DNA of 64,000 nt from assembly GCF_030704535.1 (NCBI RefSeq), contig NC_081819.1, positions 18,944,001 through 19,008,000 of the forward strand, written 5' to 3'. Position numbers and translations under genes: made by a program. Positions 1 to 64,000 of the stretch are shown in pieces; the first letter of the stretch is position 1, and every line of letters starts with the position of its first letter. The notes under the pieces are model-generated. The model did no database searches. It was not told the DNA's origin and worked only from the letters and a program-made list of their open reading frames with translations. Origin of the DNA: Vitis vinifera (lineage: Eukaryota; Streptophyta; Magnoliopsida; Vitales; Vitaceae).

Positions 1-1038
1 AATACACAATGGTATGGATTTCCATATCTTTTTCCTTTTCTTCCCCACAAAAGGGCCCCTCCAGCTAGTTAAGACCTCTTTTACAGTTTCTGGAAAGACC
101 CACTACACACCTGATAACCCAAGGACAATATTCCAAAGAACTCTGACCACTATACAGTGAATAAGTATATGATTTGACTTAGTGATTCTTGGTACTTGAG
201 CATGATGGAAAATTGAATGGTGGGTGATCTTTCAGTTTGAATTTCAAGTTTTTGTTATGCGGAGTGCAGTGTGATCCCTTTTCTTTCTTTCTTTCTTTCT
301 TTTTTTTTTTTTGGGTTTTGATGGATTGGGATTAGTAATTGCTATCATGTAGTAAAATTAAGAACAAAGAGGTGTGTTCTTTTGAATTGAATTCATCCTA
401 CATAATGTTGGTAGAGTGTTATATCTTGATTTAAAATTTTGTGATTTTGATGTATTGAGCCTGGTGATTGTTGTTATGTATGATTAAAGAGAAAGATATG
501 GTGTGTAATCTTTTAATCAGGTTTCAAGTTTTTCAAATGTGGGCCAGAGCATCAAATTTTAGCACAAGGTCTTTCCATTTTGGAGAATTAAACTCAGTTT
601 CTGAGTTAATGGCAAGTTATCATTCAATTTGAATTTCGTATTAGTTGGGCAATTCAACTTTGTCCAGCATTGCAATTTTCTTAGAGACAAGAAAATGCAT
701 TAACTTGGGAATGTTGGTGATCATGTGGGTTCAACCTGGTCCTTATTGTTAACACCTACACACTTTACCAATTTAGCAAGTTTTCTTTAGCAAGAGCAAA
801 ATGTTAAGAAGAAATCCTCCAAACATGCATATATGAATGTTTTTGTGGTGAATCCTTCTAGTTATCGTATTCTATGAAGCTTGGATTGAATTTTTGAAAG
901 TGAATTTACTTTTTTTCCTTGATGCTGGATCTAGTTCCTACAAGAATAGGAAAGGAGAATAAAATTTGGAATTTATGATTGTATGGAGTTAAAGTTAGTG
1001 GTCTAATTCCAAACTCTGTTTTATTTCTCTCATGACAG

Positions 1039-6589
<5,551 letters not shown>

Positions 6590-7528
6590 ACGCCTGCTAC
6601 GACTTGAACTGGCTTGTAATGTGTTTCAAAGCAAGCCTTGTTCGTTTGGCTGCTGACAGCCGAGAAAAAACCAATCCAATAAATAAATAAAATGCAAAAA
6701 AAAAAAAGGAAAAAAGAAAAAAAGCAGCAGGTGTAAATGTCTCACCACCGTACAACCTAAGCCCTCTCCCAAGCTCAAACTTCAGTGTAGCTGTGTAATA
6801 TATGACTTTTATATATTTGATTTAAACTGATGGGAATAGATGAAAGGCCTTTCCCTTTTTTCTTTTTCTTTTTCTTTTTTCTTTTTTTTTTCCAAAAAAT
6901 TAGGAATTCGATAAGTCTTTTTTTTTTAATTAGCCATTAAATGGACTTATCTTCCAAAAATCATGTGTTTTTTTTACTATATTATTGAAAATACAAGTAA
7001 AAGGATTCTTTTGATTCGTATCAAAATACTAAATTTATCATAGTAAAAATGTTTCCAATAAAAAGTGAAGTGGATATGGTTAAGCATTCGAAGAGTTTGG
7101 CAGTGGGAATGGAAATGAGAATGGCAGTGGGAATGAGGTGAATTATATTGAAGAGAGGAATTAAAATACCATTGAAAATTAGATTTAATTTTTATAATAA
7201 TGAATTTTTTTTTGTTATTCGTATTCATATTTTATAAAATAATCCAAATATATTTATGAATGGAATGGAATATATTTTCCCATTTCATTAAATAAAAAAA
7301 AAGGGGGAGGGGGCTAAATTTAAATAAGAGAAATGAAGAATTTTAGTGCTGACGTGGCATTGAAAAAGAGATGAAGCCGTTGGAGGAGTTAGCAACCGGC
7401 TGTGCCGGTCAGACCACCCTTAAATCCCATGAACTTTCAAAAAAACAGAGGTTCCCTCCCAAATCTCCTTCTTCGTACCTTCTCTCTGGATTTGAATTCC
7501 CATCTCTCGGATTCTCCCAGGAACAAAA

Positions 7529-10500
7529 ATGCGTGAAGAACCCTCTCAAAAACAGCAGAAACAATGGTCTTTAGACGACTTCGAGATCGGAAAACCTCTC
7601 GGCAGAGGCAAATTCGGCAGAGTCTATCTCGCCCGAGAAATCAAGGTATTTTCCACTTCCAAAACCTACCCTTGCTTTTTACCACAAATTTTCTTGCCAA
7701 CCAAACGGAAAATGAAGTTGTCTTTTCTTTTCTTTTTTTTGGTCCCCTGATTTTACCTATCCCAATTTTCCCGTTCTCAAATGGTCCCGATCCGCTTTTT
7801 CCAGAGATTTAAATGTTACAATAGGTTGCGGTTGAGAATTCTGCTGTAGAATTAGTCATTTCTAATTTGATTTGGTTTGCAGAGCAAGTATGTAGTGGCA
7901 TTAAAGGTGATATTCAAGGCGCAGATTGAGAAGTACAGGCTTCATCACCAGCTGAAGAGAGAGATGGAGATTCAGACCAGTCTTTGTCACCCAAACGTAC
8001 TGCGTCTCTATGGTTGGTTTCATGATTCCGAGAGAATCTTTTTGATTCTTGAATACTGTTATGGGGGAGAGCTCTATAGGGAGTTAAGGAAGACTGGTTA
8101 TCTCACTGAAAAGCAAGCCGCCACGGTCTGACAATGATCCCTATCTCTATATGTTTATGTTTAAATTTACCTAGTGTTTGGTTACTGAGAAAAGGCCGGA
8201 AATTAAAAACCAGGGATTTTTGTTAATTGGGACCTAGGAAAATACAATGTCCACTGAAAGCCTAAATCAAATGTGTCGCCTCAAAGCATTGGAAAACATT
8301 AGGGTTTAGGTCCCAAGTTTATTTTCTTTTCTTCTCTACAGATTTTTCGGTGACAAAATAGGTGTATGAAGCTTAATCGAGTGGAGGATGCTGTTTTCTT
8401 TGGTCCCAATCACTTTAACTACAAATCCAATATCATAATTCAAATCATCTTCTCCATACATTTTCTAGGCCATCAAATGAGGCTAGAGTTTTTCAGCTAT
8501 ATTCTATTTTGGGTTAATGACTTCTTTTCTGTCAAATTTAGTACATTGCAAGCCTCACACAAGCATTAGCATACTGCCATGAGAAGCATGTGATTCACAG
8601 GGATATCAAGCCTGAGAATTTGTTGCTAGATCACGAGGTACGCTCGTGAATTCTACTTCTTGTCTTTTCCCTACTAATTGGAACTGGTTATTTTTAGCTT
8701 ATGAAATTTAAAATTATATATCTTAGTTTTGATGGATGATAAAGTGAATGATGCTATGCTTCAATAAAAATGGTCTGTATCTTGGTCCATAAATGGGTGA
8801 ATATTCAAAGCATTTTATTTCTGGCCTAATTCAGTTTTCTCCATATTCTGGTTCTTATGCAAGTAGAGTCGGTTTCAGATTCTTTTCTGTTTGGTAAGCC
8901 TGAATTTTTCAAAATTCCTCAGTTCTCCATCTAAAATTTCAGCCATTTTCTATTTTCTAGACTAATATACTACTATGGTTAAATTTTATTGAATACAGTC
9001 AGAACTTTACAAAAAGAAAGCAGCTGCTCATATATGTCTTAGAGCCCGTTTGGGAGTAATTTTGATTAAAGTGATTTTACTTTGTGGTGCTTTTTATGAT
9101 TCTCTGGGTTTTTAAAAGTGATTTCCAGAAGTTTGCTAAACACCTAACTTCTGCAAGGAAACACTTCCAAGAAGCTGCTCATATATGTCTTAGAGCCCAT
9201 TTGAGAGTAATTTTGATTAAAGTGATTTTACTTTGTGGTGCTTTTTTATGATTCTCTGGGTTTTTAAAAGTGATTTCCAAAAGTTTGCTAAACACCTAAC
9301 TTCTGCAAGGAAACACTTCCAAGCATTAGGAAGCACTTCTAACTCTCTCTCAAAGTTGTTCTTAAATGGGCTCTTGGTTTGCTCCAAATTTAATTGGCAC
9401 GTATACTAAATTTTGAATTAATCCTATCTTTTGCCTAAATTTGGTAAATTTTGCAATTACACCACATGTTTGTATCTTATAGAAAAAAACTACACCCTGT
9501 TTGTATAACTTCATTTGGGGATTATTTGCATTTAGCTTCTGTTTATACAATTTTGGCTGCAGAAATCATACAAAGGCTGTGGTTTTTTCTTCATTATACA
9601 AATAAAGCAATTGTTTTTCTTTATTTCCATGTAAGGAAATGAGAGATGGCATAGGAAAATTTTCATCATACTTTATGTTTGTTGTTTGTGAGAAATAGTT
9701 TGGGGTGGTACCACAGTTTCAATTACTCAATGTCAAGATTCACTGCTGTTGTCCAATCCTCAGCTGTGATTTCAGATGCAGGCTGTCGAAAACAGAAAAC
9801 ATCCTCTTCTAGGATATTTTCTGTTATCTGATTTTGCAGCAACTAAACATTTTGAAATTAAAAAGTGCTGCTCTGTTAGCATTTTGGAAATGCTTGCATT
9901 GCATTTGAGTGCCTAAACCATGTCATTTCCGCTTCTTAAAGCAAGAAAGCTACTCATAATATACTAACCAATGATGTAACAATTTAGTTTGCAAAACCTA
10001 CACCTACATTACCGCTTTGTTTATCCAAAAGTTCAAAATATATTAATGAATTTTGTGCTTGAAATCAAGTAATTCTCCATCATTCTTTTACATTTGCAGG
10101 GTCGACTGAAAATTGCGGACTTTGGATGGTCTGTACAATCAACAAACAAGAGACGAACCATGTGTGGAACTTTGGACTATCTTGCACCAGAAATGGTGGA
10201 GAACAAAGCTCATGACTATGCAGTTGATAACTGGACTCTGGGAATCCTATGTTATGAGTTCCTGTATGGTGTCCCTCCATTTGAGGCAGAAAGCCAGAGT
10301 GATACATTTAAACGGTGAGGGAAGGATATCTATTTTGCATCATTTATCATGGATTAGGATATAGATTAAACTGGCTCGAACATAGATAATGAAATAAGTT
10401 GGAGTTGTACACAGGATAATGAAGGTTGACCTGAGCTTCCCTTCCAACCCCCATGTCTCAGCCGAAGCTAAAAATCTCATTAGCCGGGTAAGTTTGGTCA

Positions 10501-10679
10501 TGAACATCTACATATATGTTTATGGATAAAAAGAGATTTAATAACCATTATAATAACGAATGTGGAGATTTGTGCAGCTTCTGGTGAAGGATTCTTCAAA
10601 AAGGCTCTCTCTTCAGAAGATCATGGAGCATCCTTGGATAATCAAGAATGCAAATCCTACGGGTACCTGCAACAAATAG
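7529..10679 (+). CDS. AUR3: Aurora-type serine/threonine kinase, AUR3 orthologue
   Basis: This is a mitotic kinase of the Aurora family. Plant AUR3 phosphorylates histone H3 and acts at centromeres (family knowledge). Six exons give 281 residues: 7529-7645, 7883-8125, 8542-8637, 10100-10314, 10415-10487 and 10578-10679, in phase throughout and ending in TAG. The glycine loop is [11 protein letters not shown], the catalytic lysine is in VALKV, the loop is [10 protein letters not shown], and the metal motif is DFGWS. The activation loop [15 protein letters not shown] carries the Aurora-type threonine. The segments [18 protein letters not shown] and [12 protein letters not shown] match AUR3 rather than AUR1/2, and the N-terminal extension is short, as in AUR3. 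The ATG at 7529 sits just before the kinase domain. Intron 3 is long (8638-10099) and holds a MITE. The gene is complete and looks functional. Confidence 0.95.
9022..9322. repeat. Two-copy tandem duplication, unit 151 bp
   Basis: Copy 1 starts at 9022 (AGCTGCTCATATATGTCTTA) and copy 2 at 9173. The copies differ by only a few substitutions and one indel. The duplication takes in the left end of the MITE, so it happened after insertion or copied its left flank. Confidence 0.85.
9050..9374. mobile_element. MITE-like element with internal duplication in AUR3 intron 3
   Basis: The left end reads AGAGCCCGTTTGGG and the right end, read backwards, AAGAGCCCATTTAAG, so the two form short terminal inverted repeats. 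There is no coding capacity. A 3-base flank of TTA on the left and TTG on the right hints at a PIF/Harbinger-type target duplication, but it is imperfect. The first ~150 bp are duplicated in tandem (separate entry). The insertion lies wholly inside the intron, far from the splice sites. Confidence 0.5.
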
Positions 10680-11572
10680 CAGCATAGTTTCATGCTACAT
10701 CTAACAGTATAAACATTTTGGTAAAACAAAGCTTTTTTTCAGATCACTGTAACCTGCAATCCTCATTGTATCCAACATCTGCACAAAGATCAAGAGGCAT
10801 TGGATTTGTTAATTCTGAAATCCAACCTTTAGTTTATTGTATAACTCTACTCTTAGCTGCAACTTCCCTTTTTTCTTCCTTTCTGTTCATAGAAGGCTGC
10901 AACTTTGGATTGCATTTATAAACCTTAATGGTTAAAACCATTACTGGGAAGCATTTTTCCCTCTCCACCTTTCTTTTCAATCTAAAGTTCTGTGAAAACC
11001 ATATTGCTGTGCTCTGTGGTATGAAGAAGTGAAAAGCCAAATATGTAGAGATACAAAGGCTTAAATTCATGATAGAATGTGCCTAGTAGTAGACATCTGA
11101 ATTGGAAGAATTGATTAAATTTTCCCATATTTTAGCAGGATGAGTGGATTCTTGAACGAGGGCTTCTGCCATTCAGCTCAAAACTGAAATATTTTCCAAG
11201 AGAATTTCATGCTGTGGAAACATTAGTCTTCCCATCAGGGAGGTACAAAGCATTGCTGATATAAGAATCCATCACAATAACTTCCCACTTTTCTATATTC
11301 AATTGGTCAGTTCCTGGCTTCCAACCAAAATTTTGAGCAGTCTTTTTACTTGGCTCAAGTCCCTTTTGAGAAACAATCTTGTGGCCACTTCTTATAAATT
11401 TTGTTATTGTGTTAAAAAAAATGTGAAGTAAATAAAATTATTTTCCATTCATAATCCTCCCCAAACCGGTTCGAGCTTCTTTCAAACCCACCCTGATAGT
11501 GGTGGATACAAAAACACTCGCCTCATGTCATCCAATATTTCTTTACATAAAGTTCTCAGTTCAAGTCTCAAC
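10680..11572. other. Intergenic region between AUR3 and tRNA-Val
   Basis: This holds the probable AUR3 3' UTR followed by AT-rich DNA. Short open frames occur on both strands, but none shows domain similarity, repeat structure or codon bias that I recognise. Confidence 0.5.
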
Positions 11573-11646
11573 GGTGTCGTGGTGTAGTTGGTTATCACGT
11601 CAGTCTAACACACTGAAGGTCTCCGGTTCAAGTCCGGGCGACGCCA
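11573..11646 (+). tRNA. tRNA-Val (anticodon AAC)
   Basis: A 74-nt cloverleaf ends at the discriminator A. The acceptor arm GGTGTCG pairs with CGACGCC with one T-G wobble. The D arm contains the A box (GTGTAGTTGGTTATCACG), the anticodon loop is TCTAACACA with anticodon AAC, and the T arm contains GGTTCAAGTCC (B box). There is no intron. A CAA motif at 11569-11571 and a TTTT run at 11655-11658 fit plant Pol III initiation and termination. The sequence is very close to the standard plant tRNA-Val(AAC). Confidence 0.95.
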
Positions 11647-13143
11647 ATTTCTTCTTTTGCTACATTACGCTTGTGCATCCAATACTGTTTTTCTCATTTT
11701 ACATACATTCTTTCGCCTACAAAGAGAGTCGATATCCATCATATCCTTACTCTCTTACTCTCTTCTATGACAATAACTTCAGGTTTGAATCCATCAAGAA
11801 AATATCTCAACATTGTTTACACATCTTTAGATTCAATGATGTTTTCACCTAAGTTGTAACTTACACTATGTCACTAGGCTTAACATACTCGTTCATCTCC
11901 ATTTTATCCTTTCAAACCAAGAGGTCAACATTTGTATCTCGTCCAAACTCACCACAAAAACATCCTCATGTGTGATAGTTAAAATATCTTGAGTCTTTTT
12001 AGACTCACAATTTAGAAAATACACTAAACCGCCTGCCTGGGTATTATTGATTTCATTGATCTTATTGTCAATTTTAACCTATTCTTAATTAGGTTTAATT
12101 TCACTGGTGAATCTACCAGTGTCATCTACAGGACAGGCATTGATGATAATCACCCAAATTCCACCACATTCCATATTTATTCATCTTACACTTTTAGAAA
12201 GACCTGCCAAATGGGCCCATGGATTTTTCTATAATTAAAAATCCAAAATCCATTGGCAATGCACTCACTCTAAAGCCTTCAGGTAGAGCCATGAGAAGTG
12301 AGAACGATGAACTCTAGCCATAAGCATGGAGGGATGGCGAAGCTGCAGGCTTCTACCGGCACATACTGCAACAGCTGATGAAAACACCACATTCCAAATC
12401 ATACTTCAGCTTCTGTAAATTCCACTCTCAATCAAACCTTTGAGATACAATTTTGCAACAAGAGAAACTCATGATGATTACAGATGGAAGAAGAAGCATT
12501 AGGGGTCTTGTTTAGAAGAAAACATAGATTGCTTCTTAAATAAGAAGCTGTATTTAGGAAATAATAGGGATAAAAGGAAATATATTACATTAAAATTACT
12601 AATCCTGATGTTTAGAAGGGAGGGAATTTGGATAAGGACATAAGATTGAAAATTCTCCTTCTATTTCCCTTATGATGAGCAGCCCCTTCACTGGACACAA
12701 AAAGGCGGTTTTTCGTATGTCCTGTCTTTAATACCACAGATCCAAGGGGTTACAGAAGCTTTTGATAAACACAGCCAGCAGAAGTCAAAAGAAAGAGCAT
12801 GAATCACCTTTCGAAAAAGGGTGTGTGAAGCAAAATGAAGCTGAGGCTCATATAGAAGGAAGCAATGGCATATATATACAAAACAAACATGAGATTTAAG
12901 CAGAACAAAATCAACATTTTCAAAGGATATATAGTGCCCACAAAAATGTCTTTCCCCATTAAAAGAACCAAAAAAAAATATGAAAGAAACCCTATTTTCC
13001 ATGTTCAGGACAACCCCATCAGAAACTGGTCTCAGAACCAAGGGTAAAACCAAGAAGGGGGGCAAAAGGAAAATACCAAGGAGGTTCAGTATTCCACTCA
13101 GCATATTATGGCAAGAGCCCAACATCTATGAAAGGTTACTAGT
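11647..13143. other. Intergenic region and probable GRF 3' UTR
   Basis: I recognise no gene here. The part next to 13143 probably belongs to the 3' UTR of the minus-strand GRF gene. A 145-codon minus-strand open frame at 12688-13125 has no recognisable domain and is taken as chance. Confidence 0.5.
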
Positions 13144-16100
13144 TTAATTGGTGATTGTGGTTTCGCTGCTGCTGCTGGCAGTAGGACTTTCTCCGTCATG
13201 GGATATTGTTTGGGGATTTGCTGGGATTGAGATGGAGAGATTGGTGTTCAAATTTATGGAAATGCGAGTTTTGTTGGGTATGGTAGGGGGACGGCAATTA
13301 CTATGAATGGCAGCTGAAACTGCAACTGATTGAGAGACTCCAACATGTTTTTTGGCACCTCTGTGCATGTGCCGGACACAATATTTCTGATCAGGCACAA
13401 CATCCCTGCTACATCGCCATTTCTTCCCATCTGTTCTTCTGCATCTCCCCGGTTCAGGTTCTGCATAGTTTCTGTAATCGAAGCATGAGCTACTGCAACC
13501 CATAACTGGAAACAATAACAAGCAGCAAACAAACCCCATTACTCATTCTCACAAGAACCCAACATCACAAATGAAATCAGTTAAAAAGAGCTCTACTATT
13601 CAACTTAAATTCTCACTAAGAAATCTAACAGACAACATCAGAAAGAAATATCTGAATGTCCCAACTGGTTGTCGGAGGGACAGGAAAGAGGAGAGATCTT
13701 TTAATATCATCACAATTCAACCCATAAGTCTTAAATTTCAAAATTCCGTTCTTTGCAGAAAAATATGGAGCATAAAAGTGGGTAGGGAAAGCACCTCAAA
13801 TCTCTTCCAAAGATTTATAGAAAGCAAGAGAGAACAGAGAAAATGAAATTAGCACATGCACATTAGTGACAACCAAGCATATTACTCGATTAGTATGAAT
13901 AATGGGTGTCAAAGCAGAAGAATCCAAACATATAAATTTGACATCATTTAAATACAACAATCATTCTTAAAATAAATGTTATGGACTAAGGAGTCAACCA
14001 TTCCAATTGTGAATGTATGGTTCATCAACCATATACCCTGCCAATCCAAATTTAAAATCAAAACCTAAATTCTATGCTAAATAAGCATGATTTTAAAAAC
14101 TTGTGTATTGAGTTATAACTAGAAGTTTACAGAGCATATTCAAACAACACAGAATATTTGGTGCAAAGACCCATTAGGTCCATGGACACCAACCCTAACT
14201 TGTATCTGTTTTAAGAAACCTCAGGTAGTAATTATCAGACCTATTGGCGACAGACAGTCTGCTCTTGCAAACAAAATTAAGGCTCAAAGCCGCAGAAATA
14301 GCGTACATACTACCTGCCAAGTAATTACTTCTCAGACTCCACGCGTGCAAGTAGTGCAACAGCCAAAATTACAACATGGTGGTGGTATAGGCTACAAAAA
14401 AATTCCTTATTTTGGTTGGCTATGTAAATTTCCTATGCTTTTCAAGTCTTAGTCAAGCCTGAAATAGCGCTTTTCTGTGCACTGTACTCATACAATTTTT
14501 ACAAAAAAAAATCAGCATTTATTTTATATCATAAAATCAATGATCAAAATCTCTTAACAGGACCCAAAATGCATAAACAAAAGCATATAACTTGATCATG
14601 ATGCAAGGTTATCTGTTTGGACAAAAATCATTTTGATCTTCCAGTACAAAATATTCAATCAACCAAAACAATGGACTTCCACTAGAGCGTAACTAACTAA
14701 AATGCATCACTTCTACAAGGTAAGAAAATAAAATTCCAGTTTACCTTTTAGCATTCCATGACCAATCATTTCAGGAAAAGAAAGCCAGGAAGATATGCTA
14801 AAAACATATTCACTGAAAAGATAAAATGACATCCTCAACGAGGTAAGATCATCGAAGATCAAGATATCCCTTCAAATGGTAAAGGGAGATCAGGTTATTC
14901 CTACCATGCCATCTTCTGATGACTAAAACAACCCCTCAAGACCTTGAAAATTGTTCTTCAAACATACGGTGTGAAGAGTGTGTGTGTGTGTGCACGCGTG
15001 CGTATGCATATTTGTGTTTGCGTGTCTGTGAGTGAAACTTTGAAATGAGAATCGCTCTTCAGTCTTACTGGTCTCACCTTGAAGAACACTCTTAGGGGAG
15101 AAGTCCAATCCTGGAGACACATTACTACCAACATTATTGTCGTTTCCATTGTTTCTGCTTCTGTTGATGTTGTCACTGGCACGGTTGCGACCATTTTCCT
15201 CATCCATGTTATCAGTTCTTTTCCTTTTGCTGTTGTTGTTGGAGGTGGTGGAAACAGCCATGTTCATAATGGTGGTAAAGTCTTTGCTGTCATTAGCATT
15301 GTCACTGCTTTCATTCTTGGTAATGGCTGCTAAGGCCAATGACGTAGTGTTGAAGTTTTTGTTGCCATTAAAGTAGTTCCTTTCTTTGTCGCTAATGGCA
15401 GCGGCAGTGGTAGCAGAGGTCTGTTTATTTCCACTAAAATTGGTCTCTCTTTGATTATTGTTGTTGTTGGTGGTGGTGGTGGTGGTGGCAGTGTTATTGC
15501 CAGTGCTGGTATTATTGGAAGAGGGGGCCATGAGTTGAAGACTTAGGGGGACTGCAATGGTGAGATCGGTTTTTGAATTCTCGGACTCCATACTCGAATT
15601 GAAGGTTGGTCTTGTAACATGAGAAGCAATTGCAGGAGCTTCCACAGGCTTTCTTGAACGCTGGCGGCCACGGTGCATGTGCCGCTCACAGTACTTCTGG
15701 TCTGGAACCACATCCTTACTGCACCTCCATTTCTTCCCATCTGTTCTCCTACACCTTCCTGGTTCAGGATCCATGACGTTCCTATAATCAAATCCCTGAG
15801 GACTGAAACCTATGACTGAATAGAAAAGGGAAGGCAAATCAAATTTCTGAACCAATTCAGTAGAATCAAACTGGAATCAATCTATTGATGTAAAAAATAA
15901 AATAAAATAAAATAAAACTCATCTTAAATTTAAAGACTTACAAATGTAATCTGATCCCAAAAGCAGAACCCAGGAAAAAGAATATCAAATAAATCCAGAG
16001 TAACAAAGCTTAGTCATCCTACTTGGCTAAAACCCTTCTCAAATTCCAAGAGTCATGAACATAAACCCATTTTTCAAAATACAAAACCACAACAAATTTT

Positions 16101-16770
16101 CTCAAATAAATGCACAGAAGCAGACACAAATAAAACTAATTAGTATAAAATCATCTCAAAACACAAAATTAGATATCATGGCTTCTCAGATAAATTCCCA
16201 GAAAAAAAATCGAACTCAATCTAATAAACATAAATCAATATCAAATTTCAACCCAAAAACCCAAAAACAACAAAAAAGACGCGACCCTAACCGGCTAAAA
16301 TCATTCTTTAAAAAAAAATAAGCCAGAAGACTTACAAAAACCTCGCAATTTGACTTACAACTTGGATATTGCTTATAAATCCCACCGTCAGTGGACCCAA
16401 AAGAGCTTGCCACACTCTTCCAAATTGGAAGAACAAGATGAACAGGAACAGGGAGACCAGCTACCATGTACTTCGAAATGAGAGATTGCTGCTCAAGCTC
16501 ACGCAACTGTGCAGGCGTGAACCCAGACTTTCCTTGCTTGATCACAGTGCTCTGCCCAGACCCAACACCAATCCCAAGACCAAGCTTAATCGATGGTGAT
16601 GCCGTGTCCCAGCTCGTCCCTGCAAACCCGCCAAAAAAAAAAAAAAATCAAATCAAATCAAATCAAACGAACGAATACTCACAAACAATCAAGACCCACG
16701 GAGAGCCAAAATAGAGAACCCGAGTCTCCAGAAGCAATACACCGAAGCGGTTGTGCCTCCATTCTCGCAT
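13144..16770 (-). CDS. Growth-regulating factor with one QLQ and two WRC domains (GRF9-like)
   Basis: GRFs are plant transcription factors that work with GIF co-activators to promote cell proliferation in leaves and meristems. Four exons: 16683-16770, 16359-16619, 15078-15815 and 13144-13505 (482 residues). The QLQ domain (GIF binding, [12 protein letters not shown]) lies near residues 63-97. The first WRC domain is at about 125-168, with zinc ligands C138, C148, C159 and H162 (CX9CX10CX2H). An Asn/Thr-rich linker with a KRKR signal follows, then a second full WRC at about 371-414 (C384, C394, C405, H408). Two WRC domains are the hallmark of GRF9-type members. Exon 1 is uncertain: the ATG at 16770 fits the good GTGAGT donor in phase, while an ATG at 16762 (MEAQPL) would need a weaker donor. 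A miR396 site lies after the first WRC only. Confidence 0.88.
15640..15660 (-). promoter_or_regulatory. miR396 target site in GRF coding sequence
   Basis: On the minus strand this reads CGTTCAAGAAAGCCTGTGGA plus a final A, coding for RSRKPVE just after the first WRC domain. It equals the conserved miR396 target of plant GRFs, which pairs with miR396 with one bulge. The matching position after the second WRC codes for AKKHVGV and has no site. Confidence 0.93.
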
Positions 16771-16833
16771 GGGTCTCAGGAACAGACTAAAAACCAAAGC
16801 TACTGTCGTTTTATAGAAAGATAGTATGCGTTT

Positions 16834-16906
16834 GAGAGAGAGAGAGAGTGGGTTGCAGCTGCAGAAACATCAAAAACAGATCTGAAACCACTGAGAGAGA
16901 GAGAGA
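16834..16906. repeat. GA-rich microsatellites upstream of the GRF start
   Basis: Two (GA)n runs (about 16834-16849 and 16892-16906) lie within 140 bp of the GRF start, in the probable 5' UTR. On the gene strand they read as CT repeats, which are common in plant 5' leaders. Confidence 0.6.
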
Positions 16907-18593
16907 ACGAGGGGAACTATAAAGAAGGAGAGAGTGACAAGCGAAATGAAACTGATATTGCAAAAGTGTTTTTCAAAAGTGTTTTTGAAAAGCAAAAAAA
17001 CAAAAAACACACTCAAATGAGACTGGTCATTTCTAGAGCGAGAAAACAGTCTAGGCAGAGATTAAAGTGTGTGATGTCGGACCTCTCTGACACGCCCCTC
17101 AGCCTTTTCGGCAGTCTCGGCAGGCGAAATTCAGATGAAATGCGTGCTCCCCTCTTTCACTTTCCTCCCCTCTGCTCATCCGTGGCTCACACGGCGCTCT
17201 GAGGTGGCGAGTGGCACTTGTTCTTCACGCGTCTTGTCAGTGTGCTTGTCTGGCATGATCTGACACGTCACCCCCTTCAGTTACGTGGGCCCCGATTATC
17301 TACCATGCATTAGGTGGAGCCCTGTTTCGGACTGCCACTGACAGGTGCGCTACTGTTGCGTCAGAAAAGTGTCTGCTTCTGACCCCCTGTTTAACGCTTC
17401 TCTCTGACGGGTTGGGCCGAAGATGAACCCAAGCCCAAGCCTAAAACCGTGCTGGGGTTCAGTTGGGCAATGCTTCCTTCGAGCCCCGGCCCAAACTTTC
17501 CACACAAGACCAGCCGACTTGTGCTGAACCTGAAAATCAGCCCATTTTTAACGTTGTTTACAATAGTGCACGTGTAAAGACAGAAATAGCCCAAAAAGAA
17601 AAGAAAATGAGTCCAAAAGACTTGCACTATAAGACTAATGAGATATGTTATGTAATTTTTATATATGCTCTGAAAACATATTGCCATGCCACGTCAGATT
17701 TCAAAGCTACACTAAGAAGGTAAGAGAGCTGATGGTCAATGAATATGAAAACTTGTCTCTTTAACTTCCAAGTTAACATGCTCTTACTATTATCCTCATG
17801 TTCCAGTTTTGTAACAAGTCAGCAAGTGATGATCTATCTGGCTTTGGTCCAGCCGAGCATTCGAGCTCAATGAGCTGTAATTCTATAAGCCAGCTAAGTC
17901 CCATCATCTTTCAAAGGTGAAAATAATTTATAAACTGAATAAGTTATTTAATTGATTTGTCCACAAAGACACAGGCAAGATTAATAATTCCTCTATAAAT
18001 TTAAGAAGCATATGGGCGGTTGACGAATCTAGGACAACTCATGTTGAAATATTATTCTCGGTGTATAGCAGGCCTCAAATCTAGAGCCCAATTCTATTCA
18101 TTCTAATCCTGCAGAATTGGGCCTACTTTAATTAGGCCCAAAAGGCAAAAGTCAAAGCACCAGGTCAAAGACTCAAAGGCAGCAAAACAATCATCGTATT
18201 CTGTAAGCACGAAGTTACATAAACCAGGGTTGGTTTGAGCCTGGACGCATGAGTTAACAACCGTTATTAAACCCAAGTAACCGTTACTTGAAAATCAAGC
18301 CGTTAAGTTGTAAAAAAACATAAAAAGGTGAGGGGCATCATCGTAATTTAACGTAAAAGGAATGGTGTATGCCAATGCCAGAGTGCCACTGAGTCACCTA
18401 CCTTTAGATTTCCAGCTGTGACAAAAAAATGCTGCTTCTCACATGGCCCCTCCAACCGCTAACTATGGTTAACTTTACTCCACTGCTGTAACCATAGTTA
18501 CCCCCAAATCTCTCTTTTAACTCCTATGTCCTTCTCCCATTTCTTCACTCTCTCTCCCTCACCCACAGCTCTGCCAAGTTGCTAACGTCCACC
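16907..18593. other. Divergent intergenic region between GRF (-) and FLA1-like (+)
   Basis: The two genes are head to head, so this ~1.7 kb holds both promoters. I see no coding sequence. A strong inverted repeat near the FLA gene is listed separately. Confidence 0.5.
18460..18500. promoter_or_regulatory. 12-bp inverted repeat upstream of FLA1-like gene
   Basis: TAACTATGGTTA at 18460-18471 is the exact reverse complement of TAACCATAGTTA at 18489-18500, with a 17-bp spacer. Each arm holds an AACCATAG-like core resembling MYB-type elements. It lies 94-134 bp before the ATG. A regulatory role is inference. Confidence 0.4.
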
Positions 18594-19844
18594 ATGGGTG
18601 CATTACACCTCCTCGTCTTGGCTCTCTCCACGCTCGCCGTTTCCGTCAGAGCTCACAATATTACCGATATGCTCTCTCCCTTCCCGGAGTACAGCCTCTA
18701 CAACAGCTACCTCAGCCAAACTAAGCTTGCCGACGAGATCAACAGTCGCCAAACACTCACCTGCCTTGTCCTCAACAATGCCGCTATGTCTGCGCTGGCC
18801 GGGAAACACCCCCTCTCCGTCATCAAAAAGGCTCTCATGCTCCTCGTGGTTTTGGACTACTACGACGGCAAAAAGCTCCACGAAATCTCCGATGGCACCA
18901 CTCTTTCCACCACTCTCTACCAAACCACCGGTAATGCTCCTGGTAATCTTGGTTTTGTAAACATTACAGATCTGAAAGGTGGCAAGGTCGGTTTCGGCTC
19001 GGCGGCTCCCGGCTCCAAGCTTGACTCGAGTTACACGAAGAGTGTTAAGCAGATCCCGTACAATATCTCGGTTCTTGAGATCAGCGCGCCGATCATTGCG
19101 CCGGGGCTTCTGACGGCTCCGGCTCCGTCGGCTTCTGATGTGAACATTACGGGTTTGCTTGAGAAAGCTGGATGCAAGACGTTTGCGTCGTTGCTTGTGT
19201 CGACTGGTGTGATCAAGATCTATGAGTCAGCGGTGGAGAAAGGTTTAACTGTTTTCGCGCCTAATGATGAGGCTTTCAAAGCTGATGGTGTGCCTGATCT
19301 GACCAAGCTCACCAATGCTGAGCTGGTGACGCTTTTGCAGTATCATGCTGTCGCTGCATACAGTCCGATAGGGTCGTTGAAGACTAGCAAAGATCCGATC
19401 AGCACGCTTGCAACTAGCGGCGCAGGGAAGTACGATCTGACAGTGTCCACCGCCGGAGATTCCGTTACCCTGAAGACCGGCGTGGACTCGTCCAGAGTAG
19501 CCGACACCGTGCTTGACGCTACGCCACTCTGCCTCTTCACCGTTGACAACTTACTCCTCCCGACCGAGTTGTTCGGAAAATCTCCATCTCCGGCACCTGC
19601 ACCGGAACCAGTGTCATCCCCCTCCCCAACTCCAGCGGTCTCTCCAAGCCCGTCACCAGCTGCCGAAGCACCTACACCCGTCTCCTCCCCTCCAGCTCCA
19701 CCGATGGAGTCGCCGGAAGGCTCTCCGTCAGATGCCCCTGCTGAATCAGAAAACAGCACGACGGACAAATCGGCCGTCGACGTCACCGCTCCGGCAGTGT
19801 TGAAACTACTCGCCACGGTCATTTTCACGGTTCTGTTGTCCTGA
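18594..19844 (+). CDS. FLA1: Fasciclin-like arabinogalactan protein, FLA1-like
   Basis: This is a GPI-anchored cell-wall/plasma-membrane glycoprotein of 416 residues, intronless. A signal peptide (residues ~1-21, [15 protein letters not shown]) precedes FAS1 domain 1 (about 22-165, with [13 protein letters not shown] and [16 protein letters not shown]). FAS1 domain 2 (about 188-325) contains [20 protein letters not shown] and the YHA motif. An arabinogalactan-type Pro/Ser/Ala stretch (about 330-385, with repeated SPSPAPAP-like units) and a C-terminal hydrophobic GPI-anchor signal ending FTVLLS follow. Sequence and architecture match Arabidopsis FLA1 (two FAS1 domains) closely. The ATG at 18594 is in strong context (ACCATGG). 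Several N-x-S/T sites (e.g. NIT, NIS) are present. FLA1 in Arabidopsis affects root and shoot regeneration (family knowledge). Confidence 0.93.
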
Positions 19845-22800
19845 ATAGTAATTTCCTTGGATTGTTAATTTATTTCACTTTATTTTTCCACGGTTTTCCC
19901 TTTTTCTTACTTTCAGCTTGGGTAGAGAGTTTTTTGTTCTTTTGTTTTTAATTTATTTTCAACAATATTTATGGTTGGGGTGGGGTGCAGCGATGAAGCT
20001 GCGCATTTTAGCAGCACAGGGCAGTGGAAATGATAGTGAGGACAGTGGACACAGGGGTTGTTGATTGTATTTGTTCAGCTTTTTTTCTATGAGAAACATG
20101 TTGTTATTATCGGGTGTTTCGCACTGTATTATTTTAATCCAAAATTTTCTTGGATATAGCCATGATGGGTGGAAACCAAGGGCGTGGATTGCAGGATCTG
20201 ACAGGAGCCATGTGATGGCATGTGGACCACCGTTTTCCCCACTCGCATTCAGTGGCAGCCATCTATGGATTAAACAGCGTTCATTTTCTCCGCGTAGCCA
20301 CTTATTTTGGCCAGTGATAATGGCTTCTTCTTTCTTTTAAAAAAAAAAATTGTCGGTGAGGACAGAGAATGCCCAAAGATTCTTGTCTTTAAAATGTGGT
20401 GTTATGCTTATAAATAGAAATTAAAACCATGAATGGTCTAGATTGGAGGAGACCTCCAAATCATGTATTAACGAGAAGTCACTGGAACCTTCCCGAACAA
20501 AAGACCTCAATTGAAACGGACGAGTTTGTGAGAAAACTAAATAAAATCAGAGTGTGGAGGTGGAGTCCAGTTATTATTACCTGGCATTTATTAGGTTTTG
20601 GCCTCTCCCTCTGGTTTTTGCTATGTGGTCCACCTAATAACACTGGGTGATGAATCGAGGTGTTCTTGATTTGGAACATACAAGCTGGGCCAACTGAAAA
20701 TAAATTTGCTCACATCCATCCAAAATATTTATATTTATTAGGAAATTGTTAGGTCACGGATTTATGGTCAAATCCAACCATGAATTAAGCTACAATATAT
20801 AAGATCAAGATAGAAAATAAATGGACTCAAGGTATTATTCAATAAGATGAAAGTAGGGTACCAAATGATAAGATCAAATTGCATACATGTGATTATTTTT
20901 ATTTTTCAATGGGTGCCAAATAATAAAATCTAAGTTATTCAACTATAGTGTAAATACATTGATTAAGGTATAAATAAATGATACCAAAATAAATAAATTC
21001 AATTGGACCAAAATATAAATGAGGTACAAAATATTTTTTTTGTTTTGATAAATAAAGAGTTTAAATTGAATTAAGAAGAGCTATCAAAAGAGCCGTTGCA
21101 ACAGTGAACTAGAAACAAATCTCCTTTGACCATCAAGATCTGAATAAAGGAAAAATAAAATAATGTCTTAAACAAGTACCCGATCATTCAAAAAAAACTT
21201 ATTAAAATCGATAGATAATCATCTATAAACAATTTAAACTCTCACTAAAGATATTAAATAAAATCCTTTTTGACCTATGCAAATAAAAAAACTTCATTAT
21301 CGAATATAATTTTGTTTCTTATCTTCCGAAACCATTCAGAATAAACACGAAAAGTTTGTTCTTCAAACCTTCTTATGTTTTTTGTCCACAAAAAAGCTAT
21401 ATCACTCCGATAGAGTCTTTGTAATTTATGAAGATAACGCCTAAGATATCCAAAAAGTATAAAAAGTAATTCTCATAAAACCCTTATTTTTTCACAACGA
21501 AGAGGATATGATCATTGTGATATTAAGTATAATGAACCTTACTAATGTGAGGAGGCTATGAGTTGGAACCCATTAGTAAAAATAGAATTCTATGATTTTG
21601 AAAACAAAATCTACCCATTGTTTTGGATCACCGACAAGGTATAAAAAAGATATATAAATTTAAACTCCTTCATTAAATATGAAAAAATCCCTCAAAACTA
21701 TTGACCTAATTGGCTTGGTTTCAACCACAGAACCTTGTTGACCCTCAAAATTCTATAAAACCCATTTCCCAAACATTAAAAAAAACAGAGACTTGGACAT
21801 GGGAATATTCCAAAAGGAATAAGCAATTCATCTGCATATAAATAGATATGACCAATGACAAAACTCTGTTTGTATGATAATGGTGTCTGGCTTTGCCACA
21901 GTTGGATCCCACTACCAGGATCATGGTAGGGCATATCTCAAAGTGTGTGGTGTGTAATGGATATTTGGGTTTATCTTCAAGTCAAATTTCGAAATAGAGT
22001 TACTAGAAACCATCAAGTGCAGCTTCAAATTCAAGGAAAATGCTAAGCTAGTTCCTAGAAAAAGAAGTGGAGCTTCAAATTCAAGGAAAATGTTAGAAAT
22101 GTCGTATCTATAAAACAAAATATTCGATGGTGGAATATGGGTACAAACTTAACTCCATTCACCACTACGACACGAACCCACATATTTTTCATGGATTTTG
22201 ATTGATTATTAACGAGTTTTTGTTGATGTCGAGTCAACTGGATTCAGATCCGTCCAATTTCATTGGAGTTTGATGAACTTTTTCCCTACACAGAAGGATG
22301 GTCGGGGCATGCCCCTCTAAAGCTTAAGTCATAAATCAACGAGGATAACTCTAATTATTTTTAGGGAGAAAATGAGTGTATGTGTATACCTTGTTCGTGC
22401 TTCTTAAGGGGTTTATATAGAGTTGATAGCACTGTTATTATCTTTCTTGTAATGATGATTGCCCGGCAAAAATCGAGCCTTGATAGGACAATCAATGTCG
22501 TTATTGTGGCGCATATTGGGCAATCACATCTAGTAAGGGCGACTAATTGGTGTCATTTGTTGACCGTCATGCCAAAATCTCGAATTGTGTAGCTGACTGT
22601 CCTTTTAGTTTGTCAATGTTTGAGATTGTGTGTAACAATTAATTAACATTGACTTTTGGATGTAAATGACGTCTAGTCCGCCGCTTAGACGTCAGGCGTT
22701 TAGGCTGTCACTCAAACATCAGGCATCTAGTCCGACGCTCAAACATCAGGCATCTAAACTGACGCTCAAATATCAGGTGCGGTTGACCACGTATGACATA

Positions 22801-24800
22801 AATCTTGAAGACTTAACTGGATTGATTTACCTGTTTGACAGATCCAGCTAGTTTGGTCTGTCCATTCCGTCTGACATTGTGGAAGAAGGAAAATTTCTCA
22901 CTTCTGGTGCCAAATGAAACTTATCTTGGTTTAGACAAAGTGATCCCAGATGGGTTATATGTTTGCCTTAGTCAACCAAAGAGTCTTGAGTCTGAGAATG
23001 ACACATGGAGGGAAGCCCCGCAATTTTGATCAACACATATAACCTGTTTAATAAACAAATAATTTTTGAATCAATATGCATAATATGAATTCAACCATTT
23101 AATAATTTTATTATTAACTTAATTATATATTTAAATTATTTAATTCATATTTGATTCATTTTAAATTTGCTTTTAAATAAATATGTTAATTAAATTATAA
23201 ACATGTTTTATCGAAAAATTAATCATATAAACATATATAAACCTAACTCGATTAAGATGACTTGATTATTAAATAAATAATACGACGTATTATTTCTTTA
23301 ATAATTAAGTAATATTTAAGTATATGTTTTTTATACAATTATTATTCAGTTGGGTTTAAGTTGAGTTATATAATAAAATACCTAAACTTTGACACAACAT
23401 GAAACACACGATCCACCAACACGAATTGTCACCATATTACAAATGAATAGAATTAAGATATAAAGATGCAAATAAATAAAATTAAGATATAAATAATAAA
23501 ACCTACAAATGGATAAGTTTACTTTGGTTTAGTGTTTTTTTTTTCTTTCAGTTTCTCAATTTGACGGTGGCATTGGCTGTGTGATGAATCAGATGGGAAC
23601 TGGAAAGGGGTAATTTGGATTGAGGCCGAATTTGGGATTTTACTTCAAAAAATAAAATAAAATAAAATTGCAAGGCAAAATAATTTAAAAATAAATAAAA
23701 AATGCCAACTCGTTTATTTTAAATAAAATTTATTTTAATACAAATTTAAAATATTTAAAATTCGGTGACAATAATTACCCAGTGAACTCTCCGTCTGAAA
23801 GTCCTATACAATCTATCCTATACAATATTTGCTTTCTTAAAACAGAAAAAATAAAGCATGCTTGTTGAGTATTTTTGAAAACGGTTTAAAATATAATTTT
23901 TGACAACAGTTTTTGAAAATAATTCTTTAATCTTTAGTAAAACAAAAATCGATTTAGAAACATAAATATTTTTAAATATATTTTAAAAATAATTTTTATA
24001 TCTAATATTTTATTTTTTATCATTCAAAAAGATGTTTTATACTATTCCGTCACAGTCTTTTTAGTTTATATTAATTATTTGTTAAAAATAAAAATGTATT
24101 TTATTTTATTTTAAAAAATATAATTTGAAACACTAAAAGAAAGAATAACTTGTTGGAAAAAGTATTGTAATTTTTATATAATATATAAGAAGTTTTTTAG
24201 ACTTTCTTAGGTTGATAATGATTTTTAAATATTATCTTTTCAAATTTGGAGTATTATCAAATTTTTACTATCTTAAATTTTAAATTTTTAAAAGTAATTA
24301 CTTAATATTTTGATAAATGCACGTTTTAACCCTTATGAGTTCATAATTTTATCAAAATTTTCCCTTGAAAATGATAAATAAAAAGGGTAGGGATGGTATA
24401 TAATAAAACCTCGGTAAAATATTTAAAAAAAATATTTTTAAGAGAATCATAATATTTTTTTTAGAAAATATTATAAGTGAATTTTTATTTTTTTTAAATT
24501 TTACTAAATATTTTATTTTTTTTAAATACTTTTTATGATAAAAGCATTTTTTTAATGATTAAAAGTAATAGTAATTTTACTAATTTATATATAAATTAAA
24601 ATGATTCTTTGAAATTTATCTAAAAATGATAATCACTTTTAAAATTTATTTAAAAAAATTTTAATTAATTTTTTTAAAATAAAATTGGAAATGATTTTTA
24701 AAGAGGAATTTAAAGCGACGTCGTTTAAATTCTATTCATCTAGGCAACTACTCGAGAGTCAAGAGGCAAAAAAGCAAAGCATAGCCGCAAGGGGACGTCG
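19845..24800. other. Long AT-rich intergenic region
   Basis: About 5 kb lies between the FLA1-like and VMS1-like genes. It is very AT-rich from about 23040 to 24700. I found no gene, tRNA or complete transposon. Short open frames lack any recognisable family. A small 27-bp tandem repeat (separate entry) is the only ordered structure seen. Confidence 0.5.
22671..22778. repeat. Four-copy tandem repeat, 27-bp unit
   Basis: Units start at 22671, 22698, 22725 and 22752 and share a core like TCTAGTCCGACGCTCAAACATCAGGC without its last bases, diverged by several substitutions each. It is GC-richer than its surroundings. The origin is unknown; it may be the relic of a transposon's internal repeat. 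Confidence 0.7.
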
Positions 24801-27800
24801 ATGGCAATGGCGAAGGGCAATCAACAGCAAGAGAAACGACACCGTTCCATCTTCGACCTTCCTACAACCTTCTTGTACTCCTGTCGTCTCCTTCCTTCTT
24901 CTTCTTCTTCGTCGTATTCTGCAAATCTTTTTTCAGAAACGAAGGCTGCGTCTCCAAGCTCAACTCTCGAAACCCTAGACGAGTCCAAGAAGTTGGAGCA
25001 CAGTGCTAATACTTCTCTGTCCAGATGGTCCTGCAACACCTGCAAGTCCGAGTTCGACTCCCTCCAAGACCAACGCTCCCATTTCAAATCCGATGTTCAT
25101 CGGTTCAATGTAAGAACTCTGCGTTTCTGTCCCCAAATTTTGATTTTTGCCATCATAACAATGGAAAAGTCTAGGTTTAGATGCGTTTTCAATAATGGAC
25201 GGTGGCGCTCTCGTTCTCCTATTGCTCAATTGAGCTCATTGGCTGCAATGTTTCCTGTAAAATCTTATAATTTGACTAAGATTTTGTTTATAAAACCAGG
25301 GGCTCATGCGTGCAACACTCGGAATGGAAAGCAAAAATTGGAATTTTGGAATTGTGAAATTATGTTCAATTATTTAGATTTATGATGGTGAATTGTAAAG
25401 TTTTTGTCTTCGTTGATCCTGAATTCGAAAATCATTTTTTTTTTTTTTTTATAGATTTTGATGCTTTATTTATTTTATTTTTGCTAAAGCTTCTGTCTTT
25501 TTGTAATGAATGAAAAACCATGATACACTGTTCTTATTTATTCAAATATCTGAATGAAAAAACTGATATATCTATCGCTCTTTTGGGCATGTTTTGTAAG
25601 ATAGTTGCAAAGTTTAAGAGTTGAACTGATTTTATTCTATCAGAAGTGTCAGTCCCAGAAGTTGCACTGAATTACTGTATTGTCAGAGAAGCAAGTCTGA
25701 GACTGTGTAACGAGAGTGTCATTGTTCTTACATTTATTAAGAACATTTAACTATTATGTGTAAGCTAGGTCCATCTTGAAGTTTTAGATAAAAAAATTTC
25801 CTGTTTCTGACCAAGCAAACAGTTTCATTGTTGTTTCCCCAATCATTTTCATTGCATTTATTTGTTAATATATTTTCTCAGGTAAAGTTGAGCATCGCCG
25901 GAAAGGGTATTGTGAAAGAGGAAGACTTTGATGAGCTAACTGCAGATACTTTGTTCAAAGACTATGATATATCGAGTATATCAGGATCAGAAGATGAAGT
26001 TGACAAGAGATGTTGGGCCCAGAATGACATGCACAAGGGTTCAGATGACAATGTTAAACGAAAGCTATTTATTCAGCTTCAGACAGGGGAGAAAGTTTCA
26101 CTTTGGAAGTGTTTAGTTTTGGATGAATCTGAAAATATTTCATATGAGAACGACCCTGGTTGTTGCATGCCATGTTTGAAAGAGAGTGATGTGATTGAGA
26201 AGTTGAAAACTGTGATCCACGAGCCTAGGGATAATACCCATTTGAGGGTTGTGTTGCTTGCTAGTGGTGGGCATTTTGCTGGCTGTGTCTTTGATGGTAA
26301 CTCTGTTGTGGCTCACAGAACATTCCACAGGTTAGTGTTCCTCTTTACTTGATTCAATCATCCAAATAAGGGTAATGGAGATAAAAAGGTGAACTGTATC
26401 ACCATCAACTTTATCACCATCTGATTTTTCTTCATTTCCAGTGGTCATCGCAGGGTAATAGTGTAATACCTCCTGTTATTTAGTATTCCTAAATTTAGCA
26501 CTATACCACTGATTTTCCATTTTCTAGAGTTGACTGGGTTTCTTTTCTGCCTTTTTTTTTCTTTTCCTAATGAAGTCACTGATATACGTAGTTGGGTATC
26601 TTTTAATGAAGGACCTTCAGTGGTCATTGGCAACATCATATGCAATTCTGTGATCGAGATGTTAGACCTGTGTATAATTTCATGATTTATGCGTTACCAA
26701 TACCAAGTGATAGATAATATTTAGAATTGTTATAATAATTTCTTCTTAATTATTTATTTATTCTTTTGATCCTTATGATATCTTTCATCCTTATTTTTCA
26801 ATTATCTAGTCTTATCCAAATGCGCAGGAATTTGAACTGATACCCAGAAAAGTAGATAGGTCTGAATTTGAACATGATTCTATCTACTACCTTGAGCTGA
26901 CTTGGCACAATTGGGAATCACAACCACAGCATTGGGATTTGGAGTCTGTTAAGTTTGCCTTGGACCTAGTGGGGATAGCATTTCCTAAAATTGATTTAAT
27001 GTTGAGCAGTCCAATCATTTGAACACACACATATACATGTAGTATGGCATCCATCTTCCTTTAACAACATTGAGGAACTACCAAATCTGGTCAAACTATC
27101 GTCAATTATATTCATATTGACATTGGCTACCTCCAAGAGGATTAGGTCTTCTGATCAAAAAAAAAAAAAAAGAGGATTAGGTCTTGAAATAGTACATCTT
27201 GACATTGGCTACTTACAAGAGGATCAAGTCTTGATCTGTGTGCTATTTCACTCTTTCAGGGATGTTTGCTTACAATTTAATTGTCTCATGCAGCAAGTGA
27301 GAGAGTAGTGAGAAAATATTCTTCAAAAAGAAAAGAAATCTGGTTATGTTATATTGGAACTTGGTCATATGGTAGTTCCTAACTAGGATTATGTATTGAT
27401 GGTCCATCTTTGTGCTTAGTTGGGAACTTCTTCTTCTTTTTAAAAGCGAGTCTGAATTGGGTGACTATGTTTTACCAAATTACAAGGCGTGCTAAATTGA
27501 TTTCACAGTCACCTTTGGGTGGCTTGCTTTCTCTCTCCTAAAAGCAGTAGCTTACAGGTCAGACCCAGAAATAAATGACATATTTTTCCCATTCTCTGTG
27601 CAATAGCAATATTGGTAGAGTAAACGGGTTTTCCGCTTGTGTAACTATGATGAAAGTGAAAGAATATTTTAATTTTTTAATGGAAGAAAAATCCAAAAAT
27701 GTCATTTTAAAAGTTAAGATATAGAGCTTTTGAAGATCTCTTTACTTGTTTGCAATCATACAAACAACGGATGTACTGTTAATCAGTTTCCAACAGTTGT

Positions 27801-30794
27801 TTCATGCACAATTTTACAGATCAAAATTTATACTTCATTACATATATTATATATCCAATTTTGGCCCATGAAATTGCTTCTAACTAATCTATCAAAACTA
27901 AACAAAAGAATATAAAGAGAGAATCCTCAAACCTGTATGGTTTGTAGTTAACTTCATGCCCACTAGTTCTAATTGTGGTGCTCTATGTAGAGGTGGCCAA
28001 AATCATATAATGTTTTTCATTATAGTAGGTATGCGTTATCATCTTTTCAAGTGTTTATCTTTGCGTGGAAGTGAATAGAATTTATTCAAGCCTGACTTCA
28101 ATTGCCAATTTTGAAAAATTATTGGATGCATCTGATGTTTTCTCTTTGGGTATGGGTCAACTTTTTTTGTTATCATGTAGATATGTCGTAAGGGCCAAGG
28201 CTGGTAAAAAGCAGTCATCAAAAGATGCAGGTGGCAGGGCTGCACATTCTGCTGGAGCTTCACTTCGCAGATATAACGAACTCGCTCTGAAGAAGGTATT
28301 CAATATTTGGTGGTTCAACTTGTTTGCAATAGACTTGTCAAACTATTTACTTTTGTTGTTTCATGAATAATTTCATTTTGATTTTTAGCAGGTATGCCTG
28401 TTTGTGAATGAAATTTAGATGTTCTACTGAATTAACCTAATTGTAGTTTGGTGATAATTATCACATGAGGAAAGATATGGTCTAATACTTCAAAAACGCT
28501 TCAGTTCACCTCGCAGGCCCCCATTTCCACTTACATTTGTTCTCACACTGTCATGCTAGCATGTATTTGCTTAAACTGCTAAAATATGTATGGATACATC
28601 TGCTGTTGAATGTGCGATATTCTACTGAGACATTATCATGTCTATACCATTTATTTTCCATTATGTTAACAATAGCCATCTTTTACAATTACCTTAGTTG
28701 TACAGCAGCAAATTTTTAAGTTTGGTACCATGTGTGTAATATTTAAATTAATTTTCCCGATCTTTTACTGCTGGCTTATTTATATATCTCACTAATATTC
28801 TAGGAAATTCAAGAATTACTTGCTTCTTGGAGGCCTTATTTTGAGGCTTCCTCCTGCATCTTCATTTATGCTCCTTCAAACAATCGTCAACTGCTTTTTA
28901 ATGGGGAAAAGGCGTATTTCAGTAACCAGACTGCTGCTCGAAATGTTCCATTGACTGTTCGAAGGCCTACATTCAAGGAAGCCCAGCGTATATATAACCA
29001 ATTGACACAAGTTGCCTATGATATGGATGAGACGGAATCTCCAGAAAGCATCAAAGATGATTCACTTTTAAGGTTAAGCACTATTAGCATCAACAGCCCA
29101 GAGTCCAGCAAGGTGGGCACAGAGGACAACTTGGAGAGAAGGGTAGCCACTGAAGCATGTTCAAGTAACAAAAAATCTGATGACATGCCCATATCAAGTG
29201 AGAGTGAGCATGAATTTACTGGTTCATCAACACCTTTACATGAAGCAGCAAAGTCTGGAGATTGTCATAAAGTCTTGGAACTCCTAGAGCAGGGTTTGGA
29301 TCCTTGCATTATAGATGAAAGGGGGAGGACCCCATATATGCTGACAACTGAGAAGGAAGTCAGGAATACTTTTAGACGGTTCATGGCCTCCAACCTGGAC
29401 AAGTGGGATTGGCATGCTGCAAGAGTGCCCAGTGCATTGACAAAGGAAATGGAGGAATCTCAAGCAGCTAAGCAGGTATAGCTGATATGCTTTTTAATGA
29501 TTCATATATGAAGATTATCTTGGCATCTGAATTAGTTGCAAATGTCATGTTACTTTGTCATTTCTATATGTCCCTTGCATGCATAAAATTCTTGTTACTT
29601 GATGAGGTTTCAATAGGTTCTATCTGTACAAGTTATATACTTTTTGAGCCCTTGCTTTCTTAGATTGATATCCTTGTATTTATCTTCTCAATTGAGAGGT
29701 GCTTTTTCCATGGCTTCCTTGATTGTTATATTTGTTGATTAGTATTTTTTGTTGATTTTAAAATTGATGATAGGTCTTCTTTTCCTTATCAGGCAGATAA
29801 AGATGCAAAGAGGAAAGCAAGATCAAAAGAGCTGAAGAAACTGCGGAAAGCAAAAGAAAAGAAGGCTCAGGTGCACATTCTTCAGTCTTTGTCCTAATAT
29901 TTTATCGTGTTGTTCATAGAAAGCTTCTGTTCTTATCAATAGTGACTTGCTGCTACTGGATTAGGCTATAGCTTTACCATGAATCTATTTTAAGAGAGAA
30001 TTGTTTTAGTGTGAGTGAGTGATTTATTAACAAAAGTCAAAAAGGAGAATGTAACTTTTGATGATTATATCAATTAATATATCTTGTCTTCCAACATAAT
30101 TCATTATTAGAGGGTCAAACTATATACTGCATTTCTCATTAATCTTATCACCTCTGTTTTTTATATGCAGGCTCAGGCTGCCTTAGCCCAGAATTCCTCA
30201 ACAGTTTCAGAGAATCAAGGAGCTAAGCTGGTTTCAGTTCTCAAGGGACAGCCTCAATCTAGTAGCACCATATCCAGAGAGGTTAGATTTTTTTAATTTT
30301 AATTTTATTTATTTATTTTTGAGTAATGACCTTGCTGAGTGTGTTTCACCAATCTCTCACTTTATTTTGACTTTCTACTTTTAATGGGGAGCAAAGTTCT
30401 GCTTGAGCTAGTGCTTGCTCAGCTAATTGCCTCCCATGTTGTGATCATTTTGGATCTCAACTAAAATAAAGAATTTGAGGTCACCTTTAATTTGAGGTCA
30501 ACTTTTTTGTTCTTCATTCAGGAGGAACTGAAGAGAGCAGCTACTGCTGAGAGGGAAAAGAGAGCAGCAGCTGCTGAGAGGAGAATAGCAGCAGCTGCAT
30601 CCCTCAATGCTCAAGGGCCTGGTACAACCATTGGACCAAGTAGTTCACAACCAAAAAGTGGGATAGCATCTGACATAAACTGCTCCTACTGTTATGCATC
30701 ATTAGCTGGTAAAATCCCGTTTCACAGGTATAATTACAAATATTGCAGCACAACATGCATGCATGTACACAAAGAGATACTTGAGGATGGATAA
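24801..30794 (+). CDS. VMS1/ANKZF1-type peptidyl-tRNA hydrolase (ribosome quality control)
   Basis: This is the homologue of yeast Vms1 and human ANKZF1, which release stalled nascent chains from tRNA on 60S ribosomes and bind Cdc48/p97. Seven exons give 668 residues: 24801-25109, 25882-26330, 28181-28295, 28804-29475, 29793-29870, 30171-30281 and 30522-30794. Domains in order: C2H2 zinc finger (~76-100, WSCNTCKSEF), VLRF1 catalytic domain (~104-340) with conserved Gln near residue 264 in AGKKQSSKD and the HSAGASLRRYNE signature, ankyrin repeat (~432-490, TPLHEAAKSGDC), charged coiled coil (~516-600), a VCP-interacting motif at ~588-598 that fits RX5AAX2R, and a C-terminal treble-clef zinc site (CSYC...YCSTTC, ~632-655). 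Two in-frame ATGs open the gene (24801 and 24807). Nothing essential appears lost. Confidence 0.92.
27135..27185 (+). mobile_element. Minimal LINE-type insertion (tail only) with 16-bp target duplication
   Basis: The flanks AAGAGGATTAGGTCTT at 27135-27150 and again at 27170-27185 are identical. Between them lie only ~19 bases: CTGATC followed by a run of A. This is the structure expected of an extremely 5'-truncated LINE or LINE-mobilised insertion. It sits within intron 2 of the VMS1-like gene. Confidence 0.65.
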
Positions 30795-31418
30795 AAGAAA
30801 AAAACACTTCCAATATATGTACACATTTTTTATTTTTCAATTCATGGATTTTTCTCTTGGTGTTAAATCTACTTATTCCAAGGTGTTTAATTTAATCATG
30901 CATTTTTTTTTTTGTTTCATTTTCACATACAAATACTGCCGGCCTTGTTTGGAAAAAATCGTTCCACCAAACTCTCACATCGTCTCTGAACCTTAACTTT
31001 TATTAATAGTTTGGTTATTTATTGAGCTCATAACTTTCTTGTTTAGTTATAATATTTTCTTGATTGCTATGATGTTTGAAGGACATTTATCATTGGTTAC
31101 TTCATGCATTGTTGGAATGGGCATGACTGTTCCTGTGATAACTTATTGCAACTAAAAAACTTATAAGTGATATGATGAGAACATGGGCAAAACTATATTG
31201 TAAATCCAGTTGTTGGACAACATTTTTATTGCTATATGATCTCCTTGTTATCTCCATCCAAAACACGATACATGAATATGTGTTTGTTACCTATAGACAT
31301 GTTTACTATCCAGATGAATGATATGCCTGTCCTGTTAGACATGGAACTTGATTGGCTGATCAGCCCCAAGTACCATGAACCGGGTGTAGGTAAAAACTGA
31401 ACCTAGTGAGTTCTATAT

Positions 31419-32879
31419 CTATTGTGCTGGATCCTCTTCCCTTTGTGCCTCTGCCTGTTGTACCTCTGCCCCTTTTAGTTGTTTAACCTCTCCATCCTCT
31501 AGCCTTTTGATTTGCCTTCCAATGATCAGCATAGCAGTATAGCTTGAACAGAACCCAATACTATCGATGATGATCTGCAACAGTGAAATGGGGTGCTGAT
31601 CCTTTGCCCCATCTGCCAAGTTCCTCATCAAAATCCCACTGAGAAATACACAAGATCAAGTTATAATGACACAATTTGCATATACATAGTTATTCCAGGC
31701 TCTGTTTCTGTAAGGTTTTGAACAAAAACATTCATTAACAAATTGGAACCCTAGGGTAAAAAGAAGAGGTCCAACCTGTAGATTGCAGCAAAAATATCAG
31801 GCACCACTCCGACCAATGACCCTACCAGGTAAGCACTGTACTTGATGTTGGTGGCACTAGCAATATAGTTGAACATTCGGTATGGAAATGGTGAAATTCT
31901 AATGAAGACAACAGTACAAAACTGTCGAAACCAATTTCCTTGGAAGGCTAGTCTTACAATGGAAGCGTCTTTTGGAATTCTAAACCACAATCTCTGATCA
32001 AAACAAAACAACGAATCAATATATGTTACTTGTATGATGAGAGAGTGACATGAAATAGAAACAGAGCAGTACTGACTCGGATCTTAGAGCGGAAGGGATA
32101 AGCAATGAAATATGGTAATGTCACGCCCACAGCTATCCCAGGTATGATTATTAGGAACCCCAGCTCATACCCAAAAACAATTCCGGCAATCCACAAGGAT
32201 GGCGTAGATTCCAGAAGAGCAGCAGGGAACAATGCCAAAGAAGCAAATATCGCCGCTGCTAGCTCTAAAGGACTGAAATTTACCGCAAGCCATTTGATAA
32301 GTGGGTTTACATTCTGCAAACGATAATGGACGAATGGCTATTGCTTCCTGGACACGAACGAAGGAACATGTTTGAAGCAATTTACTTATCTCTCTTGAAT
32401 CCTTCTCGATAGATGCAGGTATTCAAGAATGTATCTTGCAAAGAAGTACTTGTATTTATCCATGAAATTTTCAAAGCAATCTTGTAAATAAAAAAAGTAT
32501 AAATGTTGGAGAAATTTACTTTTCTTGAATGATAAGAGTACTCGAGAATGGATCATATACAGAAAAGAAACGTATTTCCATTAATTTTTTTTTCAGAGGC
32601 AATCGATCATTCTCATTTCTTGAAAAGATTTTCAACAGAGAAAATATTTAGGAGCGAGAAATCGTTTTCCATTTTTTTGTTTTTCCTCCATTTTCCCGGG
32701 AACCAAACAAAAGAAGAAGGGTGGATTACCTTGGAAAAGGATATGAGGGCAGACCATTTGATGACGAGGAAGAGCAAAAGGGCGACGAAAGTGAGGAGCG
32801 ATATTGGACCACCAGCAGGAGTATCTGGAACTGGTAGGTTTTGGATGCACAGAATCTTGGTGCACTCGGGGCCCACCAT
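31419..32879 (-). CDS. TVP38/TMEM64-family (VTT/DedA) membrane protein
   Basis: This is a multi-pass membrane protein with a SNARE-associated Golgi/VTT domain; relatives act in lipid scrambling and Golgi/ER membrane traffic, though plant members are little studied. Four exons on the minus strand: 32730-32879, 32077-32313, 31776-31993 and 31419-31638 (274 residues), with consistent phases. A hydrophobic helix at ~27-48 (LLTFVALLLFLVIKW) and further helices at ~65-125 (LAAAIFASLALFPAALL; GIAVGVTLPYFIAY) precede the family core with WFRQFCTVVFIRISPFPY and YLVGSLVGVVPDIFAAIY. A last helix and a charged Gln/Glu-rich tail end the protein. The start at 32879 is the first ATG in frame; a stop lies just upstream. 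It is divergent from CYP18-1. Confidence 0.88.
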
Positions 32880-33807
32880 CGTGGGGGCCGTCTTCTACCA
32901 ATCTCCCGTAGGGTCCGAAATCGGGCATGGGCTCCTCGTCCATTTCAGTCTTCGTCTGCTAAACGGCGTCGTATCAATCTTCTGTTTTCGACTCGTTGGA
33001 AAGCTCCGTGGAATGGTGGAATGAAATTTGGTTACTCCGTGGGCTCGTTCATGGTGGGACCCACCTATTTATAAATAAATAAATTATGGTCGATGCTATT
33101 TTTGTAATTTCCCATCATTATTTCAATTTTATTCTTTCTTTTGGTTATTTCTCTTTTATAAAAAAAATGCTAAAAATTTAACAAGATTTGGGCTGTTTGA
33201 TGTTGGAAAGATGAGGAAAAATATATCAAAAAGAAAATAGAGGGAATAAAGAGGAAAAATATAGAATTAGAGGATGTTCGTATTGTAATTTACTTTTGAG
33301 TTTTATTCATTTATTTATAATTTATTATAAATTTTTAATTGAATAGAAAAAAGTTAAAATGTTTAATTTTTTTCTAAATAAAAAATAATATATTGACTTT
33401 TTTTTTTTTTTAATGTTTAATACAAATAAAATATTATAAAAGTAAATAATTTAATGTTTTACGTTATTATTTAATTTTAAATTCTATTTAAAATTAAGTA
33501 AAAAATTAAATAAAAGACATTTAAATAGCAACTTTTCCATGAAAAAAATCCTTTCATGTTGGTAAGAAAAAGTTTGATCTATAGAAAACATCGGTGAAAG
33601 ATAAAAAAAATTCCAATATGAATGAATAATTATTTTTATTTTATTTTTAATTAATTTAATTCAAAAATGAAATTTTGAGTTGTAGAGAATCTTATTTACA
33701 CGAAAGTTATAGAAATGTTGGAAAATTTGTATATATATATTACAAGAACATGAAATAGTACCCCCTGTTTCTAATAACCTACGGTTCTCAGCGGCACGCA
33801 AGAGAAA
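32880..33807. other. Divergent AT-rich intergenic region, TVP38-like / CYP18-1
   Basis: This ~0.9 kb carries the promoters of both flanking genes. It is very AT-rich after 33060. No coding sequence or transposon ends are seen. Confidence 0.5.
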
Positions 33808-36353
33808 ATGGTTTGTTTAGTTTTCATTGTGGCATTTCATCGAACACCTTTTCTCTCACGAATCGAAGCTTGGAATTCACGGGTCATTCACTTTCTTTTT
33901 GCAGTCGGTGACTCTGCATACCAACCTCGGTGACATCAAATGCGAGATCTCTTGCGACGAGGTCTCTAAAACGGCCGAGGTTAGCACTCGTTACCCCAGT
34001 AGACTCAAGCCTTTGGAATGTGTGGTTAACTCTGTGTAAACTCGAAAATCATGTATTGGTTGTGTTTGGGAACATACCCAAATTTAGTTTTGATTTCAGT
34101 CGTGCCTTCTGTTGGTGGGCTTGAATTGGAGTAGGGCTTTAATGCAAGCGTGTTGATGGAAGAGGAATCTTTTTGCCTTGGCACACATATTGAAAGGGGC
34201 AGCATCATCGATGAAAAGGATCAAGCCTCCTACCCACATGATAAAAATTTTACCCCTGTTTCTAGATTATAGCAGAGAAAAATGTGATTGAAACCCTTAC
34301 AAGGAAAGAGATTCGCAAAGGAATATTTTTGTATGGCAAGCTTAGATTGGACTATAGATCAATTCACCACCGTATATAGATTCATAAACCAGTGCAATAT
34401 CAGCTTTGTTTAGCCTGTGAGCTCTGTTTTGGTGTTTGAATGAAAGTTGGATTGATGCAGCTTCCTAGAAGCATAAATTCTTCTAACCTCTAGTAGCCCC
34501 TTTTTTTTTATAATCCCAACTATTCCTTTTAATTTATGAGTTATTTCTGTTTCTTTGCTTGCCACCAAGGCACCAACACAAATGAAATTGGTTTTCTTAG
34601 CCACTGCCTAACCACGGAGATGAAATTATACACATATATTTTTTTTATTTGTGCTGCTCGTGAACTATGTTTACTGAAATTGCTTACTGGTGTTTTCTAG
34701 TATTGTGTTCTAAACTGGGTTTATTTTTAGAAATACACATCGATTTGACCATCACTTTTGTTCAGGAATGAGTATTTATGTTTATGATGCATGTGACTGA
34801 TTGTTTTTAATTATATTCTATCAACTTTTGAATGGATTTTGGAGTATTAGCCAAGAGGTTGTTATTATTGTAATTTTTGTTAGATTGTTAGAGTCTGTTC
34901 TTTTGAGCCTGTGTTGTTATTGTTTTTGTGACAATATGCTGTGTTCTAATAGTTTTGTGCTTTTATTTGGATAGAATTTTTTGGCACTCTGTGCTAGTGG
35001 CTATTATGATGGAACCATATTTCATCGAAATATTAAAGGTTTTATGATCCAAGGTGGAGACCCAACAGGTACAGGCAAAGGGGGGACCAGCATATGGGGA
35101 AAGAAGTTCAATGATGAGATACGAGAGTCTCTCAAGGTAATTTAATATAATGCATGAAGAATTCTCAGACTATAATTATCTTCTTTTACTAATCAGAATG
35201 TGTGTATATATATATATATATGCCTTCCCAAGAAGGCAAAGGTGGGAATAGTTTGATCTACCAATTGAAATTTCAGGCTCAAGCTGGGCACAGGCCTCTT
35301 TCTATGGTTGGGGTGTCCATCCCCCTTCATTTTCTCTTTTTTGCTGGCTGCAAATTAGAACGGCCCGAAAAATAATTCTCCTAAAGTAGTCCGTGTATAC
35401 TAAGACTATCATGCTTCTAAGACTGTTTACAAATTATCAAATCCATATTATGCTGGGTGGAGCTTGATTCTGCTTGGCTGATCCACAGGCATAGTTCTTG
35501 TTATGTCTTAAATGGCCAAATTTTCATAATATGCTCTATTGGGTAATTGTAGGCTAGAAACATTTTATTCTAATCATGATACCAATGGCTGCCCTTTTCT
35601 CCCTTCTTTTTTCCAGCACAATGCAAGGGGAATATTATCAATGGCTAATAGTGGCCCCAATACTAATGGAAGCCAGTTCTTCATAACGTATGCTAAGCAG
35701 CCACATTTGAATGGATTGTACACTGTGTTTGGAAGAGTGATTCATGGATTTGAAGTCCTTGATATCATGGAGAAGGTACATTTCTGTGCTCTTAAGGTCA
35801 ATTATCCGTTTCTTTTGTGGTTGAGAATCACTGTGCCTCTGTGTGTGTGTGGTTGAGGGGGGTGGGGTGAGAGGAATAATGGGTGACTTAAAGGAAACCA
35901 AGGGTGTAAATTTGGTTTTCACACCTTGAAGAGTAGGAACTTGGTATCTCTTTATATGGGAGCTGATTGTGAAAAAATCCCTTGTTTATGGGTGGCTTCC
36001 AAATGGGATGATGTTGGATTTTTTTTTAAATGATGAGCGTGTTTTAGATTGGTGGGCAGGATATTTTGAGGGGGGCATAGTCGATTATAGCACCAGAAAA
36101 GAAGACATAGAATAGGTGCTTTCTCAAATGCTGCCTAAAATTTTCTGAATGAGTTGATTTCTGCAAAGCGTTCTTACCATACAGGGCTCTATGCAAGCTG
36201 CTCGTTTCTGTTGAACCTTTTTTTTTTTAATCAAATATACTGTTAAATAATGTTTTTTGGTTTGTGCAGACTCAAACTGGAGCTGGGGATCGGCCTCTTG
36301 CAGAGATCAGGCTCAATCGAGTGACAATACATGCTAATCCACTTGCTGGCTAG
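33808..36353 (+). CDS. CYP18-1: Cyclophilin-type peptidyl-prolyl isomerase (CYP18-1 / PPIL3 type)
   Basis: This is a single-domain cyclophilin of 160 residues that catalyses proline cis-trans isomerisation; PPIL3 orthologues associate with the spliceosome. Five exons: 33808-33810, 33905-33979, 34975-35136, 35617-35775 and 36270-36353. The first coding exon is just the ATG, and splicing yields [16 protein letters not shown], which matches CYP18-1. Active-site segments are present: [14 protein letters not shown] (Arg, Phe, Met, Gln), [15 protein letters not shown] and [11 protein letters not shown]. The residue matching cyclophilin A Trp121 is His, as in PPIL3, which predicts weak cyclosporin binding. 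The protein ends [11 protein letters not shown], a CYP18-1/PPIL3-type C-terminus. Confidence 0.95.
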
Positions 36354-37067
36354 GTTTAGTTCACTGCATTTCTGGGTTGTAAGCATGTGAACCAGGGTGG
36401 TCTCAGAACCTCTGTATCTATAATCCAGTGATTTTAGGACCAAACTCCTGGCTACAGGCTCTCTGTAATTTTCCTTTTTCCTCTTTGAAATATGCAGCTG
36501 AAAACATGAAAACCAAAAAAGAAAGAAGGAAAATTATATTATTGTGATCACTAGCAGAATTATGTGTATGGCAGCAGTTTTGTTTCTTACCAGGGAGAAT
36601 TTGAAGAATGCAAATGGTAATTTCAACTGTGAATTTTTTGCCACACAAGTGTGGGACAGTGGGACCCCTCCCCCCAAAACGTTGGTCCTGTTTTACTACC
36701 ACACTCAATATTGAATGGATAATTTTGGAATTATACTTGTGATTTTCTTCCTGTGCCCATTGAAATATAGATCTTTTAATTTTCCCCTCTGATTGAAAAA
36801 TGACCTCAATTTGGTTTCTCATTTGCTATGTGAAATGACTAATAAGGCCACCATATGGAATTGGTCGTTTGCAAGAGACCATTTTGGAACACATGGAATT
36901 GGATACACTTCTCCGTGGTGTAGCATGACCAACCGGTAGTGATTTTGAAATCCTTCTCCTTTTGCTTCTACGACGTCGTTTTCCTCAGCTTCGTCCTTCA
37001 ACCAATATATGCATACATATAAACTGGTGGCAGTCCTAACGGCAACTCTTCAAAATAACGTCTGGAA
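36354..37067. other. Intergenic region CYP18-1 / PFC1
   Basis: This is the probable 3' UTR of CYP18-1 and the promoter of PFC1. I see no gene. A 134-codon minus-strand open frame has no recognisable similarity. Confidence 0.5.
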
Positions 37068-40000
37068 ATGCCTTCCCTTCTGCTGCATCATCTCCCGCCA
37101 ACTCCACTTTCCACAACCATCAAAATCAGGTCTCATCCAAAACCTTCATCCCTCGTGCAAGGTAGCACCCGAACTCCCCTGTGTATAACGTGCGCCCGAA
37201 GCCAAGATGATTACCACGCCACGCTCGATGCTCTCAACTCCAAAGGCCGCACTCCCAGAAAATCTCTCGGCCAGGTTCTTCCCTCTATTCGTTAACTTTA
37301 TCAGAAAACGTTTTCAAGGATTTGTTTTTCACTTGGACTCCACTGAGGCCTTTCATCGAATAGTTAACCGGCTTCTGGGAAACTTTTCCGTTACACAAGT
37401 ACAGTGCTATAAATAGTGCCCACTAGTTGGGTTGTTGTTATTGAATTTTAGCTTGGTGTTCATCGTATGCATTGTCTTCTTTCTTACGGTGCCGTGGTTT
37501 TGCAGCATTACATGTTGAATTCTTCCATAAATGAGCAACTTGCTGACACTGCGGATATTAGGGATGGTGATGTGATCCTTGAGATTGGACCCGGAACTGG
37601 TTCTTTGACTAATGTTCTTCTAGATGCGGGTGCAACTGTTCTTGCAATTGAGAAGGTTGGTTTCGACTGCATTACCTGTACTCTGTTGATTAATCTGGAA
37701 ATAGTATCAAATCATTGTCTCTAGAACGAGAAATTGATGATCTTTTTCAGTATATGATATTGTGAGAGGCATGTTATCATTTGTTGATAAGCAGAGTACT
37801 TGAACGAACAGAGTCTCAAGTTTTCTTTCCTAGTTTTTCATGCCATTTCAGTACAAGGAAAAGTAACCATTTCATAGATTGTTTAGTATATCAAGTCATA
37901 AATAATCAGCTTAATTTGACAGGGTTTTAACTTTTAATTGTTCTTGAATGTTTCTTTCAGAACAGCTAAAAGGTTTTTCCATTAATGCGGCAATTATGTG
38001 GAATGATTTGATGCAGAATCTGACAGCATGTTCATTTGGAACTGCATTTAATTCAACTCCTTATGAAAATATCATCTCTAATTTATTATACAAATGAAAT
38101 CTCATAATATGTAGAGTTGTTTGAATTTTGTGCCTTACAAGCAAGCATGAAAGGTAACGATAATCATTATTTCCTGTGCTCCTTTTTTATATCTAGGACT
38201 AATGTTATGCTTATCGTATGAGCTGTAGGATGCACACATGGCCGCACTTGTGAGAGAAAGGTTTGCAGTTACAGACCGTCTCAAGGTAAGCTATATTTTG
38301 GCAATAAATCTCTTTAAAATAAAACTTGTATTTTGTGGCTAGTTTTTTGTTCTCAGAAATTTTTGTTTGATTTTTTTTTTTTTTTGAGTCTAAAATTATC
38401 TTCATAGACTTCATTTTTGGGAGAACTATTCTTGCTTTTAAAAGAAAATATTGATTTGCAAGAAGGGAACAAAAGCAGCAAACGCTTTGCTATTGTAACT
38501 TCTGACATGCTACTTAAACGATAAAAGGACAGCATCTCTATCACCAGTTGTTTCTTATAGGTTAACATGTTATTCTTTTTCATCATTGTTATCTATCCGG
38601 CACTGATATGCTTTCATATTATGTATTATCTTGTAACCTTAAATAAATTTCCTTGGGCAAACTTACATTGTTTGATGGACTACTACCATAGACATATATA
38701 TTTGATTTATTTATATTAAAGCGTGTCGTCTTGTTCTTTTGACCATTACATTGTGAATGATGTCCTAATTTCTGATATTTTCAATTGGAACTGTAGGTTT
38801 TGCAAGAGGACTTCATGAAATGCCATATTCACCCTCATTTGTTCTCATTGTTGGAAAGCAAAAAAGCAAAGAACAAAGAATCAAGATATGCAAAAGTGAG
38901 AACTCTACACCATGTACTTAAGCTGTCTGAGTCATTTGCATTGTACTGTCCTCATGAATATGATCTCCAGCTGCCCACTGGAATCAATGCACTTTTCACA
39001 GTACATAAATTAAAAAGATCTGTAGAAACTTGGCGAGAGTAGCCGTTACTGTGTCTGACATGCATCAGATGCATACACTACTCAGACACAAAATAGAGAG
39101 ATAGGAATTTGTTGTACAAACTGCACTACTTGACATCTATGAGATCCTATGTTTAAATGTCCACGAATTTGAATACTGTTAATGTGGTCATACATATTGA
39201 AGTTTTATGATATTTTCTTGAATTGATTGGGTACTGCCTCAGATGTACTTTTAATGACTACATAAGCATTGGTATGTAATTATATGGTAATAAATTCATT
39301 AGGAATTTGTATCTTTGATGAATGTTGTCTCCTCCTCTCCCCATGGTCATAATATCCTAAAATGGTAGTATGCATTGCTTATTTGCAGGTAGTCTCCAAT
39401 ATACCTTTTAATATAAGCACGGATGTAGTAAAAATACTTCTTCCCATGGGGGACATCTTTTCAGAGGTTGTTCTCTTACTTCAGGTTGGTAATGTTGCCT
39501 CACTGATGTTGACTTTCTAATTTCTACATGTTTTACCCATGTAATTGCTACTAATTTATTTCTTTGTTAACATTGTTCAGTATCAAATTTTAGTGTCCTA
39601 CCAAAAGTCAATATGATTTTTGTCTTTCTGTGGTTGATGATTTTAAGATTGGCAATATGTAACATCTTCAAGGATTTTAAGAATCCTCACACTAGAGCCA
39701 TCAAATAAAAAAAAGTACCTCCATTGGACAAAGACACACAGGAATGTAAGCAAGTGAAGTACATTGAATCCTAATCTTACATAAGTTAGCTTCAACAAAT
39801 ACAATGAATCCTAATTCTATATAAGTTTGTTTCAACATTTTCAGAATGAGGCCTTCAAATGCTTTCACATCTTTTCTGGATGAATAAGACTTAAATTTCA
39901 AGATATGATTTGCTTTATTTGTCGCTTATTGTTCAGATAAATAAATTTGCAGATGCTGGTAGATCTCAGAATATTTGTACCATGAAACCCCTCTTAATGT

Positions 40001-41734
40001 TTCAGTTTCATGCATATGTCACTTGTTGTAATTTAGCCCAGTATTAAAGACTTAAAAGTTAAAACTACAAATGATCATAGTTCCTGAAATACTTGTTTCA
40101 TCAAACAGACCGCTGTATGATAATGAATCTCTGCCAAATGTCATTTAATTGTTTTTTGTTTTTTGGGGTGTCATTATAATGAAGAAATATTTTTACAGGA
40201 TGAGACAGCTTTGCGGTTGGTCGAAGCATCTTTGCGGACACAAGAGTACCGTCCCATAAATATTTTTGTTAATTTTTATTCAGGTGAGGGTTTCTTAGAA
40301 ACATAAATTTCCATATCAGTGTAGAAATATGTATTCTGCAAATACACCGCATTTTTGGTGACTAGTCCTTTTTGGATTTTATTGATAGCTTGAGTAGGCT
40401 TCAGGGCTTGTTGGGGGATTATTAGTTTGTTTTGTTCCTTGGTTTTTTGGGTCTATTGTGCTTCTTGTATACTTCCCCAATACCAAGGTTCTCCCCCTCT
40501 TTGTGCTAGGTGCCTGTTAATATTATCTTATTCTCCTATAAAGATTTTAAGCCATGTGGTGAATTACAGAAAAGGCCCAACCTAGGTTCTGATTAATCAC
40601 AGTGCCTATGTACATTATTCTTGTGTTTTATATTTTTGCAGCTTATGGTGTCAAGTTCTTTAGATGTGCTTTTATTTTTAATTTGGTACTAATCCCATAA
40701 TATATGTCACAGTTGCAGTCAAACTTCTTTATGACTGGTTTCTCAGTTTGTGATTTTCCTTTTCAGATCCTGAATACAAATTTAAGGTCCCTAGGACAAA
40801 TTTTTTCCCCCAACCTAATGTAAGTGATTGATTTTTACACTTAGACATGGGCTTTGCAGTATTGAATTTGCATTTTGCTATTGACTTCACACGAGCTTTC
40901 TATTTTTACAATGAAATGAAGATGGCAATTGTGATAGTGAACTTTCTTTTCATGCATAATTTGGCGTTAAAAACTCTGTACTAAGAGACTAGAATGGCAT
41001 CCATGTTCTACTCAAAGACAAATATAAAGCTTTCTTCCAATGCTCAAAGGAATGGAGATGGAGCTAATCCTTTATATGCTTCTGTAGGTTGATGCAGCTG
41101 TTGTTGTATTCAAGCTGAAGCAAGCGGTGGACTATCCACCGGTTTCCTCCATTAAAAGTTTCTTCTCACTGGTAGTTGAGATTTCTAATGCTTGCTTTAC
41201 TATACCTTGTCCAGACTGTTATCATTTTTTATTGGAAATTTATGTTTTCTACATAGCTTCTTGCTTGTGTAAATATGACGCATTTGTGCATTGTGTCTTA
41301 AGAGAGAATCCCACCTTTCAATGTAAATTCATTTAACTGCATTAGTTTTTTTTCATGAAAGAATGCTGCAAAGCAGAATCTCCATTACATTGATTCTGAA
41401 TCAATTTTTTTTTTTTTTTTATCCTTTCATTTTTGCTTCTTTTTTTCACCTGTAACAAGCCTTGGCCAATGGATTCAGGTTAATTCAGCATTCAATGGAA
41501 AACGAAAGATGTTGCGGAGATCACTTCAGCACATATGCACATCCATTGAGATTGAAGAGGCTCTCAGAAATGTTGGCCTTCCAGCTACAGTAAGTATGCA
41601 TATCCAATTATTTGGTACTCCATTGCCGTATTTCCTGGGTTTTACCAACTCTTGTTGATCTCATGCAGTCTAGACCCGAAGAGCTTACCTTAGATGATTT
41701 CGTGAGGTTGCATAATTTAATTGTAAAAACCTAG
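37068..41734 (+). CDS. PFC1: Plastid rRNA adenine dimethyltransferase (KsgA/Dim1 family)
   Basis: The enzyme dimethylates two adjacent adenosines near the 3' end of small-subunit rRNA using S-adenosylmethionine; plant PFC1 (PALEFACE1) does so in the chloroplast and is needed for chloroplast development in the cold. Ten exons encode 335 residues: 37068-37274, 37506-37655, 38229-38285, 38797-38895, 39389-39484, 40199-40283, 40767-40819, 41088-41171, 41479-41589 and 41669-41734. A Ser/Thr/Pro-rich N-terminus (~1-45) looks like a transit peptide. The start of the fold is RKSLGQHYMLN, SAM-binding motif I is LEIGPGTGSLT, the acidic loop is AIEKD, and catalytic motif IV is NIPFNIS. The C-terminal RNA-binding domain includes RTNFFPQPNVDAAV and RKMLRRSL. 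It lies tandem with CYP18-1; both are also near each other on Arabidopsis chromosome 1. Confidence 0.94.
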
Positions 41735-42191
41735 TCCTTCCAACCTCCTCCTCAGAAGGCCAACTTCATGCTTACTCCCAGAACACCATCTCAGTCCCTG
41801 ATCTTCATCACTTATGATTCAGACCAGGAACTCAACAAAGAAAAGAAATCCTACAATCTCCAGATGGGAAAAACCCCAAGTGAAGTGAATTATCCTCTGG
41901 AAGCAGAAACAACATTTGGGGTGTCACTGCCATGTTCAACCAGTTGGAATGACTAAAGAAACTATTAAGGATAAGTTATTGTAATATTAATTACAGACTG
42001 GAATCAACCCAATTTGGGTTAATGAATTCATTGATGTTCTTATTCAATCCAGGTATTCTACAACCAACAAAACACAGCTTGAACTCAATTATTTCAATAA
42101 TCATTCTCAATTCGTTTGTACTAACAATGTAAGTATCAAAAACTCCCCTGTTTTGCTCTGTTTTTGTCCTCTGTTTTCATTCTCTCAAGTC

Positions 42192-42617
42192 TCAACCGTG
42201 AAACTGATACACAAGATCCAGAGCCTTCAACCTTGATTCCCTGGCGTCGAACCCGGCAACCTCTGCCGCATACTTCCTGGGCTCTGCCACAGATGATGGC
42301 GACAGCGGTCTCTTCCGTCTCTTGTTTTGAATATAACAATCCCTCATTCGCTCCTCAACTTTGTCAATTGGGTCCTTTGAAGTCACCTCTGTTTCGTCTT
42401 CCCATTCATCACCCACCTGCATCGGCTCCGGCGGCGGCGGCGGCGGTGGCTGGGAGGGGAGGGAGAGGAAGGAGGAAAGGCGTTGGTGGGCGTGGTGGAG
42501 GGAGGAGTAGATGTGATGGAGGTGGGTGGGGTCTGCGGTGGTGGGGAGTTGCTTTGCCATTAGGGTTGCTTGCTCTAGTGCTTGTACAAGCTCTGTTAAT
42601 GGCTCAGCCTCGGCCAT
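42192..42617 (-). CDS. Small unnamed plant protein, 141 residues
   Basis: A single-exon frame starts MAEAEPLTELVQALEQATLM and ends LDLVYQFHG. An N-terminal helical part (~1-60, with leucine and histidine pairs) is followed by a proline run (~61-69), an acidic patch (GDEWEDETEV), a charged segment KVEERMRDCYIQNKRRKRP with a possible nuclear signal, and a conserved-looking LSPSS. I recall similar uncharacterised plant proteins with this ending but cannot name the family or a function. The (GA)n-type leader just upstream on the gene strand and the clean ATG support a real gene. It converges with PFC1, 457 bp away. Confidence 0.7.
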   Translation of the reverse strand: MAEAEPLTELVQALEQATLMAKQLPTTADPTHLHHIYSSLHHAHQRLSSFLSLPSQPPPPPPPEPMQVGDEWEDETEVTSKDPIDKVEERMRDCYIQNKRRKRPLSPSSVAEPRKYAAEVAGFDARESRLKALDLVYQFHG

Positions 42618-43240
42618 TATTTCTCTTTCTCTCTCTCTCTCTCCCTCCCTCCCTACAAAGCATATGTATGTGTAAAAACCCTTTGGTTTCTCTCTCTCTA
42701 GAATCTTTGTATCTGTTTCTAGGTTTTCTGATACTAGGCAGAGTAGCTGAATTGGCAGCGGCTACCCCTACATGGTCACCCTCATGTGGGCCTGGTCCCT
42801 TCTTTTTCCATTTTTATTTTCTCGGGAAAATGGCAAGGAAAGTTATATCCATAGTACTTCTACTTCAATGGTGTTTGTTGCCCATTACATAAAAAACATC
42901 TTCCAAATATCTTGGGGATAATAAATCCTGAGACAATTCCATTTTTTCTATCCTAATTTTACCCAATAATTTAGATTTTATCATTCTTTTTTTCGGGTGC
43001 CTTAAACTTTTCCTTCAATTATTTTAAGTCAAATTTCTGGAAAAATATTTATAAAAAAAAAAAAAAGAAACCCAAATCTTGGAATGAAAATAGTCATGAA
43101 GGTGCAACCAAAAAAATGAAAATTGCCATGATAGCAGAATTTACAGAGCTTGTAGAAGCAGCAAAGTGTATAAATTCGAAGGAAAAGAATACAGGCGAGA
43201 AGCAGAGAGATGAATTAGGAGGGGAGAAGAGGTAAGAGGC

Positions 43241-46200
43241 TTAGATGTTGAAGATCCGGAGATAATCATCAATTATGGACATGGCAGAAGACCTGTAGCC
43301 TGATCCAAATAGATTATAATGGTTCAAGTAATGATACAACATGTACACATCTCTCCTCTTCTCGAACCCTGCTTGTTTTGGCATCACCTACATTATAAAA
43401 TTTCATAACAAATTACTCCCAAAAGAAACCATCTAACAATCCCACAATCGACAGGTTGGTTTGGAGTTTGGATTAGCAATAGATGACTTTCTTTTCATCT
43501 TTCTAACTTATGATTGTTTAGATATCATGACCATACCTCAAAATAAGCATTGTAGAAAGATCCTCCAAAGCCAGCACACCATGACATTCCGAATTCTGCC
43601 TCATTATGTCCATCTAATTCAAGAAAAGGGCAACGGAAAATCAGCACACAACTATGAAAATTGCAACATTTTTCTCTCCGATTTCGTCATGTTGAATTTT
43701 TCCATCAATATTTCCATCATCAAGTTCTGGGTTATGCATAGGAGTGGTAATTCAAATTGGTTGGTCTGTCAGTCGTATGACTCACTTGATCTATTTTTTC
43801 AAGATCAAATTTTAAATAAGTCGTTGGTCTGTCAGTCGTATGACTCACTTGATCTATTTTTTCAAGATCAAATTTTAAATAAGTCGAATGCGAGTTAAAT
43901 AGGTTATGACTATAATAATCATCATGATTATTAAGTAGGTTAATTTAGGTCAAATTCGTGTTATGCACCCAAAACTAACTTTTTATCAAACGGGTTATGC
44001 AGGTTGATACAAATTTAACCTAAACACGATACTACGAAAAATGTATCAAGGTCGAGTTATGTTGGTGAATCGTATCAAGCTTTGCCACCTTTAGCCATGC
44101 AGTTGCTAACTTAACATGGATGAACTTAATAGCTAAAAGAAAATTTGAGTATTCTAAATATAAATCATCTGGGCACAAAATGATAGAGCAAATCCCAACC
44201 AACTTGGACTTACAGTAACATGCTGGGTCAAGTATAACAGGCTCTCCATTCTTGTCAGAGCTGATATTACCACTCCATAAGTCTCCATGAAGCAAGCAAG
44301 GTTCTATCTCCACATTTTCAAAAAGCCGCCCCAGATTCTTCATCAGTTTTTCTCCTGTTGAGCAAAGCGATCCAGGGATCAAATACGGTGCCTAGTTAAT
44401 AAATTTAAATACAAATCCTTAATTTGTATTTTAAAAATCACATAACCATTGCATTCAGACATAATATCTTAATATTACTGATAGCTTATTAGGAAGATGC
44501 CCTTTTAATTAAATAGCCCAAAAAAGTCGGTCTCGTGACTATTTTAGACTCCTCATGATTAACACTTAATAGTCCATATGATTCCAAGAAGGCAGACAAA
44601 AAGAGAAGTAAAATGGAATCCTACAAACATTTGGTTTTGGTATGCACTTCTCTTAATAAGAGTTCTACAAAACGATAAAAGCAAAGACGAGAGGTAGTCA
44701 TTTTATAGATTTATCAATCAGGCAATGAAGCATGTAATGCTCCTTTCAGTCACTATGCCAATCAAAATGAGAATTGTGCCTTGATCAAGTACATATGCAG
44801 AACTCCAAACACGAAATCTAGTTTGATATTATTCATTTATAACAAAAACATTTTCCAGGTCAATTTAATCAGTTTGATAATTTTTGTAGAATAAGATGAA
44901 AGAAGAAGGAAAACCATGAGCTAAATGATTTGAAAATAAAATTATTATTAAAAAGACGAACCTTTTGCATAGATGGTCGAATCTCCATACTGGTCTAATG
45001 CCAATTTCAGCTGATAACCCAATCTATGCTCTGCATAAAACTTGACCCAATCTGATGTCCAAGTGTTTATCTGAGGAGTGCTGCAAAGCAAGACATAAAG
45101 AAAATTTTCTCAATGAACTTACTGCCTTTCCACAGAGACAAAGAGTGGGATGACGACAACGATGATTTAAAGATGATACCTGCCTATGGTATTATCAACA
45201 TCAAACCCAAATCCTTTTTCAGATTTTCCAGCTTTATGCATTTCAGCAAGCTTCCTCCCTAAAACAGCCTGATAACCAATAACAGTTATAGCAAATTGTT
45301 ATCACCATAATAATGTCAAGAAAATTTGTCGAACCTCACCTGATCGCCTCTAGATCTACCAAATTCAATAAATTCCATAATGATGTAAGAGCCACCGGTT
45401 GGTAGTGGTCCAACCTGCAAGGAGTAGCAACTAGTCCACTTACATTTTTCTGTCAGCTATGTAGATATATCAGGATGAATAGATCTAGTGACCCCCAAAC
45501 TTCTCACCTTAAATGGCCTTGGTACACGGATTGATTTGGTCTCATACATAGCACCAAGACCAAGAGCCTCCCCCTCAAACATTGATGGCCCGATACTCCT
45601 GTGGTTCAATGGTATGAAATCTCAAATCAGTTAAAATAGCACTTGTACCAGTAAATCCCCAGAAAGCAGAACGGACTTTTGTACGTGTTAGGATAACCAA
45701 ATACCTGTTTGTTTTAACGAAGAAAGAACCAGCATCAGTGTCATAACGACTAGCAAGATTAATGCAACCACCACCAACAGGACTAATCCTTGTAATCTGA
45801 GTTGCCTTTCCTTCTGATAGAATCCATTCACGGATTGGATCTTCACCCAATGCTGCCACTGCCAATATACCAAAATTATATAAATATATTGACAAAATTC
45901 AAATAGAAGTTCCTTCAATCAAAATGTAAAGCACAAAAATACAGCTAAAAACCCATATGATGAACAAAATCTAGGTATCAAAATTCCTGAAACCTGACAG
46001 ATCAGCTTAATTCCAGTTCAACTTCATGAGAGTCCCAACAGGAGTTTCTAGAACAGAATGCAAAGCTCACTAACCAAATTAATGACTCGACATTGCCTAA
46101 CAGCCATGAACCAGGTCCCACCATCAATCAGTAAATGGAAAGATTCAAAAAGCTCATTCAAGCACTGGATCAATGATGAGTAATTGAACCTACTAAAGCT

Positions 46201-46778
46201 CAAATTAAGCTACTATAGAAAGTGATTTCTAAGGGATAGACATCACAAAAGTGCACAATGCCATCAAATAAAAAAAGGGTAACCTCTCATGTCATCATGC
46301 TCCCTTATGGTTCAATCTAAGTTACAAAAGAGTGATTTCACATGCCCTATAAAAAGAGAACATCAAATTGGACAATGGATAATTTCCTCCATAACAGCTC
46401 AAACCCTATAAAATAATGAACCCACATGCAGCTTGACATCAGAGAGGCTCATAAGAATATCAAACAAAAGGGGGCAATCTTTTCAACCCATGATTAGGTT
46501 CCATTACAGCTGAACCAAGATATAAAGGAGTGATTACACATACAAATAGACATCAAAGAAGCTAAGAAAAACATCTGATGGGGTAATCCCCTAAACCCCT
46601 TTATCACTCATACCACATCTAAATTCAGTGTCTGAAAACCTCAATTCAAGGAACTGCGAATATCCATCATATACTCACTGACAAACGGCTTGGTTTTGGG
46701 GAAGGACAATGAAGGAAACCAAGGCAGAGAAGGGAAGCAACAGCCGGAGGAGACGAGACCCACGTGTGCAGCCACCAT
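43241..46778 (-). CDS. FN3K: Fructosamine-3-kinase, plastid-targeted
   Basis: FN3K phosphorylates sugar adducts on lysines so that they fall off, repairing glycated proteins. It resembles Arabidopsis At3g61080. Nine exons encode 330 residues: 46679-46778, 45705-45858, 45508-45598, 45340-45414, 45180-45268, 44962-45080, 44214-44354, 43537-43613 and 43241-43387, all in phase. Exon 1 encodes a Ser/Phe-rich transit peptide; splicing creates an internal Met ([12 protein letters not shown]). Kinase-like features are the P-loop GGGCINLAS with the redox-sensitive Cys described for AtFN3K, lysine in SFFVKTNR, catalytic HGDLWSGN, metal-binding ILDPACYYGHNE, and GMSWCAGFG. The C-terminus is [18 protein letters not shown]. 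One intron (43614-44213) carries a hAT-like insertion. The promoter is cut short by the transposon beginning at 47018. Confidence 0.93.
43739..44093. mobile_element. Small non-autonomous hAT-like element in FN3K intron
   Basis: The left end TAGGAGTGGTAA and right end TTGCCACCTTTA are imperfect inverted repeats of the TAGGGGTGGCAA type common in plant hAT MITEs. The 8-bp flanks GTTATGCA and GCCATGCA match at 6 of 8 positions, as expected for an old target duplication. There is no transposase. It contains a perfect 63-bp duplication. Confidence 0.6.
43761..43886. repeat. Perfect two-copy tandem repeat, 63-bp unit
   Basis: Positions 43761-43823 and 43824-43886 are identical (unit starts TTGGTCTGTCAGTCGTATGA). 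Perfect identity in an otherwise aged element means the duplication is recent. Confidence 0.95.
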
Positions 46779-47017
46779 TATCCTTCTCCACCTTTTCTTT
46801 GCCCCCCACAGAGACCACACCGCCTCCCTGGCTCGCCTCTGTCGTGGCGACTATCTACTGGTTTCCATTTCTTTACCCAACATTCTCTTTTTTCCTCATT
46901 TGATTCCAAAGCTAAAAATTATTTTAAAATTTTAAGAAAATAAATAATTTAAAAAATAAAATAAATTCATATTTTGGTGCATAAAAATAATTATTAATGT
47001 TTTTCTAATTTGAATTT

Positions 47018-47081
47018 GGGAGAATTACCCTTAAGGGTAGGCTGGAGGAAAAAATGACCAGGGTGGGTAAATTTGATAATT
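47018..47081 (+). repeat. Left terminal inverted repeat of the MULE
   Basis: It begins GGGAGAATTACCCTTAAGGG and shares GAAAAAATGACCA and GGGTAAATTTGATAATT with the inverse of the right end. It is preceded directly by TTTGAATTT. Confidence 0.92.
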
Positions 47082-48163
47082 ATTGTAAAGGGTAAGGTAA
47101 AATTATGATAATTCCTCCAAATGCCTTATTTTGTTTAAATGTCAATACTACCCTTAATAAGTGAAAAGCAACAGAAAATAAAAAAGAGTTTATTCTCCAT
47201 TTCTTTAACCTACCTGGAGCCGAGTTGTAGAAGAAAAAGAGGAAAGGAAAAAGGTGCGCACTTCAGGTCATTCTCTGCAACCGATACACAAAACTTGTTT
47301 TTTTTTTTGTGAATCTAGCAAGAAATCCATTAAAGGTCAGTTTTTTTTTTTTTAATACAAAAAAAAACGTCAGTTTATGGAAAAATAAATAAATAATTTA
47401 AAAATCGGATTGAATGAAGGAAAAGTTAATAATTTTAACAATGTAGTTGTAAGATATTAGATCTGAAATATTGAATGAGGTTTTGAGAAAGAAATTACAT
47501 TTTTTTTTAAATGTTTTTTAAATTTATTATTTTGAATTTTTTTATATTATTTAGGTCATATTGAAGATGTGTTTTTATTTTTAATTTATTTTCTGGGTGG
47601 GTTGTTTGATATGATTATTATTGATTTCCATTGAAAAGGTTTGCATTTTAGTTTTGTTGTTAAGACTTTTTGACATGATTGAAGAAAAAATGTTCTCAGT
47701 TGTTTCATGCTTGTTTGGGACCACTTTGTTTGTGTATTTATAAACATATTTAGATTGTCATTGAAAACTGAAATCCCCTTTGTACGAGACCACTTTGTCT
47801 TTTATTATGAATTTGTTAAAGAGTTAAGATCACTATATTTTTGTTATAAATTTGTTACCTTTTTGTATAAGTATTATTTTGGTATGATGAGTCGAATGCC
47901 TAGTAATTTGAAGGTTGTGTAAAAAAACCATTATTTCAGTTATAAAGTATAAGTACAATACAAATGCAATATAGTTACAATGAAAAAATATTAACATTAT
48001 GATACATTACAATATACCAAAATGACAAAATATTGAATTATTTTTTACTGAATTGGCATTTCTAGGCTATCATGTTGTATTCCTATCATAAAGCATCCTT
48101 GCAAGCCAAAATTATAAAAAAAAACAACAACAAAAATACACTATTGTAATTTCAATACATGAA
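47082..48163. other. MULE 5' non-coding region
   Basis: AT-rich sequence between the left end and the 328-bp array. I see no credible open frame. It probably holds promoter or leader sequence of the transposase transcript; some sequence near 47940-48010 resembles a worn copy of the array unit. Confidence 0.5.
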
Positions 48164-49481
48164 GTTGTTGATGATAATCCAATGATGGATAAAAAAAAAT
48201 CTATAAAATTAAATTTTTTTATATAAAAATATAGAGGTATAATAAAAATACAGTACAATTACAATACAAATACAATAACATTACAATACATTACGATAAG
48301 GTAAAATTTTGAAAATGTCAAATTTCTTATGAAACTGGGCAATTATGGGTTCTTTGGCATCCCTAACATGTATAATATACAACAAATATTGTTATTTATT
48401 ATATAAAATATGTCTCAATTGATTATAATTTTCATTTGTTTATTTTGTATTCGTTGTAAAATTTTCATTGATTGTAATATTGTGAAATAGTTGTTGATGA
48501 TAATCCAATGATGGATAAAAAAAATCTATAAAATTAATTTTTTTATATAAAAATATAGAGGTATAATAAAAATACAGTACAATTACAATACAAATACAAT
48601 AACATTGCGATACATTACGATAAGGTAAAATTTTGAAAATGTCAAATTTCTTATGAAACTGGGCAATTATGGGTCCTTTGGCATATCCCTAACATGTATA
48701 ATATACAACAAATATTGTTATTTATTATATAAAATATGTCTCTCAATTGATTATAATTTTCATTTGTTTATTTTGTATTCGTTGTAAAATTTTCATTGAT
48801 TGTAATATTGTGAAATAGTTGTTGATGATAATCCAATGATGGATAAAAAAAAAATCTATAAAATTAATTTTTTTTATATTAAAATATAGAGGTATAATAA
48901 AAATACATTACAATTACAATACAAATACAATAACATTACGATACATTACGATAAGATAAATTTTTGAAAATGTCAAATTTCTTATGAAACTGAGCAATTA
49001 TGGGTTCTTTGGTATATCCCTAACATGTATAATATACAACAAATATTGTTATTTATTATATAAAATATGTCTCTCAATTGATTATAATTTTCATTTGTTT
49101 ATTTTGTATTCGTTGTAAAATTTTCATTGATTGTAATATTGTGAAATAGTTGTTGATGATAATCCAATGATGGATAAAAAAAAAAAATCTATAAAATTAA
49201 TTTTTTTATATAAAAATATAGAGGTATAATAAAAATACATTACAATTACAATACAAATACAATAACATTACGATACATTACGATAAGGTAAAATTTTGAA
49301 AATGTCAAATTTCTTATGAAACTAGGCAATTATGGGTTCTTTGGCATATCCCTAACATGTATAATATACAACAAATATTGTTATTTATTATATAAAATAT
49401 GTCTCTCAATTGATTATAATTTTCATTTGTTTATTTTGTATTCGTTGTAAAATTTTCATTGATTGTAATATTGTGAAATAG
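48164..49481. repeat. Tandem array, four copies of a ~328-bp unit, inside MULE
   Basis: Units start near 48164, 48491, 48819 and 49150, each beginning TTGTTGATGATAATCCAATG. They differ by a few substitutions and small A-run indels. The array ends ~46 bp before the transposase ATG. Each unit carries identical subparts such as ACCCTAACATG-like and TACGATAAGGTAAAATTTTG segments and has no open frame. Confidence 0.95.
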
Positions 49482-49527
49482 ATTGATTTGATTGTCGATG
49501 AAAGAAGACGTACTTCTGAATTGGTAA

Positions 49528-51863
49528 ATGGACTTGGAAAATTCCATTTATGGCTACCTTCATGAAGGAGGGGAGATTGTACCTAAGGAGGATAAACAAA
49601 TACAATACAAGGGTGGACAACAAAAAGGCATGTACATTGGACAAAGGATGTCATATGCTGAATTTGTTTCAAAGGCATGTGAACGGTTGGATATTAATTC
49701 AAATGGATATACATTTCATTACACCCTTGAGTTTGATCCATCTGCACTTCAACAGTTGGATGATGATGAGGACATGCATATGATGTTATCCCATAGTTAT
49801 GATTATGCTCGTATTTATGTATTAAAACGGACTCGAAGAGTAGAAGTTGAAGGAGGTATAGTCAATGTGCAAAATGATTATTGGTAAGTGATATATCTTG
49901 TATTAGTTGTCATTAATTCCATGATGCAAAGTGCTTTTAATATTAATTAACTGAGTGTGCTATAATATGCAGTCACAATAGTACGGAGGAAATACACAAT
50001 TCAGTTGCATCATGTCAAGTAAACAATGAGTCTAATTTAGGACTTTCTCAAGGCTTCATGTCCAGATGTGCAGAAACTGAAGTTATACCACATGATTTAA
50101 GTCTTTGTCCTCAACCTATTATTGGGAGTGGGCATAGTTTTCCTAATGCAGATGAATTTAGAAATGCATTATATACGATGTCATTAGTTGGTAGATTTCA
50201 ATACAAATTCAAAAAGAACTCTCCAAAGCGAATATATGTGTGTTGTTTAGTGGATGGGTGCCCTTGGAGAATAACTGCTAATTCAGTAGGCACAACCAAA
50301 ATTTTGAAGGTTAACATCTTCATTGATGTACACAATCATTGTGCAAATGTTGAGTGTTCAAGCCAACCTTCAATGCGGGGAAGGAGAGGTGCTCGTGTCA
50401 TAGAGCAAGTAATAAGGGCAACCCCTCAGTATTTGCCCCGTCAAATTTGCAAAGACTTCAGGAGTCGGTATGGTGTTTCATTGAGTTATAAGCAAGCTTG
50501 GACATACAAAGAAATGGCAAAAGAGAGAATATATGGTCTTCCAGAAAACTCATATATGTTGTTGCCATGGTTATGTCAGAGATTGGTAGACATTAATCCA
50601 GGGACGATTGCTGAATATAGCACACAAGATGGGCATTTTTGGCAATTGTTCATTGCACATTCTTTTTCAATTCAAGGGTTTTTAATGGGTTGTCGACCTG
50701 TTATTGCAATTGACTCAACTCATTTGAGTGGACCGTATAGGGGCTCTTTATTTTCTACAACAGCTTATGATGCTGATGATGGCATGTTCCCAATTGCATT
50801 TGGTGTTGTAAGTTCAGAAAACTATGAGGATTGGCTATGGTTTTTGCAGAAATTGAAGGGCATACTTCAAGATAAAGAGGTAGTCATAATATCAGATAGG
50901 CATCAAGCAATCCTTCGTAGTGTTTCTCAACTTTTTGGAGTAGAAAATCATGCATATTGTTATCGTCATGTGAAAGAAAATTTTAGTAGCTATGTGACGA
51001 AACATAGTATGAAGGGAAAAAAATGTAAAATGGATGCATTTTTGCTACTTGATAATGTTGCGTATGCTAGGTTGGATGATGATTATGTTGTAGCCATGGA
51101 AAAATTAAAGACATATAACAGTGACCTAGCGAAGTGGGTTGAAGAGAACAGTCCACAACATTGGGCAATGTCAAAGTTTGCCAAAAAACGATGGGATAAG
51201 ATGACAACTAATCTTGCTGAATCATTCAATGCTTGGCTGAAGGAGGAACGTCATTACACAATTTTCAACTTAGTAATGACACATATGGATAAGTTTGCTC
51301 ATCTAGCATGTGATCATATGGGTTCTATAGAAAATTGGAAAGCTGCAATTGGCCCAAAGACCGAGGAAAAGTTGTTGGAAAACATTATAAAGAGTGGGTC
51401 ATTGCCTGTATATCCCTATGTTGGTGGTGTGTTTAAGGTATTCAATATGAAAGTATATGTAGACGTGAATTTGAGAGAGCGTACATGTACTTGTAAGGCT
51501 TGGCAAATGGCCGGAATACCTTGTGAGCATGCATGTGCAGCAATACGCCAGATGAAACAAGATGTTTATGAATATGTTGACTCATATTTCAAGCTTCCAA
51601 TGCAAGAGTTGATATATTCTGGACACTTCAATTCAATTCCAAATCACAACATGCCTATAGTTGATGTTGATGGATGTGTTCGTGATGCTCAAGGTCGCTT
51701 ATATCCTTCACTTAAACCTCCATGCTCAAAACGACCACCTGGAAGGCCTCGACACCGTCGAATAGAGTCTCAATTTAGTTCAAAAAGGCTTATCTTCTGT
51801 TCACGATGTCAAGTTGCAGGCCATAATCGAGCTTCATGCAAAAATCCATTACCCGCTCCATGA
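49528..51863 (+). CDS. MuDR-type transposase of the MULE
   Basis: The transposase cuts and joins the element's ends. Two exons (49528-49883 and 49973-51863, intron GTAAGT...TGCAG) give an uninterrupted 748-residue protein. N-terminal PB1-like part (~1-118) with LDDDEDMHMML, then the MuDR DNA-binding region (~165-250) with CLVDGCPWRI. The DDE core follows: first Asp in VIAIDSTHLSG, second Asp in VVIISDRHQAI and Glu in TNLAESFNAWL. A SWIM zinc finger (CTCKAWQMAGIPCEHA) and a C-terminal CCHC knuckle (CSRCQVAGHNRASC) complete the family layout. All catalytic and zinc residues are present. A domesticated MUSTANG-type origin is unlikely because the gene lies between clear transposon ends with a target duplication. 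Confidence 0.94.
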
Positions 51864-52229
51864 TTCTAGTGTTATGCTTGTTTGGTGACATGCTACTTTT
51901 TATCTTATTTTGATTGTGATGATATGTGTGGTTTATGAAATTAGAATCTGTAAGAATTTGTTTTGGAACTTACTTATTTACTTGATTGTCATGACAAAGA
52001 TGTTTGTATTACATATGCCACTATTTTAGACTTATGATCTTATCATTATTTAGGGTGGTTTGTAACCATGTTTTTAATGTTATTTTGAAGATCATTATTG
52101 ACTTTGTACATGTTCATTACATTTGTTTAACTTGTTTTCCATTGAAATACAGGTTACATCATGGCATCTTCAAGTGCTTCATTAACAGGTGTGGCTCCCA
52201 ACTACATCTAAAAATTAAGAGAACCATAC

Positions 52230-54827
52230 TTCTTCACGAATCATTTGTACAGTAGGCACGCTCCTCCTTAGAATTCCACCACCCTAAATGAAAAGCATAA
52301 AAACTGACGTTAGATTAACTTGAACGGAAATATCTGATTTGTTTATGCAATAAAACACATTTACGAATACAACATTTTACCATAAACATGCAAGTCTTCT
52401 CTAATTTTTTGTTTCATATTTGTTCCTTATTAAGGTTCCATTCTTCACCAAAAAGATAAAAAATGATTAAGACAACAAACAAAGCAGATGTACATAAAGA
52501 CACGTGTGTGCATATCACTGAATGCACATACTTGAAGAATGCAACATTGCAAACACATATCAGCACAACTAGTTGCTCTCAAGAGGCTTTATGCCATTGT
52601 GTAAGATTCTGGTGCAGATATCAGCCAAGTTACACCCCTCAATAGGCTTTGAGAAAAGCCTTGTTATTTTTATTTTCATGTTCCCAGGGCAGCTTTTCCA
52701 TTTATGAATGGGGTTCCATCACATGTGATTTTTCTTCATGAGGAGCTTCTAGGCCGTCAGTTAAGAAGTGATCCTTACTTCATTCTTGCTTAAATAGTAG
52801 GCAGTCATATTTTGAGTTAGAATTTTAATATTTTTTCTCAAAGAACCTTGCCACTGACAAGAATAGGGCAACAAATTCTAATCACTAAAATTTGCACACA
52901 AAAAGGTCCTTTGGTCAAACTAAGCCTTGCCCTAGGTAGTAGATTGGTGCAACCAAAGCAAGTAACAATAAAATAAAAAGGTATGATCTCTCAGATATTT
53001 TATGTTGATAGAGAAATACCATCCAAAAATTACATGTAGCATAAAATGAAGTTGCAGAACCTACCAGACCATACTGAAAAATCCGTTTCAATGCTTCTTC
53101 CAGATGTTGTTCATCCCCATAACGATATCTTATAACATCATTCCTGACCTAGTTAAAGTAACCAAAGTAATAAAAAAATTGTTCATAAAACAATAAAGTA
53201 TATTGTTCACACATTGAAATAATTGAGGCAAAAATCAGCTACATAAGAATATGCATTTACATGTAGATAATATTGACAAGAATATTGTCCATCTCATGAG
53301 GGCAGTCAGTACACAATGGATCTATTTAAGCTGGATCATATAACAAAACATCTTATGTTCATCCTCTAGTAACTCTATATACAGATTAAAACTGCAGCAG
53401 CACATATACCATACAATAATTACTGGCAGTGGGGCTTCTCCACTTGCCATGCAGTGTTATCAGGATAATAAGGAATTTCTTAGCCCTGTATAACCTGCAA
53501 GAACTTACTCCATAGTTTCCATTAGTCAACCCAAAAAGGGTTTCACATATTACATGCCTAAACTGGAATATAATTTAAATATTAGTGATATCATAGCTAA
53601 TATAACAGGGAAGGTAATTGTAAAAGTTATTCTGAAACATTCTCTACCCCAAAATAACCTAATCATATCTCCTAGATTTTACAAGGATAAGGTGTACCAC
53701 AGTTCACTATGTTACATGACCACTCTCCTCAACAAGCAGTGGCCTAATTTGAGAGACTACAGAATCAGGGGTACTGCAAGGCCTTTCATTGTCAGTTGGT
53801 GAGGACCAAGAACCCTTTATTGCCAGTTCACCCTTTTCCTTTTTTCTTTTCATTTTTGTTATTTTAGTAACCTGTCACAGAACCTCAATATATGAAATAT
53901 TGACAAATTTGCATATTGAATAATGCTCAAAAAGGGTTTGTGAAAAAAATTGATGAGACAGGGCTTTGTTAAGCCAAGTCAAGTTGTACATATTTTATAC
54001 ATCTCCACTTTTGCCTTCTGTATTACAAAATATAATATGGTCAGCCCAACAACTGAATTTTTCATCAGTTTCCTTGAGTAGATACCATGAAACAAAGGGG
54101 TAGCATATAGAAATTATCATCATATTTATAAAAACAATACTAGCGAAGATTGCTAAATGAAAGTGCAAGGATATTCTTGATGACAAAAGAAAATAAAAAA
54201 GGGACTGATGTGCAGTTCTTAAAGAATAAAAATTTCATTCCATGCATAGAGATCCAATCCTGCTAAGATGCTATCAAATGTTCTTGGCTTGAAAGAGCAC
54301 TTAAATAGAAGGAGTTTAATACAAAAGGAATGACCCCAAAATGTTTTAAAAAGAATAGTTCTCGAGAGAAAAAAACAAAATTTTATGAGATTCTGTAATG
54401 AAAGAAAACTTACCAGGAGACTTTGTAATAAAAAGAATCTATAATAGATAAAAATTTCTTCAAACACATGAAAATTCAACCCTTTCTAGGATGATGTCAA
54501 ATTTTCTTGGGTCAAAAAAGAGGATTAGAGGATTTATGCTGAAGGAGTTCACTTACCAAAAGCAACCAACAGAATGATTACATAAATCAGTTTCATAAGA
54601 GAAGATATCTGAGATTTTATACAGTGAAAGGAGTTTTCAAGGGAAACAACCAGTTGATTTAAAAGTAAATAAATTTCATGAATGAAATTACTATCTGAGA
54701 TTTTCAATGAGAGAAAATGAGTCAATTCCAAGAACATTACCTGTCTAAGAATTGGGGTGGCACTTGTTTCTCTTAACTTTTGAGCATCTGAGTAAGTCAA
54801 GCATGGAACTAGTTTCAGTTCTGCATA
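52230..54827 (-). pseudogene. Captured antisense gene fragment with three exons in phase
   Basis: On the minus strand three exon-like pieces with good splice signals line up in phase 0: 54741-54827 (YAELKLVPCLTYSDAQKLRE...), 53065-53148 (VRNDVIRYRYGDEQHLEEAL...) and 52230-52283 (GGGILRRSVPTVQMIREE). Together they encode 75 residues with no stop, separated by introns of 1592 and 781 bp. The run starts and ends without ATG or stop, so it is a piece of a larger gene, taken up as genomic DNA by the MULE in the orientation opposite to the transposase. I do not recognise the parent protein. Confidence 0.65.
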
Positions 54828-55112
54828 CTGCAAAACAGTAAAAGGGCTATGCCATCATGCATGTGGAAAAAAAAAAAAGCATAATTTGATTTCCATCACC
54901 ATTAAACTAAAGAACTCAGTGGTGTACCACTTTTACGACAGAAGATCTAACACCAACCTGGAAAGGAAAGCCAGTGAACTACATGGAATGCAGGCCAAAT
55001 GGGAAAACAAAAAGAAGAAAAAAGTTAAGTCTCCAAATGGAGAAAATAGCTTAAACAGCATGACAGGTGGTTAGATCAACGCAACTGGTGAAAATTGAGA
55101 TTTTAAAAATAC

Positions 55113-55574
55113 AATATGTCATCTGGTTGGAATAATAAATTCAATGCAAATGAAGAAAATGCATCTCATGAGGATAATGGATCCAGTTGGAGCAAAAAAT
55201 GGGGTGGTGGTAAAGCGACTAGTGAAAGTGGGGAAAAACATAGCAAATCCAGTGATTGGAGTAATCCAAATGCTTCCAACAAGGATATGTCATCTGGTTG
55301 GAATAATAAATTCAATGCAAATGAAGAAACTGGTGGGACTGGAGATCATGATGGTGGTTGGAATAAAAGAAAAGCTCCTGGTGAACATCAAAAAACACCA
55401 TGGAAAACTAATGAGAGTAATTTGGATGGAAACCCCTCCTCTGGTTTTCAGGGCCAAGATGGTTGGGGTACTCCAAAACCTCCACAAGATAAATCCTCTA
55501 GTTGGAATCATAAATCCATTGATAATGAAAAAGATGGTGATGGTAAAGATCAAGGAGATAGCAATGCTCCCTAG
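55113..55574 (+). pseudogene. Captured WG/GW-rich coding block 1 (Argonaute-hook-like)
   Basis: A 152-codon open frame rich in Gly, Ser, Asn, Lys and Asp carries nine spaced tryptophans in contexts such as SGWNNK, SSWSKKWGG, SDWSN, GGWNK and DGWGT. This composition is that of the Argonaute-binding WG/GW platforms of KTF1/SPT5L or NRPE1. The segment MSSGWNNKFNANEE occurs twice (near 55116 and 55288), showing an internal repeat of ~173 bp. It has an ATG and a stop, but no other domain, so it is most likely one exon of a captured gene. Whether it is expressed is unknown. Confidence 0.65.
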
Positions 55575-55589
55575 AGGGAAGATAACAAA

Positions 55590-55890
55590 AGAAAGTTTGA
55601 AGCGCTGCCCCATTGTGTATTTTGTGGACTTTGTGGAAAGAGAAAAACTGAAGAGCATTTGAAAATACAAAACAATTGGTTCACTTTTTGAAGAGTTCAT
55701 TTGTGATTAATCTATTGTCTTGGGGTTAGGATGTACATAGCATAAGGAATTCTGTCCTCATTCGAGTTTGTAGATTGGCTAGGTCTAATTAAGGGAGGGA
55801 GCATTATTTTCCCTTGTTTTGGCTATGCCTTTTGCTTTGTGTATAGCCCTTTTCATTAATAAATTCTGTCTTTTGCTTACTTATCAAAAA
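55590..55890 (+). mobile_element. 5'-truncated LINE fragment inside the MULE
   Basis: Decayed coding sequence resembles the C-terminal tail of plant L1-type reverse transcriptase proteins in mixed frames (LPHCVF..., RMYIA, FEFVDWLG), followed by a short 3' UTR and the ending CTTATCAAAAA, typical of plant LINE 3' ends. Stops and frameshifts show that it is dead. It starts almost directly after WG block 1 and separates it from block 2. No clear target duplication was found. Confidence 0.5.
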
Positions 55891-56249
55891 GCCAAAATAA
55901 GCAAAATCAGATTCAACATGAACCATCTACTCAGAAGCTACAATCTATGACACTACAACAACCATAAAACAAGAAATATTTACAGATTACAATATAAACT
56001 AACTTTGTCATCGATATTATATAACATGTATAGCCTCAATTTCCAGACATCTTCCATACAGTCCAGAGAAAATCAAGAAGAAATTTACAGCTAGCTTTGG
56101 AAATTCTGGACCAATATTTTCCTGCTAATACAAGAGTATAATTTAGCATAATCACAGTCAAAATAACATTTGCATGCTCAATGATGCACCATACAAGAAG
56201 CATATAAAACATCTCCATACATGTTTTAACCAGACCAGAAGCATGAAGA

Positions 56250-56930
56250 ATAGGAAGAAATTAAGAGCCAATATTTCCAATTCCAACATGAATATGATGA
56301 TAAATAAATACCCACATTCCTCTGAGCTAAATTCACAGGCATGAGAGTATCCATCCATTGCAGCACTATCGAAACAATACATCAAAAAACAAACGTTTGA
56401 ATATAGCTCACCTGCATAGGAAAAAACTGGTCTGATTTGAAGAGCTAAGATTCCAAATTCAAAGCTATTATGACAATTAATTAACGCCCACATTCCTTTA
56501 GGCCATTAAAATCGAAACCCTAGAATTCCTTGCATGTTATGATGTTAACCAAGAAATGCATCATACGACAAACACACATCAATATTTCACTGTATTTTTT
56601 CACACACACGTAAAGAAGCCAAGCCAAAAACCAGACCTAATCTTTCAAATTTTAGCATGATTATGACTATTAATCAACACCCACGTTTTATCATTACAAC
56701 AAAGCCACAACTCGATAAATTATTTCAAAAAAAATGCACTATAAACACACATGAATCTGACATTTGAATGCATTTTCCCCTAAAAAAAACCAAGCAAAAA
56801 TTGACAGCCAGCATTTGAAATTCAACTTATTAGGCTAATTAATCAATGCCCGTATAAAGAAATTATGTAAATAGAACAAACAAGGATATATTAAGAATTA
56901 GCAAGGATGCATCATACGACAAACAGTCAA
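56250..56930. repeat. Diverged tandem repeats of ~170-195 bp inside the MULE
   Basis: A motif like TTCCAAATTCAAAGCTATTA followed by AATTAATCAACxCCCAC recurs near 56270, 56446, 56642 and 56810. A second motif GATGCATCATACGACAAACA recurs near 56557 and 56906. The copies are well diverged, so the array is old. It is unlike the 328-bp array. Confidence 0.55.
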
Positions 56931-57190
56931 TAGCTGGTGCCCAAGCTGAGGCCTGGGATAAACAAGGATCAGGTTGGAATAGAGGAACAAGTACAGGAAG
57001 TGGAAGCATGACAAGAGATGGGGCTGAAACTTGGAATCAATCGAAGGCCCCTGATGGAGCTCAATCATCTGCTTGGAATCAAACAAAAAATTCAAAAGAA
57101 GGAACTAACAATTTTAAGGAAGCGACTGATTCATGGGGTAAAGCTGCAGCAAATTCTTGGGGCAAAAAACGTGATCTCACACAAAAACCC
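56930..57190 (+). pseudogene. Captured WG/GW-rich coding block 2
   Basis: An open stretch with AEAWDKQGSGWNRG, AETWNQSK, SSAWNQTK, DSWGKAAANSWGKK carries six tryptophans spaced by 6-20 residues. The SWGK units are those of KTF1/SPT5L-type proteins. A possible splice acceptor (ACAAACAG) precedes it. Composition and strand match block 1, so both probably come from the same captured gene, split by an intron, a LINE and repeats. After ~57180 the frame runs into sequence without the pattern. Confidence 0.6.
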
Positions 57191-57562
57191 AAATACCCGA
57201 TACCCACATTCTTTGTAATCTCAAACAAAATCAGTAGCCTAGAAATCTTTTCTCAAAAATGAACTCAAACAAAAAAACACCCAAACAACTCCTCTAACAG
57301 AGCCTTGAAACTCAATATTCTAAGACGCCAATTTCTTTTCTTTCCTTACCTTTTTCCCACCACCCAAGCAAAGCACAAAACCACTCTCAGCCAAAGAAAA
57401 GCCTTGCAATCGCCCACCGTTTGGTTCCTGAGAAAACGAAAAGCAAAACAAAAGAAAAACAGACCCAAACCCCAAGTTTATTTCTTTTTTTCCCAAATTT
57501 TCTCAGCAACCAAACAGACCCAAACCCAAAACACTTAGGGCAAAGCATGAAATAAGCAGAAT

Positions 57563-57900
57563 TTGGAAGGCTTTGTGAGGCCTTTACCTTGGACTAGTGG
57601 GGCTTTTGTGCAGATCCAGCCTCTGGAAGGTTCTTCACCTCAGGCAGCGGCCTTCGAGACCAATCCGGATTTTCTGTTTGGGTTGGATAAAGGGCTCGCT
57701 CCGCCTCCCCCTGTGAAATTGCAGGATCCAACGCCTCCACCCACGGTTCCAGATGTGCTTCCCAAGGATTATTCAGTGTGATCGGATCCAGGATCGGAGG
57801 ATCGCCATGTTGTTGGAGATCCAGTGGTGTCCCCTGCGGACTTCCAGAGGCAGATCCAAATGGAACAATCGTATGGTTACAATGGCTGGTTCAATGGTCA
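57563..57900 (+). pseudogene. Captured coding-like fragment next to the right MULE end
   Basis: A GC-richer open frame encodes PLPWTSGAFVQIQPLEGSSP and continues through NPDFLFGLDKGLAPPPPVKL to a stop at 57781. A related-looking frame (MEQSYGYNGWFNG) follows. The base composition differs sharply from the flanking transposon sequence, as expected for acquired host DNA. The preceding ~300 bp look like a UTR. I do not recognise the source. Confidence 0.45.
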
Positions 57901-57945
57901 AATTGAGGGTAAATTAGTCTAATAAAAATATAAGGTCTTCAAAAG

Positions 57946-58012
57946 AATTATCAAATTTACCCATTCTCATTGGTCATTTTTTCCACATCCTACCCTTATG
58001 GGTAATTCTCCC
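57946..58012 (-). repeat. Right terminal inverted repeat of the MULE
   Basis: Read on the minus strand from 58012 it begins GGGAGAATTACCCATAAGGG and follows the left repeat for ~65 bp with small indels. It is followed directly by TTTGAATTT (58013-58021). Confidence 0.92.
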
Positions 58013-58348
58013 TTTGAATTTTGAACTACATCCAAGTAATAAATATTTTGAAAGTAAATCCTATATACTACTTTAAAGATGCGACAAATGAAATGACAGC
58101 TTCCATAAATAATTATCAATTTTTTTAATATGTTAATAAAATCGTAAAAATATCTAAGGTACATCGGACAGCAGGATTCGATCCAAATGGGTAAATTCAA
58201 AATCACAGAAGTTGCTTTGAATGACTTGGGGGTGTTTGGGCAATGAGAATAATTGGGAACATTTTCTCACTTGCAGGAAAACAGCAGAAAAGTGTAACGT
58301 AAGCACTCTAGGAAAGAACCAACAAGAACATTGTTTGTGTGATGTCTG

Positions 58349-60412
58349 ATGATCAAACCCTCTTCGAAATGTACGAAACTCATCTCCGTGGATTTTCTCA
58401 AGACCCACTGCACATCAATCTCCAAAACCAAGCAAGCCCACGCACTCCTCCTCCGAACCCACCTCTTGCACAACCCCCTCTTCTCAAGCAAGCTCATCTC
58501 TTTCCTGGCCCTTTCCCATTCTGGCGACCTCAACTATGCCCGAAAACTCTTCACCCAGATGCAAAACCCGGACCCATTCATCTGTAACACCATGATCAGG
58601 GGCTACGCAAGAAGCCAAAATCCCTATGAAGCCGTGTCTTTGTACTATTTCATGGTTGAGCGCGGCGTTCCTGTGGACAATTACACATACCCATTTGTTT
58701 TGGCGGCCTGTGCTCGCTTGGGGGCTGTGAAATTGGGTCGGAGGTTTCACTGTGAGGTTTTGAAAAATGGGTTCGGGTCAGATTTGTTTGTTATCAATGC
58801 ATTGATTCAGTTTTACCATAACTGTGGGTCCTTTGGGTGTGCTTGCGACGTGTTTGATGAAAGTACTGTCAGAGATGTGGTGACTTGGAATATAATGATA
58901 AATGCGCATCTTAATAAAGGGCTGTCTGAAAAAGCTTTTGATTTGTTAGACGAAATGACGAAATTGGATAATTTAAGGCCGGATGAGGTGACAATGGTCA
59001 GCTTGGTTCCGGCTTGTGCACAATTGGGGAACTTGGAAAGAGGAAAATTTCTTCATTCTTACTCAAAAGAGCTTGGTTTAGACGAGAATCTTAGGGTAAA
59101 CAATGCAATTTTGGATATGTATTGTAAATGTGATGACATAGAATCAGCACAAGAGGTTTTTAATAGGATACGGGAGAAAGATGTTTTGTCCTGGACCAGC
59201 ATGTTGTCAGGGTTGGCCAAGTCAGGTTATTTCCAAGAGGCACTAGCTTTGTTCCAGAAGATGCAGCTGAATAAGATTGAGCTAGATGAAATCACACTTG
59301 TGGGCGTGCTTTCTGCCTGTGCTCAGACAGGAGCACTGGACCAAGGCAAGTATATCCATCTCTTAATAGATAAATTTGAAATAAATTGTGACCTTGTGCT
59401 TGAAACCGCTCTTGTTGATATGTATGCTAAGTGTGGATCCATAGATTTGGCTCTACAAGTCTTTAGGAGGATGAGAGTGAGGAATGTTTTCACATGGAAT
59501 GCACTGATAGGAGGGTTGGCAATGCATGGTCATGGCGAAGATGCAATATCCTTATTCGATCAGATGGAACACGACAAACTAATGCCAGATGATGTTACAT
59601 TCATCGCTCTATTATGTGCTTGCAGCCATGCAGGATTGGTTGATGAGGGTCTTGCCATGTTTCAGGCCATGAAGAATAAGTTTCAGATTGAGCCAAGGAT
59701 GGAACACTATGGATGTGTGGTGGACTTGCTTTGCCGAGCCAGGAAGGTGGATGATGCATTGGCCTTCATTGAGAATATGCCCATCAAAGCTAACTCTGTC
59801 TTGTGGGCTACTCTTCTTGGAGCTTGTAGGAGTGGCGGCCATTTTGATCTTGCAGAGAAGATCGGTAGAAGGGTGATTGAGTTGGAGCCTGATTCTTGCG
59901 GGCGCTATGTGATGCTGTCGAATCTCTATGCAGGTGTCAGCCAGTGGGATCACGCCTTAAAATTAAGGAAGCAGATGAAAAACAAAGGAATCGAGAAAAC
60001 CCCAGGTTGTAGTTGGATAGAGTTGAATGGCATGATTCACCAGTTTGTAGCAGGTGATAGATCACACCTTCAAACAGAACAGATTTATGCTATGATTGAA
60101 GAGATGACCCGAAGGGTCAACTTGGATGGAGGCCATGTACCGGGCACTGCAAATGTCTTGTTCGATATAGAGGAGGAAGAGAAAGAGCATTCTCTGTTCC
60201 TCCATAGTGAAAAACTGGCCATTGCCTTGGGGTTGATCAGCACTCCAAGCGGTTCACCAATTCGAATCGTTAAGAACCTCCGTGTCTGTAATGACTGTCA
60301 TTCTTTTCTGAAGGTGACTTCCAAGGTTTATAATCGAGAGATAGTTGCAAGGGATCGGAGCCGATTTCACCATTTTAAAGAGGGTTCTTGCTCCTGCATG
60401 GACTTCTGGTAA
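58349..60412 (+). CDS. Pentatricopeptide repeat protein, PLS class with E/E+ and DYW domains
   Basis: These proteins bind organellar RNA, and most edit C to U through the DYW deaminase. The gene is intronless with 687 residues. About a dozen P, L and S repeats run from ~35 to ~520 (for example DPFICNTMIRGYARSQNPYE, DVVTWNIMINAHL, DVLSWTSMLSGLAKSGY, NVFTWNALIGGLAMHGHGED). They are followed by E and E+ motifs (~490-590; WATLLGACRSGG, KTPGCSWIEL) and a DYW domain (~590-687) with the deaminase HSEKLA (His and Glu), CNDCHSF and HHFKEGSCSCMDFW. The last three residues are DFW rather than DYW, a mild variant. The N-terminus is short and its targeting is uncertain. The ATG lies 337 bp from the MULE end. 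Confidence 0.95.
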   Translation: MIKPSSKCTKLISVDFLKTHCTSISKTKQAHALLLRTHLLHNPLFSSKLISFLALSHSGDLNYARKLFTQMQNPDPFICNTMIRGYARSQNPYEAVSLYYFMVERGVPVDNYTYPFVLAACARLGAVKLGRRFHCEVLKNGFGSDLFVINALIQFYHNCGSFGCACDVFDESTVRDVVTWNIMINAHLNKGLSEKAFDLLDEMTKLDNLRPDEVTMVSLVPACAQLGNLERGKFLHSYSKELGLDENLRVNNAILDMYCKCDDIESAQEVFNRIREKDVLSWTSMLSGLAKSGYFQEALALFQKMQLNKIELDEITLVGVLSACAQTGALDQGKYIHLLIDKFEINCDLVLETALVDMYAKCGSIDLALQVFRRMRVRNVFTWNALIGGLAMHGHGEDAISLFDQMEHDKLMPDDVTFIALLCACSHAGLVDEGLAMFQAMKNKFQIEPRMEHYGCVVDLLCRARKVDDALAFIENMPIKANSVLWATLLGACRSGGHFDLAEKIGRRVIELEPDSCGRYVMLSNLYAGVSQWDHALKLRKQMKNKGIEKTPGCSWIELNGMIHQFVAGDRSHLQTEQIYAMIEEMTRRVNLDGGHVPGTANVLFDIEEEEKEHSLFLHSEKLAIALGLISTPSGSPIRIVKNLRVCNDCHSFLKVTSKVYNREIVARDRSRFHHFKEGSCSCMDFW

Positions 60413-61044
60413 ATTTTGGTTGACAACTTTTGTGACTTCTGCTGTAAAACAACTCCATGAGTGGTACTTAATTTGTACATGTACCAAATCATTTTTTTTT
60501 CCCTGCTAAATAATACAGTTACTTCCTGATAAGATCAAATCAGAATCTGGGAAGCTTCTATTAAAAGTCCAAGTTCTTGAGGACGAATTTCATAAAGGGA
60601 AGAATGATGCATGAAAGAATGAATGTGAGATGTAACTGAATCTTCGTATCATACTCAGAAACTATACAATAATTTTGGAAACAGTCTGAAACCATTTACA
60701 GTATTCAGGAACATTAAAATACAGGACTAAACTAGCTAAACGCAGCAGCAAAATGTCAATTATAATTTAAGTTTCTATTTGAAAGATTTCAGAATTCTGA
60801 GAACTTTGTCAGAGTGATTCAGAAGCATCTCTAATCACTAGCATACAACAAAGGAAAATCTAGGGTGCAAATAAGGTAGAAGAATCCCATTTTCTACACC
60901 TTGAGGACTCAGAATCCCATTTTTAACCTTTCGCATTGATCGCCGATGGATCATGACTCACTCATTACATATTCGCTTGAAGCATTGCTCTCAAGAAGCA
61001 AAGGCATATAAGCCCTCTGAAACAGGTCAATTTCTTTGCCTTGA
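60413..61044. other. Convergent intergenic region, PPR / RING-H2
   Basis: This holds the probable 3' UTRs of both genes. No other feature is seen. Confidence 0.5.
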
Positions 61045-62876
61045 TCATCGTCTTGCTCCTTCTTCTCCAGATTGTGCAGGCTCTGGATATCCAGGTATGG
61101 ATTCATGGTGCACTTGGTTAGTTCCATTCTCCACTGAACGCTCTGGCCCAGGAAGTAGCCACTGATGAGAACGATCTACAGAAATCTCAGGACTGTCAAC
61201 AGATTGGGCCGTGTCAAATGCTTCTGGCCTCACGTGTTTTGTTTCAAAAGAGTCTTGTAACGAGAGCCGGCAGACTGGGCAAGTAGACTGTTTTCTTAGC
61301 CATACATCAATGCAAGAGAGATGAAAGTTGTGTCCACATTTGGGCATGATTCTCAATACCTCTTTCTCTTGATACTCACCCAAACATATTGAACACCTGC
61401 AGGAGTAAAAGGACAACCAAATCACATCCAAGACCAACAAGACCTTAGAAATCGCGTTAATTTTAACTAGGGATCAAATGGACAAAAAGAAAACACCAAA
61501 CATCTCAATTGGGTTTCACCAATTCAATCAACATCCATTAATCCGAGATCCAATGAATGAATAATCACAAGCAATAAATTATACCAATTCAGTTGACATT
61601 CATTAATCTTCAATCCAGGAAACAAAACAGATTTGGGGCGGCACTTGCATAAGAACACAGATGTACACAAGATGACAAAACAATAACAACAAATACCAAT
61701 CTGATAAAGATGTGTGAATTGCACAACTAATGCCCAAAGGCAGGTACCTCAAACCTGCCATTTTTATGGGGTTTGATCCCTGGGCATAAATCTCTGAAGC
61801 TGATGAACTCCAAAACCTAATAAAACCCCATGTTACACCAAGTCCCAGACTTCCAAAAGCTGAGAGGACAATGTGTTACATTAAGTTATTAACAGAGATT
61901 CAAAGTTTCTTCAATCAGTAGTAAAAAGGAGGCTACACTTACTGTGCATCTTCCACAGAACTAAAAGCCTCCCGGTTGAACTTCATTGTTGGGATTGCAG
62001 CAACCATAACAGGTTCAAGGCCACTAATCCGATGCTCTGGCTGGCAGAAAAACAAGAACATTCAATTCCAAAGCTCAAAATTTTTTATAGATAAAGCAAA
62101 ATATCTGCAGCAGGAAGGAAGATTGCAGATGCAATTCAAAAAGAAGATTATCTTATGAAGCCACCCATCATAAATCATGAAGGGAAGAACAACCCCAAAT
62201 CGATATTAATGGTGAAGAGGAACTAAACCTCTACAAATTGGATTAGACATGGGCACATCTTCACAGATTTTGCAGTTTTATTCTCTTTTGTGCAGTTGCA
62301 TTGTGAGTGTGTTTCACAACAATGCCTTACCATTAAAATTTTCTAATTCATTTCTACCCCATCAAAGCAATTTGAACTACAGCCTCCCACAACTAAATCC
62401 AGGAACAATAACAATTGACATGAAATCCAGAAGAAAGGTGTGGTCAATCATATTATAAGTCTACAAAAGAAAGAAACACACCATGCCTGAACCAAGTGAA
62501 AACTTTCACCAAAGCTACCAAGAAAGAATTGAGGAGCATGCTTAAATTTCAATCCTTGAAATAGACCCGCAAAGTTAGAGAATTACAGGATCATTTGGGA
62601 ACTTCCATCAAACACAGCTCCCCATGGGATAAACCAGAGATCCAACAATTGTCAGAATCAACCCAGATCAGCTATTCTTACCAAAGAAGAGAACACCCAG
62701 TACAGAGAATGGAATAATACCTGTTCAAGATCGATCCTAGAGTCAATTTCGAACATCTGCCGCGACTCGACCCCTCGGAGCCTCCCACATATCAATCTTG
62801 TGCATACAAACACAATAAAAGTGGCACTCATCCCAAACCCAATAACAGTAGTAATCAAATTCATCCCACCCAACAT
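61045..62876 (-). CDS. ATL-type RING-H2 E3 ubiquitin ligase
   Basis: This is a membrane-anchored ubiquitin ligase of the plant ATL family. Three exons on the minus strand: 62721-62876, 61943-62040 and 61045-61396 (201 residues). An N-terminal transmembrane helix (~8-30; TTVIGFGMSATFIVFVCTRL) is followed by a GLD-like motif (GLEPVMV). The RING-H2 domain (~86-127) has the canonical ATL spacing CX2CX15CXHX2HX2CX10CX2C, seen in CSIC...CGHNFHLSC and CPVC, with the conserved Trp in CIDVWL. The C-terminal tail is Ser/Glu-rich. The first ATG in the open frame is at 62876. It is closest to ATL58/59-like proteins by layout, a tentative placement. Confidence 0.9.
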
Positions 62877-64000
62877 CTCCAACCCCAGTTCCCACTCCTC
62901 AAAGCCTATTCACAAAACCAAGAAACACCCAGGAGTCTAAATCTATAAATCTACAAAGAATATGAAAGTAAAAACAAAGAAAACAGTAACTGCAACACAA
63001 GGTAGATCGAGAAATGGGGCGCTGGTTCTTCAAAAAGCGAGAACACCCACAGCTGCCGCAACAACAACAAACAGCAAAAGTAGAAAAAAAAAAAATCAAA
63101 GAAAAGAAACAAAACCCAGATCAAGTTTGTTGAAGAAATGGGAACTGAGAATTCCCAGATTCAGGAAAACCAATCAAAACCCAAAATTCACAAACTACCC
63201 ATCTGGAATCCTAATCGCTTTGGGTGGACTCAAAGTTATTACTGGAGGGGCCATGAACGGATGGTGTGGATCAAGGAAGGAGACAGTTCGTTTTCTTGCT
63301 CTTTGGAAGGGTATTCGCGGGGTCCACAGGCGAAGGGACCCACAAAAATTGTGGGGTTCTGATCAGACGGTTGACAGGGGGTGTGGGTTTTGGCGGCAAA
63401 AGGGGTTCAACGGTAAAAAAAAAGTGGATTTTGTAGGATTGTGGATTGTTGAGGATGATGACGCTGATGTTTTCCGGGTGCCGAGAATCTCTCTCTTTTT
63501 CTCAGAGAGAGAGATGTGGGTTTGCTTTTGCATCTCCTAGTCTCATTCTTCTCAACCTTACTGCTTCTGGATAAGACTCAGTCCTCTCTCTGTGTCTCAT
63601 CTTCAATTATTGACTTTGTTTATTGAAGTGAGTGAGTTTTCTCCGTTAGTGGTTTTGGTCTAAATTGTACTTGATGCCTCTTCAGATACTTTTGACTTCC
63701 TTGTCCCCATACTTCCTTTACAAGAAAAGAAAATGAAAGGAAATTTTCTACAAGATTTCTTTTGGCTACTCCAAATATGAAATATTAATTTATTTATTTT
63801 TTAATATGGATGCTGTTCTTGTTTGAAAACCTCAAACAAGTCGAAATAAGTATTTATGATTTTCTTCCCTTTTGATAGAAAAGCCTGAAGCACCTTGATG
63901 GGTATATCAACTTCCTCCATTTTTCTGTCAAATAAATACATTTTGAATTAAATAATGTTTAATTTGTTAATGATTCTAATAATTTTTAAAAAAATATATA
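62877..64000. other. Upstream region of the RING-H2 gene, right edge of window
   Basis: This is the promoter and probable 5' UTR of the minus-strand ATL gene. A 192-codon plus-strand open frame (62962-63540) has no domain and a biased composition, and is not called a gene. After 63600 the sequence is AT-rich without features. Confidence 0.5.

Follow-up and report, generated by a model that had tools for sequence, protein, structure and literature searches.

A Mutator-like element (MULE) of Vitis vinifera carries copies of host DNA, among them pieces of the tryptophan-rich Argonaute-hook frame of what is taken to be the host's own KTF1/RDM3/SPT5L gene. Pieces of the same frame lie in at least 15 carriers across the genome, this element included (repeat counts here are minimum counts). 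The element was found in a 64,000-nucleotide stretch of DNA (the window, C15:18944001-19008000), and the genome searched comprised 495.6 Mb in 21 contigs. How did parts of a gene of RNA-directed DNA methylation (RdDM) come to sit inside a transposon, and do they do anything there? Our preferred reading, to which we give a probability of about 0.85, is serial transduplication by an element of the Pack-MULE kind, probably through ectopic gap repair, in which the fragments would be passengers with no function as peptides.

The element is 10,995 bp long (47018-58012) and lies wholly inside the window (Table 1). Its terminal inverted repeats (TIRs; 47018-47090 against 57937-58012) are 86-89% complementary, and a search of the window with the terminal 24-mer, at up to three mismatches, returned two sites, which are the two ends of the element, with none in 100 shuffles. 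The transposase frame matches PF10551 (MULE, E 1.2e-17), PF03108 (DBD_Tnp_Mut, E 4.7e-13) and PF04434 (SWIM, E 8.4e-9). Is this a Pack-MULE, the kind of element that Jiang et al. (2004) reportedly dealt with? TIRs, a 9-bp target site duplication (TSD) and MURA-like transposase domains make it a MuDR-type MULE. Like a Pack-MULE it holds host-gene fragments with identifiable parents (KTF1 on C13 and a DUF2854 gene on C14), but Pack-MULEs carry no transposase and this element has transposase domains. Local alignment gives the order as 5' region and transposase, DUF2854 piece in reverse, block A, C4 piece, block C and 3' region. The native 3' region also occurs in relatives on C9, C8, C2 and at C3:9.4M, where no KTF1 match was found. 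A DYW-type PPR frame follows the MULE (within 58013-60412), with its first ATG about 0.34 kb downstream of the element's right end.

Table 1. Parts of the MULE and its flanks, in window coordinates
Feature	Position	Strand	Remark
Left 9-bp TSD, TTTGAATTT	47009-47017		identical to 58013-58021
Left terminal inverted repeat	about 47018-47091	+	ends are ~75 bp
Native 5' region, 331-bp unit x4 (97%)	48163-49481		also in small KTF1-carrying relatives
MuDR-type transposase, 638-aa stop-to-stop frame (DBD_Tnp_Mut, MULE, SWIM)	49947-51863	+	Pfam
Captured DUF2854 (PF11016) gene fragment, apparently with introns	52181-55114	-	98-99% identical to C14:21876677-21879726
47-bp KTF1 piece, donor-frame bases 1545-1591	55115-55161	+	upstream of block A, 8 bp overlap
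ATG-started 152-aa open frame covering block A, 9 W	55116-55574	+	open-reading-frame list
KTF1 block A (= block 1), donor-frame bases 1413-1815	55154-55559	+	97.5% identical to donor
Captured 1340-bp segment	55561-56900		98.9% identical to C4:99008-100347
Junction filler	56901-56920		overlaps 19-bp string 56907-56925
KTF1 block C (= block 2), donor-frame bases 2746-2990	56921-57165	+	95.9-96.3% DNA identity to donor
Native 3' region of the MULE family	57164-57900		local alignment
Right terminus with inverted repeat	57901-58012	-	arm 57937-58012
Right 9-bp TSD, TTTGAATTT	58013-58021		perfect copy of left TSD

The first-pass annotation had pointed to two tryptophan blocks in WG, GW and SWGK contexts within a MULE, and its counts hold: the frame at 55107-55571 (block 1) has nine tryptophans with four GW and two WG, and that at 56930-57178 (block 2) has six, with one GW and two WG, both of the latter in SWGK. 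Both blocks are real, within an element bounded by TIRs and TSDs, but their limits had to be redrawn, as KTF1 sequence begins at 55115, its main piece is block A, and what had been counted to block 2 past 57165 is the 3' region of the MULE family. Neither block has a Pfam match, and a solved-structure search with block 1 gave one match (E 2), taken as chance. Tryptophan-rich sequence arisen by chance is ruled out by the 96-98% identity of both blocks to one host frame, and this identity, inside a TIR- and TSD-bounded element, also bears out the proposed capture by a transposon.

Where do the blocks come from? Searched against the genome, block 1 gave four matches, two of them on C18, one in a 1007-aa open frame on C13 and one in the window itself. 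Of the 25 matches obtained with block 2 and its tail, four cover the block itself (the window, the C13 frame again, C3 and C18); the remaining 21 are confined to the final 35 residues or fewer, which belong to the MULE's own 3' region. The two blocks thus map to two stretches of a single frame of 3024 bases with 62 tryptophans, 21 GW and 18 WG, and the WG-rich parent that the first-pass annotation had asked for exists. This frame has no Pfam match and its best solved-structure match has E 0.14. About 7-8 kb upstream on the same strand, frames match KOW1_SPT5 (E 3.7e-9) and KOW4_SPT5 (E 3.3e-13), and the solved structure that they match best is 'RNA-directed DNA methylation 3' (8hyj_W, E 1.7e-33 and 3.7e-17). 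Because of these upstream KOW frames we take the donor to be the host orthologue of KTF1/RDM3/SPT5L, and the blocks to derive from its AGO-hook frame. This agrees with the donor guessed beforehand, the captured part being WG/GW-rich. The WG/GW frame is probably a single exon; since a single unbroken frame supplied both blocks, comparing introns kept or removed is uninformative. A search with the donor region L006:4400-9300, in which 40 of 485 candidates were scored, found no further captured part of KTF1; what it matched was the donor, a stretch of about 0.45 kb at 74-91% (a dispersed repeat) and one match of 38 bp.

KTF1 is not the only source of the interior. Parts of the DUF2854 stretch (52181-55114) also match C9:6012844, C3:11388887, C13:28453787 and C7:20922630. 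In the source region of the C4 segment, the one flanking frame tested has no Pfam match. The junctions carry marks of their own. A 47-bp KTF1 piece stands out of order before block A, which would fit a backward template switch; the 19-bp string 56907-56925 is a second copy of 56556-56574, 351 bp upstream; and CAAT microhomology is found at the right junction of the third captured KTF1 stretch (block B, below). Together, these three features are signs of template switching. Gap repair is a model for the formation of Pack-MULEs, and the junction marks fit that model. Pack-MULEs also show a GC-related choice of the sequence that they capture; the GC content of the KTF1 frame (0.468, with 0.363 for the window) agrees with this, that of block A reaching only 0.397. 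At another locus (L043, C9:6014001-6018783), protein-kinase-like fragments at 413-1088 lie between stretches matching the MULE on C9 and are perhaps another capture; the same locus has, at 2235-2681 on the minus strand, a copia gag-like frame whose score is below its cut-off. The unrelated pieces captured by the family argue for indiscriminate capture.

How widely have the KTF1 pieces travelled? The whole 3024-base donor frame gave 22 matches in the genome, with all 18 candidates scored. They comprise the donor itself, three loci with block A, block C or both (the window, C18:30.28M and C3) and another 12 loci with block B. The C18 sister (L007/L008/L042, C18:30279241-30296188) is an element of 16.9 kb with near-matching 9-bp flanks, TTTTAATAT and TTTTAACAT. 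It carries blocks A and C, has a stop inside the transposase, and its block A holds a 57-bp in-frame duplication through which a 213-aa stop-to-stop frame stays in phase. The TAG that ends the 152-aa frame of the window is TGG in this copy. The C3 carrier has block C only, slightly longer and joined to pieces also present at C7 and C11, and its right terminus is present.

Block B corresponds to donor-frame bases 2228-2502, or part of them, and is the third captured stretch of the 1007-aa frame. All 12 block-B loci have the MULE 5' region and right terminus (L049 with a variant terminus). Block B stops some 0.1 kb short of the right terminus, and in all 12 its sense strand reads outwards. The seven elements measured are 2.6-3.0 kb long. 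Three of the 12 loci were compared directly with the window and gave no match to the transposase at 49947-51863. Identical 9-bp flanks bound six of the seven elements whose left ends were fetched, although in two of the six (L051 and L045) the flanks are near-single-base runs and so weak as TSDs; in L054, the left end of which was also fetched, the flanks do not match, and those of L048 do not match over 9 bp by eye. Of the 518 bases upstream of the block-B frame, 1-258 recur in many loci and 286-518 are also found at C3:3555174 (91%).

Were the three KTF1 pieces taken up together or one by one? All three blocks trace back to a single 1.6-kb stretch of the donor frame and have the same orientation, and A and C stand in donor order. 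The changes from the donor that the copies have in common are of like size in each (5 of 403 positions and a 3-bp insertion in A, 3 of 229 in B and 6 of 244 in C). The simplest account would be one ancestral capture followed by differing losses. Several captures form the less simple alternative, for which the lack of any element with the whole KTF1 stretch among the carriers found leaves room. Serial transduplication, our preferred reading, could then have run as follows. A MuDR-type MULE would on repeated occasions have exchanged its interior for copied host DNA, through ectopic template switching during the repair of breaks inside the element. A longer KTF1 stretch may have been captured once in an ancestor, or in a few events close in time, and then eroded differently in each lineage. 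The form with the third KTF1 stretch beside the right TIR would have become a small non-autonomous Pack-MULE and reached 12 sites.

What has happened to the copies since? About 879 bp of 11 block-B copies were compared, with the majority base as a stand-in for the ancestor. There are 50 C-to-T or G-to-A changes, or 0.158 per GC site, compared with 13 transitions in the opposite direction, or 0.023 per AT site. By context, 16 of 42 CHG sites are changed and 33 of 263 CHH sites (Fisher p 1.4e-4), with 1 of 10 for CG. Methylation at CHG is typical of silenced plant transposons, and from this CHG-biased decay we infer that the block-B copies were probably silenced in the past, for much of their life.

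Could the silencing of the MULE spill over to the donor? Transcripts across the KTF1 pieces, either antisense from the right TIR or made by Pol IV, would yield 21-24-nt siRNAs matching KTF1, so that silencing of the MULE would damp KTF1. The raw material is there: 24-mers of the KTF1 frame that recur in the sequences of the 15 carriers (taken as loci with flanks for 14 of the 15) cover 818 of its 3024 bases, and 21-mers cover 837, while the neighbouring PPR gene, used as a control, has no 21-mer in common with the carriers. With the KTF1 sense strand directed towards the right terminus at every block-B locus, a transcript running inwards from that TIR would be antisense to KTF1, and the decay just described suggests methylated copies. 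Promoter activity of TIRs is known from maize MuDR, and its assumption here would be by analogy with that element; moreover, the 1007-aa donor frame is open and so shows no lasting damage. On balance we regard such cross-talk as unlikely. There is a parallel in maize, where captured sequences are described as siRNA reservoirs able to silence donor genes (PMC13317346). PMC10991848 cites redundancy between the AGO hooks of NRPE1 and SPT5L, which would soften any such effect. A further step would hold the silencer hostage: siRNAs against the 15-element family would also target KTF1, tying the strength of RdDM to the silencing of the family in a feedback loop. This is an improbable extension.

Is there instead a peptide at work? 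The first-pass annotation had suggested one that titrates Argonaute, and in its fuller form the idea is that block A, or a block-B peptide of 97-110 aa, would bind AGO4-class Argonautes and let the MULE escape RdDM. The tryptophans would be numerous enough, with nine in block A, six in block C and five in the block-B consensus, since two or three suffice for one AGO (Sheu-Gruttadauria and MacRae 2018, cited in PMC10991848). The block-B frame starts with ATG and is open in nine of the 12 copies; both transposase-type elements keep block A open, over the 152 and 213 aa already given. However, the copies are young and open frames are for that reason weak evidence, and the block-B frame is cut short in the other three copies (L050, L052 and L056). 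In 11 of the 12 copies, L056 having been dropped, 33 distinct changes were counted: 22 nonsynonymous, 9 synonymous and 2 to stop (0.667, 0.273 and 0.061). The frame's own mutation spectrum predicts 0.659, 0.258 and 0.083, so the counts fit neutrality and a peptide under clear selection is rejected. If the 450 bp upstream supply the spectrum instead, the expectation is 0.772 nonsynonymous, 0.163 synonymous and 0.065 stop; nine synonymous changes against about five expected lean in the direction of constraint but are too few to decide. Both stop changes turn a tryptophan codon into a stop. Private changes in blocks A and C (C15, C18 and C3) amount to seven nonsynonymous and four synonymous. Selective constraint on the captured frames thus gives no clear sign in the substitutions. 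The copies also bear the mark of methylation rather than of escape, and the family holds unrelated captured pieces as well. A functional Argonaute decoy is not supported; we hold it to be very improbable and infer that the captured fragments lack a peptide function.

That the WG-rich sequence is an ordinary KTF1 pseudogene, never moved by a transposon, has next to no standing: high identity to KTF1 is all that speaks for it, and it is contradicted by pieces that lie in TIR elements, many with TSDs, at 15 dispersed sites, joined to DUF2854, C4, C7 and C11 segments.

It is common for MULEs to capture genes. The donor in this case belongs to the transposon-silencing pathway, and the captured region is its Argonaute-binding part. 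The family offers a natural test of whether siRNAs derived from such captures act back on a donor gene whose own loss would weaken that silencing. Among the open-access papers searched we found no description of KTF1 as a donor captured by a MULE. Pack-MULEs, as described in the text of PMC4858842, are MULEs with host gene fragments, some of them from at least two parents per element. The small block-B elements, with their TIRs and mostly 9-bp TSDs, resemble the Pack-MULEs of rice and other plants, whereas the window element departs from them in its open transposase frame, and the case as a whole in its RdDM donor and in the presence of one fragment at 12 loci. For grapevine itself, Benjak et al. 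(2008, PMC2528002) described MULEs that have 9-nt TSDs and hold both introns and exons of captured genes, as they show for a putative cellulose synthase gene. The present elements share with these the 9-bp TSDs and captured gene fragments; 'SPT5' and 'KOW' do not occur in the main text of that paper. VANC of the VANDAL MULEs directs hypomethylation of related elements, according to PMC13317346. As there, a MULE family carries sequence bearing on its own silencing, but unlike VANC the KTF1 pieces are short and look neutral. Finally, gene capture can lead to epigenetic conflict in maize (Muyle et al. 2021, as told in PMC13317346). The grapevine family resembles that conflict in that silenced elements and a live gene have donor sequence in common, and differs from it in that its donor is a gene of the silencing machinery itself.
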